Below, in pieces: positions 1 to 64,000 of a stretch of DNA of 64,000 nt. This DNA is from Natronobeatus ordinarius (GTDB lineage Archaea; Halobacteriota; Halobacteria; Halobacteriales; Natrialbaceae), in contig NZ_CP101456.1 of the NCBI RefSeq assembly GCF_024362485.1, positions 806,001 through 870,000 on the forward strand, given 5' to 3'. The notes below the pieces were generated by a model. It was not told the origin of the DNA, ran no database searches, and worked only from the letters and a program-made list of their open reading frames with translations. How positions within the stretch are numbered: position 1 is the first letter of the stretch; each line of letters begins with the position of its first letter. The translations under genes were made by a program, and so were the position numbers.

Positions 1-1
1 C

Positions 2-172
2 GGTCCGGACGGCGAGGAAATCGACGCCACCAGGTTCGACATGTCGGGACAGGTGCGGAGACTGTGGGTGACCTTCGACGCAGAACGGGACGGCGAACAC
101 CGCGTCCTGGTTGATCCTCGGGACGACCGGGACGCGCGGCTCAGGGTGTCGGTTCGCGTCAAGGATAACTGA
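2..172 (+). CDS. C-terminal end of an unidentified protein (5' truncated by window edge)
   Basis: An open frame runs from base 2 to a TGA at 170-172 and gives 56 residues ending in VRVKDN. Its composition (many Asp, Glu and Arg) fits a haloarchaeal protein. The segment alternates hydrophobic and charged residues (RRLWVTFDAERDGEHRVLV) as in a beta-rich domain. No motif identifies a family and the start lies outside the window. About 250 bp separate it from the next gene. Confidence 0.5.
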   Translation, partial: GPDGEEIDATRFDMSGQVRRLWVTFDAERDGEHRVLVDPRDDRDARLRVSVRVKDN

Positions 173-421
173 GCGTCTTCTCGAGACCGGTACTCCGCAA
201 GCGAAACCTCCGAGTAACGCGGCTTCGATTCACGCCGAGACGAAACCGGACCGAGTCAGTGGAGTGTTACCGACCGTCGCGCTCACCCCGGGTCGGAGTC
301 GGGACGCTGGCACGGGCGACGGTGGACGTCGCGACGAGGCATCGATCGTTCCGCGGCCAGTGACGCCCGAGGCCAACCGGAACCCGGACGTTCATAGCCA
401 CCCCGGTACTATTTCGATTCG

Positions 422-1939
422 ATGGCAACAGACCAGGCATCGTCGGCGGAGTCCGACACCTACGAACGATTCGAACGGCGCGTCGAACGGATCAGGAACG
501 TCGGCAACGCCGCCGGCGTCCTCCGGTGGGATCAGGAGGTCGTGATGCCCGAGGAGGGGACGCCCGCCCGGGCGAAGCAGCTCTCGACGCTCTCGTCGCT
601 CAGCCACGAACTGCTGACTGCCGAGGAAACGGGCGAGTTGCTCGCAGAACTCGAGTCGGCCGACCTCGACGAGGAACGGGCGGCGGTCGTCCGCGAGATC
701 CGCCGGGAGTACGACCGGGCGACGAGCGTCCCCCAGGAACTCGTCGAGGAGCTCTCCGAAACGACCGCGAACGCCCACCCGGTGTGGAAGCAGGCCAGGG
801 AGGAAGACGACTTCGAGGCGTTCGCGCCGACGCTCGAAAAGCTGGTCGAACTCAAACGCGAGTACGCCGAGCACATCGACCCCGACGCGGACCCCTACGC
901 CGTGTTGTTCGCCGACTACGAGCCCTACCTCGACCTCGAGACGGCCGAGGCGGTACTCGAGCAACTACGCGACGAGCTCGTACCGCTGATCGACGCGATC
1001 GGAGACAGCGACGCCGACCTCGAGACCGACGCCTTCTCGGGGGAGTTCGATGCCGACACCCAAGAAGAAGTCTGTCGGGACGTCCTCGACGCACTCGGCT
1101 ACGACTGGGGTCGTGGGCGGCTCGACACCGCCCCGCACCCGTTCTCCACGGGGACGCAGTTCGACGCCCGCGTCACCACCCGGTTCGACGAGTCTGACCT
1201 GCTCGGGTCGATCACGTCGACGATCCACGAGTTCGGCCACGCCAACTACACCCTCGGCCTGCCCGACGAGGGCTACGGCACGCCGCTGGGCGAGGCTCGC
1301 GACCTGACCGTCCACGAGTCCCAGTCTCGGCTCTGGGAGAACCACGTCGGCCGTTCGGAGCCGTTCTGGGAGCGGTTCCTCCCGACGGTTCACGAGCGGT
1401 TCCCCGCGACCGAGGGCGTCACGCCGCGAGAGGCCTACGAGTCGGCCAACCAGGTGTACGACGACAACCTCATCCGCGTCGAGGCAGACGAACTCACCTA
1501 CCACCTCCACATCGTGATCCGCTTCGAGGTCGAGCGCGACCTGATCGCGGGCGACCTCGCGGTCGAGGACGTCCCCGAGGTCTGGAACGACAAGTACGAG
1601 GAGTACCTCGGGGTTCGGCCCGAGACCGACGCCGAGGGCTGCCTCCAGGACATCCACTGGTCTCACGGCTCCTTCGGTTACTTCCCGACGTACTCGCTTG
1701 GCTCCGTGCTGGCCGCCCAGCTGTACGCCGCCGCCGAGGACGAGCTTGGCGACCTCGAGGAACGCATCCGAGCCGGCGAGTTCGACGACGTAAACGGCTG
1801 GCTCCGCGAGCACGTCCACGCCCACGGCAAGCGCTACACGACGCCCGAGCTGGTCGAGGCGGCCACCGGCGAGGGCTACACCGCCGACTACTTCCTCGAG
1901 TACGTGACCGAGAAGTACGGCGACCTGTACGAGCTCTGA
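422..1939 (+). CDS. Carboxypeptidase Taq (M32 family) metallocarboxypeptidase
   Basis: A 505-residue cytoplasmic zinc carboxypeptidase that removes C-terminal residues from peptides; the length is typical of family M32. The zinc motif HEFGH lies at residues 269-273, and the downstream HESQSRLWENHVGRS block supplies the third metal ligand (Glu) in the usual M32 position. The rest is helix-rich and acidic. There is no signal peptide. The ATG at 422 is used; a weak TATA-like element (ttcata, near 390) sits about 29 nt upstream, consistent with a leaderless transcript. The next gene follows after 60 bp in the same direction. Family assignment is firm; the in vivo peptide substrates are unknown. 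Confidence 0.93.
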   Translation: MATDQASSAESDTYERFERRVERIRNVGNAAGVLRWDQEVVMPEEGTPARAKQLSTLSSLSHELLTAEETGELLAELESADLDEERAAVVREIRREYDRATSVPQELVEELSETTANAHPVWKQAREEDDFEAFAPTLEKLVELKREYAEHIDPDADPYAVLFADYEPYLDLETAEAVLEQLRDELVPLIDAIGDSDADLETDAFSGEFDADTQEEVCRDVLDALGYDWGRGRLDTAPHPFSTGTQFDARVTTRFDESDLLGSITSTIHEFGHANYTLGLPDEGYGTPLGEARDLTVHESQSRLWENHVGRSEPFWERFLPTVHERFPATEGVTPREAYESANQVYDDNLIRVEADELTYHLHIVIRFEVERDLIAGDLAVEDVPEVWNDKYEEYLGVRPETDAEGCLQDIHWSHGSFGYFPTYSLGSVLAAQLYAAAEDELGDLEERIRAGEFDDVNGWLREHVHAHGKRYTTPELVEAATGEGYTADYFLEYVTEKYGDLYEL

Positions 1940-1999
1940 AAACGGGGTTGGGTGTGCCGGGGGCAGACTCTCCTCTCGTCCCCTCCTGGTCACACCTCA

Positions 2000-2548
2000 A
2001 TGAGACTCACCATTCCGGGCCTCCCTGGCGTGTATTACGACACTGACGCCCGATCGACGGCGCTGACCGTCGCGTTCACCCTCGCAGGGCGACGCGCACC
2101 GAAGCCCCAGGGATACGGCCTCCAGCTGTTACCGTACGTCTGGTCGTTCGACGTCGACCTCCGAGAGGTGCCCGCCGACCACCCGTTCCAGTACCTCCAC
2201 CCCGAGGGTGCACGAAGCCTCGAGGAACTCTCCCGCGGCGACCTCGACGGCGAGGTGAGCCGAGAACTCGACCGTGCGCTGCGGTTCGCCTGGGCGGTCA
2301 ACGAGGAGACCGAGGGGGCGTTCGAACAGCTCCTCGGCGTCGAGCGACGCGAGGACGGCGTCGTCATCGAGATCGACGAGGGAGCGCTCGAGGAGGCGAC
2401 CGACGGCGACCTCGAGGATCTCGAGGCAGTCCACGAAGGCGGGCCCGAAACGGACGAGTTCCGGCCGGACGAACTCGGCGAGGACGGTGCGAAAGACGAC
2501 GCGGACACCGAAACGGACGAGTTCCGGCCGGACGAACTCGACGACTGA
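2000..2548 (+). CDS. Conserved haloarchaeal-type hypothetical protein with duplicated acidic C-terminal motif
   Basis: A 182-residue acidic protein, start placed at the ATG at 2000 (MRLTIPGLPGV); an in-frame ATG at 1952 would add 16 residues with poor composition. The N-terminal ~130 residues look globular, with beta-rich then helical segments. The C-terminus carries two copies of ETDEFRPDEL, encoded by two identical 32-bp stretches (2446-2477 and 2509-2540). I do not recognise a function. It sits between the M32 peptidase and the BtuF-like gene, both on the same strand. Confidence 0.75.
   Translation: MRLTIPGLPGVYYDTDARSTALTVAFTLAGRRAPKPQGYGLQLLPYVWSFDVDLREVPADHPFQYLHPEGARSLEELSRGDLDGEVSRELDRALRFAWAVNEETEGAFEQLLGVERREDGVVIEIDEGALEEATDGDLEDLEAVHEGGPETDEFRPDELGEDGAKDDADTETDEFRPDELDD
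2446..2540 (+). repeat. Two identical 32-bp direct repeats inside a CDS
   Basis: The 32 bp at 2446-2477 recur without change at 2509-2540, 63 bp (21 codons) apart and in frame. Both encode the decapeptide ETDEFRPDEL. The intervening segment is also acidic. Confidence 0.9.
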
Positions 2549-2600
2549 CGTCGGTCCTGCCTTCTGGTGCCCTTTTGGTGACCCAGCCCGTACGTTTCCC

Positions 2601-3521
2601 ATGCGAATCGTCACCACGCTCCCTTCCGCCACCGAGATCGTCTGCCGGCTCGGGATCGAGCCCGTCGGCGTCTCACACGAGTGTGATCACCCACCTGGTG
2701 TCGAGTCGATCCCTGCGGTCACGAGCTCGCGAATCGACGCCGACGCCTCGAGCGCTGAAATCGACCGGCAGGTGCTCGAGACGGCCGACGAGGGGGTCTA
2801 CGAGGTCGACGTCGAGACGCTCGAGGCGCTCGAGCCGGAGCTGATCGTCACCCAGGGGATGTGTGACGTCTGTGCGGTCGACGAGGCCGTGATCGAGCGC
2901 GCCGTCGAGGAGATCGACGCCGATCCCGAACTCGTCACGACGGACCCGCACACGGTCGGCGACGTGATGGGCGATATCGAGCGGATCGGCCGCGCGGCGG
3001 GTCGCGGGAGCCTGGCCCGGGAGGTCGTGACGAGTCTCCGATCGCGGATCGCCGCGGTTCGCGAGGAAACCGACGCCGTCGTCGACCGGCCGCGGGTCGC
3101 CATCTTCGACTGGACGAGTCCGGTCATGATCGCGGGCCACTGGGTGCCCGAACTCGTCCGGGCAGCCGGCGGCGAGTACGGGATGGCCGATCCGGCCGAC
3201 CGCTCGACGCCCCGGGAGTGGGACGAGGTTCGCGCGTACAACCCCGAGGTACTCGTCGCCGCCCCCTGTGGCTTCGGCCTCGAGCAGATCGCCGAGAACC
3301 TCGCGGACCTCACCGATCGCGAGGGGTGGGACGAACTCACCGCCGTCCGGAACGGACGAGTCTGGGCGATGGACGGGCACCACTACGTGAACCGACCCGG
3401 GCCACGGATCGTCGACACGCTCGAGCACCTCGCGCCGATCGTCCACCCCGACCGGTTCGACGCCCCACCCGAGGACGTCGCCGTTTCGCTGTCCGAACTG
3501 GCGCGCCGACTCGAGGCCTGA
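2601..3521 (+). CDS. Cobalamin/corrinoid-binding ABC substrate-binding-like protein (BtuF family)
   Basis: A 306-residue protein of the helical-backbone metal/cobalamin binding fold. It starts with the typical RIVTTLPSATEIVCRLG strand-helix and contains the conserved LIVTQGMCDVC segment and a C-terminal VWAMDGHHYVNRPGPR region. Unlike secreted BtuF proteins it has no signal peptide or lipobox at the ATG at 2601, so as read it should stay in the cytoplasm. No permease or ATPase gene is adjacent. The JAMM gene starts one base after its stop codon, so the two are very probably co-transcribed. Alternative role: a corrinoid-binding or salvage protein rather than a transporter component. Confidence 0.8.
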   Translation: MRIVTTLPSATEIVCRLGIEPVGVSHECDHPPGVESIPAVTSSRIDADASSAEIDRQVLETADEGVYEVDVETLEALEPELIVTQGMCDVCAVDEAVIERAVEEIDADPELVTTDPHTVGDVMGDIERIGRAAGRGSLAREVVTSLRSRIAAVREETDAVVDRPRVAIFDWTSPVMIAGHWVPELVRAAGGEYGMADPADRSTPREWDEVRAYNPEVLVAAPCGFGLEQIAENLADLTDREGWDELTAVRNGRVWAMDGHHYVNRPGPRIVDTLEHLAPIVHPDRFDAPPEDVAVSLSELARRLEA

Positions 3522-3522
3522 A

Positions 3523-3939
3523 ATGGCGATCGAACTCCCCGCCGCAACCTGCGACGCGATCGTCGCCGACGCCCGCGAGGGTGCCCCGGAAGAGATCTGT
3601 GGTGTCTTCGGCGGGACGTTCGACGACGAGCGCAGCCGCGTGCGGTCGCACTACCCAACGCGCAACGCCGCCGAACACCCGTTGAACCGGTACCGGATCG
3701 ACCCCGAGGAGCAACTCGCGGTCTTCGAACGACTCGAGGGCCGCGGCGAGGAGATCGTCGGCTTCTACCACTCCCACCCGCGCGGCCCGCCCGAGCCGAG
3801 CGAGACGGACGTCGAGGCCGCCGCCTGGCCCGACCGCTCGTACGTCATCGTCTCGCTCGAGCCTGCCCTCGAGGTCCGGTCCTGGCGCTGGCGCGAGGGT
3901 GAAGGGGCGTTCGAGCGGGAGGACGTCGTCCTCGACTGA
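3523..3939 (+). CDS. JAMM/MPN+ metalloprotease, desampylase-like
   Basis: A 138-residue single-domain protein. The JAMM signature is complete: an upstream acidic pair in PEEICG (residues 22-27) and HSHPRGPPEPSETD, giving His83, His85, Ser93 and Asp96 (HxHx7SxxD). Characterised haloarchaeal proteins of this size and motif (HvJAMM1) cleave SAMP ubiquitin-like proteins from isopeptide and linear conjugates; that function is inferred here by family. The gene starts one base after the BtuF-like stop (TGA-A-ATG), implying translational coupling. The next gene converges from the other strand 6 bp downstream. Confidence 0.9.
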   Translation: MAIELPAATCDAIVADAREGAPEEICGVFGGTFDDERSRVRSHYPTRNAAEHPLNRYRIDPEEQLAVFERLEGRGEEIVGFYHSHPRGPPEPSETDVEAAAWPDRSYVIVSLEPALEVRSWRWREGEGAFEREDVVLD

Positions 3940-3945
3940 GCGAGC

Positions 3946-5727
3946 TTACCCTTCGTGGATCGCGTCGCCGCTGTTGAGCCGCGAGGCGATGGTGAACGTC
4001 TGTTCAGCCTCCCGTCGCGTCGGGAAGTGGGCGGCCAGGTAGCGGGCCGTCGCGATGAGGGGCACCCGACGGCGTTCCTCGTCGGCGTCGGCCTCGGTCG
4101 CGAGGTCGAACTGCCGGAAGGCGGCCTCGAGGTTCTGGAGCGTGTGAAAGCCCGCGTCCTCGCGCAGCAGGCCGCGTCCGAGGGTGCGTTTCAGGTCGGC
4201 GGGCTCGCCACCGCAGTCGAAGAACTCGCCGACGAGCCGGCCGGCCTCGTTCACCGACCCCTCCTCGTCGAACGTCTCGAGCAGGTCCTCGCGAATCGCG
4301 TCGGACTCCCGGCCGGTGTCGTTGGCGCCGACCTCGGGAATCGGAGCCGGCGGCGTGTTGAGGAAGCGATCGAGGTAGACGCTCAGCGCGGCGTCGAAGA
4401 CCCCGCGGTAGAGTTCGACGGCGTCCGTCCGTCGACTCGACACGTGGACCGCGTTCGCGTACGTGAACGTGTGGTGGACGGTGTTCCAGTCGCCGAACTC
4501 GTTGGCCGTCCCGAACTGGGCGACGCGGGTGGCCGCGGCGCCCGCGACCTCGGCGGCCAGCTCTTCGGTCGTCGCCCCCTCCTGGACGGCGTCGGCCAGC
4601 TGACCGACGATGGCTTCGGGATCGTCCCCGAGCAGCGTCTCCCGGAAGTCCTCGGGGGCGGTCCAGGATTTCCCCTCGCCCTCGCTCGCCAGCCGCTCGA
4701 GGCCGCTCGTCTCGGTCACGTCGCCGCCGTAGACGTCCTCGAGCAGGGCGACGAGGTCGATCGGCTGTCGCCACGCGGAACGTTCGTCACTCCGGGCGGC
4801 AGTCACGAGTGGGTCGACGAGGCTCGCCAGCGAATCTCCCGCGAACTCCCAGCCGACGTGCTCGAGCGTCTCGAACGCCGTGTTCGCGAAGTCGAGCACG
4901 TGACCGTCGCTCAGGTAGGGGTGGTCGGTCGCGGCGGCGAAGACGAGTTCGGCGACCTGCGATTCCGTACAGCCTGCGGCGACGGCCGTCCGGAGACAGC
5001 GCTCGGCCCCGTCGGCGTCCCGGACCTCGATGCAATCGCGGAACCACCCTTTCAACCGCTCGAACTCGACCTCGCTCGTCGCGAACGACGGCTGGTCGAA
5101 GTTCGGCGGCTCGTCGGCACAGTCGCTCGCGACGTGGCGGACGCCCGTGTAGAGGGCTCGCTTTCGATCCTCCGACTCGAGGTCGTCCATCACGTTCGCC
5201 ATACAGCCGAGGATCGTCAGCCCGGAGCCCCAGCCAGGCGCTCGATATCGAGTACCGAACTCGAGGGCCGTCGCCGTCGGCTCCTCGTACCCCACGCCGG
5301 CGTCGAGCAGCCCGATCGTCGACTTCGCGACCACGAGCCGGAGGTTCTCCTCGAGGCCAGTCTCGAGCCGGCCGGCCCAGTGTTCGGCCGGCGACGTCTC
5401 CAGTGGCGGATCGGGGTCTACGTACACCGTCCCGTCGCGGATCTCGACGGGGTAGGTCTGCACGTCGTCCGCCCACGGGTCGAAGGTGTCACCACAGGAG
5501 AGTTCGAACCGGGCGTGGTGCCAGTGGCAGGTGAGAATGCCGTCGTCGACGCTGCCCTCCGAAAGCGGAAACCCCATGTGCGGACAGCGGTTGTCCACCG
5601 CCCGGACCTCCCCGTCGTGGTAGAAGAGCGCGATCGCCGTCCCGTTGCTCGTAATCAGCGTTCGACCCGCGGCTTTCAACTCCTCGAGGTCGACCGCTTC
5701 GACCAATCCATCGGACACCTGTGACAT
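3946..5727 (-). CDS. Rieske [2Fe-2S] protein fused to a long helical domain of unknown function
   Basis: A 593-residue protein with no signal peptide. Residues ~10-110 form a Rieske domain with both cluster motifs, CPH (Cys48, His50) and CHWH (Cys67, His70), ferredoxin-type as in aromatic oxygenases. Residues ~130-593 are helical and unrecognised. They appear internally duplicated: segments around CTESQVAELVFAAATDHPY and ATTEELAAEVAGAAATRVAQ are each followed by a His-rich helix (DGHVLDFANTAFETLEHVG; WNTVHHTFTYANAVHVSS). These histidines could bind a metal. Start is the ATG at 5727; the in-frame extension upstream has poor composition. Probably redox; substrate unknown. Confidence 0.82.
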   Translation of the reverse strand: MSQVSDGLVEAVDLEELKAAGRTLITSNGTAIALFYHDGEVRAVDNRCPHMGFPLSEGSVDDGILTCHWHHARFELSCGDTFDPWADDVQTYPVEIRDGTVYVDPDPPLETSPAEHWAGRLETGLEENLRLVVAKSTIGLLDAGVGYEEPTATALEFGTRYRAPGWGSGLTILGCMANVMDDLESEDRKRALYTGVRHVASDCADEPPNFDQPSFATSEVEFERLKGWFRDCIEVRDADGAERCLRTAVAAGCTESQVAELVFAAATDHPYLSDGHVLDFANTAFETLEHVGWEFAGDSLASLVDPLVTAARSDERSAWRQPIDLVALLEDVYGGDVTETSGLERLASEGEGKSWTAPEDFRETLLGDDPEAIVGQLADAVQEGATTEELAAEVAGAAATRVAQFGTANEFGDWNTVHHTFTYANAVHVSSRRTDAVELYRGVFDAALSVYLDRFLNTPPAPIPEVGANDTGRESDAIREDLLETFDEEGSVNEAGRLVGEFFDCGGEPADLKRTLGRGLLREDAGFHTLQNLEAAFRQFDLATEADADEERRRVPLIATARYLAAHFPTRREAEQTFTIASRLNSGDAIHEG

Positions 5728-5856
5728 GTATCGTCGTACCACGAGGGTCGACAAAACCGTTCCCTGAAACGAGTTTCTATCTGATCGTGGAGGGGTCGGT
5801 GGTGCGGGGAGTCGGTGAACCGGACACTTTTGTCGGTGCGACGACCACTGCCTGGC

Positions 5857-6183
5857 ATGGATCCCGAGGCGGCCGTGCGAACGTACTACGACGCACTCGA
5901 CGCCGGCGCGTACGACGACCTCGAGGCGGCCCTCGCTCCCGAGTTCGTCCAGTATCGACCCGACCGGGCGCTCGTCGGCCGCGAGGCGTTCGTCCGGTTC
6001 ATGCGTGAGGACCGGCCGAACCGGGAGACGAAACACGACGTTCGTGACGTCCTCGTCGACGGGGAGCGAGCCGTTGCCCGTGGTGTCTTACTCGACTCGG
6101 GCGGCGGCGAGCTGTTCGCGTTCGCCGACGTCTTCGACCTCGAGGATGGGCGGCTCGCCCGACTCGAGACGTACACCCGCTGA
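5857..6183 (+). CDS. NTF2-like/SnoaL-like protein
   Basis: A 108-residue protein with the NTF2-like pattern: an N-terminal helix pair (AVRTYYDALDAGAYDDLEAA), the LAPEFVQYRPDR turn, then strands ending in VFDLEDGRLARLETY. Such small alpha+beta-barrel proteins act as enzymes (isomerases, hydrolases) or ligand-binding scaffolds; nothing here picks one. The ATG at 5857 follows a TTTTGT stretch about 25 nt upstream that may serve as TATA. It is transcribed divergently from the Rieske fusion gene, with 129 bp between starts. Confidence 0.8.
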   Translation: MDPEAAVRTYYDALDAGAYDDLEAALAPEFVQYRPDRALVGREAFVRFMREDRPNRETKHDVRDVLVDGERAVARGVLLDSGGGELFAFADVFDLEDGRLARLETYTR

Positions 6184-6334
6184 GTGTCGGCGTCTTTTCA
6201 CTGCACGCCCGTTGAGCGTCGGTTTCCCTCGAGTGGCAGCTGGTGACCACCGTGCAGCAGCTGCGTGGCCGTCACCAGATGCGTTCGTACTCCTCGCCCT
6301 CGTCTCGTTCATCGATGGATGGTGAGATGAACCC

Positions 6335-7864
6335 ATGACAACCGACCGAAACGGAGGCGACACCGCGGACGAGACTCGTGACGGCGTCTCGGAGCGACGG
6401 CGACCGGACGGCGGAGCGGTGCATGCGGGGGAGAGTGGAGAGAGACATCCAGGGGAAGACGGACTCGAGGCAGTCCCGGACGAGGCACTCGAGACGTTCA
6501 CCGACGCGTTTCGTGGCGCGGTGATCCTCCCGGGTGACGAGCGCTACGACGATGCGCGAGCGGTCTGGAACGGGATGATCGATAGATATCCGGCGATGAT
6601 CGCCCGGTGTACCGGCGTCGCCGACGTCCGAACGGCGGTGGCGTTCGCCCGCGAGCGGGACCTGCTGGTGGCGGTCCGCGGCGGCGGCCACAACGTCGCC
6701 GGACACGCGACGTGCAACGGCGGCATCGTCGTCGACCTGTCCGAGTTGAACTGGGTCGACGTCGATCCCGAGGCCCGCATCGCCCGCGTCGGTGGCGGCG
6801 CGACCTGGGGTGACGTCGACCACGAGACCCAGGCGTTCGACCTGGCGACGCCGGCCGGCGTGGTGTCCACGACCGGCGTGGCGGGCCTGACCCTCGGCGG
6901 TGGCTACGGCTACCTCCGGCGCGAACACGGCCTGACTTGCGATAACCTCCGCTCGGTCGACGTCGTCACGGCCGACGGACGATACCTGACCGCCAGCGAG
7001 ACGGAACACGAGGAGCTGTTCTGGGCGCTTCGCGGCGGCGGCGGAAACTTCGGAATCGTGACGGCGTTCGAGTACGAGCTCCACCCGGTCGGGCCGGAGG
7101 TGGCGACGGTCGAGACGTGGCATTCGATCGACGACGCGAAAGCGGTCGCCCGGGGCTGGCGCGACTTCGTGATGACGGCGCCGACCGAGGTCAGCGCCGA
7201 ACTGGTTTTCTGGAGCGTTCCCGACGTCCCGGACTTCCCGGAGGAGCTCCGGAAACAGCCGGTCGCCATCGTCGCCGCCGTCCACAGCGGCGACGTCGAC
7301 GCGGGCGAGCGGGCACTCGAGCCCCTCCGGGAGCTCGGAACGCCGATTTTCGACCTGAGCGGGCCGACCCGGTACGTCGAGCTCCAGCAGGACTTCGACC
7401 CGTTCTTCCCGGCGGGGGAGCTTCGCTACTACGTGACGTCGATCTTCCTCGAGGGGCTCACCGACGAGGCGATCGACGCCGTCGTCGCCCGCGCGAAGTC
7501 TCGCCCGCACTACCGCGTCCTCGTCGACGTCTGGCACCTCGGCGGGGCGATCGCCGACGTCTCCGACGAGGCGACGGCGTACAGCGGCCGGGAGCACCCG
7601 TTCCTGCTGGCGATCGACGCCACGTGGGAGGAGCCGGCCGACGACGACCGCGTCGTCGAGTGGTCCCGGTCGTTCCGGGAGGAGCTGCGCGACTTCTCGC
7701 CCGGCGGTCGCTACCTGAACTTCCCGGGCTTCGGTGAGGAAGCCGAGGACCCGCTTCGAACGACCCATAGCGCGGAGACCTACGAGCGGCTGGTCGACGT
7801 CAAGACCGAGTACGACCCCGAGAACCTGTTTCGGCTCAACCAGAACGTCGAGCCGCGCGAGTGA
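6335..7864 (+). CDS. FAD-linked oxidoreductase, berberine-bridge/GlcD type
   Basis: A 509-residue flavoprotein. Residues ~85-255 are the FAD-binding PCMH domain, with RGGGHN (His119, the usual covalent FAD-attachment residue), GGATWGDVD, TGVAGLTLGGGYG and LRGGGGNFGIVT. The C-terminal berberine/BBE signature RLNQN lies five residues before the end. The first ~45 residues are charged and likely disordered. The family oxidises sugars, alcohols or alkaloid-like compounds with O2 or another acceptor; the substrate is unknown. A GGTGAG Shine-Dalgarno-like stretch (6321-6326) precedes the ATG at 6335. Confidence 0.9.
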   Translation: MTTDRNGGDTADETRDGVSERRRPDGGAVHAGESGERHPGEDGLEAVPDEALETFTDAFRGAVILPGDERYDDARAVWNGMIDRYPAMIARCTGVADVRTAVAFARERDLLVAVRGGGHNVAGHATCNGGIVVDLSELNWVDVDPEARIARVGGGATWGDVDHETQAFDLATPAGVVSTTGVAGLTLGGGYGYLRREHGLTCDNLRSVDVVTADGRYLTASETEHEELFWALRGGGGNFGIVTAFEYELHPVGPEVATVETWHSIDDAKAVARGWRDFVMTAPTEVSAELVFWSVPDVPDFPEELRKQPVAIVAAVHSGDVDAGERALEPLRELGTPIFDLSGPTRYVELQQDFDPFFPAGELRYYVTSIFLEGLTDEAIDAVVARAKSRPHYRVLVDVWHLGGAIADVSDEATAYSGREHPFLLAIDATWEEPADDDRVVEWSRSFREELRDFSPGGRYLNFPGFGEEAEDPLRTTHSAETYERLVDVKTEYDPENLFRLNQNVEPRE

Positions 7865-7905
7865 GCTTCCCTGGATTCTCTCCAGGGCGGGCCGCGCTCT
7901 CGGAT

Positions 7906-8787
7906 TCACGTCCTGGGCCTCGAGGCCTCGAGGCGGCTGGCCAGTAGCCCTCGGCCGACGACGGCGACCACGACGAGTGCGAGCACCACGGTGATCGCGG
8001 CGTTCGAAACGTAGACCGGGACGAGCGCCCCGAAGTCGGTCACGTCGTCGACGAGCACCTGGTCGACGTCGAGCGGGACGAGCGCCCCGCCGAGGGCGTT
8101 GTTGGCCCCGTGCATGACCATCACGAGTAAGATGCTGCCGCCGGTGCCGTTGTAGACCCACGCGAGGAGGATCGAGAAGGCGGTGATGCCGACAAAGTAC
8201 GCCACCTGTGAGGCGAGCGGCCAGGTGGAGTGGAGTGCGAGCGGGTCGACGAACAGCGGGAGGTGCCAGGCGCCCCAGATAACGCCGACGACGAGCGCCG
8301 CGACGACCGGACTGTAGTGCTGCTGGAGTTCGGGTTGTGCGAAGCCTCGCCATCCAATTTCTTCCTGGCCGCCGCCGACGAACGTTCCCAGAACGATCCC
8401 GAACACGAGCACCAGGAGTTCCGGCGAGAAGGCGCCGAAGTCGATCGGCGCACCGACGAGCGAGGCGACGCCTGCGGAACCGAGCGCGATGACGGCGGGA
8501 ATCCCGACCGCCGCGGCGTACCACGTCGGGTGGACGCGCCACCTGACGATCCCTCGAGCCCACTCCCGAAGCCTGCGGTCGCTGACGGAGACGACGACGA
8601 CGGCCGCGATGGCCGGACCGGTCGTGCTCAGGAAGCCACTCAGGAGCCACCGGGTCCAGGACATCTCCATCTCGAGCAGGATCACCAGTCCGTTGAGACT
8701 CCAGGAGATGGCGAACGTCAACAGCAGGAAGGCGCCGAGTTCGTGGGCCCGGATCCAGTTCGTGACCGGGTTTCGACGTGGGGACAT
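7906..8787 (-). CDS. CPBP (CAAX protease/bacteriocin-processing) family intramembrane metalloprotease
   Basis: A 293-residue multi-pass membrane protein. The three signature motifs are present: EEIGWRGF (EExxxR), WGAWHLPLF (FxxxH region) and MVMHGANNALGG (HxxxN). Hydrophobic helices flank each motif. The ATG at 8787 (MSPRRNPV) is preferred over one at 8829: a TATA-like CTTATG on the minus strand (8811-8816) lies 27 nt upstream of 8787, as for a leaderless transcript. Members cleave prenylated proteins or process peptides, or act as scaffolds; the substrate is unknown. Confidence 0.88.
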   Translation of the reverse strand: MSPRRNPVTNWIRAHELGAFLLLTFAISWSLNGLVILLEMEMSWTRWLLSGFLSTTGPAIAAVVVVSVSDRRLREWARGIVRWRVHPTWYAAAVGIPAVIALGSAGVASLVGAPIDFGAFSPELLVLVFGIVLGTFVGGGQEEIGWRGFAQPELQQHYSPVVAALVVGVIWGAWHLPLFVDPLALHSTWPLASQVAYFVGITAFSILLAWVYNGTGGSILLVMVMHGANNALGGALVPLDVDQVLVDDVTDFGALVPVYVSNAAITVVLALVVVAVVGRGLLASRLEASRPRT

Positions 8788-8810
8788 AGACGGTATAGCC
8801 GACGGTCCGT

Positions 8811-8816
8811 CATAAG
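8811..8816 (-). promoter_or_regulatory. TATA-like box of the CPBP protease gene
   Basis: CTTATG read on the minus strand, centred 27 nt upstream of the ATG at 8787. It favours that start over the one at 8829, which would lie upstream of the box. Confidence 0.45.
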
Positions 8817-8935
8817 CATTATCATACATCTGTCATTTTGACAGGGCTGCAACTCAAATCTGGTTGAGTATCACCTCGATAGCCGCCGAGGGGCACACAG
8901 CCGAGTGACCGACGAACCACAGCGAGGGATCGGCC

Positions 8936-10084
8936 TCACGCCGAGCAGTTGTTCGGCCCTATCTCGAGTTCGGCGCGCTCCTCCGGTGGCTCCTCGCGGA
9001 CGCCGCGGTTGAGCTCGATGATCTCCTCGTAGTTGGCCGGCTTCTCGCCGGCGTCGGCCAGTCGGTCGACGAACTTCTCTTCCTCGAGGTCGAGCACGTC
9101 GATCTCGGTCCGCGCCTCGCCGACCGTCGTCGCGATCGGTTCGCCCGGCGCACCGACGCCGAACTCACCATCGGCCGAGACGGTGACGTGCCCCGGCAGG
9201 ACGACGATTCCCTCGGGTTCGGCGAGGAGCGTGCGGTGGAGCGACTCGTAGAGCATCTTCGCCCCCTCCTCTCCCTCCTCTTCCCCGAACTCGAGTTCCG
9301 TCCGTCCCGTCGAGTCGGCGTGTAACGTGTCCGCGGTCAGCAGCGCCCGATCGTTCACGAGCAGGGAGATCGACTCGCTCGTGTGCCCCGGCGTGAAGAG
9401 GGCCTTCACGTCCAGGTCGCCGATCGCCAGCACCTCGTTGCGCTCGAGCGGAACGAACGCGTACTCGAGGTCGCGTTCGGCCGCCCGCTCGCCCAGGTAG
9501 TAGGGGACGTCGAGGTCGGCTGCGAGCTCGCGCCCGCCGGAGACGTGGTCGGCGTGGACGTGCGTGTCGATCACGCCGACGATCGACAGGCCGTGCTCGC
9601 CGGCGGCGATCCGGAACTCGTCGGTGTCGGCCGTCGTGTCGACGACGACCGCCTCGCCCGTCTCCGCGCAGCCGACGAGGTAACCCAGACAGCCCGTCGC
9701 CCGGCGCTGGACCTGGACGACGGTCACCCCCTCACCGACGTCGATCTCCACGTGGTCGTAGACGCCGCTCCAGGCTTCCATGCCGCCGTCGACCGTCTGG
9801 ACCTCGAATTCGCCCGTGGCCGACTCGAGTTGCGTCGCGAGGTTTCCAGACGAGATTCCTTTCCCACAGATCGTGATCACGCGATCGGTGTCGTCGACGA
9901 GCTCCTCGAGTTCCTCGAGCTGGCCGTCTTCCTCGAGCTCCTCCTCGGGCCCAAACGGGAAGTGCCGCGCGTCCTTCACGTGCCAGGCCTCGTAGCTCTC
10001 TTCGGGGCGGGTGTCGACGAGGACGAACTCCTCGCCGCCGTCCTGGGCCTCGGCGAGTCGGTCGGCGGTGAGTGTGGTGACCAT
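8936..10084 (-). CDS. Rhodanese-metallo-beta-lactamase fusion (persulfide dioxygenase-like)
   Basis: A 382-residue cytoplasmic protein. Residues ~3-115 are a rhodanese domain with active-site loop CGKGISS (Cys73). Residues ~125-320 are a metallo-beta-lactamase fold with THVHADHVSGG, the TPGHTSES His block and the VVLPGHV His. The MBL half resembles ETHE1/persulfide dioxygenases and glyoxalase II. The order rhodanese-then-MBL is the reverse of CstB-type fusions. Proposed role: transfer of sulfane sulfur to a persulfide acceptor and its oxidation; inferred from domains. The ATG at 10084 (MVTTLTADRL) is preferred over 10132, whose extra 16 residues are atypical. Confidence 0.88.
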   Translation of the reverse strand: MVTTLTADRLAEAQDGGEEFVLVDTRPEESYEAWHVKDARHFPFGPEEELEEDGQLEELEELVDDTDRVITICGKGISSGNLATQLESATGEFEVQTVDGGMEAWSGVYDHVEIDVGEGVTVVQVQRRATGCLGYLVGCAETGEAVVVDTTADTDEFRIAAGEHGLSIVGVIDTHVHADHVSGGRELAADLDVPYYLGERAAERDLEYAFVPLERNEVLAIGDLDVKALFTPGHTSESISLLVNDRALLTADTLHADSTGRTELEFGEEEGEEGAKMLYESLHRTLLAEPEGIVVLPGHVTVSADGEFGVGAPGEPIATTVGEARTEIDVLDLEEEKFVDRLADAGEKPANYEEIIELNRGVREEPPEERAELEIGPNNCSA

Positions 10085-10374
10085 CGGTGCAAAAACGTGC
10101 TCGAGGGCCCTAAACGCGGGCCAGGCACACACACGGCCCGGTTCGTCGACTCGAGGCCGGCGACGCCGCGCGCCAACGCCGGACGCGTCACGGCGGTGGA
10201 CGAACCGAACGTTCGTCGACCCTCAAGCCCCATCGAACTGCCGGCCGTCCGAGCCTCCGGCGTCCCGGCTTCGGGGCGTCCGAACGATGGCGTCGCAATT
10301 CTTGACAGCACAGAAAATCAATTCAGTCAGAGATGATAGGTACCGTTACGTTACTCCAGTTCCGCTGACAGTCC
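10085..10374. other. Intergenic region between divergent genes, no gene recognised
   Basis: 290 bp separating the divergently transcribed rhodanese-MBL gene and the small 10375 gene. An AT-richer stretch (10300-10355) contains a TTACGTTAC block about 25 nt before the 10375 ATG that could be its TATA element. No protein or RNA gene is apparent. Confidence 0.4.
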
Positions 10375-10584
10375 ATGAGTCAGGATCGTCCCGACGACCG
10401 ACGAGAGACCGACGACGACGAACCGTCGCCGTTCTACCTCCCGGGGGCGCCCGAGGCGTCGGTCGTCGATCGGGTCTGGAACGCGATCGGCGGACTGTTC
10501 CGAACGCGCGGACGGGTTCGTGCGGATCGGCCCCGCGAGGCCGACGGCGGCGAACCGATCGACGAGGAGTATAGTAATCGTTGA
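10375..10584 (+). CDS. Small acidic hypothetical protein whose 3' end lies in a palindromic element
   Basis: A 69-residue ORF (MSQDRPDDRRETDDDEPSPF...). It has a charged N-terminus, then a possible amphipathic helix (VVDRVWNAIGGLF) and a basic/acidic tail. Composition is haloarchaeal and no antisense gene explains it. The last codons and the TGA fall inside the left arm of the repeat element starting at 10571, so the native C-terminus may have been replaced by the insertion. No function is recognised; expression is unproven. Confidence 0.5.
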   Translation: MSQDRPDDRRETDDDEPSPFYLPGAPEASVVDRVWNAIGGLFRTRGRVRADRPREADGGEPIDEEYSNR

Positions 10585-10689
10585 AACGATTCACACCCGG
10601 TCACAGCGAGCGGCCAGCCTCGACGACGAGACCGAGGCTGGCCGCCGACGTTCGTGACCGGGTGTGCAATGACTTTCAACGGTTACTAT
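10571..10689. repeat. Palindromic MITE-like element, copy 1 (119 bp)
   Basis: An imperfect inverted repeat. The outer arms are ATAGTAATCGTTGAAA at the left and TTTCAACGGTTACTAT at the right, followed inward by ACACC and GGTGT. Inside, GGTCAC/GTGACC and the perfect arms CGGCCAGCCTCG / CGAGGCTGGCCG (10611-10622 and 10633-10644) enclose a 10-nt loop. A second copy lies at 48170-48289. The shared outer ends with different but still self-complementary inner stems point to selection for the fold or to a non-autonomous mobile element. No ORF is inside. I see no clear target-site duplication. Confidence 0.85.
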
Positions 10690-10709
10690 CGCACCGCCGG
10701 CGCAATCGG

Positions 10710-12089
10710 CTACTCGCGCTCGCCAGCACCTAACGCGGCCTCTCCGACTTTCCCGTGACCCTCGATGACCTCCTGGCCGCCCATGTACGGTCGCAGGGCC
10801 TCGGGAATCGTGACGGTGCCGTCGTCGTTCTGGTAGTACTCGAGGATGGCCACCATCACGCGGGGCAGCGCCAGCCCCGAGGCGTTCAGCGTGTGGAGGT
10901 ACTCTGCGGACTCGTGGCGCTCGGGCCGGTAGCGCAGGCCGGCGCGGCGGGCCTGGAAGTCCTCGAAGTTCGACGCGCTCGAGACCTCGAGCCAGCGACC
11001 ACCCTCCTCGGGGCCGTCCTCGAGGTCGTCGGCGGGGGCCCACACTTCGATGTCGTAGGTCTTCGCGCTCGCGAAGGTGAGATCGCCGGTGCAAAGCTCG
11101 AGGATGCGGTAGGGGAGCTCGAGTCGCTGGAGCACTTCCTCGGCTTCCTCGAGCAGGCCCTCGAGGCGGTCGTAGCTGGTCTCGGGTTCGACGAAGTTGA
11201 CGAGTTCGACCTTGTTGAACTGGTGGACGCGGACGATCCCGCGGGTTTTGGTGCCGTGCTCGCCCGCCTCCCGGCGGAAGTTGGGCGTGTACGCCTGGTG
11301 TTTCAGCGGCAGATCGTCTTTCAGGAGAATCTCCTCGGCGTACATGTTCGTCACGGGGACCTCCGCCGTCGGGCAGAGCCAGAGGTCTTCGTCGTCGTAC
11401 GGTTCGAGGTTGTCGCCGCCGAGGCGGTAGGCGTCGTCGGCGAACTTCGGGAGCTGGCCGGTGCCCTGCATCGACGTGCTCTTGACGGGAATCGGCGGGA
11501 AGAGGTCGACGTAGCCCTGCTCGCGGTGGACGTCCAGCATGAACTGGATCAGGGCGTGCTCGAGTCGGGCGCCGTCGCCCTTGAGGAAGTAGAAGCCGGC
11601 GCCGGTGGTCTTCGCACCGCGCGCCTCGTCGATAATGTCGAGTTCCTCGCCGAGTTCGTAGTGGGGCGTGACCGCGTCGGCGTCGACGCGCAGATCGTCG
11701 AAGCCCCAGCGGCGGTGCTCGACGTTGTCCGACTCGTCTGCGCCGACAGGGACACTCTCGTCGGGCACCTGGGGAATCTCGAGCATCGCTTCCTCGAGTT
11801 CGGCCTCGAGCTCACCCGCTCGCGCCTCGACCTCCTCGAGGTCGGCTTTGAGCTCGCTCGAGCGGTCGATCGCCTCCTGGGCTGCCTCCTCGTTCCCTTC
11901 CTGTTTCAGCTGGCCGATGCGCGAGCTGACCTGGTTGCGCTCGTGTCGCAGGTCGTCGCCGCGGGCTTTCAGCTCGCGCCACTCCTCGTCGATGGCGAGC
12001 ACCGCATCGAGGTCGACGTCGGCCCCGCGGTTTGCGAGGGCCTCGCGTACCTCGGCTGCGTGCTCGCGCAGGTAGGTCCGGTCGAGCAT
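10710..12089 (-). CDS. serS: Seryl-tRNA synthetase
   Basis: A 459-residue class II aminoacyl-tRNA synthetase that charges tRNA-Ser (and tRNA-Sec-type acceptors where present) with serine. Residues 1-110 form the long antiparallel coiled-coil tRNA-binding arm (ELKARGDDLRHERNQVSSRI). Motif 2 is FRREAGEHGTKTRGIVRVHQ and motif 3 is NASGLALPRVMVAILEYYQ. The length is normal for the common, bacterial-type SerRS used by haloarchaea. The ATG at 12089 (MLDRTYLREH) is the usual family start; in-frame ATGs at 12107 and 12152 are less likely. Confidence 0.96.
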   Translation of the reverse strand: MLDRTYLREHAAEVREALANRGADVDLDAVLAIDEEWRELKARGDDLRHERNQVSSRIGQLKQEGNEEAAQEAIDRSSELKADLEEVEARAGELEAELEEAMLEIPQVPDESVPVGADESDNVEHRRWGFDDLRVDADAVTPHYELGEELDIIDEARGAKTTGAGFYFLKGDGARLEHALIQFMLDVHREQGYVDLFPPIPVKSTSMQGTGQLPKFADDAYRLGGDNLEPYDDEDLWLCPTAEVPVTNMYAEEILLKDDLPLKHQAYTPNFRREAGEHGTKTRGIVRVHQFNKVELVNFVEPETSYDRLEGLLEEAEEVLQRLELPYRILELCTGDLTFASAKTYDIEVWAPADDLEDGPEEGGRWLEVSSASNFEDFQARRAGLRYRPERHESAEYLHTLNASGLALPRVMVAILEYYQNDDGTVTIPEALRPYMGGQEVIEGHGKVGEAALGAGERE

Positions 12090-12205
12090 TCGTAGGCGTC
12101 GATTCATCACCCCCCGGGAAAACCGTGTCGGAAGTGTGCCAGGCGACCCCACGACGACTCCCGCCGACGTTCACCGTCGTCTCTAAACGAAACCCAGCGC
12201 GAGTA

Positions 12206-12227
12206 CCCCGCCCCACCGTGGGCGGGG
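12206..12227. repeat. Perfect GC-rich hairpin next to an IS200-like remnant
   Basis: CCCCGCCC (12206-12213) pairs with GGGCGGGG (12220-12227) around a 6-nt loop. It lies 11 bp from the TnpA remnant stop codon. Subterminal hairpins of this kind mark the ends of IS200/IS605 elements; it could alternatively act as a terminator-like structure. Confidence 0.6.
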
Positions 12228-12237
12228 GTGAAGCGCG

Positions 12238-12336
12238 TCACTCCGGTGCATGTTCAGTCTCCTCGACATATCGTTCAACCACCTCCTCCGACACCGCTCC
12301 TGTCGTCCCCACGTAGTAGTCAATCCGAAAGAATTC
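12238..12336 (-). pseudogene. C-terminal remnant of an IS200/IS605-type TnpA transposase
   Basis: On the minus strand the frame ending at a TGA (12238-12240) reads RIEFFRIDYYVGTTGAVSEE then VVERYVEETEHAPE. The YYVGTTGAVSEExVxRYVE pattern is the C-terminal tail of haloarchaeal IS200-family Y1 transposases. Nothing of the catalytic HUH region or Tyr helix remains upstream, where the plus-strand kinase gene begins at 12366. Read as the residue of an old insertion; a database comparison would settle it. Confidence 0.55.
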
Positions 12337-12365
12337 TATCCGACGATCCTGAGTTTCTGTCTGCA

Positions 12366-13835
12366 ATGGGTGAGCGGGAGCCGAGAGCTGGGGGGCTCTC
12401 GGAAACGACAGGAGACGCATACCGAACGATCGTCGACTATGCGGGACAGCCACTTTTTCTCGTCGACGTGGTTCACACGGGAGACGCGCCCCGGTTCGAG
12501 ATCGACCGATTCAACCTCGCCTACGAGGACCAGACCGGGCTGTCGCTCGAGGACGCCCGTGGCCTGACCCCGCGGGAGTGGCTCGGGGACGACGTCGGCT
12601 CGACGCTCGAGGAGAAGTATCACGAGTGTCTCGAGACGCAGGCACGACTCCGGTACGAGGAACGCCTCGAGTTCCCGTCCGGAACCGAAATCTGGGAGAC
12701 GACGCTCACGCCGGTGCTCGTCGACGGCGAGGTGTCCCAGCTCGTTGGGACCACTCGCGAGGTGACCGACCGGCGACGCGCCCGGCGCGAACGCACCCGC
12801 AGTCGCGACCTCCTCCGACACACGGAGGCGCTGGCGAACACTGGCGGATGGGAACTCGACGTCCGGACCGACGCGCTCCGCTGGACGCGCGGGACGCGTC
12901 GGATCTTCGGCGTCTCGGCGTCGTTCGAGCCGACGCTCGAGGACGCCCTCGCGTTCTACCACCCGGACGACCGGGACGCGATCCGGGACGCGATCGACCG
13001 CTGTCGAACCGACGGCGTGCCTTACGATCTCGAGGCGCGAATCGTCCGCGCCGATGGCCCGGAACGCTGGGTCCGATCACGGGGTGCAGCGGTCGTCGAG
13101 GACGGAGCCGTTCACACGTTGCGCGGGGCCGTCCAGGACGTTACCAGGACGCGACGTCAGGAACGTGAACTCGGGCGACAGAACGAACGGCTGGCGGCGT
13201 TCTCGAGGGTCGTCAGCCACGACCTTCGAAATCCGTTGAACGTCGCTCAGGGGGCGCTCTCGGTGGTTGAAACCGACAGCGAGCACGACGACCTCGAGCA
13301 GATCGCTGCGGCCCTCGACCGGATGGAAACGATCGTCGACGAGACGCTCGCCCTCGCTCGCGAGGGACAGGCTGTCGCCGACGTCGAGTGGGTCGACGTC
13401 GAACCGATCGTCGACGACTGCTGGCAACTGGTCGATACCACAGCCGCGACGCTCGAACTCGAGGTCGACGGCCGGATTCGTGCAGACGCCGATCGACTGC
13501 GACACGTCTATGAAAACCTGTTTCGTAACGCCGTCGAGCATAGCTCGACGAGCCCTCGTTCGCACGCTCGCGGGGACGATAGTGCCGGTGTGACCGTTCG
13601 TGTCGGCACTCTCGAGGACGGGTTCTTCGTCGAAGACGACGGCCCCGGGATTCCCGCTGCCGAGCGCGAGGCGATCTTCGAGCCGGGCTACACGACGGGT
13701 GACGGCAACACCGGATTCGGCCTCCCGATCGTCAGGCGGATCGCCGACGCTCACGGCTGGACGGTCACCGTCACGGACGGGCCGGCCGGCGGCGCCCGGT
13801 TCGAGTTTTCGGGGGTCGAACTCGAGAACGGATAG
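12366..13835 (+). CDS. Cytoplasmic PAS-PAS sensor histidine kinase
   Basis: A 489-residue soluble histidine kinase. Two PAS domains span residues ~15-135 and ~150-263 (the second with GGWELDVRTDALRWTRGTRR and a PAC-like end). A short coiled coil leads to the HisKA domain with the H-box AFSRVVSHDLRNPLN (His285 phospho-acceptor). The HATPase_c domain has the N-box ENLFRNAVEHS, the G1 box VEDDGPGIP and the G2 box NTGFGLPIVRRI. There is no transmembrane segment, so it should sense a cytoplasmic cue such as redox, light or a ligand. No response regulator is adjacent. Start is the ATG at 12366. Confidence 0.92.
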   Translation: MGEREPRAGGLSETTGDAYRTIVDYAGQPLFLVDVVHTGDAPRFEIDRFNLAYEDQTGLSLEDARGLTPREWLGDDVGSTLEEKYHECLETQARLRYEERLEFPSGTEIWETTLTPVLVDGEVSQLVGTTREVTDRRRARRERTRSRDLLRHTEALANTGGWELDVRTDALRWTRGTRRIFGVSASFEPTLEDALAFYHPDDRDAIRDAIDRCRTDGVPYDLEARIVRADGPERWVRSRGAAVVEDGAVHTLRGAVQDVTRTRRQERELGRQNERLAAFSRVVSHDLRNPLNVAQGALSVVETDSEHDDLEQIAAALDRMETIVDETLALAREGQAVADVEWVDVEPIVDDCWQLVDTTAATLELEVDGRIRADADRLRHVYENLFRNAVEHSSTSPRSHARGDDSAGVTVRVGTLEDGFFVEDDGPGIPAAEREAIFEPGYTTGDGNTGFGLPIVRRIADAHGWTVTVTDGPAGGARFEFSGVELENG

Positions 13836-13967
13836 GCTGCCTCGAGGAACGCTTTGGTGCCCACTCTGGCGGTCGGCAAGGCCCACGATCGAACGGTGGT
13901 CACGTCCGGTCGTGGGTTCGACGGGATGGCGGTCGGACTCGCTGACGTCGGCCTCGAATTGCAGTAA

Positions 13968-14041
13968 GGTACTTCGGAGTAACTTCGCCACTAACCCCTG
14001 CGTAAGCGTGAATTTATTTCTTTTCGGTATTTCTTCTGCTC
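13968..14041 (+). promoter_or_regulatory. Promoter of giant surface protein 1; twin of 18418-18492
   Basis: Contains CGTAAGCGTG (14001-14010), then AATTTATTTC with the TATA-like TTTATTTC centred ~26 nt before the ATG at 14042, implying a leaderless mRNA. Aligned without gaps (offset 4450) to the region before the 18493 gene, 14001-14024 differs at one position only. Weaker identity continues up to about 13968, including CTTCGG/CCTCGG and GTAACT blocks. Confidence 0.75.
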
Positions 14042-17000
14042 ATGTACCAGTGTGAACAGCGGACTCGAACACGAGCGCAACTCTTTGCGGTCGTTTTTTC
14101 GATACTACTGATCGGTTCGGTCGTTGCGCCGTTCGTGGCGGTGGCTGGAGCGACTCAGGAGGGAGCTCCCGTGGGAGACGGTGTTGAGTCGGGAGTCGAC
14201 CCTGCGTCCACGACGATGGTCCAACCGTCGCTGAATCCGGAATCGTCCGGTGAGCCGATCGCCGACGATCCCGCCGTTCGGCTCGACCGGTTGCTCGGCG
14301 CCGAGTACGACGGATTCGGCGACCGTGGAATCGCGTCGTCGGACGAGCTGCTCGTCGTCACGAACGGAACGGATCGGCTCGAGGCGTTCGACGCGGCGGG
14401 CGAACCGATCTGGTCGACGACGCTGGGCGACGACCTCGAGTCGAAACCCGTTATCGACGACGGCACGGTGTACGTCGCTATTAGTGGAGAAACCTTCTCT
14501 TCTGATCAGCTCGTCGCACTCGACGCGAGCGACGGCTCGCTGCAGTGGAACTCGTTCGACACTGCAGGAGTTGAACTCTATTCGGACGTTCCGCCGGTGT
14601 TCGGCGAGTACCTCTACGTGTTCGATCCCGGCGACGTGTTCGAACCCGACGACGGCGAAAGCGTCTACGCGCTCGACCCCTCGGACGGCTCGATTGTCTG
14701 GGAGCAAGCGCTGGACGATACCGGTCACGTGCAACTGGCTGCGGACGATGACGCGGTGTACGTCGTTGACGACGATCACGTCCGCGCGTTCGGCGGGTCG
14801 AGCGGCGACGTGCTGTGGAACCGCGGCGACTGGCCACTCAGCGGCGAGGTATCGGCGCAACCGACGATCGCAGACGGGACGTTGTACGTGACGGCTGACG
14901 TAGATGATACGGGTGCGTTGTACGCATTCGACACAGCAGACGGTGTTCCACTGTGGCGAACCCCAATTCCAGAGGAAGCCGACCTGTCCCCAGTCGTCTG
15001 GAACAACGGCGTGTTTGTCGCGAGCGGCTCGAGCATCCACGGGTTCGATTCCCTTACCGGCGAACGAAACGCGATGTACCAGACGGCCGGCGAGATCCAG
15101 GCCCTCGAGCTCGGCGCGCAGCTGTACGTCGCGTCGAAAGACCCGCGAGAGTATAGCGGCCCCGGTGAAAGCCTCACGGCGCTCGAGCACGACCTCTCGG
15201 TCGCCTGGGCGACGTCACTGCCGACGATGACCGGCAATCTCGACCGGGTGGCCTATCCAACGGCTCTCGCAACGATCGGTGACACCCTCTACGTCGCCGG
15301 AATCTCAGAGGAGTTTGGGACGCCCGAGGACAACTCACTGTACGTCTTCGAGCCCACCACACTCACCGTCGACGACGTGGAGGTCGTCGAGGACAGCGCC
15401 ACCGTCGGCGAGACGATCACGGTTGAGGCCACAGTGAGCAACCATGGCGAACAAAGCGAAACTAGCGAGGTCACCTTCGAGATCGATTCGCCGTTGACAC
15501 CAACCTATCTCGATCACCGAACGACTGAGGTTTCGGTTGGGGCGGGCGAAACGACGACAACTACGCTCGAGCTCGAAGTGACGAGTTCGGGAACCTACGA
15601 GATAACCGCCTTCGAGAGCGGAACGGGCGGGCTAGCTTCAGACCCACGCGTCGAATCCGTCTCGGTCGTCGTCGGCCACGAGAACCCAGACGACGATTGG
15701 ACTCAAATCGGCTACGACGCGGCCGGCTCACACTGGAACCCGAACACCCACGCACCGACGAAGCCGCTCATGCAGACGTGGGAGTTCGAAACGGACGGCA
15801 ACGTCGAACGTAATCCCGTCCTCGTCAAAGACGACACGGTCGTCGTCCACAACGATACGACGGTCTTTGGGCTCGACCTCGAGACCGGTAACCAGCTCTG
15901 GGACTACCGAATCTCGGTTCCAGAAGAGGCCGACGACACGGAGGAGATCGGCAGCCACGTCATCGTTGACGATGTCGTCTACTTCGGGATGTCCTATTCT
16001 GTGGGACACGCGGGTGCCGAGCCACGCTCGCGGCTGTACACGATCGGTCTTGACGACGGCGAACTCATCGACTATCGTCACTTCGAGGATCAACGGATCA
16101 ACCTCCGATCGCTGTCGACCGACGGCGATAGCCTGTTCTTCACGATGCGCGTCGAAGACAATGGAGACAACCACGGCGACCGCTACCTCTGGGCGGTCGA
16201 TCGACACGACTTCAGCAATCAAAAGTCCCAGTATTTCGCCGACGACAGTGAGTTCAATAGCGGGGATCAGGTCCTCGTGACCGGCGACCGACTCGCCATC
16301 GCTGATCGATCCTACGACACCGGTTCTGATACGATACGCACGTTCGACCGGTCGACGCTTGAGCTAACCGCTTCTCGAACGTTCGACGACGGCGACATCA
16401 GGACGTTGATCACCGACGGCGAGACGATCTATCTCTCGCTGGAGCCCGACGAGGGGGGAGTCTACCAACTGCTCGCACTCGATCCCGACGATCTCTCGAC
16501 GACATGGCAACTCGCACCAGAAATGTACCTCCAGCAAGAGGACAAATACGATCAACACCACGGACTCGTCGTGAGCGACAGTATGCTGATCACCGCCACG
16601 AGAGGCCCATTCACGAGTGATCATATCGCTCACTACGGGATCGATACCGAGAGAGGCGAGGTTGAGTGGTTCGAGTCCACGAATAAACAGTTCGAGACTC
16701 GGCTATCCCAGAGCCCGATCGTCGCCGCCGACGGCGTGTTCTACGCTGGGCTGAAAACGTACGACGCCGCAACGGGTGAACACATCTCGTTCTCGAAAAC
16801 CGGGCATCCGGTCGCAATTTCGAACGGAACCGTCCTGAGCGTGACCGACGATGGCATTGGCGCGTACCAGGGGGTCGAACCCATTTCGGTCTCCGAACTC
16901 GAGCTCTCTGCGACCGAGCTGGAGCACGGCGAGGAACTCGAGGCGACGGTCGTGGTAACCAACCCGACACCATTCGCTCAGCCGATCAGGGTGGACATGA

Positions 17001-18268
17001 CCGGAGCGAACCCACTTCTGCGAAAAGACGGCTCCTCTGGGGATTACACAACGACGCTGGGGCCGAGTGAGTCGGAGACGATCACGTTCTCAGTAACGCC
17101 ACATCCCGGTGACCACTCGATCCACGCCGACATCTCAGCCAACAGCATGTTCAGCGCCGGGTCGCCCAACGGGTATTACCGGTATCACACAACTGCTCCC
17201 CAGACGGCAACCGTGTACGGCGAGCCGATCGAACCGACCGAACTCGAGGGCGTCGTGCTCACCGACGCCGAACTCTCCACCGACTCGGCTATGCTCGGAG
17301 AGCCGTTCACGGTCGAAGCAACGCTACAGAATCTCGGAACGGAGTCGGTCACCGAATCGATCGAGGTGGCGGTCGGTTCCGATTCGACGGATACGTCGGT
17401 GACGATTGGCGGCGGGGCGTCGGAGACAATCGAGGTCACACTACGGGGTAGCGATGAAGGCGATGACCAGACGGTAACGGTCAACGGAATCGCGATTGGG
17501 ACGGTTCACGTAATCGAAACGGACCTCTGGCTTGCGAACCTCGACGCGGATTCGAATACGGTCGGTACCGGCGAGACGGTCACGATTACCGCAGCGTTAG
17601 AAAACCGCTACTATCCCTACGAACTGGCAACGAGCGACCTCGGGCTTTGGATCGACGGCGAAATCGTCCAGACGAAACACGTCGAAGTTCCGCCGTACTA
17701 CGAAGACGACTACGGAGCCAAGGAAGTCACGTTCGAACAGACGTTCGACTCGCCGGGCGAGTTTGAGGTGTTGGTCACCGGCGACGGCGTCTCGATCGAC
17801 GTGAATCCCGTCACCGTCGACGTCGAACTGGAACCCGGCTCGCCACCAGTCGCCGCGTTCGACTACGAGCCGACCGAACCCGAGGTCGGCGACGAGGTGA
17901 CTTTCGACGCGTCCGCCTCGAGTGCCCCTGAGGGAACGATCGCGGCGTACCGCTGGGATTTCACCGGCGATGGCACCGTCGACGTAACGACGACTGAGCC
18001 GGAGGCGACGTGGACCTACGACGAGGCGGGTGACTACAGCGTCACCCTCGAGGTCGAAGACGACACAGGCGAGACGGCTGAGACGACAGAGACGGTCGCG
18101 GTGACGGAGCCGGAACCGAGCGTCGCCGACTACGCCGACGCCGAGGACGGGGTCGTTCGGACCGACGGGCTTCGCGACGCGATCGACGACTGGAGAGACG
18201 ACGACGTGGACACCGACCTGCTTCGCGCCGTCATCGACGCCTGGCGAAGCGGTGAGCAGGTCGACTGA
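14042..18268 (+). CDS. Secreted giant protein: two beta-propeller regions, CARDB-like, PKD and dockerin-like domains
   Basis: 1408 residues. The N-terminus (residues ~1-37) is a haloarchaeal surface-protein signal (LFAVVFSILLIGSVVAPFVA). Residues ~80-425 and ~545-945 are PQQ-like beta-propeller regions with repeated LYVxxx...LYAFD/VYALD strands. CARDB/NEW3-like beta-sandwich domains lie at ~440-525 and ~955-1260. A PKD domain (~1270-1360, with AAYRWDFTGDGT) follows. The last ~47 residues (DGVVRTDGLRDAIDDW, DTDLLRAVIDAWRSG) form a dockerin-like helix pair seen at the ends of haloarchaeal exoproteins. There is no PGF-CTERM or transmembrane anchor, so it should be released or held through protein partners. 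Its signal sequence and promoter match the next gene. Confidence 0.85.
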   Translation: MYQCEQRTRTRAQLFAVVFSILLIGSVVAPFVAVAGATQEGAPVGDGVESGVDPASTTMVQPSLNPESSGEPIADDPAVRLDRLLGAEYDGFGDRGIASSDELLVVTNGTDRLEAFDAAGEPIWSTTLGDDLESKPVIDDGTVYVAISGETFSSDQLVALDASDGSLQWNSFDTAGVELYSDVPPVFGEYLYVFDPGDVFEPDDGESVYALDPSDGSIVWEQALDDTGHVQLAADDDAVYVVDDDHVRAFGGSSGDVLWNRGDWPLSGEVSAQPTIADGTLYVTADVDDTGALYAFDTADGVPLWRTPIPEEADLSPVVWNNGVFVASGSSIHGFDSLTGERNAMYQTAGEIQALELGAQLYVASKDPREYSGPGESLTALEHDLSVAWATSLPTMTGNLDRVAYPTALATIGDTLYVAGISEEFGTPEDNSLYVFEPTTLTVDDVEVVEDSATVGETITVEATVSNHGEQSETSEVTFEIDSPLTPTYLDHRTTEVSVGAGETTTTTLELEVTSSGTYEITAFESGTGGLASDPRVESVSVVVGHENPDDDWTQIGYDAAGSHWNPNTHAPTKPLMQTWEFETDGNVERNPVLVKDDTVVVHNDTTVFGLDLETGNQLWDYRISVPEEADDTEEIGSHVIVDDVVYFGMSYSVGHAGAEPRSRLYTIGLDDGELIDYRHFEDQRINLRSLSTDGDSLFFTMRVEDNGDNHGDRYLWAVDRHDFSNQKSQYFADDSEFNSGDQVLVTGDRLAIADRSYDTGSDTIRTFDRSTLELTASRTFDDGDIRTLITDGETIYLSLEPDEGGVYQLLALDPDDLSTTWQLAPEMYLQQEDKYDQHHGLVVSDSMLITATRGPFTSDHIAHYGIDTERGEVEWFESTNKQFETRLSQSPIVAADGVFYAGLKTYDAATGEHISFSKTGHPVAISNGTVLSVTDDGIGAYQGVEPISVSELELSATELEHGEELEATVVVTNPTPFAQPIRVDMTGANPLLRKDGSSGDYTTTLGPSESETITFSVTPHPGDHSIHADISANSMFSAGSPNGYYRYHTTAPQTATVYGEPIEPTELEGVVLTDAELSTDSAMLGEPFTVEATLQNLGTESVTESIEVAVGSDSTDTSVTIGGGASETIEVTLRGSDEGDDQTVTVNGIAIGTVHVIETDLWLANLDADSNTVGTGETVTITAALENRYYPYELATSDLGLWIDGEIVQTKHVEVPPYYEDDYGAKEVTFEQTFDSPGEFEVLVTGDGVSIDVNPVTVDVELEPGSPPVAAFDYEPTEPEVGDEVTFDASASSAPEGTIAAYRWDFTGDGTVDVTTTEPEATWTYDEAGDYSVTLEVEDDTGETAETTETVAVTEPEPSVADYADAEDGVVRTDGLRDAIDDWRDDDVDTDLLRAVIDAWRSGEQVD

Positions 18269-18417
18269 TGGTCCGGGCGAGTGCGCCGTGCGGACCGTGG
18301 CTCGCTCCGCGGCAGTGACAACCGATCGGGGACGACGTTCGGCCCCGTAGATTCTCTGGTGAAGCGGGGACGGTCCGAGGCCGGGGAGACGAAGCCGTCG
18401 ACCTCGAGCCAGCCCAG

Positions 18418-18492
18418 GTTACCTCGGCGTAACTGTGTCGATTACCCCCTCGTAAGCGTGAACTTATTTCTTTTAGGATACTTTGCTTCTCC
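18418..18492 (+). promoter_or_regulatory. Promoter of giant surface protein 2; twin of 13968-14041
   Basis: CGTAAGCGTG (18451-18460) is followed by AACTTATTTC; the TATA-like CTTATTTC is centred about 27 nt before the ATG at 18493. One mismatch in 24 bp to 14001-14024. Upstream TTACCTCGGCGTAACT parallels TACTTCGGAGTAACT of the other promoter. This suggests a duplicated control region. Confidence 0.75.
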
Positions 18493-21400
18493 ATGTATCA
18501 GCACGAACACCGAACATTGTTGCGGACTCGAGTTTTTGCGGTCATGTTCTCTATTCTCATGGTGGGTTCTATCGTGGTTCCCTTCGCAGCTGTGACAGGA
18601 TCGGCGGACACGTCGGGTGACTGTCTGACCGTCGGTCCAGAGGAGAGCATCCAGGACGCCATCGACGCGGCAGATCCGTGGGAGACGATCTGCGTGGAGA
18701 CGGGAACCTACGACGAGAGTGTGCAGGTGGCCACCGAAGGAATCACCATTGTGGCGGCATCGGGAGCTGATCCGGTGTTGCAGGGCTCGTCGGGGACGGG
18801 TATCGAGGTCGACGGTGCCCACAACGTGACGATCGAGGGGCTGACGATCCAGGGATACGACAGCAACGGAGTTCGCGTTACCGGCGACGGTCACAATCTC
18901 ACCGTCCGTGACACGCACATCGAAGACAGCGGACGGGGGATCTGGCTCGAGAACAACGCCGCCTCGAACGCCGTCCTCGAGGACAACGAGATCGTGAACA
19001 ACGGTGTCAGGGCGATTCACATCGGGGAGAACAACGAGGGTGTGGAAGTCCGGGGGAACCACATCGCGGACAACGGCGGCGTCGGCATCAACGCCAGGTA
19101 CGCGCCGCACGCTGTCGTCGTCGACAACGTCCTCGAGGGCAACAGCGGAAACGGAATCGCCATCTGGGACGAGTACGCTGTCGTCCGGAACAACACCCTG
19201 AACGACAACGGTAACGTCGCCATAAGAATCTCTCACGACGGCGACCACGCGCTGGTCGAGGGGAACGAGGTCACCGGCGGCGGCGTCGGCATCGAGGCCA
19301 CGACGGTGGACAGCCCCGAAATCCGAAACAACACGATTACCAACGCGACGGTCGACGTCGAACTTGACCGCGTACAGACGGCCACGATCGTCGACAACGA
19401 CCTCGAGACCGGGATCGCCCTCGACGGCTCGGCCGACACGCTCGAGCACTTCGACCACGTCGCCACCGGAAACACGATCGGGGACGATCCGCTCGTTTTC
19501 GTCAGCGGCGAGGACGACCCGGAGATCCCCGATGACGCGGCGCAGGTTATCGTCGTGGACTCGACGAACGTCGAGGTTTCCGGCCACGCGTTCGACGGCG
19601 TCACCTCGGGGATCCAGATCGCGTACAGTCCCAACGCCGTCGTCACGGAGAACGACGTCTCGAACACCGGGAGTCACGGGATCCGGGTGTGGTCTTCCGA
19701 CGATGCGGTCGTGTCGGGGAACGAGCTGGTGAGCAACGGCGAGACCTCGCACGTCTCCGGAATCGGAATCCACGGCTCGGCCGGCGCCGTCGTCGCGGAT
19801 AACACGATCACCGACAGTAGCAGCCGGGCGCTCTCCGTCGGCGGCTCGCCCGACGCGATCGTCCGGAACAATTCGCTGATCGACAACCACAACGGTTTGT
19901 TCCTCTCGAGTTCGGACCGGCTGGAGGTCACGGACAACGAGATCACGGGCACGCACCACGGGGGAACGACCTCGAACTTCCGGTCAGCGATCCTCGTGAC
20001 CAGCGGGGAGTTCGTCGAAATACGCGGAAACGAGATCACGGACAACCACGTCAACGGTATCCACGACAACCGCGGGTCTAACTCGCAGTACGTCACGATC
20101 GAAGACAACCTCATCGCGAACAACGGTAACGAGGGAATCTACTGGTCGAGGAGCCACGACGCGACGATCCAGAACAACACCGTCACGGACAACGGTCGAG
20201 CCGGTATCAACGGACCGTCGCGAGCGATCGTCACCGACAACGACGTCAGCGGGAACTCGGTCGGCATCGACGTTTCACACGACTCGCTCGTGGCGAACAA
20301 CGTCGTCCAGGACAACCGCGGAAACGGCGTTGAGGCGAACGCCGACTCGACGGTGCGCGACAACACGATCGTCGACAACGGGAACACGGGTATCTACTTC
20401 CGGAACTTCGACGGCCAGCTCGTGGAGGATAACGAGGTCAGCGGTCACGCTGTCGACCTGTGGATTCACGAGACCGCCGACGTCACGGTCCGGCACAATT
20501 CGTTCGAATCCGGCGTGCTCTTACGGAGCCACTACGCCGAGTCCGAGGAACTGACCACGCACTCGTTCGTCAACAACACGGTCGGCGATCGGCCGCTACA
20601 CTACGTCCGCAACGACACCGGCGTCGAGGTCCCGGACGACGTCGGGCAGGTTATCGTCGTCAACTCGACGGACGTGACCGTCTCCGGCCTCGAGTTCGAG
20701 GGCGTCCCGGCCCCGGTCCAGGTCGCCTACAGCGACGCCGTGACGGTCGCCGACAACACGATCGCGAACGGGACCGACACGAGCACGAACCGGGGGGCGA
20801 TCACCGTCTGGGAGTCGACCCAGTCGACGATCCAGCGAAACGCGATCAGCGAGATGGGCGATCGAACGATCGGGATCGAGCTCATTAATGGAGGGCCCAC
20901 CGAGATCGCGAACAACACGATTACCGACGTCGGCTGGAACGGTATTACCGTCGACGACGTCGACGCTCCGACTATCGCCCAGAACACCGTGACGGACGCG
21001 GGTAGAGACGCCATCACCGTCACAAACGGTGACGCGCTGACGATCACCCAGAACACCGTGACGGGCGCCGATGGGGACGGCATCCACACGACCGTCGCCG
21101 ACGAGGGCTCGGGTGCAGACCTCGCGAATAACACGGTTTCGAACACCGAGCGAGGGATCGTGGTCGAGGCACAGGGGTGGAGTGCGCCCATCGTCAACGT
21201 GACCGTCCTCGACAACGTCCTCGAGCACAACTCGGTGGCCGGCCTCGAGGTCACCGACGAAGCCGAAGACGTGCAGGTGCACGGGAACGGCATTCAGGGC
21301 AACGGCGACGGCATCGTCTACAGTGAGTGGGACCCCGAATACGCACTGAACGCGACGAACAACTGGTGGGGCGCTGCGAACGGGCCGAGCGGCGGCGCCA

Positions 21401-24400
21401 CGGACCCCGAAACCGGAGCGATCGCGGACGGTGACGGAGATACCGTTGACGAGCAGGTCCTGTTCGACCCGTGGCTCGGTGACACCCCGATCGAGGAGGC
21501 GCTCTTCGACGTCTCGATCGTCTCGACCAACTCCCCGGTGGCAGAAACCGAGTCGCTCACCGTCGAGGTAGCCGTCGAGAATACGGGCGACGCCCAGGGG
21601 ACCCAGGACGTTATCCTCGAGCGGTTCGACGGAACCGTCGTCGACACCGCGAGCGTGACGCTCGCAGAGGGCCAGCAGGAAACGGTGACGCTCGAGTGGG
21701 AAACCGGAGCGGGCGACGCCGGAACGGGCCACGTTACGGTCCAGAGCGAGGATACCTCGGACAGCGAGCATGTCACGGTCGAGGCACCCTCCTCGGCCCA
21801 GCTCGTCATCACGGAACCCGGAGTGTACGAACTGGACGACGATCTCACGCTGCCGGGTGACGAACCGGCAGTGATCGTCGCCTCGAGCGACGTCGTCTTC
21901 GACGGGAACGGTCACACGATCACCAGCGAGAGTGGCGGGACGGCGATCGCCGCCCAGCACGTCGAGAACGTCACCGTCCGGGATCTGACGCTCGAAAACT
22001 GGCAGTACGGGATCGAGTTCGAACACGTCGAGAACGCCCTCATCGAGGACGTAACGGCGATCGACATCGGCCAGTCGGGAATCTGGTTGACCACCGTTAC
22101 CGACAGCACCGTTCGGAACAACGACCTGATCGAGAACCGGGATGGAATCGTCCTTCGGGAGTCGAGCACCGGCAACCTCGTCGAGTCCAACACGGTGGCG
22201 GAGAACCGACGGTACGGCTTCGCCGTCCGCCACTCGAGCGACAACACGCTCTCGAACAACGACGTGACCGGCGTCGAAGATCACGGATTCTTCGTGACCA
22301 GTAGTTCGAGCGGAAACAAGCTCGTCGAAAACACCGTGACCGACAGCGGAAGCTCGTGGGGCGATTCCGGTTTCCACGTCCGCGGCGACGACAACGTGCT
22401 CGAGGACAACGTCGCGACGGGGTCGTACTCCGAAGGGTTCGGCATCCGCGGCGATGGAAACGCCCTCGAGAACAACACGGCTCAGGACAGTGGCCGCGAG
22501 GGCTTCCGACTCGTCGATGCGAACGACAACGTCCTGACGAACACCACGGCGACGGGGAGTGACACGCACGGAATTCGATTCTGGAACGCCGTCGGAAACG
22601 AGCTCGAGACGGTCACCGCCCACGACAACGGTGACTGGGACGTGTTCTTCTGGGACGGCTCTCAGGACAACACCGTGTCGGAACTCACCGTCGGCGAATC
22701 GGTCGCCGAAACCACACTCGACGTCGACGGAACGGACGCCGGGATCGAGGGTGTCGAGACCGTCCCGCCGGCTCCGGACGACACGATCTCGCTCGACGCC
22801 TACTTCGTCGCGGCGGCCGAGGAATCCGGCGGCTCGCTCACCGTCGAGGTTCCGTACGAGGCGACCGACCTCGAGGAGGTCGACGAGGAGACGCTGGCAC
22901 TGTGGGACTACAACGACGACGCCCAGGAGTGGTCGCCCGTCGTCGACTCGTCGGTCGACACCGACGAGCGGGTCGTCACCGCGACACTCACCTCGGATTC
23001 GACGTTCGGCGTCTTCGGTGACTCCTCCCAGAGCGAGATCGAGGTGACCGAGACCAGCCTCAGTGACACGAACGTCGACACTGGGTCGGTCGTCACGATC
23101 GACGCGGCCGTCCAGAACGTCGGCGACGCCGCGGGTAGCCAGACTGTCGACCTCGAGGTCGACGGCGAGGTCGTCGACGAGGAGGCAGTTACCCTCGAGT
23201 CCGGCCAGACGACCGATCTGACGTTCACCCACCAGTTCGACCACGCTGGCGAGTTCGACGTGGTCGTCGCCGGCGAGTTCGTCGGAACCGTCACCGTCTC
23301 CGAGCCGGCCGACGATCCCGAGCCGGCGTTCTTCGGCGTCGAGCTCCTCGAGACGAACGCGCCAGTGCAGGCTGGCGACTCCCTCGAGGTCTCCGCGACG
23401 GTCGAGAACACCGGCGAGGAAGCCGACACGCAGTCGATCGAACTGGTCGCCGGAGGTGCGGTCGTCGACTCAGCCGACGTCACCCTCGACGAGGGCGAGA
23501 CGGAGACGGTCACGCTCACCTGGACGACCGGCGCCGACGACGTCGGCGAGGCCATCCCGCTCGAGGTGCGCAGCGACGACGACACCGACACTGCCACGGT
23601 GGCCGTCGAGGAGCCAGCTGGCGACGGAGAGCTCGTCGTTTACGGCGCAGAGGCAGATCGATCGCACGTGGCGCTCGACGAGACGGTGACCGTCTCGGGC
23701 GACCTCTACAACGGCGGGGACGCGGTGACGACCGAGACGGTCGCGCTCGAGGTCGACGGCGAGGTCGTCGACGAGGCGACGGCCAGCGTCCCGCCCGGAA
23801 TCTCCCGTGACGGCGTGGAACTCTCCTGGACGCCGACGGCTGTGGACCTCCCGGACGGTGAAGAGGAGATGAACGTGACCCTCACCCTCGATGGCTTCGT
23901 CGTCGACACCGTGACGGTCGAGAATCAGTACTCAGACGTTCAGGTGATCGCCGCCTCCGTCTCCGAGGTCGAGGCGGTCGAGGGCGACGACCTCTACGTC
24001 GTCGGCAGCATCTACCAGAACGGCACGATCGATGGGCCCGAAGAGATCGAACTCACCGCCACGAACACCGAGACCAACGAGACCGAGGTGCTCGGAACCC
24101 GGGACGTGACGCTCGAGCCGGGCTTCTACCACCTCGGCGCGCTCAACGTCTCGTTCACCCCCGACGAGGCCGGCACTTACGAGCTCGAGCTCGGCGAGCG
24201 AGCCGCCGGGACCATCGAGGTCCTGCCTGCCGAGTCGGACGTCCAGGTGATCGCCGCCAGCGTCTCCGAGGTCGAGGCGGTCGAGGGCGACGACCTCTAC
24301 GTCGTCGGCAGCATCTACCAGAACGGCACGATCGACGGCCCCGAAGAGATCGAGCTCATCGCCACGAACACCGAGACCAACGAGACCGAGGTGCTCGGAA

Positions 24401-27400
24401 CCCGGGACGTGACGCTCGAGCCGGGCTTCTACCACCTCGGCGCGCTCAACGTCTCGTTCACGCCCGAGGAGGCCGGCACCTACGAACTCGAGCTCGGCGA
24501 GCGAGCAGCCGGTACCATCGACGTCGAGGCCGCCGAATCGGACATTGACGTGATCGCCGCCTCCGTCTCCGAGGTCGAAGCCGTCGAGGGCGACGAGCTC
24601 TACGTCGTCGGCAGCATCTACCAGGGCGGCAACGTCGAGGGTCCCGAGACGATCGAACTCACCGCCACGAACACCGAGACCAACGAGACCGAGGTGCTCG
24701 AAACCCGGGACGTGACGCTCGAGCCGGGCTTCTACCACCTCGGCGCGCTCAACGTCTCATTCACCCCCGACGAGGCCGGCACGTACGAGCTCGAGCTCGG
24801 CGAGCGAGCCGCCGGGACCATCGAGGTCCTGCCTGCCGAGTCGGACGTACAGGTGATCGCCGCGAGCGTCTCCGAGGTCGAGGCGGTCGAGGGCGACGAA
24901 CTCTACGTCGTCGGCAGCATCTACCAGAACGGCACGATCGAGGGTCCCGAGACGATCGAGCTCACCGCCACGAACACCGAGACCAACGAGACCGAGGTGC
25001 TCGGAACCCGGGACGTGACGCTCGAGCCGGGCTTCTACCACCTCGGTGCGCTCAACGTCTCGTTCACACCCGACGAGGCAGGCACCTACGAGCTCGAGCT
25101 CGGCGAGCGAGCAGCCGGTACCATCGAAGTCGAGGCCGCCGAGTCGGACGTACAGGTGATCGCCGCGAGCGTCTCCGAGGTCGAGGCGGTTGAGGGCGAC
25201 GAACTCTACGTCGTCGGCAGCATCTACCAGAACGGCACGATCGACGGCCCGGAGACGATCGAGCTCACCGCCACGAACACCGACACCAACGAGACCGAGG
25301 TGCTCGGAACCCGGGACGTGACGCTCGAGCCGGGCTTCTACCACCTCGGCGCGCTCAACGTCTCGTTCACCCCCGACGAGGCAGGCACGTACGACCTCGA
25401 GCTCGGCGAGCGACACGCCGGCACCATCGAGGTCGAGGAGGCGTACTCCGACATCACCGTGATCGCAGCCTCCGTCTCCGAGGTCGAAGTCCTGCAGGGC
25501 GAAGAGCTCTACGTCACCGGAAGCATCTACCAGGGCGGCAACGTCGACGGTCCCGAGACGATCGAGCTCACCGCCACGAACACCGACACCAACGAGACCG
25601 AGGTGCTCGGAACCCAGGAAGTGACGCTCGAGCCGGGCTTCTACCACCTCGGCGCGTTGAACATCTCGTTCACGCCCGACGAACCGGGCGATTACGACCT
25701 CGAGCTGGGTGGCCGCGAGGTCGGCACGATCACCGTCGACGAGGTCGTCACCGACATCCGGGTGATCGGCTCGTCGGTCTCGGCGGTAGAAGTCATCGAG
25801 GGAGAGCCGGTTCACGTGACCGGGAGCATCTATCAGAACGGCAGCCACGAAGCGACCGAGACGATCGAGCTCACCGCCACGAACACCGACACCGGTGAGA
25901 GCGAGGTGGTGGGGAGCCAGGACGTCACCCTCGAACCCGGCTACTACCACCTCGGCGCGCTCAACATCACGTTCACGCCCGACGAACCGGGAACGTACGA
26001 CCTCGAGCTCGGCGATCACAACGCCGGCACGGTCGAGGTCGATCCCGCCGAGTCAGACATCCAGGTGATCGCCGCCAGCGTCTCAGAGATCGAGGCGGTC
26101 GAGGGCGACGACCTCTACGTCGTTGGCAGCATCTACCAGAACGGGACGATCGACGGCCCCGAAGAGATCGAACTCACCGCCACGAACACCGACACCGGCG
26201 AGACCGAGGTGCTCAGAACTCAGGACGTGACGCTCGAGCCGGGCTTCTACCACCTCGGTGCGCTCAACGTCTCGTTCACCCCCGACGAGGCCGGCACCTA
26301 CGAACTCGAGCTCGGCGAGCGAGCCGCCGGGACCATCGAGGTCCTGCCTGCCGAGTCGGACGTCCAGGTGATCGCCGCGAGCGTCTCCGAAGTCGAGGCG
26401 GTCGAGGGCGACGAGCTCTACGTCGTCGGCAGCATCTACCAGAACGGCACGATCGACGGCCCCGAAGAGATCGAACTCACCGCCACGAACACCGAGACCA
26501 ACGAGACCGAGGTGCTCGGAACCCGGGACGTGACGCTCGAGCCGGGCTTCTACCACCTCGGCGCGCTCAACATCTCGTTCACCCCCGACGAGGCCGGCAC
26601 GTACGAGCTCGAGCTCGGCGAGCGAGCCGCCGGGGCCATCGAGGTCCTGCCTGCCGAGTCGGACGTCCAGGTGATCGCCGCGAGCGTCTCCGAAGTCGAG
26701 GCGGTCGAGGGCGACGAACTCTACGTCGTCGGCAGCATCTACCAGAACGGGACGATCGACGGCCCCGAGACGATCGAACTCACCGCCACGAACACCGAGA
26801 CCAACGAGACCGAGGTGCTCGGAGCCCGGGACGTGACGCTCGAGCCGGGCTTCTACCACCTCGGCGCGCTCAACGTCTCGTTCGCCCTCGACGAGGCGGG
26901 CACCTACGAACTCGAGCTCGGCGAGCGAGCCGCCGGGACCATCGAGGTCCAGTCCGCCGAATCGGACGTGCAGGTGATCGCCGCGAGCGTCTCGGCGGTC
27001 GAACTCGCCGAGGGCGAGTCGGCCTACGCAATCGGAAGTATCTATCAGGCGGGGACCATCGAGGGGCCAGAGACGATCGAGCTCACCGCCACGAACACCG
27101 AGACCGGAGAAATCGAGGTGCTCGGCAGTCAGGAGGTGACGCTCGAGCCGGGCTGGTACCACCTCGGCGCGCTCAACGTCTCGTTCACGATCGAGGAGGC
27201 GGGGACGTACGACCTCGAGCTCGGCGACCGCAACGCGGGGACGTTCGAGGTCGTCGAACCGACCGTCGAACCGACCGTCGTCGCCGTGGAGGGCTACTCG
27301 AGCAGTGTCGACCCCGAGACGGGAGCCGACCTCGAGTACGCGAGCGACGACGCCACCGTCGAGATCGACGTCGACGCTGACCTCGACCTCGAAGAGGTGA

Positions 27401-29178
27401 CGCTCCTGGTCGACTCCCTCGAGACGACCTACACCGTCCCCGTCGACGCGACCCACCAGAGCGGCGATCGCTGGCACGCGTCGGTTCCGCTCGACGCGCT
27501 GCCTGACGACGGCCGGTACGCGCTGTCGGTGATCGCCGTGGACGAACGGGACAATGCGGGAATGGCCGACGCCTCGGAGATACTCGTGATCGACCGCGAG
27601 AAACCGTCGCTGTCGGTCACCATCGTCGACGTCGACGGCACCGACGCGACGGTGATCGTCGAGAGCGACGAGCCCCTCGACGACGTTCCCGTGGTGTCGG
27701 CCGAATTGACGGACGCGGACGTCGGTGCGACGTCGTCTGAGGACCTCGAGATGGAAGCCGTCGACGGCGACGGAACCGAGTTCACCGGAACGCTCGAGTT
27801 CGACGAGTCGGGCGAGTACACCGTCACCGCCGTCGGAACCGACCGCGCCGGCAACGTGGGAACGGACACCGCCTCCGTGGTCGTTGACACCCGCTTCACG
27901 CTCGCCGACGGCGCGATCGTCTTCGAGGAGACGGGGACCACGATCGAGTTCGACCTCGTTGACGACGCCGACGACGCGATCAAGAGCCAGGAACTGTTCG
28001 TTGCCCTCTCAGAAAACACCGTCAACGCGAACCTCGACGGCGGCGAACTCGGCGTCGGCTTCCTGACCGCCGACCTGGACAGCTTCATCGACTACCACCT
28101 CGAGGACGGCACGATCGAGGAGGCGACGATCTCGCTGGCGATCGACGAGGCGGAACTCCCCGGCGACGCCGACCTCGGCGACGTGGAGCTACATCACCAT
28201 GACGAACCCGCCGACGAGTGGACGACCGTCGACTCTAGCGTCGAGTACCTCGACGACGAGCCGTTCGCCGTCGCCGACGTGTCGCGCTTCTCGACGTACG
28301 GCGTGCTCGTGATCGACGAGGAGCCGCCCGAACTCGTGGACGTCTCACCCGACCCCGACGACCGACTCGAGGCGGAGACCGACGAGGTGACCGTCCGATT
28401 CGAGTACGAGGACGCGCTCTCGGGCGTGGACGTGCGTTCGATCGCGCTGTCGATCGACGGCGTGGACGTCACCGACGACGACGCCACCCAGATCACGTCG
28501 ACGACCGCGACGCACACGCTCACGGTCGACGACGGCAACTCGTACACGGCGACGGTCACCGTCGCGGACGAGGCGGGGAACGACGCGACCTACGAAACGA
28601 GCTTCGACGTGGACGAACTGGACGACGAACCGGATACGCCGTCCCCGCCACCGTCGACCGATCCAGACCCGGACGACTCTGACGACAGCGACGACGGCGA
28701 CTCGGACGACCGTGACGACTCCGGCACGGACGACGACGGCGACTCGGACGACCGTGATGACTCCGGCACGGACGACGACGGCGACTCGGACGACCGTGAC
28801 GACTCCGGCACGGACGACGACGGCACGGACGACGACGGCGACTCGGACGACCGTGATGACTCCGGCACGGACGACGACGGCACGGACGACGACGGCGACT
28901 CGGACGACCGTGACGACTCCGGCACGGACGACGACGGCGACTCGGACGACCGTGACGACTCCGGCACGGACGACGACGGCGACTCGGACGACCGTGATGA
29001 CTCCGGCACGGACGACGACGGCGACTCGGACGACTCCACCACGGACGACCAGCCTGTCCCGGCCGATGATGACGACGAACCGGGGGCTGACGACGACAGT
29101 ACGCCGGGCTTCGGTGCTGGATTCCTCGTCGTCGTGATCGTCAGCAGCGCGCTGGCGATCGCGCGACGACGGTCGTGA
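18493..29178 (+). CDS. Giant S-layer-linked surface protein: beta-helices, CARDB repeats, PGF-CTERM anchor
   Basis: 3561 residues. Signal peptide at ~1-37 (VFAVMFSILMVGSIVVPFAA). Right-handed beta-helix with dozens of NosD/PbH1 rungs (NxIxxNxxGI pattern) at ~42-996; a CARDB-like domain at ~1001-1095; a second beta-helix at ~1101-1410; a beta domain at ~1430-1515; three divergent CARDB domains at ~1515-1813; then eleven 101-residue repeats at 1814-2924. Ig-like domains (~2925-3375) lead to an Asp/Ser-rich linker and the terminal tripartite PGF-CTERM signal: TPGFGAGF, a hydrophobic helix, RRRS. The known system cleaves this signal with archaeosortase A and attaches lipid. Likely an adhesin or matrix protein; no enzymatic role shown. 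Confidence 0.88.
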   Translation: MYQHEHRTLLRTRVFAVMFSILMVGSIVVPFAAVTGSADTSGDCLTVGPEESIQDAIDAADPWETICVETGTYDESVQVATEGITIVAASGADPVLQGSSGTGIEVDGAHNVTIEGLTIQGYDSNGVRVTGDGHNLTVRDTHIEDSGRGIWLENNAASNAVLEDNEIVNNGVRAIHIGENNEGVEVRGNHIADNGGVGINARYAPHAVVVDNVLEGNSGNGIAIWDEYAVVRNNTLNDNGNVAIRISHDGDHALVEGNEVTGGGVGIEATTVDSPEIRNNTITNATVDVELDRVQTATIVDNDLETGIALDGSADTLEHFDHVATGNTIGDDPLVFVSGEDDPEIPDDAAQVIVVDSTNVEVSGHAFDGVTSGIQIAYSPNAVVTENDVSNTGSHGIRVWSSDDAVVSGNELVSNGETSHVSGIGIHGSAGAVVADNTITDSSSRALSVGGSPDAIVRNNSLIDNHNGLFLSSSDRLEVTDNEITGTHHGGTTSNFRSAILVTSGEFVEIRGNEITDNHVNGIHDNRGSNSQYVTIEDNLIANNGNEGIYWSRSHDATIQNNTVTDNGRAGINGPSRAIVTDNDVSGNSVGIDVSHDSLVANNVVQDNRGNGVEANADSTVRDNTIVDNGNTGIYFRNFDGQLVEDNEVSGHAVDLWIHETADVTVRHNSFESGVLLRSHYAESEELTTHSFVNNTVGDRPLHYVRNDTGVEVPDDVGQVIVVNSTDVTVSGLEFEGVPAPVQVAYSDAVTVADNTIANGTDTSTNRGAITVWESTQSTIQRNAISEMGDRTIGIELINGGPTEIANNTITDVGWNGITVDDVDAPTIAQNTVTDAGRDAITVTNGDALTITQNTVTGADGDGIHTTVADEGSGADLANNTVSNTERGIVVEAQGWSAPIVNVTVLDNVLEHNSVAGLEVTDEAEDVQVHGNGIQGNGDGIVYSEWDPEYALNATNNWWGAANGPSGGATDPETGAIADGDGDTVDEQVLFDPWLGDTPIEEALFDVSIVSTNSPVAETESLTVEVAVENTGDAQGTQDVILERFDGTVVDTASVTLAEGQQETVTLEWETGAGDAGTGHVTVQSEDTSDSEHVTVEAPSSAQLVITEPGVYELDDDLTLPGDEPAVIVASSDVVFDGNGHTITSESGGTAIAAQHVENVTVRDLTLENWQYGIEFEHVENALIEDVTAIDIGQSGIWLTTVTDSTVRNNDLIENRDGIVLRESSTGNLVESNTVAENRRYGFAVRHSSDNTLSNNDVTGVEDHGFFVTSSSSGNKLVENTVTDSGSSWGDSGFHVRGDDNVLEDNVATGSYSEGFGIRGDGNALENNTAQDSGREGFRLVDANDNVLTNTTATGSDTHGIRFWNAVGNELETVTAHDNGDWDVFFWDGSQDNTVSELTVGESVAETTLDVDGTDAGIEGVETVPPAPDDTISLDAYFVAAAEESGGSLTVEVPYEATDLEEVDEETLALWDYNDDAQEWSPVVDSSVDTDERVVTATLTSDSTFGVFGDSSQSEIEVTETSLSDTNVDTGSVVTIDAAVQNVGDAAGSQTVDLEVDGEVVDEEAVTLESGQTTDLTFTHQFDHAGEFDVVVAGEFVGTVTVSEPADDPEPAFFGVELLETNAPVQAGDSLEVSATVENTGEEADTQSIELVAGGAVVDSADVTLDEGETETVTLTWTTGADDVGEAIPLEVRSDDDTDTATVAVEEPAGDGELVVYGAEADRSHVALDETVTVSGDLYNGGDAVTTETVALEVDGEVVDEATASVPPGISRDGVELSWTPTAVDLPDGEEEMNVTLTLDGFVVDTVTVENQYSDVQVIAASVSEVEAVEGDDLYVVGSIYQNGTIDGPEEIELTATNTETNETEVLGTRDVTLEPGFYHLGALNVSFTPDEAGTYELELGERAAGTIEVLPAESDVQVIAASVSEVEAVEGDDLYVVGSIYQNGTIDGPEEIELIATNTETNETEVLGTRDVTLEPGFYHLGALNVSFTPEEAGTYELELGERAAGTIDVEAAESDIDVIAASVSEVEAVEGDELYVVGSIYQGGNVEGPETIELTATNTETNETEVLETRDVTLEPGFYHLGALNVSFTPDEAGTYELELGERAAGTIEVLPAESDVQVIAASVSEVEAVEGDELYVVGSIYQNGTIEGPETIELTATNTETNETEVLGTRDVTLEPGFYHLGALNVSFTPDEAGTYELELGERAAGTIEVEAAESDVQVIAASVSEVEAVEGDELYVVGSIYQNGTIDGPETIELTATNTDTNETEVLGTRDVTLEPGFYHLGALNVSFTPDEAGTYDLELGERHAGTIEVEEAYSDITVIAASVSEVEVLQGEELYVTGSIYQGGNVDGPETIELTATNTDTNETEVLGTQEVTLEPGFYHLGALNISFTPDEPGDYDLELGGREVGTITVDEVVTDIRVIGSSVSAVEVIEGEPVHVTGSIYQNGSHEATETIELTATNTDTGESEVVGSQDVTLEPGYYHLGALNITFTPDEPGTYDLELGDHNAGTVEVDPAESDIQVIAASVSEIEAVEGDDLYVVGSIYQNGTIDGPEEIELTATNTDTGETEVLRTQDVTLEPGFYHLGALNVSFTPDEAGTYELELGERAAGTIEVLPAESDVQVIAASVSEVEAVEGDELYVVGSIYQNGTIDGPEEIELTATNTETNETEVLGTRDVTLEPGFYHLGALNISFTPDEAGTYELELGERAAGAIEVLPAESDVQVIAASVSEVEAVEGDELYVVGSIYQNGTIDGPETIELTATNTETNETEVLGARDVTLEPGFYHLGALNVSFALDEAGTYELELGERAAGTIEVQSAESDVQVIAASVSAVELAEGESAYAIGSIYQAGTIEGPETIELTATNTETGEIEVLGSQEVTLEPGWYHLGALNVSFTIEEAGTYDLELGDRNAGTFEVVEPTVEPTVVAVEGYSSSVDPETGADLEYASDDATVEIDVDADLDLEEVTLLVDSLETTYTVPVDATHQSGDRWHASVPLDALPDDGRYALSVIAVDERDNAGMADASEILVIDREKPSLSVTIVDVDGTDATVIVESDEPLDDVPVVSAELTDADVGATSSEDLEMEAVDGDGTEFTGTLEFDESGEYTVTAVGTDRAGNVGTDTASVVVDTRFTLADGAIVFEETGTTIEFDLVDDADDAIKSQELFVALSENTVNANLDGGELGVGFLTADLDSFIDYHLEDGTIEEATISLAIDEAELPGDADLGDVELHHHDEPADEWTTVDSSVEYLDDEPFAVADVSRFSTYGVLVIDEEPPELVDVSPDPDDRLEAETDEVTVRFEYEDALSGVDVRSIALSIDGVDVTDDDATQITSTTATHTLTVDDGNSYTATVTVADEAGNDATYETSFDVDELDDEPDTPSPPPSTDPDPDDSDDSDDGDSDDRDDSGTDDDGDSDDRDDSGTDDDGDSDDRDDSGTDDDGTDDDGDSDDRDDSGTDDDGTDDDGDSDDRDDSGTDDDGDSDDRDDSGTDDDGDSDDRDDSGTDDDGDSDDSTTDDQPVPADDDDEPGADDDSTPGFGAGFLVVVIVSSALAIARRRS
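23932..27264 (+). repeat. Eleven tandem 303-bp in-frame repeats (101 aa each)
   Basis: Repeat starts (the Ser/Thr codon of S/T-D-V/I) lie at 23932, 24235, 24538, 24841, 25144, 25447, 25750, 26053, 26356, 26659 and 26962: exactly 303 bp each time with no indels. The unit reads SDVQVIAASVSEVEAVEGDE followed by LYVVGSIYQNGT, ELTATNTETNETEVLG, VTLEPGFYHLGALNVSFTPD and YELELGERAAGTIEV. It is CARDB-like. Copies 6, 7 and 11 are most diverged; copies 1, 2, 4, 5, 9 and 10 are nearly identical. Most copies carry three N-glycosylation sequons (NGT, NET, NVS/NIS). Confidence 0.95.
28696..29019 (+). repeat. Short tandem repeat encoding an Asp/Ser-rich cell-wall spanning linker
   Basis: Seven copies of a 42-bp unit encoding GDSDDRDDSGTDDD; two copies carry an additional 15-bp GTDDD block. 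All steps are multiples of three, so changes in copy number keep the frame. The tract lies between the Ig-like domains and the PGF-CTERM signal. Confidence 0.93.
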
Positions 29179-29318
29179 GCCGCCACTGAATCGGGCGACG
29201 ATCCGATCGTCACCGAGTGCGACTCGCCCGATTTCGGACCGGTTCGTTTTCACGGCAGACTATTCCTGACGACAGTCAAACACGATCGACCGTCGCCGAT
29301 CGACGACAGTCCAACAAA

Positions 29319-29326
29319 GTTATACC
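29319..29326 (+). promoter_or_regulatory. TATA-like box of the priS-GINS operon
   Basis: GTTATACC centred about 30 nt upstream of the ATG at 29353; the only AT-rich element in the short interval after the surface gene. Confidence 0.4.
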
Positions 29327-29352
29327 ATCGCCGCTCCCACCGATTGAGGCGC

Positions 29353-30528
29353 ATGGAGGAACGAACGAGGGCCTACCTCAGGGGGCGATTTCGAGACCAT
29401 TATCGCCGGACGGAGATCACGCTGCCACCGGCGGCCAACGAGCGCGAGTGGGGGTACATCCCCTGGACCGGTGGGCCGGGGACGACGATGGTTCGTCACC
29501 GATCGCTGCTCGAGCTCGGGGACGTCGGCGACTTTCTCGAGCGGGAACGACCCCGTCACGTCTACTTCTCGGCCGGCCGCTACCGGGATCCCGGCGCGGG
29601 GTCGATGAGCGAAAAGGAGTGGCAATCTTCTGACCTCGTGTTCGACCTCGACGCCGACCACCTCCCGGGCGTGACCCTCGGCGAGGACTCCTACGCCGAG
29701 ATGCTGGCGACGTGCAAGGACGCCCTGTTGCGACTGCTCGACTTCCTCGAGGACGATTTCGCCTTTTCCGACCTCGAGGTGGTCTTCTCGGGTGGGCGTG
29801 GCTACCACGTCCACGTCCGGGACGAGTCGGTTCAGCACCTCGACCGGGAACACCGCCGCGAGATCGTCGACTACGTTCGCGGCATCGGGCTGGACTTCGA
29901 GCAGCTGATCGAGACGGAGACGGTGGCGGGGCTTGGCCGGAAGACGCCGACCGAACGGCGCATCCTCGAGACCGACGGCGGCTGGGGGCGGCGAACCCAG
30001 CACCACTTCACCGCCTTTCTCGACGAGCTACTCGAGGCCCCCGAGGACGAGGCCCTGTCCCGGCTCCAGTCGTTCGACGGCATCGGCGAGGGGAAGGCGA
30101 ACGCGACTCTCAACGCCGCCCGGAACAATCGCGAGGGTATCGAGGCGGGCAACGTGACCGTCCACACGGCAGTCGCCCAGCTGGCCGAACGGTTCGCGAA
30201 GCGGGCGGTCGAACGCGACAACGCGCCGATCGACGAGCCAGTGACGACCGACACGAACCGACTGATCCGCCTCCCCGGAAGCCTCCACGGCGGGAGCGCC
30301 CTCGAGACGGTCCGGATCGATCGCCACGAGATCGACGCGTTCGACCCGCTGGTCGACGCCGTCCCCGAGACGTTCGTCGGCCACGAGATCGCCGTCTCCG
30401 TCAGTCGTGGGGGTGAGGTCGAACTGGGTGGCGATATCTTTACAGTCCCCGAGGGTGACCAGTCACTACCGGAGTACGTCGCGACCTTCCTCATGGCACG
30501 CGGCCGGGCCGAAAAGGAGAAAGAATGA
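29353..30528 (+). CDS. priS: DNA primase small (catalytic) subunit
   Basis: 391 residues, normal for archaeal PriS. It synthesises RNA/DNA primers with PriL at the replication fork. The catalytic carboxylates are in DLVFDLDADH (Asp98 and Asp100), and the nucleotide-binding SGGRGYHVHV (SxH motif) follows. The C-terminal region has NRLIRLPGSLHGGSAL, typical of primases. The ATG at 29353 (MEERTRAYL) fits the family; an in-frame ATG three codons upstream is possible. Its last four bases overlap the GINS start (ATGA), so the two are translationally coupled, a common archaeal arrangement. Confidence 0.96.
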   Translation: MEERTRAYLRGRFRDHYRRTEITLPPAANEREWGYIPWTGGPGTTMVRHRSLLELGDVGDFLERERPRHVYFSAGRYRDPGAGSMSEKEWQSSDLVFDLDADHLPGVTLGEDSYAEMLATCKDALLRLLDFLEDDFAFSDLEVVFSGGRGYHVHVRDESVQHLDREHRREIVDYVRGIGLDFEQLIETETVAGLGRKTPTERRILETDGGWGRRTQHHFTAFLDELLEAPEDEALSRLQSFDGIGEGKANATLNAARNNREGIEAGNVTVHTAVAQLAERFAKRAVERDNAPIDEPVTTDTNRLIRLPGSLHGGSALETVRIDRHEIDAFDPLVDAVPETFVGHEIAVSVSRGGEVELGGDIFTVPEGDQSLPEYVATFLMARGRAEKEKE

Positions 30529-31460
30529 ATTTAGAGGAGCTTCGAACGGTCCAGCACAAAGAGCGCCAGAAGGACAGTCTCCAGCACCTGCGACCGACCT
30601 TCTACCGCGACGTCGGCGAGTACATCGCCGAGCTCGAGGCCGAACGCGACCGCGTGGCCGCCGACGCCGACGACCCGTTCTCCTCGCCCCACGTCGGCCG
30701 ACTCACCGACGAGATCGAGACGGCGAAAGACGTCGTCGAGGCGATCTACGAACGGCGGATGGGCAAACTCGTCAAACAGGCGAGCCTCGCCGCGGCGGGG
30801 ATGCCCGCCGACGACGAGGGACTGACGGCCGAAGAGGCCGACCTCTTCTCTGACCTCGTCTCGCGAATCGAGTCGAACAAGGGCCGCGTCCTCGAGGTGC
30901 TCGACGGGGCCGAGACGACGGACTCGGCGAGCGCGACCGACGCGGCCCCGACGGACTCGACGCCCTCGAGCGACGCCCGGGAGGCCGACCAGACGGGCGC
31001 GCCGTCGGGCGCTGATCCGTCGGACGAGGTGCCGCCGGTTCCCCCGGAAGAACCACCCGTCGACGATATGATGGCTGACGGACCCGCCGCCACGGATTCC
31101 TCGGCGGACCGAGTCGACGTGGCCGACGTGATGGGCGGCGACGGACCCGACCCCACGCCATCCGAGCCGCCATCGTCCGCGTCAGCGCCGGGGGAGCCGT
31201 CGCCGGACCGTCCGGAGGCGGATCGACGCGAGCCAACGGCTGACGGGTCCGGCGACGCCGACAGGGTCGACGACGCAGCCGAGTCTCGCGAGTCGGCCAC
31301 GGCCGTCGACCGACTCACGGTGCGGATCACACAGGACGTCGGCTCGATCCTCGGCGTCGACGACCGCGAGTACACACTCGCGTGCGACGACGTCGTGACG
31401 CTGCCCGAGCAGAACGCCACGCCGCTGGTCGAACGCGACGCGGCCGAACCACTCGAGTGA
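30525..31460 (+). CDS. DNA replication factor GINS (Gins51-type subunit)
   Basis: 311 residues. The N-terminal ~130 residues are the helical GINS A domain (EELRTVQHKERQKDSLQHLR, ETAKDVVEAIYERRMGKLV). A long acidic, Pro/Ser/Asp-rich linker (~130-260) follows, then a small C-terminal B domain (VRITQDVGSILGVDDREY...LPEQNATPLVERDAA). This A-then-B order is that of Gins51/archaeal GINS, part of the CMG-like helicase with MCM and GAN/RecJ. The linker is unusually long, as commonly seen in halophiles. It overlaps priS by 4 bp. Confidence 0.9.
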   Translation: MNLEELRTVQHKERQKDSLQHLRPTFYRDVGEYIAELEAERDRVAADADDPFSSPHVGRLTDEIETAKDVVEAIYERRMGKLVKQASLAAAGMPADDEGLTAEEADLFSDLVSRIESNKGRVLEVLDGAETTDSASATDAAPTDSTPSSDAREADQTGAPSGADPSDEVPPVPPEEPPVDDMMADGPAATDSSADRVDVADVMGGDGPDPTPSEPPSSASAPGEPSPDRPEADRREPTADGSGDADRVDDAAESRESATAVDRLTVRITQDVGSILGVDDREYTLACDDVVTLPEQNATPLVERDAAEPLE

Positions 31461-31573
31461 TCGGCTGTCGGCGACGTGGTCGGTCGCCGGCGGCGTGAAC
31501 GGCCGGCAACGTGCGTTCGGTGGTCGGCCGACCGGACCGACAGACCTACGATCGATCGGCCGAACGAACGGGC

Positions 31574-32044
31574 ATGCTCGACGTAGGTGCGGATGCCCCC
31601 GAATTCGAACTGCCAAACCAGCACGGTGAGACGGTTTCCCTCGCTGACTTCGACGGCCGCGTGGTGCTCTACTTCTACCCCCGGGCGAATACGAACGGCT
31701 GCACCACCGAGGCCTGTGAGTTCCGCGACGAACGGCCCGCGTTCGACGAGCGGGACGTCTCGATCGTCGGCGTCAGCGACGACCCCGTTTCTGACCTCGA
31801 GGCGTTCGCCGACGAACACGACCTCGAGTTCGACCTGCTGTCCGACGAACTCGGCGAGGTCGCCACGTTGTACGACTCCTATGGCGAAAAGCAGATGTTC
31901 GGGAACACCTTCGATGGGGTCTTCCGCAATACGTACGTGATCGACGAAAACGGCCGGGTCGCGGCCGCCTACGAGGGCGTCACCCCCGAGGGCCACGCCG
32001 AGGACGTGCTCGCGGACCTCGAGGAAGCGCGCGCGGCGCAGTAA
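31574..32044 (+). CDS. Thioredoxin-dependent peroxiredoxin, PrxQ/BCP type
   Basis: 156 residues with the thioredoxin-like peroxiredoxin fold. The active site is YPRANTNGCTTEACEF: peroxidatic Cys43 and, five residues on, resolving Cys48 as in PrxQ/BCP. It reduces H2O2 and organic hydroperoxides with thioredoxin-like partners. Start is the ATG at 31574 (MLDVGADAPEFEL); the in-frame upstream extension to 31511 lies in non-coding sequence. A second, differently branched peroxiredoxin lies at 41168-41644. Confidence 0.93.
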   Translation: MLDVGADAPEFELPNQHGETVSLADFDGRVVLYFYPRANTNGCTTEACEFRDERPAFDERDVSIVGVSDDPVSDLEAFADEHDLEFDLLSDELGEVATLYDSYGEKQMFGNTFDGVFRNTYVIDENGRVAAAYEGVTPEGHAEDVLADLEEARAAQ

Positions 32045-32099
32045 CTCCACTCCCGAGATCGTCGTGCGGTCTCGGCGCATGGGACCCGCAGCGGTGGTT

Positions 32100-32106
32100 C
32101 TTTACG
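32100..32106 (+). promoter_or_regulatory. TATA-like box of the PPOX-family gene
   Basis: CTTTACG centred about 24 nt before the ATG at 32127; it lies inside the longer in-frame ORF and so supports the shorter start. Confidence 0.35.
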
Positions 32107-32126
32107 CTGGGGGTCGTCGGTTCCCC

Positions 32127-32570
32127 ATGGACAACGTCGAATACGTCTACACCGAGGGTGTGCCATCCGATGCGGTCGACGAACTGCTCGGAGATCGGGG
32201 TCACGGGACACTCGCGCTGGCGGACGGCGACGACGCCTACGCCGTACCGCTCAACTACGCCTACGACGGCGAACGGTTCCTCCTCCGGGTGAGCGACGAG
32301 CCAGGCAGCGAGAAGGTGGCGTACGCCGAGTCGACGGCGACGGCGACGTTCATCGTCTACGAGACCGTCGGCGAGACCCACTCCTGGAGCGTCATGATCC
32401 GCGGGCGGATCGAACGCCTGCCCGAGGACGAACAGGCCGAGTTCACCGACACCTGGCTGAACGAGCAGTTCCCGCCGTTTCGGCTCTTCGACGAGGCCGT
32501 CCCCGAGGTCGAGATGGCCCTCTACGAACTCGAGCCGACCGAGCTGACCGGCCGGCGGACGATCGACTGA
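32127..32570 (+). CDS. Pyridoxamine 5'-phosphate oxidase-like flavin-binding protein
   Basis: 147 residues with the split-barrel PNPOx-like pattern: HGTLALADGDDAYAVPLNYA (strand pair), ERFLLRVSDEPGSEKV, ATATFIVYETV and SWSVMIRGRIERL. Proteins of this haloarchaeal group bind FMN, F420 or heme, and few are characterised; a specific reaction cannot be assigned. Start is the ATG at 32127, supported by the upstream TATA-like box. It converges on the Cdc48 gene 84 bp away. Confidence 0.82.
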   Translation: MDNVEYVYTEGVPSDAVDELLGDRGHGTLALADGDDAYAVPLNYAYDGERFLLRVSDEPGSEKVAYAESTATATFIVYETVGETHSWSVMIRGRIERLPEDEQAEFTDTWLNEQFPPFRLFDEAVPEVEMALYELEPTELTGRRTID

Positions 32571-32654
32571 TACTGTCAGTATCCGCGCCGGCTCGTCACT
32601 CGACGGCGCGGTCGCTCGAGTCGTTTCGAGAGAAGAAAAACTGTAGAAAACGGG

Positions 32655-34916
32655 TTACTGGAACGTCCGTCCGAGCTGGTCTTCGGGTTCGGGCTCGGCC
32701 GTCTGGAACTCCGATTCGATCTCCTCGTAGCGCTCGCGGGTTTCGGGGGTCACGCTCGGGCCGACCTCCTCGAGTGCGTGTTCGAAGTGCTCCCTGCCGA
32801 TGCGGACGTTGCTGACGGCCTCGTCCAGCTGCTCGGGGTCGACCGAGGTGATGAACTCGCGGGTCGCCGCCATCGAGGCCTCCCGGCAGACGGCCTCGAT
32901 GTCGGCACCGACGTAGCCCTCGGTCTCGGCGGCGAGCCACTCGAGGTCGATCGCGTCGGCCAGCGGCTTGTCGCGGGTGTGGACCTCGAAGATCTTCTTG
33001 CGGCCTCCCTCGTCGGGGACGGGCACGTGGACGTGGCGGTCGAGCCGGCCAGGCCGGAGCAGCGCCCTGTCGATGAGGTCCGGGCGGTTGGTCGTCGCGA
33101 TGACGACGACGTCTTCGAGCTCCTCGAGCCCGTCGAGTTCGGTCAGCAGCTGGGAGACGACGCGCTCGCCGACGCCGGAGTCGCCCGTTCGCTGGCCGCG
33201 TTCGGTGGCGATCGAGTCGATTTCGTCGAAGAAGATCACGGTCGGGGCGTTCGACCGCGCCTTCTCGAACACCTCACGGACCCCTTTCTCGGATTCGCCG
33301 ACGTACTTGTTCAGCAGTTCGGGGCCCTTGATCGAGATGAAGTTCGACTGGGCCTCGTTGGCAACGGCCTTCGCGAGCAGGGTCTTCCCGGTGCCCGGCG
33401 GGCCGTACATGAGGACGCCCTTGGCGGCCTCCATGTCCATCGCCTCGAACACCTCGGGGTAGTCCAGTGGCCACTGGATGGTCTCGCGGAGACGCTCTTT
33501 GGTGTCGGCGAGGCCGCCGACGTCGTTCCAGGTGACGTCGGGGACCTCGACGAACACCTCGCGAAGCGCCGAGGGCTGGATGCCCTTGAGTGCTTCCTTG
33601 AAGTCCGCCTCCGTCACCTTCAGCGTCTCGAGGACGTCGGCGTCGATCTCGTCTTCCTCGAGGTCGAGTTCGGGGCGGATGCGCCGCAGGGCGTTCATCG
33701 CCGACTCCCGGGCGAGACTCTCTAAGTCGGCGCCGACGAAGCCGTGGGTGTTCTCGGCGTACTGGTCGAGGTCAATCGAGTCAGACAGCGGCATCCCGCG
33801 GGTGTGGACCTGCAGGATCTCCTTGCGGCCGTCCTTGTCGGGGACGCCGATCTCGATCTCACGGTCGAAGCGACCACCCCGGCGCAGCGCGGGATCGATC
33901 GCGTCCACGCGGTTGGTCGCGGCGATGACGGTGACGCGGCCACGTTCCTCTAAGCCGTCCATCAGCGAGAGGAGCTGGGCGACGACTCGGCGTTCGACGT
34001 CGCCGCCGGCCTCTTCGCGTTTGGCGGCGATCGAGTCGAGCTCGTCGATGAAGACGATCGCGGGCGCGTTCTCTTCGGCCTCCTCGAACACCTCACGAAG
34101 CTGCTCTTCGGACTCACCGTAGTACTTCGACATGATCTCCGGGCCGGAGATCGTCTCGAAGTGGGCGTCGATCTCGTTGGCGACGGCGCGGGCGATCAGC
34201 GTCTTGCCGGTGCCTGGCGGGCCGTGGAGCAGCACGCCCTTGGGCGGCTCGATGCCGAGCTGTTTGAACAGCTCGGGGTGGCGCATCGGCAGCTCGATCA
34301 TTTCGCGAACCTGGTCGAGTTCGTCGTCGAGCCCGCCGATGTCCTCGTAGGTGACGCTCGGGACGCCCTCGGGGCTCCCGGGCGCGCCGGCGCTGATCTG
34401 TTCGGCCGGCGTCTCGGAGATCTCGATGCTCGTCGAGTCGGTGATGACGACCGTCCCCGACGGCGAGGTGCTCGCGATCTTCAGCGGCACGGACTGGCCG
34501 GAGCCGCCCATCGGGCCGAACGAGAGCGAGAACGGCACCGTTTGCCCCTCGGTGACGGCCTGGCCGGAAAGCTTGTCGCGCACGAGCGGGCCGATGTCAC
34601 CCCGAATGCGCAGGTTCTGGGGCAGCGCGACCGTCACGGACGACGCCGGCTTCACGTCGGCCTTCTCGACCGTGACGCGGTCGTCGATCCCGACGCCGGC
34701 CTCCTGGCGCAGGCGACCGTCGATCCGGACCACGTTCCGACCCTCGTCCTCGGGATAGCCGGGCCAGACGCGGGCAACCGCCTGCCCGTCGCCGTTACCC
34801 TGGATGAGGATGTAGTCTCCGTTCTCGAGGCCGAGTTCGCGCATCGACGCGCGGTCGATCGCCGCGAGTCCACGCCCCGCGTCCTTCTGCTTGAGGGGTT
34901 TGACGGTGAGTCTCAT
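32655..34916 (-). CDS. Cdc48/VAT-type AAA+ ATPase (double ring)
   Basis: 753 residues. An N-terminal double-psi barrel/CDC48_2 region (1-~190) is followed by two AAA domains. D1 has Walker [18 protein letters not shown] and Walker [13 protein letters not shown]2 has [17 protein letters not shown] and [11 protein letters not shown] with an arginine-finger region [13 protein letters not shown]. The hexamer unfolds proteins for the proteasome and extracts them from complexes. The start ATG (34916) overlaps the stop of the small upstream gene by 4 bp, so the two are translationally coupled. Confidence 0.96.
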
Positions 34917-35161
34917 TCGTCTGCCTCCACTTCGATAGTGAGGACGCCGTTTTTGATAAACGCTTGCGCGTCCTCGACGGCGGCTGGCAGCTCGAGTTCG
35001 ACCTGATCGTCCTCGAGGACGACGATCACGGTGTCGTCGACGACGTCGACCGCCGCGTCCGCGCCGGCCGCGCCGAAGTCGACGGCAAACACCGCACCGT
35101 CGTCGTACTGGTACTGGCTGAAGGGTCGCTCGTCGTCGCGAGCGAACTGTTCGAGTCTCAT
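34913..35161 (-). CDS. Small Hsp20-like beta-domain protein coupled to Cdc48 (DUF7127-like)
   Basis: 82 residues: [20 protein letters not shown], then alternating strands ([24 protein letters not shown] split around Asp-rich turns) and a final [12 protein letters not shown], reminiscent of the last strands of an Hsp20/alpha-crystallin or CS domain (NGVLxI motif). I know it only as an uncharacterised haloarchaeal family. It overlaps cdc48 by ATGA and has its own strong leaderless promoter, so it is the first gene of the operon. Plausible roles are a Cdc48 cofactor or a small chaperone; inference from context. Confidence 0.8.
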
Positions 35162-35186
35162 ACTAACTCGAGGTAATCGCTCCTAG

Positions 35187-35194
35187 TATATAAA
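35187..35194 (-). promoter_or_regulatory. Strong TATA box of the Hsp20-like/cdc48 operon
   Basis: TTTATATA on the minus strand, centred about 29 nt before the start codon at 35161, within an AT-rich block. It indicates a leaderless, probably well-expressed transcript. Confidence 0.7.
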
Positions 35195-35317
35195 TTTTCC
35201 TCTGGTGAACTGGCCGAGGACGGTCCGATGGGAGAATTCAGACTGTTCGTGGTTCACAGTAGCTACTCGTCGGCTGAGCAATACCATTTCGTCGATTCGA
35301 CTCGAAACGAGGGTCGG

Positions 35318-37198
35318 CTACCGGACCCACTCCGGCGCTCGCTTCTCGAGGAACGCCCCCATGCCTTCTTGCCCGTCGGCCGACTGCACGCGTTCGGCGA
35401 CGGACTCCAGATATGCCTCGAAGAACGGTTCGTGGAACTCGGTCTCCATCCGGTTCCAGCCCCGTTTGATCGCGGCGGTCGACGCGGGTGAGGCCGCAGT
35501 GGTCGCTCGAGCGAGTTCGCGCGCGACGTCCTCGACCTGATCGGCGTCGACGGCGTAGTTGACGAGGCCGCGCTCTGTCGCCTCGAGCCCGGAGAGGCGG
35601 TCGCCGGTGTACGCGAGTTCGAAGAAGTCCTTCTTCCGGAGGCTGGTCAGGCCGTAGGCCGGCGCGATCGGCGGAATCGCGCCGATGAGCGCCTCGGGGA
35701 GCCCGAGCTCGCTCTTGTGGCTCGCCACTGCGAGGTCACAGACGAGGACCAGCTCACAGCCGCCGCCGGTCGCGATGCCGTCGATCACGGCGATGGTCGG
35801 TTTCGAGTGCTGGCGGAGCGTTTCGACCGTCGGGCCGAGCACCTCCTGGAAGAACGTCGTCGCCTCCTCGTCGGCTTCCCAGCCGTACATCTCGGCGATG
35901 TCGTCGCCGGCCGAGAACGCCCGGCCCGCCCCACGGAGGATCGTCGCCCGGACGCCGTCGTCGGCGTCGGCGTGCTCGAGCGCCCGCCTGAGCCCCAGCC
36001 AGCTCGCCTCATCGAGGGCGTTGAGCACGTGCGGTCGGTCGAGCGTGATGACGGCCAAACAGTCACGACGCTCGTACCGGACGGTCTCGAACGTCCGCGA
36101 CTCGTACTCGTAGCCGTAGAACCCCTCCCCGGAGGCGAGGCCGACCGTCCCCGACGCGACCAGCTCGCGAAGCGTCGGTCGGGGGTCGTACGTCGCCCGG
36201 CCCGTCGCCTCGTGGGCCGCCTGGAGGCGCTCGACGACGCGGTCGATCCCGTACTCGTCGGCGAGGCGCAGGGGGCCACGTGGCCAGTTCGCCCCCTGCT
36301 CGAGCAGGGCGTCGATCGCCGCTCGAGTCGTGGCGTCGACTTCGAGCAGCCGCGCCGCCTCGTTGACGACGGGGGCGAACAGGGGCCACGGATCGACCTC
36401 GTATCGCCGCTCGCGGGGGGCCTGGGGCTCGTCTGACCCGTAGACCCCCGCTCCCGCTTCGGTTCCGAGCGCACCGTCCTCGACGAGCGCGGAGAGCCGG
36501 TCCGGCACGTGGACCGCCACGCCGTACTCGACGAGCGTTTTCGCGGAGCGCTCGAGGTCGTCCAGGCCGTCACGGTCGGCCGCCTCGAGCGGCCCGCGGG
36601 GGAAGCCGAGCCGTTTCACCGCCGCGTCGATCGCCGCCGGATCGGTCCCGCCCTCGAGGCGGCGAATCGCCTCGAGTCGAAAGCGCAGCGTCAGTCGCTC
36701 GCTGATCGAACCGGGAACCTCCCCGTCGACCTCGTACGCCGGCGTTTCGCTGGCTTCGAACAGCTCCCGGACGCGGGAGACGACGTCGCCGTCGGTTCGC
36801 TCGCCGTGACCGAGTTCGACGGCCGACAGCGACGGACCTGCGGGATAGACGCCGACGACGCGCTCGGGCCGCCCCGTAACCGCGGCGAGCTCGGCGAGCG
36901 GCGACGTGTTCGTCGTCGCCAGAATTGCGTCCGCGGGTGTGAGCGCAGCGACGCGCTCGAGGGCGGTCGACTCTGCCGTCGCCTCGAAGACGAGCCCGGC
37001 CCCGTCCAGGGCCGTCTCGAGGGGGAGCGCCTCGCGGTCGTCGAAGTCTGCCGGCGCGTCGCTCGCGGGGTCGTCTCCCGGAGCGGTGGCGAGTCGAACG
37101 TCGTATCCGGCCGCGTCGGCGGCCGCGGCGATGGTTCGTCCCGTCGCGTCGGTTCCGACGACCGCGACCCAGCCGTCAGACCCGTCAGTTTCGTGCAT
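35318..37198 (-). CDS. 3-hydroxyacyl-CoA dehydrogenase / enoyl-CoA hydratase fusion with a degenerate dehydrogenase half
   Basis: 626 residues. Residues ~10-180 are a HAD Rossmann domain; ~175-270 and ~290-350 are two HAD C-terminal helical domains; ~380-626 is a crotonase. The crotonase half keeps both Glu motifs (GGGCELVLVCDLA; LGLPEALIGAIPP) and the AFSAGDD oxyanion loop. The dehydrogenase half reads GTDATG (residues 15-20) where GxGxxG is expected, and VVGVYPAGP where the catalytic HFFNP block normally sits, so the catalytic His is missing (Tyr118). The likely activity is enoyl-CoA hydration only. Start is the ATG at 37198; 37222 is an alternative. Confidence 0.88.
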   Translation of the reverse strand: MHETDGSDGWVAVVGTDATGRTIAAAADAAGYDVRLATAPGDDPASDAPADFDDREALPLETALDGAGLVFEATAESTALERVAALTPADAILATTNTSPLAELAAVTGRPERVVGVYPAGPSLSAVELGHGERTDGDVVSRVRELFEASETPAYEVDGEVPGSISERLTLRFRLEAIRRLEGGTDPAAIDAAVKRLGFPRGPLEAADRDGLDDLERSAKTLVEYGVAVHVPDRLSALVEDGALGTEAGAGVYGSDEPQAPRERRYEVDPWPLFAPVVNEAARLLEVDATTRAAIDALLEQGANWPRGPLRLADEYGIDRVVERLQAAHEATGRATYDPRPTLRELVASGTVGLASGEGFYGYEYESRTFETVRYERRDCLAVITLDRPHVLNALDEASWLGLRRALEHADADDGVRATILRGAGRAFSAGDDIAEMYGWEADEEATTFFQEVLGPTVETLRQHSKPTIAVIDGIATGGGCELVLVCDLAVASHKSELGLPEALIGAIPPIAPAYGLTSLRKKDFFELAYTGDRLSGLEATERGLVNYAVDADQVEDVARELARATTAASPASTAAIKRGWNRMETEFHEPFFEAYLESVAERVQSADGQEGMGAFLEKRAPEWVR

Positions 37199-37267
37199 AG
37201 CTCTACCCGAACCCCGGTCCATGGTAAACGTTTTGCGTGTCCCGAACGGTCTTCTGACTGACCGTCC

Positions 37268-38230
37268 ATGACCTTCGCCTCCACGTGGGGAAACCTGCTC
37301 GCCGAGGGCGACGCACTCGAGGACGACGCGACGCTGCTCACGCCGCTGTCCGAAAAGCGGTTTCGGATCACGGACGTCCAGGAGCACCGCTTTGTCGTCG
37401 AGTTCGTCGATTCCGGCGACGCCCGGCCGCTCCAGCGCGAGCAGTTCGAAACGCTCGTCGACCGGCTCGAGGACGGGCCAGACGGCTTCGAACTCGATCG
37501 GCTCCCTCCGGAAGCGGACCCGTATCCGGCGGTGTTGAGCCTGCACCCACGGTTCGAGATCGACGCGCAGGCCGGCATCCTCCGGGAGACCGACGAGCCG
37601 ACGCCGTCACAGCTGCTCGAGGGAGCGAGCGCCGGCGACGACGAGGACCGAACCGTTCCCGACCGCGCGATCTACGCGGACGCGCTCTTGCTGATCGACG
37701 CCCTCGAGCGCTCCGACGTCGCCGACCTCGAGGCGCTCGAGACGGCCGCGCTGGTGAACCTCTACACGCTCCTGTCTGACGTCCAGCGGCAGGCAGACGA
37801 GCTCCGCGGGGAGGTTTCGGCCACGCTCCTCGAGCGCATCCACCACGACCAGCCCGTCCACGGCCAGTTCGGCTCCGTCCAGCGGACCGGCCGCACCTAC
37901 CGGTCGCTCCGGGACGAAGCCGAGGTCCTCGACACGCTCGAGGACGCCGGCATCCCCCGGGAACGGGTCACCAGCGTCGACGCGTCGAAAGTCGACGAGG
38001 CCCTCGAGGTGACCGAGCTGGCACCCTCCGACGTCTACGAGATCGAAGAACGCGAGTACGTCCGCAAGGCCGAGGTCGACGAGGAAGAAAAGGAGAGCCG
38101 TCTCCAGGGGCTCAAAGACCGACTGGCCGCGACCGAGGGCGCCGAGGCCGAGACGCTCCAGGAGGAGATCGAAGCGCTCGAGGAACGGATCGACGACCTC
38201 ACGAGCTTCCGGTCCGGTGCAGAAGTGTAG
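37268..38230 (+). CDS. Haloarchaeal hypothetical protein with C-terminal coiled coil
   Basis: A 320-residue soluble acidic protein. The N-terminal ~90 residues are beta-rich (KRFRITDVQEHRFVVEFVDS). The middle is helical (DALLLIDALERSDVADLEAL). The C-terminal ~60 residues (KAEVDEEEKESRLQGLKDRL... LQEEIEALEERIDDL) form a clear coiled coil. I do not recognise a family. It is divergent from the HAD/crotonase fusion with only 69 bp between the starts, so the two promoters are close together. Confidence 0.8.
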   Translation: MTFASTWGNLLAEGDALEDDATLLTPLSEKRFRITDVQEHRFVVEFVDSGDARPLQREQFETLVDRLEDGPDGFELDRLPPEADPYPAVLSLHPRFEIDAQAGILRETDEPTPSQLLEGASAGDDEDRTVPDRAIYADALLLIDALERSDVADLEALETAALVNLYTLLSDVQRQADELRGEVSATLLERIHHDQPVHGQFGSVQRTGRTYRSLRDEAEVLDTLEDAGIPRERVTSVDASKVDEALEVTELAPSDVYEIEEREYVRKAEVDEEEKESRLQGLKDRLAATEGAEAETLQEEIEALEERIDDLTSFRSGAEV

Positions 38231-38373
38231 CCGTCGTGTGAAGGGGATGATACGGATCGTTGTACCGGTACCGACTCACGACAGACCGTACCCCACGACC
38301 GTCCGACGAATGGTCAATCCTGTGTTGGGGGTGTGTCGAGGGGGAGAGCAGTTCCTTAGTTGGGTTCAGGTGC

Positions 38374-38760
38374 TCAGCGGCGGTGATACAACAGCTCAGT
38401 GATAGGCATTGCCCAGATGAACGCGACCGTAAACTGGATCACTGCCCCGAGATGCTGGTGGGGCACAACTAGCCACACGACGATGGTTGCCACACCAATA
38501 CAACCGAGTGCCACGAGTGTTGCCATCACGCTGTTGACATCCTGAAGGGTACGATCGGCCACTCCAACGGCTGCCACGACCCCGAGGGACATCCCGAGTG
38601 CAATCGCCGCCAGCGTTGCCTCCAGCGAAACGATTCGACGGGCAGGCGCAATCAACAGCAGTACCGGGGTGAGAGCGAGCGAAAACAGAAACGACCGGCG
38701 AATCCGTTCCCGTTCGTCAGTGCCGAGGTGGGAGGAGGTACCGGAGGTGGTCGAACTCAT
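38374..38760 (-). CDS. Four-helix membrane protein of unknown function
   Basis: 128 residues with four hydrophobic helices: FLFSLALTPVLLLIAP, ATLAAIALGMSLGVVAAVGV, ATLVALGCIGVATIVVWLVV and IQFTVAFIWAMPITELLY. A short, Ser/Thr-rich N-terminus precedes a basic RERIRR. No functional motif is seen. The ATG at 38760 (MSSTTSGTSSH) is preferred; the in-frame region upstream has non-coding composition. Its neighbours do not suggest a role. Confidence 0.7.
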   Translation of the reverse strand: MSSTTSGTSSHLGTDERERIRRSFLFSLALTPVLLLIAPARRIVSLEATLAAIALGMSLGVVAAVGVADRTLQDVNSVMATLVALGCIGVATIVVWLVVPHQHLGAVIQFTVAFIWAMPITELLYHRR

Positions 38761-38957
38761 ACCAAAACTTGTAAACTGGGATGCGTATCTATTTCGGTTC
38801 CTCGCACTGGGTGCACCGTTCCAGACGCAAGGCCGTAGCCCACGGCACTCAGCGAAGACGTAACCGAGACCGATCCCTCGAGAGTCGTTCTCCGCCACGC
38901 CTGTCGCGCTCGAGCGAGCCACCGGTCGGTCACACCGCTGTCGTCGGTGTACTCGGG

Positions 38958-38965
38958 GCTTTATG
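38958..38965 (+). promoter_or_regulatory. TATA-like box of the alpha/beta hydrolase gene
   Basis: GCTTTATG centred about 28 nt upstream of the ATG at 38990, which argues for that start over 38963 (which overlaps the box). Confidence 0.45.
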
Positions 38966-38989
38966 GTCGCCACTACCGTCTACGGCGTC

Positions 38990-39766
38990 ATGCAGACCGC
39001 CGAGCACCTGGGGAGGGAGACGGCGTACAGTTACTCCGATCGCGACGGCGACGGGCCGCCGATCCTGTTCGTCCACGGCAGTGGGGGCTCACACGCCGTC
39101 TGGAAGTCCCAGCGGCGGCTGGCCGACCGGTGGCCCGTCGTCGTCCTCGACCTGAGCGGCCACGGCGCGTCCGCGGACGTCGACGCCAGCCCCGGGTTCA
39201 CGACGCTCGCCGCCTACGCCGACGACGTTGTCGCCGTCGCCGAGGCGACCGACGCCCGCGTCCTCGTTGGCAACTCCCTCGGCGGCGCCGTCGTCATGCA
39301 CGTCCTGCTCGAGCGCGAGTTCACCCCGGACGCAGCCGTCCTCGCGGGCACCGGCGCACGGCTGGGCGTCCTCGAGGACCTGCTCGAGTGGCTCGAGTCC
39401 GACTTCGAGCGGGTGATCGACTTCCTCCACGGCGAGGACCTGTTCTTTCACGACCCCGATCCGCGGCTGGTCGAGGCCTCGAGAAACGTGATGCGCGAAA
39501 CCGGCCGCACGGTCACCCGCCGGGACTTTCTCACCTGCCACCAGTTCGACGTCCGCGACCGACTCGGGGAGATCGACGTCCCCGTCCTCGCCGTGACGGG
39601 CGAGCACGATCGGCTGACGCCGCCGTGGTACCACGAGCACATCGCGGAGAACGTCGCCGATGGCCGGGTCGAGACGATCGACGACGCCGCCCACCTCGCC
39701 ATGCTCGAACGACCCGCGGCGTTCAACGAGGCGGTGGCGGCGTTCCTCGAGTCGCTCGACAGCTGA
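38990..39766 (+). CDS. Alpha/beta-fold hydrolase
   Basis: 258 residues. The fold motifs are all present: oxyanion segment LFVHGSGGSHAVW, nucleophile elbow GNSLGG, acid in TGEHDRLTPP, and the catalytic His in DDAAHLAMLERP near the C-terminus. A cap region (~residues 120-190) separates the core strands. It is soluble with no signal. Probable esterase or C-C/C-O hydrolase; substrate unknown. Start at 38990 (MQTAEHLG) is chosen because the TATA-like box sits 28 nt upstream; 38963 would add nine residues. Confidence 0.88.
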   Translation: MQTAEHLGRETAYSYSDRDGDGPPILFVHGSGGSHAVWKSQRRLADRWPVVVLDLSGHGASADVDASPGFTTLAAYADDVVAVAEATDARVLVGNSLGGAVVMHVLLEREFTPDAAVLAGTGARLGVLEDLLEWLESDFERVIDFLHGEDLFFHDPDPRLVEASRNVMRETGRTVTRRDFLTCHQFDVRDRLGEIDVPVLAVTGEHDRLTPPWYHEHIAENVADGRVETIDDAAHLAMLERPAAFNEAVAAFLESLDS

Positions 39767-39810
39767 CGGTGGGGACGGGAACCGAGACGCGACGGGGCAG
39801 CCGGATCGGA

Positions 39811-40170
39811 CTATGGCTCCTGGGGGTCTTCGTCCTGAACTTCGACGATCTCCGCCTGCTCGACGTATTCGACCCCACCATCCATGTGAAACTGGATCGT
39901 CTGCCCGGGGAGGTCGGGATCGTCTTCGTCGGTCGGCTGTTGTGGGACGGACACCGTGGTGACGCCCTCGATCGTGACGTCGCGACGCTGGATCGGGTCG
40001 CCGTCGTGTTCGACGGTCTCCCACGTAACGACGTCGAACCGATCGACGTTTTCGCCGAAGTACTCCTCGGAATCTTTGTCGACCGAATCCTCGGTTTGTG
40101 ACTCGCCAGTCGTCCGGTTGTCGTCGAACTGTACCTCTTCGTGTTTGTACTGCTGGAGGTGGACGAGCAT
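39811..40170 (-). CDS. Small acidic hypothetical protein
   Basis: 119 residues, highly acidic with a beta-rich pattern (RFDVVTWETVEHDGDPIQRR, VTIEGVTTVSVPQQ, QTIQFHMDGGVEYVEQAEIV). I do not recognise a family. The ATG at 40170 (MLVHLQQYKHEEVQF) is supported by a TATA-like CTTTAG on the minus strand (40194-40199) 26 nt upstream; an in-frame ATG at 40185 would lie between box and start. It converges on the alpha/beta hydrolase gene. Confidence 0.65.
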   Translation of the reverse strand: MLVHLQQYKHEEVQFDDNRTTGESQTEDSVDKDSEEYFGENVDRFDVVTWETVEHDGDPIQRRDVTIEGVTTVSVPQQPTDEDDPDLPGQTIQFHMDGGVEYVEQAEIVEVQDEDPQEP

Positions 40171-40193
40171 GGGTAGAAGAGACACGGCGTCCG

Positions 40194-40199
40194 ACTAAA
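40194..40199 (-). promoter_or_regulatory. TATA-like box of the 39811-40170 gene
   Basis: CTTTAG on the minus strand, 26 nt upstream of the ATG at 40170. Confidence 0.35.
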
Positions 40200-40300
40200 G
40201 CGTGTGTGAGGCGATTGCAAGCAGCCGTCGATACCGCATGGTCCGAGCGCTTCGCTATCCCAACGGAGTGCTCCAACTCGAGGCAACACCACAGACGGCG

Positions 40301-41113
40301 TTAGAGTTCGATCCGCTCGACCAGTTGCTCGCGGTCCTCGTTGATGTTGACCGCGACGATTCGGATCAGGTCCTCGAGTCCCGAGCCCTCGAGTTTGGCT
40401 TTCAGCAGGTTGTCGACCTGGTAGACGCCCGCGGCATTGGTCATCTCGATCTCGACCATCACGGGGCGGCTCTCGCCCTCGTGCAGGGAGACGCGGTTGA
40501 TCGCCTGACTCGAGAGGGTGTTGATGCCCCGCCCGCCCTGTTCGTAGGGGATGCGCGAGCGCCCGCGTTCCATGTCGAGGGCGTCGGCGACGCGGATGAC
40601 GCCGGCTTCGGTCGTTAACGGCGTCTCGGCGGTGTGATGACAGAGGATCGCGTGGAGCACCTCGCCTTTCACGCGGACGGCGTCGGCGACGCCGTAGAAC
40701 TCGGGCAGGATGCGATCGAGGACGTCCGAAGCGATCGGGATCGAGTAGTAGGCGTGGCTGTCGCGATGGACGAGGTGGCCGACGTCGTGTAAGATCGCCG
40801 CGAGCGCGATGATCACCGACTCGTCCTCCTCGGCCAGTCCCTGCTCGCGAGCGCCGTTGAAGTCGACGTCACCGGCTTTGAGCAGGTCGTACAGACAGAG
40901 CGCCCGGTTGCGGACGATCTCGATGTGTTTCGGCCCGTGATCGTTGTATCCCTTGCGGTCGACGGCGTTGACGTTCTGGGCCTCGAGCAGGGCTGTGATC
41001 TCCTCGTCGGCGTCGACGAACGCGAGGACCCGGTTCAGCTTCTCGTCCGGGAAGTGATGATCGTCCTCCGGGGAGTAGACGCGGGTAGAGTCAGGGGTCT
41101 CAGAATCGGCCAT
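40301..41113 (-). CDS. HD-domain metal-dependent phosphohydrolase
   Basis: 270 residues. HD-superfamily metal ligands are seen as GPKHIEIVRN, AAILHDVGHLVHRDSHAYY and ILCHHTAETPLTTEAG, followed by RVADALDMERGRSRIPYEQG, matching the YpgQ/YfbR-like HD fold. A C-terminal domain (~190-270) with alternating strands (RPVMVEIEMTNAAGVYQVDN) follows. It probably cleaves a nucleotide or cyclic phosphodiester; the substrate is unknown. Start is the ATG at 41113 (MADSETPD); 41137 would add eight basic residues. The Prx gene lies 54 bp upstream on the same strand. Confidence 0.87.
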   Translation of the reverse strand: MADSETPDSTRVYSPEDDHHFPDEKLNRVLAFVDADEEITALLEAQNVNAVDRKGYNDHGPKHIEIVRNRALCLYDLLKAGDVDFNGAREQGLAEEDESVIIALAAILHDVGHLVHRDSHAYYSIPIASDVLDRILPEFYGVADAVRVKGEVLHAILCHHTAETPLTTEAGVIRVADALDMERGRSRIPYEQGGRGINTLSSQAINRVSLHEGESRPVMVEIEMTNAAGVYQVDNLLKAKLEGSGLEDLIRIVAVNINEDREQLVERIEL

Positions 41114-41167
41114 ACGCGAACGTCGATTGCAGGGCAAAAAAACGCTCCGCTGGATTCGGGACGCCGA

Positions 41168-41644
41168 TCAGGCGGCGTCAGCGACCGCGTCCTCGACCTC
41201 GTCGTAGTCGGGTTCGACGCCAGGGTCGTCGCTTACCCACGCGTAGGTGATCTCGCCCTCGGCGTCGACGACGAACACCGAGCGCTTGGCGACGCCGTAG
41301 ACGCCCAGATCCTCGAAGTCCATCCGGACGTCGTACTCGTCGATGAGCTCCTTCTCGAAGTCGCTGACGAAGCTAAAGGAGAGGTCGTTCTGCGCGCGGA
41401 ACTCGTTGAGCGAGAACGGCGAGTCGACGCTGACGCCGTAGACGGTCGCGTCGAGGTCTTCGAACGCCGAGAGCCGATCCTGGAACGTACACATCTCGGT
41501 CGTGCAGACGCCCGTGAACGCCCCGGGGAAGAAAGCGAGGACGATCGGGGCCTCCTCGAGGCGCTCTGAGAGCGTGATCGACTCGAGGTCGCCGTTCGCG
41601 AGCGGTGCAGTGAAGTCGGGTGCGGAATCGCCGGTTGCTGGCAT
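41168..41644 (-). CDS. Peroxiredoxin (AhpC/TSA family)
   Basis: 158 residues. The active site is FFPGAFTGVCTTEMCTF with peroxidatic Cys47 and a second Cys five residues on (Cys52). VYGVSVDSPFSLNEF and VYGVAKRSVFVVDAEG are conserved peroxiredoxin strands. Its active-site context (GAFTGVCTTEMC) differs from the BCP-like paralogue at 31574, suggesting distinct substrates or reductants. The HD hydrolase gene follows on the same strand. The ATG at 41644 (MPATGDSAPDF) is the family-type start; 41665 is possible. Confidence 0.93.
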   Translation of the reverse strand: MPATGDSAPDFTAPLANGDLESITLSERLEEAPIVLAFFPGAFTGVCTTEMCTFQDRLSAFEDLDATVYGVSVDSPFSLNEFRAQNDLSFSFVSDFEKELIDEYDVRMDFEDLGVYGVAKRSVFVVDAEGEITYAWVSDDPGVEPDYDEVEDAVADAA

Positions 41645-41788
41645 CACCAGTCCTTGCCCGTTCACGAAAAAGACAATTTCGTTCTCGGAAGCCTCGGTTC
41701 TGCAACCCGGCAGTTCCGTTCACGGGACTGGCATCCCGCCACAGCCGACTCGCTCGAGGCCGAACGAACTGACGTCGCCGGGAAGCTT

Positions 41789-41989
41789 ATGCCCGTTCGC
41801 TCGATCCTCTCTCTCGTAGCTGGCACGCTACTGATCGCCGTGAAAGTACTCGAGAGATGTATACAGAAACTGCTCCGAAACGAATCCAGCCGGCCGGTCT
41901 TTCGGTGTCCGAACTGTGGCTGTACGTACGGTCCCCAGCGCACGACGTGTGAGGAGTGCTGGAACGATCGGCTCGTTCGAGTCCGGTAA
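41789..41989 (+). CDS. Small membrane-anchored zinc-ribbon protein
   Basis: 66 residues: an N-terminal hydrophobic helix (SILSLVAGTLLIAVKVL) then a four-cysteine zinc ribbon CPNCGCTYGPQRTTCEEC (CxxC...CxxC). The family is common but unnamed in haloarchaea. The ATG at 41789 is chosen because it places the membrane helix at the N-terminus; the longer in-frame ORF from 41654 is antisense to the peroxiredoxin promoter region. Function unknown; possibly a regulator or assembly factor at the membrane. Confidence 0.65.
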   Translation: MPVRSILSLVAGTLLIAVKVLERCIQKLLRNESSRPVFRCPNCGCTYGPQRTTCEECWNDRLVRVR

Positions 41990-42042
41990 CGACGCCGGCG
42001 GAACCCCGGTCACACACCGGCCGCCAGCGACGGGCGTGACGC

Positions 42043-42330
42043 GTGATCGGGCGGTACTGCTCGTTCGTCACTCCGACGGCGGCACTGATCGTCCGCCAGT
42101 TCAACCGTTTCTCGCCGGCCGAGAACTCGTGGTCGTTGAACCGATGGACACCTGCTCTCTGTGTGTCACTCGCTTCAGTCGGAACCACGTTGACCGATCT
42201 CGCCGGCCACCTCGGGATCGCCAAGTCGACCTGTAGCGAAACGCTCCACCGCGCTGAGGAGACGATCGTCACGCGGTTCGCCGAGTTTTTTCGGACCTCG
42301 ACGAGACCGACGCGCTCGAGGAAAATTCCC
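42043..42330 (+). pseudogene. Remnant of a HTH-10 (bacterio-opsin activator-like) regulator
   Basis: In the frame from 42043, residues 49-79 (42187-42279) read TLTDLAGHLGIAKSTCSETL then HRAEETIVTRF, which is the helix-turn-helix end of haloarchaeal HTH-10 regulators. Upstream of it the expected YxxGYFxVPR region is garbled, no GAF/PAS part is present, and downstream the frame drifts on for over 100 residues of non-haloarchaeal composition. I read this as a decayed or truncated gene. It follows the zinc-ribbon gene by 53 bp. Confidence 0.6.
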
Positions 42331-42430
42331 TCGAGCGCTGACACCCGTCCGGGGTGCGAGAACGAGCAGCGCGACGTCGCCAGTGAGTCCGTCGGATCTG
42401 ATCTCACGGTCGCCAGCGGGTCAGACGACG

Positions 42431-42886
42431 TTAGCCGTTCGCCGCCCGGACGCGTTCGGGTTCGAACTCGGCCTCGCTCGAGCGGAGCTCGAGATCGTCT
42501 CGCAGGGCGGCGATGGCCTCCTCGGGGTCGGTCTGGGAGTCGAAGACGCGGTCGAATCCCAGTGCCTCGAACGTCGTGCGGGTCTCGTCGAAGTCGTCCT
42601 GGCCGACCGCGAGGTTGCCGCCGATGTAGGTGACGACGTCGAGTCCGGCGGCCTCGACGCGCTCGTGAAAGCCCTGGCAGTCCTGCTCGGCGTGGCCGTA
42701 CAGCGAGGAGACGAGGATGGCGTCGGCGTCGTGTGCCGCCGTTGCGTCGACGAACGCTGCCTGGGAGGTCTGCACGCCGAGACTGACGACGTCGAAGCCG
42801 GCGGCCTCGAGCGCGTGCTCGAGGATCGTGATGCCGACGACGTGGGCGTCGGAGCCGATCACGCCGAGGGTGACGGTGGGTGCCAT
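42431..42886 (-). CDS. glmS: Glutamate (methylaspartate) mutase small, cobalamin-binding subunit
   Basis: 151 residues with the B12-binding Rossmann fold. GVIGSDAHVVGITILEHALE contains the DxHxxG cobalamin ligand motif, and LVSSLYGHAEQDCQGF plus TYIGGNLAVG match the S (sigma) subunit of methylaspartate mutase (also called MutS or MamA). With the large subunit it isomerises glutamate to 3-methylaspartate, the entry to the methylaspartate cycle of some haloarchaea. The large subunit gene and methylaspartate ammonia-lyase are not adjacent here. Start is the ATG at 42886, about 35 nt after a TATA-like element. Confidence 0.9.
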   Translation of the reverse strand: MAPTVTLGVIGSDAHVVGITILEHALEAAGFDVVSLGVQTSQAAFVDATAAHDADAILVSSLYGHAEQDCQGFHERVEAAGLDVVTYIGGNLAVGQDDFDETRTTFEALGFDRVFDSQTDPEEAIAALRDDLELRSSEAEFEPERVRAANG

Positions 42887-42916
42887 GTCGGTACGCCGAC
42901 GAACGGGGAGGATTGA

Positions 42917-42925
42917 CATAAACTT
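42917..42925 (-). promoter_or_regulatory. TATA-like box of the mutase small-subunit gene
   Basis: AAGTTTATG on the minus strand, centred 35 nt before the ATG at 42886, which predicts a leader of roughly 8 nt. Confidence 0.45.
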
Positions 42926-43041
42926 AATGGTTTATGATGAACAACTCGTCGTGGACTCATTCGTTCGGTGAGCGATCACCCCTCGTCGGGCAAGAGCGAA
43001 GCTGAGTGCGTTCGAGGAAAGTGCTGTCGCGCCGCCCGTCT

Positions 43042-44277
43042 TCAGGCTCGAGTCGCCATCCGTTCGACGGCTCGGCACAGCACCTCGGTGCCCGCGACGA
43101 CGTCGTCCCACTCGGTGTACTCGCTCTCGCGGTGACTGACGCCGTCGACGCTCGGGACGAAGAGCATCCCCGTCGGCGCGAGCTGATTCAGGTAGCTCGC
43201 GTCGTGGCCCGCGCCGCTGACCAGGTGCGTGTACGAACAGCCGACCTCCTCGGCCGCCGCCGCCACCGTCTCGATGCAGCCGTCGTCGAACGGCGCCGCG
43301 TCGATCCGCATCAGTTCCTCGAGTTCGTACTCGAGTCCCTCCCGTTCGGCGGCGTGTTCGACCTCCCGGCGGACGCGGTCGACGGCGGCGTCGATCGTCT
43401 CGTTGTCGTAGGATCGGACGTCGACCGTGAACGTGACGCGTTCGGGAATCACGTTGATCGAGTTGGGCCAGACGTCGACGCTGCCGACGGTCCCGACCAG
43501 GTCGGTTCCGCCCGTGGCCGTCAGCTCGCGGACCGCCTTCGCGACCTCGGCCGCGCCGACGAAGGCGTCTTGCCGGGCGTGCATCGGCGTCGGTCCTGCG
43601 TGATCTGCCTGCCCCTCGAAGGTGGCCTCGAGCCAGGCGAAGCCGTAGACGCCCTCGACGACGCCGACGTCGAGCCCCCGCTCTTCGAGGACCGGCCCCT
43701 GCTCGACGTGGAGCTCGAGGTAACGGTGCAGGTCGTCGGGCTCGGCGGGAGCCTCGCCCCGGTAGCCGATGCGCTCGAGTTCCTCGCCGAACGTCTTCCC
43801 CGCTTTGTCCTCGAGCCCATAGGCGAACTCCGGATCGAAGACGCCGGCGTAGACGCCGCTGCCGAGCATGTCCGGCTGGAACCGAACGCCCTCCTCGTTG
43901 CTCCAGGAGACCACCTCGAGTGGGCGGTCGGTCTCGACGCCCGCGTCGGAAAACGCCTCGACGACCTCGAGTGCGCCGAGAACGCCCACGACGCCGTCGT
44001 AGCGCCCGCCGTTGTACTGACTGTCGACGTGCGAGCCGAGCAGGACGACGTCGGCGTCGGGGTCACGCCCCTCCCGGCGACCGAAGACGTTGCCCACCTC
44101 GTCGATTCGCACCTCGAGTCCCGCCTCCTCGAACCACTCGACGAGCTGGTCTCGAGCTTCTCGGTTGGCGTCCGACAGCGACGGCCGGTTGACCCCGCCC
44201 GCCTCGGTGGCGCCGATCTCGTTAAACGCGTCGAACCGATCCCGCAATCGCTGGCCGTCTACTGTGACATCACTCAT
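43042..44277 (-). CDS. M20-type amidohydrolase (N-carbamoyl-amino acid hydrolase / allantoate amidohydrolase family)
   Basis: 411 residues. Metal-binding motifs are LGSHVDSQYNGGRYDG (His, Asp), WSNEEGVRF (bridging Glu pair) and a C-terminal HDASYL His. The dimerisation lid domain (~residues 215-330, with DHAGPTPMHARQDA) is typical of hydantoinase/carbamoylase enzymes. These hydrolyse N-carbamoyl amino acids, beta-ureidopropionate or ureidoglycolate/allantoate; residues seen do not discriminate. No hydantoinase neighbour is present. The next two catabolic genes on this strand (45301-48041) lie beyond a plus-strand membrane protein. Confidence 0.9.
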   Translation of the reverse strand: MSDVTVDGQRLRDRFDAFNEIGATEAGGVNRPSLSDANREARDQLVEWFEEAGLEVRIDEVGNVFGRREGRDPDADVVLLGSHVDSQYNGGRYDGVVGVLGALEVVEAFSDAGVETDRPLEVVSWSNEEGVRFQPDMLGSGVYAGVFDPEFAYGLEDKAGKTFGEELERIGYRGEAPAEPDDLHRYLELHVEQGPVLEERGLDVGVVEGVYGFAWLEATFEGQADHAGPTPMHARQDAFVGAAEVAKAVRELTATGGTDLVGTVGSVDVWPNSINVIPERVTFTVDVRSYDNETIDAAVDRVRREVEHAAEREGLEYELEELMRIDAAPFDDGCIETVAAAAEEVGCSYTHLVSGAGHDASYLNQLAPTGMLFVPSVDGVSHRESEYTEWDDVVAGTEVLCRAVERMATRA

Positions 44278-44649
44278 ACCGCCACCCTTTCGACGGCGCG
44301 GCTTAAGCGCACCGTCGTCGGGTGGCCGGTCGACTCCTCGAGGCGTCCTGCGCTCTCGCTACGGGGGAATCGAGTTCCGAGATCACGTTGCACGTACACC
44401 GTCGGTGAGTACGTACTATGCAGGCGAATACCAGTCGAAGAAAGAGCAGGTTACTCGGTCAAGCTTTAGCATGGGGCGTGACCAACTAGTGGCGGTCGAG
44501 GCGGATCTCGAGACGATGACGACCGGTACGATCGTTACGAGCGGCGGCGACGGCTCCCATCGATGTTTCAGTGATCGCGCGGTGGATTCGACACCTTCCG
44601 GAAGTTCTCCGGCACAGCGGCCGGAAACCGGCGACAGGGTGGTCGACCC
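44278..44649. other. Intergenic region, no confident gene
   Basis: 372 bp between divergent genes. A 60-codon ORF (44471-44653) overlaps the next start by GTGA but has atypical composition and no promoter. A palindromic-looking GGTACGATCGTTAC lies at about 44523. Nothing else is recognised. Confidence 0.3.
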
Positions 44650-45267
44650 GTGAGGTTCCTCGAGCTGTTACCACTGGTGTTCGTGATGATCGCGGGCCCC
44701 CAGATCCTCAGCGCCGTCTTTCTCGCGACGAGCGAGAACTGGCGACGGAACTCCGCCGCGTTCGTCGGCGGTGCGGCACTCTCGGTCCCACTGGTCGTCA
44801 CACTCGCGTACGTGTTCGGCGTCGGTGCCACCGGGCAGGGGGCGCCGAACGAGGCGCTGAGCGCGGTCGTCGTCGTTCTCCTCTTGCTCGCGATGGTGCA
44901 CACGTACCGCACGAGGGCGGAGGCGGAACCGCCGCGATGGATGGGGAAACTCGAGACCGCGACGCCACGGTTTTCGTTCCGGCTCGGCTTTCTCCTCATT
45001 GGCTTCTTCCCGACCGATCTCCTCACGTCGGTCGCCGTCGGCTCCTACCTCGCGGCGCACGACGCGCCGTTGACCCACGCCGTTCCGTTCGTCGCCCTCA
45101 CACTCCTGGCGCTGGCCCTCCCTTCGCTCGTCCTGGCTGCCTTCGGCGAGCGCGCAGAAACCTTCCTCCCGACGGCTCGCGACTGGATGAACGCGAACTC
45201 GTGGCTCGTCAACGAACTCGTGCTCGGCTTCTTCGTCGTGATGTCGCTCAACAATCTCCTGGGCTGA
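44650..45267 (+). CDS. GAP/Sap-like six-helix membrane protein
   Basis: 205 residues, about six transmembrane helices (LLPLVFVMIAGPQILSAVFL, AFVGGAALSVPLVVTLAYVF, LSAVVVVLLLLAMVHTY, FRLGFLLIGFFPTDLLTSVA, VPFVALTLLALALPSLVLAA, ELVLGFFVVMSLNNLLG). The layout resembles the GAP/Sap (sulfolipid-addressing) and LysE-like families of small exporters. Starts with GTG at 44650; a GGGTGG stretch just upstream might serve as a ribosome site. Substrate unknown. Confidence 0.72.
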   Translation: MRFLELLPLVFVMIAGPQILSAVFLATSENWRRNSAAFVGGAALSVPLVVTLAYVFGVGATGQGAPNEALSAVVVVLLLLAMVHTYRTRAEAEPPRWMGKLETATPRFSFRLGFLLIGFFPTDLLTSVAVGSYLAAHDAPLTHAVPFVALTLLALALPSLVLAAFGERAETFLPTARDWMNANSWLVNELVLGFFVVMSLNNLLG

Positions 45268-45300
45268 ATCGAGCGAGCAGCTGGGATCGAGGGTCGGCTC

Positions 45301-46677
45301 TCACAGCTCCCGTTCGACGGCCTCGAGCGTCGCGTGCAACCGCTCGAGCAGGTCGTCGGCGTCGCCCTCGTCGATCGTGAGCGGTGGCGTGAGCAGGGTG
45401 TGGTCGCCGCGCTCGCCGTCGACGTGGGTGCCGCCGGGGTAGGTGATGAGCCCGTGGTCGAGGCCCGTCTCGAACAACAGCTCGCCGAGGCCGACGTCGG
45501 GGTCGAACGGTTCCTTGGTTTCGCGGTCGGCGACGAACTCGAGGCCCCACATGAGCCCCTTTCCGCGGACGTCGCCGACGAACTCGTACTCGTAACACTC
45601 CTCGAGCCGTTCGCCCAGGTACGCTCCGACGGTCCGGGCGTTCGCGACGAGGTCGTGGTCGGCCACGTACTCGAGGACGGCGAGGCCGATGGCGGCCGAA
45701 GTCGGGTTGAAACAGTAGGTGTGGCCGTGCTGGAAGCCGTCCTCGAGGTCCTCGAAGACGTCGACGATCCGGTCGTGGGGCATCGTCCCGCCCATCGGGG
45801 TGTAGCCGCCGCTCATTCCCTTCGCACCAGTAATGATGTCGGGCGTGACGTCCCAGTGTTCGATGGCGAAGTTCTCGCCGGTGCGGCCGAACCCCGACAT
45901 GACCTCGTCGACGATGAACAGCACGTCGTACTCGGTGCAGATCTCCCGCACGCGCTCGAAGTAGCCGTCGTGGGGGCTGGCGGCGGCGTTCGCGGCACCC
46001 GTCACCGGCTCGGCGATGAACGCGGCGACGGTGTCCGGTCCTTCCTGCTGGATGACGCGCTCGAGTTCGTCCGCACAGCGCACCCCGCAGGCCTCGCCGC
46101 CGTCGCCGTCACAGTACGGACAGCGATACGGCGAGCCGTGGGGCACCTTCGGGAAGTTCGCGTACAGCGGCCCCATCTTCGTCTTCCGGGCGGGAAAGCC
46201 CGAGAGCGCCATCGCGATCCCCGTGTTGCCGTGATAGCTCTGGCGCCGGGAGATCACCTTGTACTTGCCCTCGTTGCCTCGCTCGTAGTGGTACTGGCGG
46301 GCGAGCTTCACGGCGCTCTCGTTCGCCTCCGAGCCGCTCGAGACGAGCCACGCCTTCTCGAAGCCGTCGGGAGTGAACTCGGCGATCTTCTCCGTATAGG
46401 CCTGGGCTGGCTCGTTCGCGAAGAGCATGCTCGAGGTGTACTCGAGGCGCTCGATCTGTTCGGCTGCGGCGTCGGCGACCTCGGAGAGGCCGTGGCCGAC
46501 GGTGACGTTCTGGTTGCCGGAGACGGCGTCGAAGTAGGCGTTGCCGTCGGCGTCCCAGACGGTGTGGCCCTCCCCGCGGACGATGGTGACGTACTCCTTC
46601 GGGAAGACGCGGGGGAACAGTCCCCCAAGGTCGGCCCCCGGCGTCGGGGTTCGTTCTCGTCGCGCGTCGTGTGTCAT
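45301..46677 (-). CDS. Class III aminotransferase (PLP-dependent)
   Basis: 458 residues of the class III (omega) aminotransferase fold. SSGSEANESAVKLAR binds PLP phosphate, SYHGNTG is the conserved ring-stacking segment, FIVDEVMSGFGRTG holds the PLP Asp, and the Schiff-base Lys is in TGAKGMSGGY. A Cys-rich insert (YRCPYCDGDGGEACGVRC) before the large-domain helix could bind a metal. Relatives use 4-aminobutyrate, beta-alanine, alanine-glyoxylate or 2,2-dialkylglycine; the specificity is not evident. Start is the ATG at 46677. The M20 gene lies upstream on the same strand (62 bp), a possible operon for amino-acid catabolism. Confidence 0.9.
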   Translation of the reverse strand: MTHDARRERTPTPGADLGGLFPRVFPKEYVTIVRGEGHTVWDADGNAYFDAVSGNQNVTVGHGLSEVADAAAEQIERLEYTSSMLFANEPAQAYTEKIAEFTPDGFEKAWLVSSGSEANESAVKLARQYHYERGNEGKYKVISRRQSYHGNTGIAMALSGFPARKTKMGPLYANFPKVPHGSPYRCPYCDGDGGEACGVRCADELERVIQQEGPDTVAAFIAEPVTGAANAAASPHDGYFERVREICTEYDVLFIVDEVMSGFGRTGENFAIEHWDVTPDIITGAKGMSGGYTPMGGTMPHDRIVDVFEDLEDGFQHGHTYCFNPTSAAIGLAVLEYVADHDLVANARTVGAYLGERLEECYEYEFVGDVRGKGLMWGLEFVADRETKEPFDPDVGLGELLFETGLDHGLITYPGGTHVDGERGDHTLLTPPLTIDEGDADDLLERLHATLEAVEREL

Positions 46678-46739
46678 GGAATCTCTTGTGAAGCGGGTGC
46701 AGTTGTATCCAGCGGTTGGTGCCCGACGAACGAGTACGA

Positions 46740-48041
46740 CTACGCGTCGCCGAGTTCGTAGCCACACCAGGCCATCGCGGTCGCCGCGAGCGCGAGGGTG
46801 AGTGCCTCGAGTTCCTCGACCGGGAGGTACTCGTCGGTGCCGTGGATGTTGTACGCGCCGGGGCCGAAACAGGTCGCCGGCGTGTCGGCGTCATTGACGA
46901 AGAATCGGCTGTCGATCCCGCCCGGAAAGCCCTTGGGGTGACTCTCCTGGCCGAGCACCGCCTCGGTGACGGATTGGACCGTGCGGACGATCGGCTCGTC
47001 GGGGTCGATCTTCGCCGAGCTGCCCCGCCAGCCGAACCACTCGAGGTCGGGTGGGTGTGCCTCGAGCCAGGGGTCGCCTGCGGCGGCCTCGCGGACCGTC
47101 TCCGCGACGAGCTCGTGGATCTCCTCGCGGGTCTCATCGGGGGCGTGAGAGATTCGGGCCTCGAGAACGGCCTCGTCGGGGACGCTCGAAACCCACCCGC
47201 CGGCGCGCACCGTCCCGAGGTTGAGCGAGACGGTGTGCTCGTGCCATCCCTCGAAGAGCTCGTCGTGAACCGTCGTCTTCCGGTGGTCGTGGAGCTCCTC
47301 GAGTGCCTGGTAGATCGGCAGCAGTTTCGACATGGCGTTGACGCCGTTGTCGGTCTCGGCCGCGTGGGCCCCTTCCCCCTGGACGGTCACCCGGAAGTAA
47401 GAGACGCCATCGTTGGCGATCCACTGGTCGAAGTCCGTGGGCTCCGGGATGACGACGGCGTCGGCGTCGACGCCCGCGAGGACGGTCGCGAGCGTTCCCC
47501 CGGCGCCGCCAGACTCCTCCTCGATCACCGAACTGAGCGTGAGGTCGCCGGCGAGGGTAATCCCCGCCCGCTCGAGCGCCTCGAGCGCGAAGATCATCGC
47601 GGCGACGCCGCCTTTCATGTCCGACGCGCCGCGGCCGAGCAGCCGGCCGTCCTCGACCGTTCCGGCGAAGGGGTCGAACGACCACGCCTCGCGGTCGCCC
47701 TCGGGGACGACGTCGACGTGGCCGTTGAACAGCAGCGATGGCCCGTCGTCCGCGCCCTCGCGGGTCGCCACGAGGTTCGGCCGGTCGTCGTACGGGCTCT
47801 CGGGTTCGACGTACTCGGGGTGGTCCTCGAGGCCGTCCACGTCGGCGGCGTTCACGTCCTCGACGTCGAGGTCGAGCGACTCGAGTTTCTCCCGCACGAT
47901 GGCCTGGGCCGGCCCTTCCTGACCGGGAACGCTTCGAACCCGGACCAGATCGGCCGCGAACGCCACGAGGTCGGCCGAGAGCTCGTCGACGGCCGCCTCG
48001 AGTCGTTCGTAGATATCCTGATCGACGGGGAACTCAGCCAT
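46740..48041 (-). CDS. M20 family metallopeptidase/deacylase (ArgE/DapE-like)
   Basis: 433 residues. Metal ligands are in LLFNGHVDVVPEG (His, Asp), LGRGASDMKGGVAAM (bridging Asp) and SSVIEEESGGAGG (Glu pair), with a C-terminal NIHGTDEYLP His. The lid domain carries GEGAHAAETDNGVNAM. The family includes acetylornithine deacetylase, succinyl-diaminopimelate desuccinylase and carboxypeptidase G; the exact substrate is open. The ATG at 48041 (MAEFPVDQD) is chosen because the longer in-frame ORF upstream enters the palindromic element. It is followed by the class III aminotransferase. Confidence 0.9.
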   Translation of the reverse strand: MAEFPVDQDIYERLEAAVDELSADLVAFAADLVRVRSVPGQEGPAQAIVREKLESLDLDVEDVNAADVDGLEDHPEYVEPESPYDDRPNLVATREGADDGPSLLFNGHVDVVPEGDREAWSFDPFAGTVEDGRLLGRGASDMKGGVAAMIFALEALERAGITLAGDLTLSSVIEEESGGAGGTLATVLAGVDADAVVIPEPTDFDQWIANDGVSYFRVTVQGEGAHAAETDNGVNAMSKLLPIYQALEELHDHRKTTVHDELFEGWHEHTVSLNLGTVRAGGWVSSVPDEAVLEARISHAPDETREEIHELVAETVREAAAGDPWLEAHPPDLEWFGWRGSSAKIDPDEPIVRTVQSVTEAVLGQESHPKGFPGGIDSRFFVNDADTPATCFGPGAYNIHGTDEYLPVEELEALTLALAATAMAWCGYELGDA

Positions 48042-48169
48042 CAATTTCCCCCAGTCGGCGTCCCGACACGTTCTGTCGTACCATGGGTGAGAGAGATGGA
48101 CGTCTCGTGTTAATCGTTCCGGAGCGTCGTGGCGATGGGTACCGTCGCGTGGTGACGGTTGCGTCTGGT

Positions 48170-48289
48170 ATAGTAACAACTGAAACGGTTTACACACTGC
48201 TCGCAGTGGAGCGGCCAGAACTGGCTTACGCTGCCAGTTCTGGCCGCTTGATCGCGAGCAGGTGTGCAATGACTTTCAGTGGCTACTAT
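48170..48289. repeat. Palindromic MITE-like element, copy 2 (120 bp)
   Basis: Same outer ends as copy 1 (10571-10689): ATAGTAACAACTGAAAC at the left and GGTGTGCAATGACTTTCA then GGCTACTAT at the right. The inner arms are TGCTCGC/GCGAGCA and GCGGCCAGAACTGG/CCAGTTCTGGCCGC, again perfect but with different bases from copy 1. The right 18 bp (GGTGTGCAATGACTTTCA, 48261-48278) are identical in both copies (10661-10678 in copy 1). It lies between the M20 gene and the thiolase operon's 3' end. No ORF. Confidence 0.85.
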
Positions 48290-48331
48290 AGCGCTCTGAC
48301 CCGCGTAGACAGAGACAGGGTCGTGCGCGTT

Positions 48332-49495
48332 TCAGCGATCTCTGGCCAGTAGGTTGACGCAGGCGACGCTCCCAGTTGCGTTTCGGCCGATGCCGATGTT
48401 GTGCTGGAGGCCGTACCTCGGGCGCGAATCGACCTGTACCGCCCCGGCTTCGTCGCGGAGCTGTTCGTACAGTTCGACGATCTGTGCGACGCCAGTCGCG
48501 CCGATCGGGTGTCCTTTCGAGAGCAGCCCGCCGCTGGGGTTGACCGGTATATCGCCGTCGAGTGTCGTGACCCCGTTCTCGATCAGTTCGCCACCGCGGC
48601 CGGGGTCGGCGAATCCGAGGTCCTCGTAGGTGATGAGCTCGGTGATGGTAAAGCAGTCGTGAACCTCGGCGACGTCGACATCGTCGGCGGTGATGCCGGC
48701 CTGTTGGTACGCCTGCTCGGCGGCGGCGCGCGTGGCCGGGAACCGTGCGAGCGCCTCGTCGTCACCGCGAAACAGGCTGTTCGTGGCGAGCCCACTTCCA
48801 GCGACCCAGACGGGTGCGTCGGTATACGTGTAGGCCACTTCCTCACTCGCGACGAGCACTGCGGCTGCACCGTCTGTCACCGGACAGCAGTCGTACAGCG
48901 TGAGTGGATCCGTCACGGTCGGACTCGTCAGGACGTCCTCCACCGAGCATCGGAACTGGTAGTGTGCGTACGGGTACTTCGAGCCGTTCTCGTGGTTCTT
49001 GACGCTGATGGCGGCGATTTGCTCACGAGTGGTGCCGTACTCGTGCATGTGTCGACTCGCTCGGAGGCCAAAGAACGCCGGCATCGTCACGCCTCGGCCG
49101 CGCCACGGCTGCTCGACCAGGCTGAGATCCATCAGCCCACGCTCGTCGTCGCGCATCTTCTCGGCGCCGACGACCAGTGCGAGGTCGACCGTTCCGGAAC
49201 GGACGGCCTGAACTGCGTTGCGAAACGCGTCGCTCCCGGTTGCACAGGCGTTTTCGACCCGTGTGACGGGGATATCGAACAGGCCGGTTGCACACGAGAG
49301 GCCGAGCCCGCTCGCAGCGTCCCCGGCGATGTCGGCCGTTCCGTACCAAGCGGCCTCGATCTTCGAGGGGGAGACGCCGGCGTCGACAGAGTTCAGTGCG
49401 CCACGGTATGCACGTTCGATGAGCTGATCCGTCGACTGGTCGAAGTGGTCGCCGAAGGGGATCATCCCAGCACCGACGACGGCGACGTCTCTCAT
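48332..49495 (-). CDS. Thiolase-family acyl-CoA acyltransferase (SCP-x-type)
   Basis: 387 residues. The nucleophile is Cys84 in ENACATGSDA; the His motifs are AEVHDCFTITEL and SKGHPIGATG. The sequence resembles SCP-x/acetoacetyl-CoA-type thiolases of archaea that work with a DUF35 partner. It either cleaves 3-ketoacyl-CoA with CoA or makes acetoacetyl-CoA; the catabolic setting favours cleavage. The start overlaps the DUF35 gene by 4 bp (ATGA). It is the last gene of a three-gene operon (HMGS-like, DUF35, thiolase), the same set that forms the archaeal thiolase/HMGS complex. Confidence 0.9.
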   Translation of the reverse strand: MRDVAVVGAGMIPFGDHFDQSTDQLIERAYRGALNSVDAGVSPSKIEAAWYGTADIAGDAASGLGLSCATGLFDIPVTRVENACATGSDAFRNAVQAVRSGTVDLALVVGAEKMRDDERGLMDLSLVEQPWRGRGVTMPAFFGLRASRHMHEYGTTREQIAAISVKNHENGSKYPYAHYQFRCSVEDVLTSPTVTDPLTLYDCCPVTDGAAAVLVASEEVAYTYTDAPVWVAGSGLATNSLFRGDDEALARFPATRAAAEQAYQQAGITADDVDVAEVHDCFTITELITYEDLGFADPGRGGELIENGVTTLDGDIPVNPSGGLLSKGHPIGATGVAQIVELYEQLRDEAGAVQVDSRPRYGLQHNIGIGRNATGSVACVNLLARDR

Positions 49496-49905
49496 CGGTC
49501 ACCCCGCGGCTGTTTGAACACGAACGCGTACATCGGCAGCCCTTCGATCTCGAACAGCCGCCGAAAGTCGGCGTCGGCTTCCATTCCGATCTCGATTTCC
49601 GCTGGGTCGGTCTCCGTGAAGAGCCCGTACACGCGTGCTGGCTCCCCGTCTCCTTGCTGTGGCATATCGACGATCGCAACCGGCAGGGGTGTTTCGAACG
49701 CCGCTGGTAAGCGGTGCTGGACGACGTAGGACCTGACGATCCCGCGCTCACAGAGTTCGGTGGGCTCCCATCCGGGCTCGAGTGCTCCGCAGCGAACGCA
49801 CCCCTCAGGCCGTTCGGGGAACGAGACGTATCCGCAGGCGTTACACTCCCTGGCGAGGAGTCGTTCGGTTCGCGTCCGCTCTCGCCAGTGTCGTGGTCGG
49901 AACAT
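49492..49905 (-). CDS. DUF35 zinc-ribbon/OB-fold acyl-CoA-binding protein
   Basis: 137 residues. The N-terminal zinc ribbon has four cysteines (CNACGYVSFPERPEGCVRCG; Cys21, 24, 36, 39). The rest is an OB-fold (RSYVVQHRLPAAFETPLPVA, RVYGLFTETDPAEIEIGMEA). In the characterised archaeal complex, DUF35 joins thiolase and HMG-CoA synthase and channels acetoacetyl-CoA through a shared CoA tunnel. It overlaps the HMGS-like stop by one base and the thiolase start by four. Confidence 0.9.
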   Translation of the reverse strand: MFRPRHWRERTRTERLLARECNACGYVSFPERPEGCVRCGALEPGWEPTELCERGIVRSYVVQHRLPAAFETPLPVAIVDMPQQGDGEPARVYGLFTETDPAEIEIGMEADADFRRLFEIEGLPMYAFVFKQPRGDR

Positions 49906-50903
49906 CAGCAGGTCCCCCTCGCTCGCGCTCGATACCGTCGATGTGCGGCGTACGAGACGTACGACTTACTCTCGAGGTACGTGCTCGTCGTCGTCTCCGG
50001 CGTTCGCTCGACGCCGGGGCCGGTCTCCACCGAGAGTGCGTCACAGCCTCCCGGTCCGTACGAGAGGAGAAACAGCTGCTGACCTTCGGTGGCACGCTCG
50101 AGTGCCAGTGCGGCGTCGAGGAGCAGACTGCCAGCTCCTGCATACCCGACGGCGTCGAACGTGGTATCGTGCGTACAGTCGATCGAGATGGCTTCGACCG
50201 CGCTCGAAACCCACCGGGGGTCGGGCGTCGTCATCGCGTACCGTTCCGGGGAGAACTCCCTGGGACAGCGGGACGCGAGCGTCACCAGCGTGTCGGTGAC
50301 GGCGTCGACAAAGCCCTCGTCCCGGTGAAACTGTGTGTCGCCTGTGACGGGCCCCGTCTCACGGTGTGCGAACCGACCGACAAATCCGGTCGTGTTCGAG
50401 ACGCCAGCGGTGAACGTTCCGACGTCTCCGTCCGATCCGAGCACCAGTGCCCCGGCGCCCGCTCCGGCGGTGAGCTCCGCATCGCTGCCGGCCGGCGCCG
50501 AAAGCACGTCGGTCGCCACGACGGCGACGGTTTCGGCCGATCCGGCCTCAATCGCGTCACGAGCCGCCGTGAGCGCCGTCGTCACCGCGCGTGGGGTGCC
50601 CTGGAAGTCGGCGACGCGGACGTCACCGTCGGCCCCGACTGCGTGGGCGACGTGCGGGGCGATTCCGCGTTCGTCGAACGGATCCGACGTCGTCGCCACG
50701 TACACGGCGTCGAGGTCGACGTCGTCCCGCGCGACGGTCAGGGCTTCTTTCAGCGCGGCGACCGCCATCGTCACGACGTCTTCGTCGTGCGACGGTACGG
50801 CGACCTCTCGTTCACGCCCTCGCCGACCGTGCTGTGTCGCGAGCGCCTCGTGTGTGATTCGGTACAGCGGCACGTATGAGCCGTACCCTCGTATCCCGGC
50901 CAT
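49905..50903 (-). CDS. HMG-CoA synthase-like thiolase-fold protein lacking the catalytic cysteine
   Basis: 332 residues of the KAS-III/HMGS fold: it starts GIRGYGSYVPLYRI like archaeal HMGS and ends GSLLLDAALALERATEGQQL then FLLSYGPGGCDALSVE. Where archaeal HMGS has a Cys in the ADLEFACKAGT segment, this reads VADFQGTPRAVTTAL (residues ~97-111): no Cys. The catalytic His region (HTPY) is also not evident. It may be a structural or regulatory partner of the DUF35-thiolase pair. Start is the ATG at 50903; 50912 is in frame. First gene of the operon, divergent from the HBD gene. Confidence 0.75.
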   Translation of the reverse strand: MAGIRGYGSYVPLYRITHEALATQHGRRGREREVAVPSHDEDVVTMAVAALKEALTVARDDVDLDAVYVATTSDPFDERGIAPHVAHAVGADGDVRVADFQGTPRAVTTALTAARDAIEAGSAETVAVVATDVLSAPAGSDAELTAGAGAGALVLGSDGDVGTFTAGVSNTTGFVGRFAHRETGPVTGDTQFHRDEGFVDAVTDTLVTLASRCPREFSPERYAMTTPDPRWVSSAVEAISIDCTHDTTFDAVGYAGAGSLLLDAALALERATEGQQLFLLSYGPGGCDALSVETGPGVERTPETTTSTYLESKSYVSYAAHRRYRARARGTC

Positions 50904-50929
50904 GAGAAACAATGTTAACTTAGACTTAG

Positions 50930-50940
50930 AAATACTTGTT
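50930..50940 (-). promoter_or_regulatory. TATA-like box of the HMGS-like/DUF35/thiolase operon
   Basis: GTATTTCTAAG on the minus strand, 20-35 nt before the alternative starts at 50912 and 50903. Confidence 0.4.
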
Positions 50941-50985
50941 GGTGGAAGGCCTATAGACTATTTACAAAACTATGGTAGCAATAAC

Positions 50986-50997
50986 CGAGACATTTAA
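50986..50997 (+). promoter_or_regulatory. TATA-like box of the 3-hydroxyacyl-CoA dehydrogenase gene
   Basis: CATTTAATAACG-type AT-rich box, centred about 28 nt before the ATG at 51022, within the ~110-bp divergent promoter region shared with the thiolase operon. Confidence 0.5.
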
Positions 50998-51021
50998 TAA
51001 CGACTCAGGTGACGGTCGAGT

Positions 51022-52158
51022 ATGACAGACGAGCAGATCGGAGCCGTCACCGTCCTCGGCGCAGGAACGATGGGGCGGGGTATCGCCGGAGCCGTCGCAC
51101 TCGCGGGATACGAGGTCACGATGCGAGACATCGACCACGAGATTCTCGAGACGGGCTATCGAGCGATCGAGGACACGCTCTCGCGGCTCGATGGAGCCGA
51201 GCCGGTCGACACCGTGATCGACCGGATCGACACCACCGTCGAGCTGGACGCGTCGTGTGCACGGACAGATCTCGTCATCGAGGCCGCACCGGAGGACCTC
51301 GAGATAAAACGGACGGTATTTTCCGAACTCGAGGCTGCTGCGCCAGCCGACGCGATCCTGGCGTCGAACACCTCGACGCTTCGAATCACGGACATCGCCG
51401 CGGCGGTCGAGCGCCCTGATCGCGTCGTTGGCCTCCACTTTTTCAATCCACCCCTCAAAATGGACCTGGTCGAAGTGGTCGCCGGAGACCGATCCGCGCC
51501 CGCCGTCGTCGACACCGCGACGGCGTTCGTCCGATCGCTCGAGAAGACGCCGATTCTCGTCGAGACGGACGTCCCAGGATTCGTCGTTAACAATGTCCTC
51601 GGACCGTACATGCACGAAGCGGCCACGCGTGTCTCGACCGACAGCGCCACCATCGAGGGAATCGACGCGGCGATGGTCCACGACGGCGGCTACCCCATGG
51701 GTCCGTTCGAGCTGACCGACCTCATCGGCCTGGACGTCGTGTACCATCGGTCGACGACAGCCGGCGACTCGATTCCCTCGATCGTCTCCGAGAAACTCGA
51801 CGCCGGCGAACTCGGCCGCAAAAGCGGCGTCGGCTTCTACCGATACGACGACGGCGATGGGCCGACGTACACGCCGGACGACGCGGCCAGCTTCGATCCG
51901 ATCGAACTCGAGGCCGTCCTGGTCAACGAGGCCGCAACGTTGATCGACCGTGACGTGGCGGACGCCGAAACGATCGACGAGGGGCTGCGCATCGGCGGCG
52001 GCTTCCCTGTCGGTCCCTGCCGACGCGGCGACGAGATCGGACTCGATCGGGTCGTCGACGTCCTCGAGGAACGCCTCGAGCGAACCGGCGACGACCGATA
52101 CGAACCGGCAGACACCGTTCGTGACTTCGCAGCCGCGGGCGTCGGATTCTACGATTGA
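51022..52158 (+). CDS. 3-Hydroxyacyl-CoA dehydrogenase (intact) with duplicated C-terminal domain
   Basis: 378 residues. The NAD-binding GAGTMGRGIA is intact (Gly13, Gly15, Gly18). The catalytic block VVGLHFFNP contains His139, and PGFVVNNVLGPYMHEA follows. Two C-terminal helical HAD domains are present (~190-285 and ~300-378). It oxidises 3-hydroxyacyl-CoA to 3-ketoacyl-CoA with NAD+, the step before the adjacent thiolase. It is transcribed divergently from the thiolase operon and convergently to the Lrp-like regulator gene. Contrast with the degenerate dehydrogenase half of the 35318-37198 fusion. Confidence 0.93.
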   Translation: MTDEQIGAVTVLGAGTMGRGIAGAVALAGYEVTMRDIDHEILETGYRAIEDTLSRLDGAEPVDTVIDRIDTTVELDASCARTDLVIEAAPEDLEIKRTVFSELEAAAPADAILASNTSTLRITDIAAAVERPDRVVGLHFFNPPLKMDLVEVVAGDRSAPAVVDTATAFVRSLEKTPILVETDVPGFVVNNVLGPYMHEAATRVSTDSATIEGIDAAMVHDGGYPMGPFELTDLIGLDVVYHRSTTAGDSIPSIVSEKLDAGELGRKSGVGFYRYDDGDGPTYTPDDAASFDPIELEAVLVNEAATLIDRDVADAETIDEGLRIGGGFPVGPCRRGDEIGLDRVVDVLEERLERTGDDRYEPADTVRDFAAAGVGFYD

Positions 52159-52317
52159 TTACGACTGTTGTGACTCAGTACCGAGGCAGCCGCAAGACGG
52201 TTCGCGATTGTATCGGAAAACAGTCACAGCAGATATTCTGGGACGACTTGCCGGGGCTCTTCACGCCAGGCGCCATCGAACACTGCTGGTGGCTGACACC
52301 GTAGCAGCGTTGCAAAC

Positions 52318-52332
52318 ACTCACTGTGTGAGT
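52318..52332. terminator. Short hairpin between convergent genes
   Basis: ACTCAC (52318-52323), a 3-nt loop TGT, then GTGAGT (52327-52332), followed by TCTTT. It lies between the stop codons of the dehydrogenase and the regulator. Weak: archaeal termination depends mainly on U-tracts. Confidence 0.3.
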
Positions 52333-52402
52333 TCTTTCCACTGTAAACCTGGTCTGCTCGAGTGATGGCCGGGTGCTGACTCGAGTCGACGGCGACCGTC
52401 GG

Positions 52403-52921
52403 TCACTCGAAGTGCTCGAGCGCCCTGAACAGTTCGGGATCGGCGCCGAATTTGAGCACGTTGTGCATCGCAGAGTTCCGAACGTTTTCGATGACGGCGC
52501 CGTGGCGTTTGTAGAGTTCGTGAATCCATCGGGCCTCGGCCTCGTTGGAGCCGAACATCATCACCGAGGTCCACTGATACTCTCCGTTCGTAATCGAGAA
52601 AAAGAGCGTGTGCTCGTCGTCGCGAATGTACTCCATCGCGTCACGCCAGCCGTCGGCGAAGTTCTCGGTGTTGAACTTGTACTCGAACAGCGCGAAGTTG
52701 TAGTAGGACTCGTTGGGGATGATCGCCTCGTTGAACACGTTCGCTTCACGCATCTTCCGGATCGTCTCGCTGACGGTGACGTGTGAGACGTCGATGTCGT
52801 ACTTCGTCTCGAGAATATCGGCCAGTTCTCTAGAGGTGACCTGCGGGTCGGCAGCGAGTTCCTGTAAGATGACGATATCTCGATGTTTGAACGACCAGTT
52901 TGGGGGTGTTCCGTCTGTCAT
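52403..52921 (-). CDS. Lrp/AsnC-like winged-helix transcriptional regulator
   Basis: 172 residues. Residues ~10-65 form a winged helix (FKHRDIVILQELAADPQVTS, SHVTVSETIRKMREANVF). The rest is an alpha+beta ligand domain (HTLFFSITNGEYQWTSVMMF, SNEAEARWIHELYKRHG). It sits in the middle of the acyl-CoA/LIV island and is divergent from the importer genes, so it is the likely local regulator. No effector is known; a CoA ester or the imported acid would be candidates. Confidence 0.82.
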   Translation of the reverse strand: MTDGTPPNWSFKHRDIVILQELAADPQVTSRELADILETKYDIDVSHVTVSETIRKMREANVFNEAIIPNESYYNFALFEYKFNTENFADGWRDAMEYIRDDEHTLFFSITNGEYQWTSVMMFGSNEAEARWIHELYKRHGAVIENVRNSAMHNVLKFGADPELFRALEHFE

Positions 52922-53383
52922 AGGTCAACGCTCCACGGGGGCACGTACTGTGTGTTTCGGTCGAGTGTGCGTTCTCCGTCACGCGCCGTCTGTGTCGGAC
53001 GCGCCGACGAACCCACTCTGGGTATGTGCCCATCGTGACCGTTGCGTTCCCCTCGAGGTTTAACAGTGTTAGATCTATCGGTCCGGGTGGTTCGTTCCGT
53101 TCGCACCTCGGTAACCACTATCGAGTGCACTCTCTGCTCACGGTACGCTTCGGGCGGACGTCTCGAGATCGAAATCAGCTCCCGGATGGTCCCTATTCGG
53201 CCGCACGTACGCGTTTACGACACGGACGTGGGTCGTTTAAACGGCACCGATTTTGCACCGGTGCGTCGGTCGTCCCTGCCCCAGAAAGCTGTCGACGAGC
53301 TATTCGGTCTTTTACCACTGAAACTTATGTAAGGATAAAAATAAACGAATGATTTATCACGATTGCTTTGAGTTAACTTTGTT
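52922..53383. other. Regulator-importer intergenic region
   Basis: 462 bp between divergent starts. Short ORFs on both strands lack haloarchaeal composition. The 3' end is AT-rich and carries the importer promoter. No RNA gene is recognised. Confidence 0.4.
53350..53358 (+). promoter_or_regulatory. TATA-like box of the LIV-type importer operon
   Basis: TGATTTATC centred about 30 nt before the ATG at 53384, inside an AT-rich tract (53330-53360). This favours 53384 over 53411 as the start. Confidence 0.5.
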
Positions 53384-54673
53384 ATGGCAACCGGCAGTGA
53401 TCGACATACAATGGTAAACAGAGACCACGCATCGGGATCGGCGGCCCTGAACAGGCGAAGCTTCTTGCGCGCATCGACCGTGGCAGGGGGGCTCGCACTC
53501 GCCGGCTGTCTGGGTGAGCAGGAGGAACGCGACGGTATTTCCGTCGGCGTCTTGCTACCCTCGCCACCGGACGAAAATCCCGTCTCGCTGTCGATGCGAA
53601 ACGGGGCCCAACTCGCGGTCGACGAACTCTCAGAAAGTGACGATCTCATCACAGAGGAGATCGACCTGGTAGTCGAGAGCACCAACGGACAGCCTTCGAC
53701 CGGGCAGCGCGTACACGAACAACTCACCAGAGGCGAAGATCCCGTCGACATGACGACCGGAATCTTCACCAGTGAGGTCCTGATGGCGGTCATGGACGGC
53801 ATCGCCGACTCACGGACGCCACACTTCACGACCGGTGCTAACACCCCCGCGGCGAGCGAACTCGTCCACGATGAATACGACCGGTACAAGTACCACTTCC
53901 GGACGGGGCTGTTCAACAGCCACTACCTCGGCGAGAGCATGGCCGACTTCGCGGACGGCAACTTCGAGCAGATGGGATGGGACAGCATCGCCGTCCTCAT
54001 CGAGGACTACGAGTGGACGATCCCCGTCGCCGAGCGGCTCAACGAGCGACTCGAGGACGCCGACGTCGAGGTCGTGATGGACGAACGCTACGCTGCCGGA
54101 ACGGACAACTTCGACCCGATCTACGACGAGATCGAGAGCGAAGGCGCCGACGGGGCGTACATCTGCATGGCACACACGGGTGTCCCGGCGGTGTTGCAGT
54201 GGGCACAGCAGAACCGTTCGTTCGGGTTCGGTGGCATTCACATTCCGTTACAGTACCCCAATATGTACGAGGACTTAGACGGGGCGCCAGAGGGTGCCTT
54301 CACGCAGAACTTCGCGACGCCGACGACGCCCGTCACGGAGAAGACCGAGGCGTTCGGATCGGCCTACGTCGAGGAGTTCGGCCAGGAGCCCGTCTTCTCC
54401 GCGTACACCACCTACGATGCCGTCTACAGCTACGCCACGGCGGTCCAGGAGGTCGGGTCAACCGACGCCGACGAGGTCGTCGCGGCCCTCGAAGACCAGC
54501 GCTACACCGGCACTGTCGGAAACATCGAGTACGCAGATGCGAGCGAACCCAACGCCCACGACACGGTGTACGGCCCGGACAACGTCTACGGCCTCTACGC
54601 GCAGTGGCAGGACGGCGAACAGATTCCCATCTTCCCCGAGGAACTGGCCACGTCCTCCTACCAGGGTCAGTAA
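53384..54673 (+). CDS. LIV-type ABC importer substrate-binding lipoprotein
   Basis: 429 residues. The N-terminus has a Tat signal (NRRSFLRAS) running into a lipobox (LALAGC), so it should be exported folded and lipid-anchored outside the membrane. The mature part is the periplasmic-binding type 1 fold of branched-chain amino-acid/amide/aromatic acid binders (GISVGVLLPSPPDENPVSLS, GAQLAVDELSES, YTTYDAVYSYATAV). Its neighbours, two acyl-CoA ligases and beta-oxidation genes, suggest a carboxylic acid rather than leucine. Start is ATG 53384 (alternative 53411). First of five importer genes. Confidence 0.92.
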   Translation: MATGSDRHTMVNRDHASGSAALNRRSFLRASTVAGGLALAGCLGEQEERDGISVGVLLPSPPDENPVSLSMRNGAQLAVDELSESDDLITEEIDLVVESTNGQPSTGQRVHEQLTRGEDPVDMTTGIFTSEVLMAVMDGIADSRTPHFTTGANTPAASELVHDEYDRYKYHFRTGLFNSHYLGESMADFADGNFEQMGWDSIAVLIEDYEWTIPVAERLNERLEDADVEVVMDERYAAGTDNFDPIYDEIESEGADGAYICMAHTGVPAVLQWAQQNRSFGFGGIHIPLQYPNMYEDLDGAPEGAFTQNFATPTTPVTEKTEAFGSAYVEEFGQEPVFSAYTTYDAVYSYATAVQEVGSTDADEVVAALEDQRYTGTVGNIEYADASEPNAHDTVYGPDNVYGLYAQWQDGEQIPIFPEELATSSYQGQ

Positions 54674-54687
54674 CTCCGCTACACACA

Positions 54688-55554
54688 ATGGTTTCAGTGA
54701 TCAATATAGTCATAAACTCGATAACGATCAGTGCGCTCTACGCACTCATCGCGATCGGTTTCACGCTGATCTTCGGCGTCGGAGGCGTTCTCAACCTGAC
54801 CTACGGTGCAGTGATCACGATCGGCGCGTACGTCGTCTACGCGTTCACGCGCGGATTCGTCGACGTCGGCATCGTCGGAGCGATCGTCCCGGCACTCATC
54901 GTCGGCGCCGTGGTCAGCGGCGTACTCTACAACTGGTTCATCCGCCACATCCAGGACGAGCCGATCGTGGTGATGATCCTCACCCTGTTGATCGCGCTCG
55001 TCGTCGAGGAACTGTTCGCCGTCGCCGCGGGCTCACGCGAACGCGCAATCCCGCTGCTGTGGGAGGGGCAGCTGTCGGTGCTCGGACAGACCGTTCAGCA
55101 AAACGACATCGCCGTGTTCGTCCTCTCCTGGCTCGTCATCATCGGGATCTTTCTCTTCATCAACCGGACCACGACGGGCCAGGCGATCGTCGCAACTAGC
55201 ATGAGCACCAAAGGTGCCGCACTGGTGGGCATCAATACGACCCGGATCAACCTCTACACGTGGATCATCTCGGGCATGCTCGCCGCGATCGCGGGCCTGT
55301 TCCTGGGATCGAAGTACGGGGTCTACCCCGGCATGGGGCTCAACCCACTCATCCTGGCGTTCACGATCGTCGTCCTCGGTGGCATTGGCTCGATCCGCGG
55401 GAGCGTCGTCGGTGCCTACCTGATCGGCACGCTCGAGGTGTTGACCGCCTCGCTCGTCTCCCACTCGCTGACCCAGGTCATCCCGCTGGTCGTGCTCGTC
55501 GTCGTTCTGATCGTCAAACCCGAGGGCCTCTTCGGACGGCCCCACACGGAGTAA
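54688..55554 (+). CDS. livH: LIV-type ABC importer permease (LivH-like)
   Basis: 288 residues, about eight hydrophobic helices. It begins INIVINSITISALYALIAIG, then FTLIFGVGGVLNLTYGA, characteristic of LivH. A conserved cytoplasmic EAA-like loop lies near TTTGQAIVATSMSTKGAALV, and the end is KPEGLFGRP. Forms the membrane channel with the LivM-like protein. Start is the ATG at 54688, 14 bp after the binding-protein stop; a longer in-frame ORF upstream overlaps that gene out of frame. Confidence 0.93.
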   Translation: MVSVINIVINSITISALYALIAIGFTLIFGVGGVLNLTYGAVITIGAYVVYAFTRGFVDVGIVGAIVPALIVGAVVSGVLYNWFIRHIQDEPIVVMILTLLIALVVEELFAVAAGSRERAIPLLWEGQLSVLGQTVQQNDIAVFVLSWLVIIGIFLFINRTTTGQAIVATSMSTKGAALVGINTTRINLYTWIISGMLAAIAGLFLGSKYGVYPGMGLNPLILAFTIVVLGGIGSIRGSVVGAYLIGTLEVLTASLVSHSLTQVIPLVVLVVVLIVKPEGLFGRPHTE

Positions 55555-55558
55555 TACC

Positions 55559-56686
55559 ATGAGTAGACTCACTACCCTCGGAGAACGGTTCGCGGCATCG
55601 ACAGCACTCCGGTACAAGCTCGGCGTGCTCGGAATCGGCGCCCTCGCGGCGTTCCCGCTGGTCGTCGCCAACACGCCGATCCCGTTGATCTGGATTCGGA
55701 CGCTCACTGTCGCGTTCTTCTTCGGGATCTTCGCGATGAGCTGGGACGTCCTGTCGGGATACACCGGTCAGATCAGCTTCGGCCACGCGTTGTTTTTCGC
55801 CATCGGTGGCTACACCTCGACGTTGCTCAACCTCGAGTTCGGCATCACGCCGGCGCTGAGCATCACTGTCGGCGTCGTGCTCAGCGTCCTCGTCGGGTTG
55901 CTGATCGGGGTTCCCGCCCTTCGACTCAGCGGTCCGTACCTCGGACTCGTCACGCTCGTCGCACCGTTGATCCTCCTCCAGATCTTCACGATGTACAGTG
56001 ACACGTTCGGCGGCGAACTCGGGCTCCGAAGCCCCCAACAACTCCTCCGGTTCGACGACTACGTCGTCGAGCTCACTGCTAACTATTACTTCGCGCTCGT
56101 CGTCTTCCTCGCCGTCCTCGCGGTCCTCTGGGTGATCACCCGCTCTGACACCGGGAAGGTGTTTACCGCGATCCGTGAGGACGAAGAGGCAGTCGCCGCT
56201 GCCGGCCTGAACACGACCAAATTCAAGATCTTCGCGTTCGCGCTCAGCGCGGCCGTCGGTGGCTTCGGTGGCGCCGTCTTCGTTCACTCGAGCGTCGGTT
56301 CGACCACGCCGGGCGTGTTACTCGATATCCACGTCAGCATCGAGGTCGTGATCGCCACGATTCTCGGTGGGATGGGAACCATCGTCGGCGCGGCGATCGG
56401 CGGCATTCTGCTCGTCGTCCTCCAGGATTTCCTCGATGGCATCTCGTTCGCACTGCCATTGCTCGGCGTCGAGATTTCGGCGATGTCCTTCGCGATCTTC
56501 GGGACCATCGCCCTCGCGATGATCTTCTATATGCCGCGCGGGCTGCTTCCTGCCTCGATCGACGCCGGGAGACGCGCGCTCGATCGGCGCCGGGCCGATC
56601 GAGCGGTGACCGACGGCGGCACCGACGAGTCGCGGGGCGGTAGCACCGACGACGCGTTTGCAGACCACGGGGGTGAGTCCCGATGA
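55559..56686 (+). CDS. livM: LIV-type ABC importer permease (LivM-like)
   Basis: 375 residues, about nine hydrophobic helices. Typical LivM blocks: SWDVLSGYTGQISFGHALFF, GPYLGLVTLVAPLILLQIF and FKIFAFALSAAVGGFGGAVF. An unusual acidic hydrophilic tail (~residues 340-375) extends past the last helix (GLLPASIDAGRRALDRRRAD). Overlaps livG by 4 bp (ATGA at 56683). Confidence 0.93.
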   Translation: MSRLTTLGERFAASTALRYKLGVLGIGALAAFPLVVANTPIPLIWIRTLTVAFFFGIFAMSWDVLSGYTGQISFGHALFFAIGGYTSTLLNLEFGITPALSITVGVVLSVLVGLLIGVPALRLSGPYLGLVTLVAPLILLQIFTMYSDTFGGELGLRSPQQLLRFDDYVVELTANYYFALVVFLAVLAVLWVITRSDTGKVFTAIREDEEAVAAAGLNTTKFKIFAFALSAAVGGFGGAVFVHSSVGSTTPGVLLDIHVSIEVVIATILGGMGTIVGAAIGGILLVVLQDFLDGISFALPLLGVEISAMSFAIFGTIALAMIFYMPRGLLPASIDAGRRALDRRRADRAVTDGGTDESRGGSTDDAFADHGGESR

Positions 56687-57462
56687 CGGTTCGATCGTCG
56701 GCGCTCACCGACTCGTCGTACGGCCCGGACGACGGAATCCTGGTCCTCTCGGGCCTGGTCAAGGAGTTCGGCGGACTCACTGCCGTCGACGACCTCTCGT
56801 TCGCGGTCGAAGAAGGCGAGATCCTGGGGTTCATCGGCCCTAACGGCGCGGGCAAGTCCACGACGTTCAACGCCGTCATGGGCACGTTCCCGCCGACGGA
56901 CGGCACCGTCTGGTACGACGGCGACGACGTCACGGGGCTGCCGACGCACGAGATGGTCAAACGTGGGCTCGCCCGGACGTTCCAGTCGTTCAAGCCGTTT
57001 CAGGACCGAACGGTCGTCGAAAACGTCCAGGTCCCACTGCTCCCCGATCGACTGTTCTCCTGGTCGACCCTGCAGGAACGGACCGGCGACCGCGCCATCG
57101 AACTCTGTGAACGCGTGGGTCTCGGGGATCGCCTGCACACCAATCCGGAAGAACTGCCACACGCCGGGATGCTTCGACTCGAGCTCGCTCGAGCGCTCGC
57201 GACCGATCCCGACGTCCTCCTCGTCGACGAACCGTTCGCCGGGCTCTCGATGAGCGAGGTCGAAGAGTTCTCCACGCTGTTCGAACAGCTTCGGCAGGAG
57301 GGAATCACGATTATCGTCATCGACCACAATATGCGCGGACTGTTGACCCTCGTCGATCGCGTCATCGCCATCCAGTTCGGCAAGAAGATCGCCGAGGGAT
57401 CGCCGGCGGAGATTCGAGCCGATCCGATCGTGCAGGAAGCGTACCTGGGGGGTGATCTATGA
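56683..57462 (+). CDS. livG: LIV-type ABC importer ATPase (LivG-like)
   Basis: 259 residues. Walker A GPNGAGKSTTFNAV, Walker B DVLLVDEPFAGL and a C-terminal extension (IQFGKKIAEGSPAEIRADPI VQEAYLGGD, split here) typical of LivG. The signature C-loop is atypical: HAGMLRLELARAL, where LivG normally has LSYGxQRxLEIARAL, so the LSGGQ-like Ser/Gly are replaced. Position in the operon (LivK-H-M-G-F) and length support the call. Overlaps both neighbours by 4 bp. Confidence 0.9.
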   Translation: MTVRSSALTDSSYGPDDGILVLSGLVKEFGGLTAVDDLSFAVEEGEILGFIGPNGAGKSTTFNAVMGTFPPTDGTVWYDGDDVTGLPTHEMVKRGLARTFQSFKPFQDRTVVENVQVPLLPDRLFSWSTLQERTGDRAIELCERVGLGDRLHTNPEELPHAGMLRLELARALATDPDVLLVDEPFAGLSMSEVEEFSTLFEQLRQEGITIIVIDHNMRGLLTLVDRVIAIQFGKKIAEGSPAEIRADPIVQEAYLGGDL

Positions 57463-58205
57463 GCGACGATGTCGGTCGTGGACGCGATGACCTCGCTGCT
57501 GGGGAGCCCGTTCTCAATGTCTCGGACCTCCACGTCTCCTACGACAAGATCATCGCCCTCCGAGGGATTTCGCTTTCGGTCGACCGGGGTGAGGTCGTCT
57601 CGATCATCGGCCCCAACGGGGCCGGAAAATCGACGTTCGCCGACACCGTCGCCGGCTTCCTCGACTACGAGGGCGAGATCACCTACCTGGGTGCGGAACT
57701 CGGCGGACGGTCGCCGGCGACACTGGTCGAGGCTGGGCTCGTCTACTGCACCGAAAAACGAGACCTGTTCGGTCACATGACCGTCCGGGAGAACCTTCGA
57801 ATCGGCTCGTACCGCCGCGGCGAGAACGTCGACGAGCGCCTCGAGTACGTCTACGACCTCTTCCCGCGACTCGAAGAGCGCGAAGACCAGGAGGCGGCGA
57901 CGATGAGTGGCGGCGAACAGCAGATGCTCGCGATCGGACGGTCGCTGATGAGCGACCCCGAGGTCCTGTTGCTCGACGAGCCGACGATCGGACTCGCACC
58001 GGTCATCCTCGAGGACATAAGCGAGGCACTCGAGGAGATCAGTGCACAGGGCGTAACGGTCGTGCTCTGTGAACAGAACGTCACGTTCGCGATGAACCAC
58101 GCCGACCGGATCTACCTCCTCGAGAACGGACGCATCGAGTTCGAGGGCGACCCATCGACGCTGCGCGACGACGACTACGTCCGGGACGCCTACCTCGGCG
58201 AATAG
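57459..58205 (+). CDS. livF: LIV-type ABC importer ATPase (LivF-like)
   Basis: 248 residues. Walker A GPNGAGKSTFADTV, C-loop MSGGEQQMLAIGRSLM, Walker B EVLLLDEPTIGLAP and the LivF-typical ending DDYVRDAYLGE. With LivG it forms the heterodimeric motor. It overlaps livG by 4 bp and ends 3 bp before the converging ligase stop. Confidence 0.93.
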   Translation: MSDDVGRGRDDLAAGEPVLNVSDLHVSYDKIIALRGISLSVDRGEVVSIIGPNGAGKSTFADTVAGFLDYEGEITYLGAELGGRSPATLVEAGLVYCTEKRDLFGHMTVRENLRIGSYRRGENVDERLEYVYDLFPRLEEREDQEAATMSGGEQQMLAIGRSLMSDPEVLLLDEPTIGLAPVILEDISEALEEISAQGVTVVLCEQNVTFAMNHADRIYLLENGRIEFEGDPSTLRDDDYVRDAYLGE

Positions 58206-58208
58206 CCG

Positions 58209-59783
58209 TTACTGCTTTTCTTCCCGATCCCAGGCGTCGCCGATCCCCCGTTCTTTGAGCCGGTACTTCTCGATGCGTTCGGTCGCCGTTTTCGGGAACG
58301 TCTCGACGAACTCGACATAGCGTGGGATCTTGAACGACGCTAGCCGATCTCCACACCACTCGACGACGTCGGCGTGGGTCAGGTCGCTGTTGGGGCTGCG
58401 CTTTACGTAGGCTTTGACGTCTTCTTCGCCGAGCTCGCCGGGGACCCCGACGATCGCACACTCGACGACGTCCGGACAGGTCTCGAGAACCGTCTCGACT
58501 TCCGTCGCCGAGATGTTCTCGCCCCGACGCCGGATCGTGTACGTCTTGCGCTCGAGGAAGTAGTAGTAGCCGTCTTCGTCGCGGTAGCCGACGTCGCCGG
58601 TGTGAAACCAGAGGTTCCGCCACGCCTCGACCGTCGCCGCCGGCTTTCCGTAGTAGCCGGTCATCATCGTGTACGGCTCGGTCGGTCTGACGACGATTTC
58701 GCCGACCTCGTTCGGCCCGAGCGGCCGGTCGTGGCCGTCGACGATGGCCAGTTCTGCGTGTCTGACCGGCCGTCCGAAACTGCCGCGGCGAGGGTCGTCC
58801 CGGTCGTTCATCGCCGCGATCGCGGCCGTCTCGGTGAGCCCGTACGCCTCGAACAGCTGGACGCCGAAACGGTCGGCGAACGTCTCGTAGAGGTCTTCGG
58901 GGACGGGTGCGGCGATCCCGTACTCCGCGGGGTGCTCATCGTCGTCGGGCGAGCGTGGCTGGCTCTCGAGCGCCCGGAGCATGGTACCGATGGCGACGAA
59001 GTAGGTCGCGTCGGCCGCCCGGAGCTGCTCCCAGTAGTTCGACGCGCTGAACCACCGTTCCATCGCGAAGTCGCCGCCGGTGTGTAGCGCCCCCATCACA
59101 GTCAGCTGCTGCGGATTGCAGTGAAACAGCGGCAGCGTCGTGAACGTCGTATCCGACTTCGTCAGCCCGAGGTGGGTGACGAACTCGAGGCCAGTGTTCA
59201 GATACGAGAAGTGCGGGAGTTCGACGCCCTTGGGTAACCCCGTCGTCCCGCTCGTGTAGATGACGCTCATCGTGTCCCCGAGACCGACGTCGACCGCCGG
59301 AACGGCTGCGGGATCTCCCTCCTCGAGTTCCGCGAACGGTCGATACCGATCGTCGTCTCCCTCGAGGAGGTACTCGGTCGAGATTCCCTCGAGGGAGTCG
59401 CTGACGGCTTCGTACTGGTCGCGCGTGTCTGATTCGAGGACGAGTACGTCGGCCCCGGAGTCCTCGAGGATGTACGTGAGCCCGTCACCTTTGAGTTCGA
59501 CGTTCAGCGGGACCATTACGGCGCCGAGTTTCGCGAGCGCGAACCAGGTCGCCAGGTACGCTGTGGAGTTGTACAGGAACGTACAGACCGGATCGCCGGG
59601 CTCGACGCCGGCCGTCGCGAGCGCCCCCGCGATCCGGTCTGATCGGTCGTCGAGCTCGCCGTACGTGCAGGTCTCCTCGTCGTAGTGAACGAACGGATCG
59701 TCGGCCCAGCGGTCGACGGCGTGGCTGATGAGTTCGGGAATCGTTTCGTACGGGAGACTGGTCGGGTCGGTAGGGTGTGTCAT
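58209..59783 (-). CDS. AMP-forming acyl-CoA ligase (CaiC-like) with Arg at the usual catalytic Lys
   Basis: 524 residues of the ANL superfamily. P-loop-like IYTSGTTGLPKG, A5 FEAYGLTETAAI and A7 WFHTGDVGYRDEDGYYYFLE with hinge RKTYTIRRRGENISATEVE. The A10 motif reads PKTATERIEKYRLKE: the Lys that normally follows TxxG (as in PKTATGK of the ligase at 61200) is Arg, with a Lys three residues on. It forms acyl-CoA from a carboxylate, ATP and CoA; activity with Arg needs testing. Start is ATG 59783. It lies 13 bp after the acyl-CoA dehydrogenase gene on the same strand, so an operon is likely. Confidence 0.88.
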   Translation of the reverse strand: MTHPTDPTSLPYETIPELISHAVDRWADDPFVHYDEETCTYGELDDRSDRIAGALATAGVEPGDPVCTFLYNSTAYLATWFALAKLGAVMVPLNVELKGDGLTYILEDSGADVLVLESDTRDQYEAVSDSLEGISTEYLLEGDDDRYRPFAELEEGDPAAVPAVDVGLGDTMSVIYTSGTTGLPKGVELPHFSYLNTGLEFVTHLGLTKSDTTFTTLPLFHCNPQQLTVMGALHTGGDFAMERWFSASNYWEQLRAADATYFVAIGTMLRALESQPRSPDDDEHPAEYGIAAPVPEDLYETFADRFGVQLFEAYGLTETAAIAAMNDRDDPRRGSFGRPVRHAELAIVDGHDRPLGPNEVGEIVVRPTEPYTMMTGYYGKPAATVEAWRNLWFHTGDVGYRDEDGYYYFLERKTYTIRRRGENISATEVETVLETCPDVVECAIVGVPGELGEEDVKAYVKRSPNSDLTHADVVEWCGDRLASFKIPRYVEFVETFPKTATERIEKYRLKERGIGDAWDREEKQ

Positions 59784-59796
59784 TGGTGGATCGAGA

Positions 59797-60942
59797 TTAG
59801 CCGAGCAGCTCGCGCGCGATAACACTGTACTGAATCTCCGAGGTGCCCTCGTAGATCTGGGTAATCTTGGCGTCGCGGTAGAGCCGTTCGACGGGGAAGT
59901 CGTTGACGTAGCCGGCGCCGCCGTGGACCTGGATCGCCTCGCTGGCGACGTCGACGGCGACCTGTGAGGCGAACGCCTTCGCCATGGATGCGAGCCCGGT
60001 GAGCTGTTCGGCTTCGTTTTCGACGCTCCAGGCCGACTTGTACGTCAGTAGCCGGGCGGCTTCCGTCCGGGTGTGCATCTCGGCGAGCTTGTGCTGGATG
60101 GCCTGGAACTCCGCGATCGGCCGACCGAACTGCTCGCGCTCGCGCGCGTACTCGAGAGCGGCCTCGGCGGCCCCTTTCGCGATGCCGACGCCCTGGGCGG
60201 CGGCCATCGTTCGCGTCTCGTCGAAAAACCGCATCTGCTGGTAAAAGCCCTCCCCGCGGGTGCCCACGAGGTTCTCCTCGGGGACGCGGACGTCGTCGAA
60301 GATGAGTTCAGCCGTGTCCGAAGCGCGGATGCCGAGCTTGCCGGTGATCTTCTCCGCCGAAAATCCGTCACGGTCGGACTCGACGACGAGCTGTGAAAAG
60401 CCGTCGTACCGGCCGTTCGCGTCGGGGTCCGTTCGACAGAGCACGACGAAGAAGTCGCCGACCGAGCCGTTCGTGATCCACATCTTCGACCCGTTAATCA
60501 CCCACTCGTCGCCGTCTTTCTCAGCGGTCGTGGAGGCGGAGGCGACGTCGGAGCCCGTATCGGGCTCGCTGATCGCCGACCCCATGACGGCGTCACCGCG
60601 GGTGATGGGCTCGAGGTAGCGTTCTTTCTGGGTCTCCGTGCCGAACTCGAGGATCGCCTCCGAGCCGAACGCGGCGCTCGTGATACAGAGGCCGATCCCC
60701 GGGTCGACCGCGAACAGCTCTTCGACGATGAGTGCGACCTCGAGCGCCGAGTAGCCCGGCCCGCCGTACTCGAGGGGAACGTTCGCACCGGTCAAACCCA
60801 TGTCGGCTGCCGCGTCCATCACCGCAAACGGGTACCGCTCGTCGACGTCGTGCTCGGTCGCAACGGGCCGAACCTCGTTCTCCGCGAACCGGCGAACCTC
60901 CGCGGCGATCGCCTGCTGTTCGTCGGTCAACTGAAACTCCAT
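59797..60942 (-). CDS. Acyl-CoA dehydrogenase
   Basis: 381 residues, normal length. N-terminal helical domain ([20 protein letters not shown]), FAD/substrate block [16 protein letters not shown] and WITNG, the [18 protein letters not shown] helix, then [20 protein letters not shown] and the catalytic-Glu segment [10 protein letters not shown]. Oxidises acyl-CoA to trans-2-enoyl-CoA, passing electrons to ETF. First gene of an operon with the CaiC-like ligase. Confidence 0.94.
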
Positions 60943-60963
60943 GCTACCGGAACTTCGTCGTCT

Positions 60964-60972
60964 CCTAAATAG
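60964..60972 (-). promoter_or_regulatory. TATA-like box of the acyl-CoA dehydrogenase-ligase operon
   Basis: CTATTTAGG on the minus strand, centred 26 nt before the ATG at 60942, in an AT-rich divergent promoter region. Confidence 0.5.
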
Positions 60973-61164
60973 CTTTTCGGTAAATCACACTATTCATAAA
61001 CAACTTTAGATAAATTAATATTTGGCCTAACTTTGGAAGCTTCGGGCGGTTTTACCGACGCCGCCGCGACCGGTTCCGGTGGCCTGCCTCCTGCCCGTCT
61101 AGCCGGCTCGTCGCCCACTCGAGTTTAACGATGGTAGCTATAGGACGCATATCTTTAACAATGA

Positions 61165-61177
61165 CAATAATTATATG
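61165..61177 (+). promoter_or_regulatory. TATA-like box of the second acyl-CoA ligase
   Basis: AATAATTATATGG centred about 28 nt before the ATG at 61200; it supports that start and a leaderless mRNA, and excludes the in-frame ATG at 61131. Confidence 0.55.
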
Positions 61178-61199
61178 GTGTTGGCTACTCTGTCACAGT

Positions 61200-62867
61200 A
61201 TGGCTGGCTTCGACCAGACGCTGAGGCCGTTTCTCTGGCGCGCAGAACGACTGTATCCCGACACTGAAATCGTATCGCGCACCCACGAGGGGATCCAGCG
61301 CTACGACTACGCGACCTACAGCGATCGGACCGCTCGACTCGCGAACGCGCTCACGGACGCCGGAATCGAAACCGGAGACCGCGTGGCGACCGTCTGCTGG
61401 AACCACCACCGCCACTTCGAGGCGTACTTCGCGGTCCCCAGCGTAGGCGCACAGCTGCACACGATCAACCCGCTGCTCCCCGACGAACACGTCCAGTACA
61501 TCGTCGAGAACGCCGAGGATCGGCTCGTGTTCGTCGATCCATCGCTGGTCGAGAAGCTCGAAAGCGCCTACGATCCCTCGACGTTCGAGTCCGTAGCACA
61601 GTTCGTCGTCATGGGCGAATCGGTCCCGGACACCGACCTCGAGCCCATCACGGACTACGAGTCGTTCGTCGGTTCACACGACGCCGACTACGAGTGGCCC
61701 GAACTGAGCGAGGACGCGGCCGCCGGCATGTGTTACACCTCCGGGACCACCGGCCGTCCGAAGGGTGTCGAGTACACCCAACAGATGCTGTGGGCGCACA
61801 CGATGGCGACGCTGACCCCGCAGGGACTGGACATCGACGACACCGACGTCGTCATGCCCGTCGTGCCGATGTTCCACGTCAACGCCTGGGGGATGCCGTT
61901 CTCCGTCACGGCAGCCGGTGCAAAACACGTCTACCCGGGCCCGTCACCTGACCCCGAAGACCTCGCGAGACTCATCGAGGAAGAAGGCGTCACGTTCACC
62001 GCCGGCGTCCCGACCGTCTGGCTCGGCGTCCTCGAGTACGTCCAGGAACACGACGTCGACATCAGCAGTCTCGAACGGATCATGGTCGGCGGCAGCGCGG
62101 CGCCGAAGAGCCTCATCGAAACGTTCGACCAGGAGTACGACGTCACGATGCTCCACGGCTGGGGCATGACCGAGCTCTCGCCGGTCGGCACCATCTCCCA
62201 CCTCAAACCCGAGATGCGCGAGTGGGACCGGGACAGCAAGTACGACCAGCGAGGCAAACAGGGGTTGATCCTCCCCGGACTCGAGTTCAGAGTGATCGAC
62301 GACGACGGCGAGGAAGTTCCCTGGAACGGCGAAGACTTCGGTGAACTCCACATTCGTGGTCCGTGGGTGACCGACTCGTACTTCGGTCGGGACGACGCCA
62401 ACGAGGCCGACTTCGACGGCTCCTGGTTGAAAACTGGAGACATCGTCACGGTCGACTCTGAGGGCTATCTGACCATCGTCGACCGCACGAAAGACGTCAT
62501 CAAAAGCGGTGGCGAGTGGATCTCCTCCGTCGACCTCGAGAACGCGTTGATGGCCCACGAGGCGGTCGTGGAGGCGACGGTCATCGGCGTCTCTCACGAA
62601 CGCTGGCAGGAACGACCGGTCGCCTTCGTAGTCCTCAGCGAGGCGGCACGCGACCGGGCCGAACCGGAGGCCGTCAAAGACGAACTGTTCGAACTCGTCC
62701 GTGCGGACTACCCCAAGTGGTGGACGCCGGACGACGTCCTGTTCATCGACGAAGTCCCCAAGACGGCCACCGGAAAGTTCGACAAGAAAGTCCTTCGAGA
62801 CCAGTACGACGACCCGGACCTCCTCGAGGACGCCGCGCCCGAAGACGCCGCGCCCGAGGACGCCTGA
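61200..62867 (+). CDS. AMP-forming acyl-CoA ligase (medium/long-chain type)
   Basis: 555 residues of the ANL superfamily. [13 protein letters not shown] (P-loop), [14 protein letters not shown] (A5), [20 protein letters not shown] (A7) and an intact A10 [16 protein letters not shown] with catalytic Lys. [20 protein letters not shown] matches the FadK/AlkK-like ligase group. The C-terminus ends in a repeated PEDAAPEDA. It activates a carboxylate to its CoA ester, probably for the neighbouring beta-oxidation genes. Start 61200 ([11 protein letters not shown]) is supported by the upstream TATA-like box. Confidence 0.92.
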
Positions 62868-63245
62868 GCCGGAGAGCAGCCTCCCAAGCGGCGACTGCTG
62901 GAGAAACTCGAGAGCGGTCCGGGTCGGCCATCGAATCGGGGGACGCTATCCCGTCATGAATCCGCCCGGCGGAACTCGACCTGCCGGTCGACGACCGTTC
63001 GGCTCCGATTGGGCTGTCGACAGATCAGGTGAGTGCTCGATCGTTCGCTTCAGCTTCGTGCTCGTCCGTCGGACGACCGCACCGAACTGGTGTGAACTAG
63101 TACTCATATCTGAGTAAATGGGGTACCCGGGTAAAAAGTATTTTCGAGACGAACGATCGTGCAGGTCTCGCGACGACTGTCGACGAGCCGGCACGCTGCC
63201 AATCGAATCAGCAACCCTTAGGAATCGCGGCTGTGACCTCCAGTC
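62868..63245. other. Intergenic region upstream of hmgA
   Basis: 378 bp without a recognisable gene. It holds the inverted repeat at 63101-63116 and an AT-rich stretch (GGTAAAAAGTATTTT, ~63133-63148). A further TATA-like CCCTTAGG lies near 63214, ~30 nt before hmgA. Confidence 0.4.
63101..63116. promoter_or_regulatory. Perfect inverted repeat upstream of hmgA (operator candidate)
   Basis: TACTCA (63101-63106), spacer TATC, TGAGTA (63111-63116). Its 6-4-6 symmetry is that of a dimeric winged-helix operator. It is ~130 bp upstream of the hmgA ATG and ~235 bp downstream of the ligase stop. Confidence 0.4.
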
Positions 63246-64000
63246 ATGACCGACGCCGAGACCCTCGCCGACCGGGTGCGAGAGGGTGAGCTTCGCCTGC
63301 ACGAACTCGAGGAGCACGCAGACCACGAGACGGCCGTCGCGGCCCGTCGACTGTTGATCGAGGAAGAGACGAGGACGAGCCTCGAGACCGTCGGCGACTA
63401 CAGTTTCGCTGCCGCCGTCGCCACCGGGACAAACATCGAGAACATGATCGGCGCGGCGCAGGTTCCAATGGGGGTCGCCGGTCCCGTCCCCATCGACGGC
63501 GGCGCAGCCGACGGCGAGTACTACCTGCCGCTCGCGACGACCGAGGGGGCGCTGCTCGCCTCCGTCAACCGCGGCCTCTCCGTGATCCGCTCAGCTGGCG
63601 GGGCGACCGCTCGCGTGACGAAAAACGGCATGACCCGCGCGCCGGTGTTCCGCGTCGACGGCGTCGCCGAGGCCGCCGAGACCGTCGCGTGGGTCGAGGA
63701 GAACCTCGAGTCCCTTCGGGAGGCCGCCGAGTCGACGACGAACCACGGTGAACTGCTGGGCGTCGAACCCTACGTCGTCGGCGACTCCGTCTACCTGCGA
63801 TTCGCGTACGACACCAAAGACGCGATGGGGATGAACATGGTCACCATCGCGACCCGCGAGGTCTGTGCGGTCGTCGAAGCCGAGACGCCCGCCTCGCTCG
63901 TCGCCATCTCAGGGAACCTCTGTTCCGATAAGAAACCCGCCGCGATCAACGCCGTCGAGGGCCGCGGCCGCTCGGTGACGGCCGACGTCGTCATCCCCGG
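63246..64000 (+). CDS. hmgA: Hydroxymethylglutaryl-CoA reductase, N-terminal part (truncated by window end)
   Basis: The first 251 residues of class I HMG-CoA reductase, which makes mevalonate for archaeal isoprenoid lipids. Diagnostic blocks: NIENMIGAAQVPMGVAGPVP, LATTEGALLASVNRG with the catalytic Glu, DAMGMNMVTIAT and SGNLCSDKKPAAIN with the catalytic Lys. ATG at 63246 (MTDAETLADRV). The gene continues past base 64000. It is the only mevalonate gene seen, and the HMGS-like gene at 49905 is unlikely to be its HMG-CoA source. Confidence 0.96.
   Translation, partial: MTDAETLADRVREGELRLHELEEHADHETAVAARRLLIEEETRTSLETVGDYSFAAAVATGTNIENMIGAAQVPMGVAGPVPIDGGAADGEYYLPLATTEGALLASVNRGLSVIRSAGGATARVTKNGMTRAPVFRVDGVAEAAETVAWVEENLESLREAAESTTNHGELLGVEPYVVGDSVYLRFAYDTKDAMGMNMVTIATREVCAVVEAETPASLVAISGNLCSDKKPAAINAVEGRGRSVTADVVIP

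Follow-up and report, generated by a model that had tools for sequence, protein, structure and literature searches.

A family of giant haloarchaeal proteins, one of which is encoded in the window analysed here (a stretch of 64,000 nucleotides from Natronobeatus ordinarius), carries a tandem array whose units recombine with each other, and yet the array keeps to 11, 9 or 7 units and retains a marked midpoint. Length in tandem-domain surface stalks is regarded as freely variable, since near-identical repeats recombine and thereby gain and lose units, and a near-fixed count of 11 or 9 with a special domain in the middle is therefore unusual. Our literature search found no report of tandem surface arrays that keep to a fixed number of units. 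A family that recombines while holding its count offers a natural test of what keeps a tandem array to a number, and strains already available would allow the plan to be checked.

The array protein (P0001) is encoded by a single open reading frame of 3561 amino acids (18493–29178, + strand), and all 11 copies lie in frame within it. A repeat search of the window placed the array at 23932–27264 (+; 11 units of 101 amino acids, 303 bp each), with copy starts 303 bp apart in 10 of 10 steps, and TRF gave a matching result (23935–27252, period 303, 11.0 copies, score 4514), confirming the exact spacing without indels described in the initial annotation. Its observation that some copies are near-identical and others diverged also held, since copies 1–5 and 8–10 (8 of the 11 units) share 88–96% DNA identity, and copies 6, 7 and 11 are 74–83% identical to the other copies. 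Third codon positions hold 412 of the 677 differences among copies 1–5 and 8–10, and dN is well below dS, indicating genuine copies on which purifying selection acts. The proposal that each 101-residue unit must keep its length had to be given up: steps in homologous arrays range from 99 to 114 residues (105–106 throughout array L036, 101–114 in L035), which rules out a rigid 101-residue length as a general rule. Recent homogenisation of most copies, together with the short divergence of the rest, accounts for the exact 303-bp spacing in the window. It is exceedingly improbable that an assembly or collapse artefact, the possibility against which the array was originally to be checked, produced this pattern; although tandem repeats are difficult to assemble, and relative L070 has an assembly gap (a run of N) inside its array, the units differ by 4–26% at the DNA level, the window lies within a 4.08-Mb contig, and similar arrays of the same plan also occur in the finished records of relatives.

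The remainder of the protein supports the view that it is a very large, secreted and surface-anchored haloarchaeal protein. The translation begins with a signal peptide region (18493–18612, +), in which a basic start is followed by the hydrophobic stretch FAVMFSILMVGSIVVPFAAV, a pattern shared by homologues. A right-handed beta-helix region (18613–21483, +; boundaries approximate) was recognised by PF13229 and PF05048 with nine stretches each, and a second one (21796–22701, +) by the same families, with the best stretch at residues 1148–1286. Between them lies CARDB domain a (21499–21789, +; three PF07705 stretches and a resemblance to the remaining CARDB domains), and immediately before the array are CARDB domains b, c and d (23032–23931, +; best PF07705 stretch at residues 1621–1697), which belong to repeat family D11 and occupy 23032–23307, 23326–23616 and 23626–23931 with spacings of 291 and 303. 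The array is followed by a conserved Ig-like region (27265–28638, +) with about 50% identity between genera (alignment A2) and PF13754/PF19077-type Ig matches, an acidic Asp/Ser/Thr-rich linker (28639–29103, +) containing a 42-bp tandem repeat (TRF, 28689–29034), and a PGF-CTERM-like tail (29104–29175, +). The tail, PGFGAGFLVVVIVSSALAIARRRS, has the PGF motif, the hydrophobic stretch and the basic end (ARRRS); its TIGR04126 score of 18.3 bits is below the NCBIfam cut-off of 24.5, 15 of 23 homologues match this model at E up to 0.01, and nearly all homologues carry the PGF motif. The layout of the protein makes a role as a stalk or adhesin plausible.

Description of the repeats as CARDB-like was partly upheld. 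Profile–profile comparison by hhalign related the unit to the protein's own four CARDB domains (probability 94.6%, E 6.6e-8, from small alignments), and the unit resembles CARDB (PF07705) in being all-beta and about 100 residues long. However, a single unit matched no Pfam family above the gathering cut-off, CARDB included, and six unit sequences failed to match PF07705 even at E up to 1; the unit differs from CARDB in its own conserved motifs, PGFYHLGALN and GSIYQ. A structure model of the central pair was all-beta (pLDDT 94.8), predicting folded beta sandwiches, and a Foldseek search of the PDB returned only generic Ig-like tandem matches (TM 0.25–0.36), among them transglutaminase C-terminal domains, RbmA and complement MG domains. 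A sequon at the N72 column, one per unit, is present in 333 of 345 units, and the domains may be glycosylated.

The comparison covered 36 non-redundant arrays, of which 3 were incomplete or gapped and 33 resolved; most came from Natrialbaceae of soda lakes. Counting was clean, because units scored at least 76 bits and every other match less than 20 bits. There were 16 arrays with 11 units, 14 with 9, 2 with 8 and 1 with 7, so that 30 of the 33 resolved arrays had 11 or 9, and finished records of relatives had 11, 9, 9, 9, 7 and 7 unit places. Copy-number variation, which the initial annotation had proposed to look for, is therefore largely refuted between species, where the count is nearly fixed and the centre conserved. 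Relatives do not lack a similar protein, which would have spoken against the initial annotation; one occurs in 27 of the 125 genomes of the family, and the viral contigs searched contained no relative. Two Natrarchaeobaculum strains had equal unit counts, but their genes are 99.9% identical and hence barely informative about variation within species. A head swap between these strains, hinted at by their annotation, was dismissed, as one gene is shorter because it is truncated at its 5' end, and the rest is 99.9% identical. Array L084 perhaps has 10 units and a degenerate one.

Within this narrow range of counts, the units follow a conserved plan. In the window, unit 1 (23932–24234, +) occupies an end-cap position; it is homogenised with the arms here and distinct in most relatives. 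Units 2–5 (24235–25446, +) form a homogenised left arm and units 8–10 (26053–26961, +) a homogenised right arm, both defined by unit identities, and unit 11 (26962–27264, +) is an end cap according to unit identities and its class HMM. Unit 6 (25447–25749, +) is the centre unit, position 6 giving the top score with the class HMM built from 9-unit arrays, and unit 7 (25750–26052, +) is a second signature unit, which a class HMM from 9-unit arrays scored 17 bits higher than the generic model did, and this at no other position. This pair is found at positions 6–7 in arrays of 11, 5–6 in arrays of 9 and 4–5 in the array of 7, which makes the centre unit the exact midpoint. When models from 9-unit arrays were applied to the 16 arrays of 11, the centre unit fell at position 6 in all 16 and its partner at position 7 in 15; conversely, models from 11-unit arrays placed the two at 5 and 6, each in 12 of 14 arrays of 9. 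Excluding caps and pair, the arms comprise 4+3 units in arrays of 11, 3+2 in arrays of 9 and 2+1 in arrays of 7. In the 8-unit arrays L069 and L072, the odd parity is broken and equal numbers of units flank the pair.

The arm units are actively homogenised within each genome, being 79–88% identical within an array versus 67–69% between genomes, and unit 7 shows 72% identity between genomes versus 60–70% to its own neighbours. Recombination can be seen between units on either side of the centre, for example in array L033, whose units 3 and 7 are 100% identical in protein sequence. A palindromic or even/odd pattern of identity, hinted at by L030 and by mean identities, was not general; units of the same parity were more alike than units of different parity in only 6 of the 15 arrays of 11 compared, and in 4 of 14 among those of 9.

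The tree required a minimum of 8 changes between 9 and 11 units (7–9 over 1000 bootstrap trees), a count that presumes one shared history of the signature units and could be inflated by whole-array recombination. A single clade for all 9-unit arrays was rejected (p-AU 4e-40), and in each interchange of 9 and 11 both arms differ by one. In the sister pairs L029/L075 and L065/L036, unit 1 matches 1, 6 matches 5, 7 matches 6, and 11 matches 9.

We see about an even chance that the array protein is a fibrillar surface protein of this haloalkaliphile-rich lineage, with a stalk whose arms are matched about its midpoint. It would be secreted and then probably anchored to a membrane lipid via the PGF-CTERM-type tail, with the beta-helix head carried on a stalk of glycosylated Ig/CARDB-like domains. 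The length of this stalk would not be free: with a cap at either end and a marked pair in the middle, its two arms would keep in step in their numbers of units, and the centre unit would thereby stay at the exact midpoint. The need for matched arms would stem, we infer, from the array working as a single assembly, which may pair antiparallel with a second copy or fold back on itself at the centre; a fixed reach set by the array could be a secondary reason. Speaking against this reading are the 8-unit arrays L069 and L072, the uncertain count of L084, the gap in L070, the lack of a general mirror or parity pattern in unit identity, and the window locus, where no 7TM kinase or HxlR gene is adjacent. 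A tentative and rather unlikely elaboration is a two-fold symmetric device, in which the centre unit is the pivot and the matched arms pair between molecules, antiparallel and possibly between two cells, or as a hairpin, such that units would be gained and lost in both arms together. If true, this would represent a new way of counting units in a tandem-domain surface protein. The full-array AlphaFold2 model (pTM 0.30) is uninformative on hairpin or pairing, for or against.

The matched arms could also reflect a ruler, with total length selected to clear the S-layer or to match a partner, and the central pair an inherited bystander. The narrow range of counts and the conserved order of head, stalk and anchor are consistent with this, as are the acidic linker and N-terminal head, which vary widely in length in the same genes. 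Yet a ruler fixes the total and not the position of the centre, and would permit two units to be lost from a single arm, giving (2,3) or (4,1), or a total of 10 units, none of which was seen among the resolved arrays; we regard this explanation as unlikely. Less probable still is an ordinary stalk of the type known from the Periscope Proteins of bacteria (SasG, Rib, Sgo_0707; PMC8201768), whose counts vary little here owing to recent common ancestry and small sampling. Resemblances to these proteins include tandem, highly identical folded domains (the fold being predicted here) and DNA-level similarity permitting recombination, which is evident among the units; the head and the PGF-CTERM-like tail, as read from the sequence, may correspond to the projected N-terminal functional domain and the C-terminal anchor. 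However, the repeat number of Periscope Proteins differs even among similar strains, and does so most where the repeats are most identical (PMC8201768), whereas between species the number here is 11 or 9 in 30 of 33 resolved arrays; within a species, the one strain pair compared has equal counts at 99.9% identity, which is weak evidence at strain level. The numbers 11 and 9 recur despite 55–75% unit identity between genera and 7–9 or more independent switches, and this family is set apart from that group by its marked midpoint and by counts that, in different genera, are almost restricted to 11, 9 and 7.

The array protein also resembles fibrillar adhesins (PMC9210967) in being very long, with a repetitive stalk, a surface anchor and a distal region, as read from its translation. 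It differs in having a beta-helix as its head, and the Pfam matches listed for 23 N-terminal regions (25 of 33 families) included no known adhesive domain. Heads of relatives also include PQQ propellers or carboxypeptidase-regulatory domains.

Examination of the gene neighborhoods revealed that in about 19–21 of 35 loci the array gene lies next to a gene for a HisKA_7TM kinase, for a receiver-HATPase protein or for an HxlR regulator, and an HxlR-receiver protein is encoded in 27 of 27 array-bearing genomes of the family versus 22 of 98 others (Fisher p 3e-14). The neighboring genes of relatives have the same domains as the haloarchaeal HisKA_7TM / HxlR-REC-HalX two-component systems (PMC5847659), and the open-licence papers searched here described no connection between such a system and a giant surface array protein. 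In many relatives, the array gene shares an operon-like locus with genes for a 7TM histidine kinase and an HxlR-type regulator; this makes it probable that the protein forms a surface structure which is regulated or takes part in sensing, and offers a testable route to surface sensing or control in haloalkaliphilic archaea. The window locus has no adjacent 7TM kinase or HxlR gene; the HxlR homologue of this genome is about 114 kb away (G000:C1:949315), and domain matches identified a PAS-PAS histidine kinase without a 7TM region at 12228–13832 (+). Upstream of the array gene, the putative companion P0002 (14042–18268, +) combines a PQQ propeller with CARDB and PKD domains and a dockerin-like C-terminus. 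It has no clear orthologue next to the arrays of relatives, and its signal region is near-identical to that of the array protein.

Eleven 303-bp copies, all in frame and set apart by ten identical steps, make up the array at 23932-27264 of the window (G000:C1:806001-870000, from the 4.21-Mb genome), as the initial annotation had stated. The array sits inside one plus-strand ORF, 18493-29178, whose 3561-aa product begins with a signal peptide and a beta-helix region; one CARDB domain separates the latter from a second beta-helix region, after which come three further CARDB domains and then the eleven units. Between the units and the C-terminal PGF-type hydrophobic tail, a PGF-CTERM-type element that probably anchors the protein to lipid, lie first an Ig-like region and then an acidic linker. 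The protein is strongly acidic (D+E 22%, K+R 2.6%), and its linker contains a 42-bp repeat of its own (28689-29034, 8.5 copies); linker length differs widely among homologues, in contrast to the array. Directly 3' on the same strand are DNA primase small subunit-like and GINS-like genes (29344-31460). The upstream neighbor, P0002 (14042-18268), combines a near-identical signal region with PQQ propellers, CARDB and PKD, and its C-terminus is dockerin-like (18134-18268); a similar C-terminal stretch takes the place of PGF in the array protein of locus L085.

Each unit is predicted to be an all-beta domain, roughly 100 residues long (the central pair model has a pLDDT of 94.8). The unit profile matches the CARDB domains just upstream of the array (94.6%, E 6.6e-8), making the earlier label "CARDB-like" a fair one, but CARDB identity is not established, as no Pfam family, CARDB included, reached cut-off for any unit in the Pfam comparison. 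The sequon at the N72 column is present in 333 of 345 units, and the window array has 27 N-glycosylation sequons, suggesting that the stalk is glycosylated.

The strict spacing had also been taken to mean that each 101-residue unit must keep its length, a claim contradicted by homologous arrays, in which the unit step is 99-114 residues (105-106 in L036, 101-114 in L035 and 99-101 in L034). Because window copies 1-5 and 8-10 are mutually 88-96% identical, a lack of indels among them is expected. The exact 303-bp spacing is thus weak evidence for rigid unit length, which is not fixed at 101 and, owing to homogenization, only tends toward uniformity inside one genome.

The relatives of the window genome in its family belong to Natrialbaceae genera. 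We ran the unit profile over homologous genes in 27 of 125 family genomes and in 21 loci of a named collection; since every unit scored 76 bits or more and no non-unit reached 20, counts were unambiguous. Non-redundant arrays had 11 units in 16 cases, 9 in 14, 8 in two and 7 in one, with three further arrays (L070, L090, L095) incomplete or gapped, and finished records of relatives gave 11, 9, 9, 9, 7 and 7. No 10-unit intermediate occurred among resolved arrays; L084, with a degenerate eleventh unit, is a possible exception. The holders at the named loci L079-L099 are spread over three haloarchaeal families and come almost entirely from genera or samples that we take to be haloalkaliphilic (soda lakes), which suggests habitat-linked transfer.

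Between genomes, unit 7 is closest to unit 7 (72%; other positions, 58-65%). Units 2-5 and 8-10, by contrast, most resemble neighbors in their own array (79-88% within, 67-69% between genomes). The array thus combines fixed signature units (first, centre, centre+1 and last) with homogenized arms. Class models trained on 9-unit arrays placed the centre unit of 11-unit arrays at position 6 in 16/16 and its partner at 7 in 15/16; conversely, 11-trained models placed them at 5 and 6 of 9-unit arrays, each in 12/14. Visual inspection finds this junction in the other cases (L062, L071, L078) too: a unit that ends in VAVEEAI or similar precedes one that starts with TDI. The junction lies at 4/5 in the 7-unit array L063; at these positions the centre unit of arrays of 11, 9 and 7 is therefore the exact midpoint. 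Both 8-unit arrays also have the junction at 4/5, where the midpoint falls between the two pair units. Units 3 and 7 of L033, which lie on either side of the centre, have the same protein sequence (100% identity), which points to gene conversion between the arms that left the centre intact.

When the four signature units were placed on a maximum-likelihood tree, 9- and 11-unit arrays were interleaved: for example, L029 (11) and L075 (9) are sisters (support 100/100), and L065 (11) groups with L036 and L067 (9; 100/99). The minimum number of 9/11 changes is 8 (7-9 over 1000 bootstrap trees), a tree-based count that would be lower if recombination exchanged whole arrays. A single clade for all 9-unit arrays was rejected (p-AU 4e-40). 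In the sister pairs L029/L075 and L065/L036, unit 1 matches 1, 6 matches 5, 7 matches 6 and 11 matches 9; when L038 and L034 are compared with L033, the match is clear for the centre pair but weaker for the end units. Each such change shifts both arms by one; both arrays of 8, and perhaps also L084, are exceptions.

A stalk of fixed total length, a plain ruler, would account for the narrow range of unit totals but leaves the position of the centre unaccounted for. Taking domain order, counts, homogenization, midpoint, sequon conservation and locus linkage together, all evident in the sequences, our best reading is a surface-anchored, glycosylated stalk obliged to keep two matched arms around a central unit. 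Such a stalk may be rod-shaped, and could pair or fold at the array centre; the AlphaFold models (pTM 0.30 and 0.63) do not settle the arrangement. The array protein has its layout in common with Periscope proteins, which are defined by varying repeat number, even among similar strains (PMC8201768), and its stalk and anchor in common with fibrillar adhesins, but no adhesive domain turned up among the Pfam matches listed for N-terminal regions. Among open-licence papers, none was found that describes a tandem surface array with a fixed, centre-marked count.

Recurrent flanking genes in relatives encode a HisKA_7TM-PAS histidine kinase, a receiver-HATPase protein and an HxlR-type HTH protein with a receiver-like part; HisKA_7TM kinases and HxlR-REC-HalX regulators are already known in haloarchaea (PMC5847659). 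In L037, L062, L063, L065 and L075 the HxlR, array and 7TM kinase genes are co-oriented in that order, spaced about 70-380 bp and 4-125 bp apart. When wider flanks are included, about 19/35 loci have the HxlR gene near the array and about 21/35 have the 7TM kinase there. An HxlR homologue occurs in 27/27 array-bearing and 22/98 array-lacking family genomes (Fisher p 2.7e-14, too small given shared ancestry). The array protein may be coupled to the kinase. The trio also occurs without an array, and the window genome has its HxlR homologue about 114 kb from the array gene, near which there is only a PAS kinase without a 7TM part, beyond P0002. The trio neighborhood is conserved at L062, L063, L065, L037, L075, L064, L067, L030, L072, L029/L106, L033/L112, L036/L115 and L035/L119. 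Two Natrarchaeobaculum sulfurireducens strains (L133 and L134) are 99.9% identical over array and kinase, but one of them has a 5'-truncated array gene and lacks the HxlR and receiver genes upstream.
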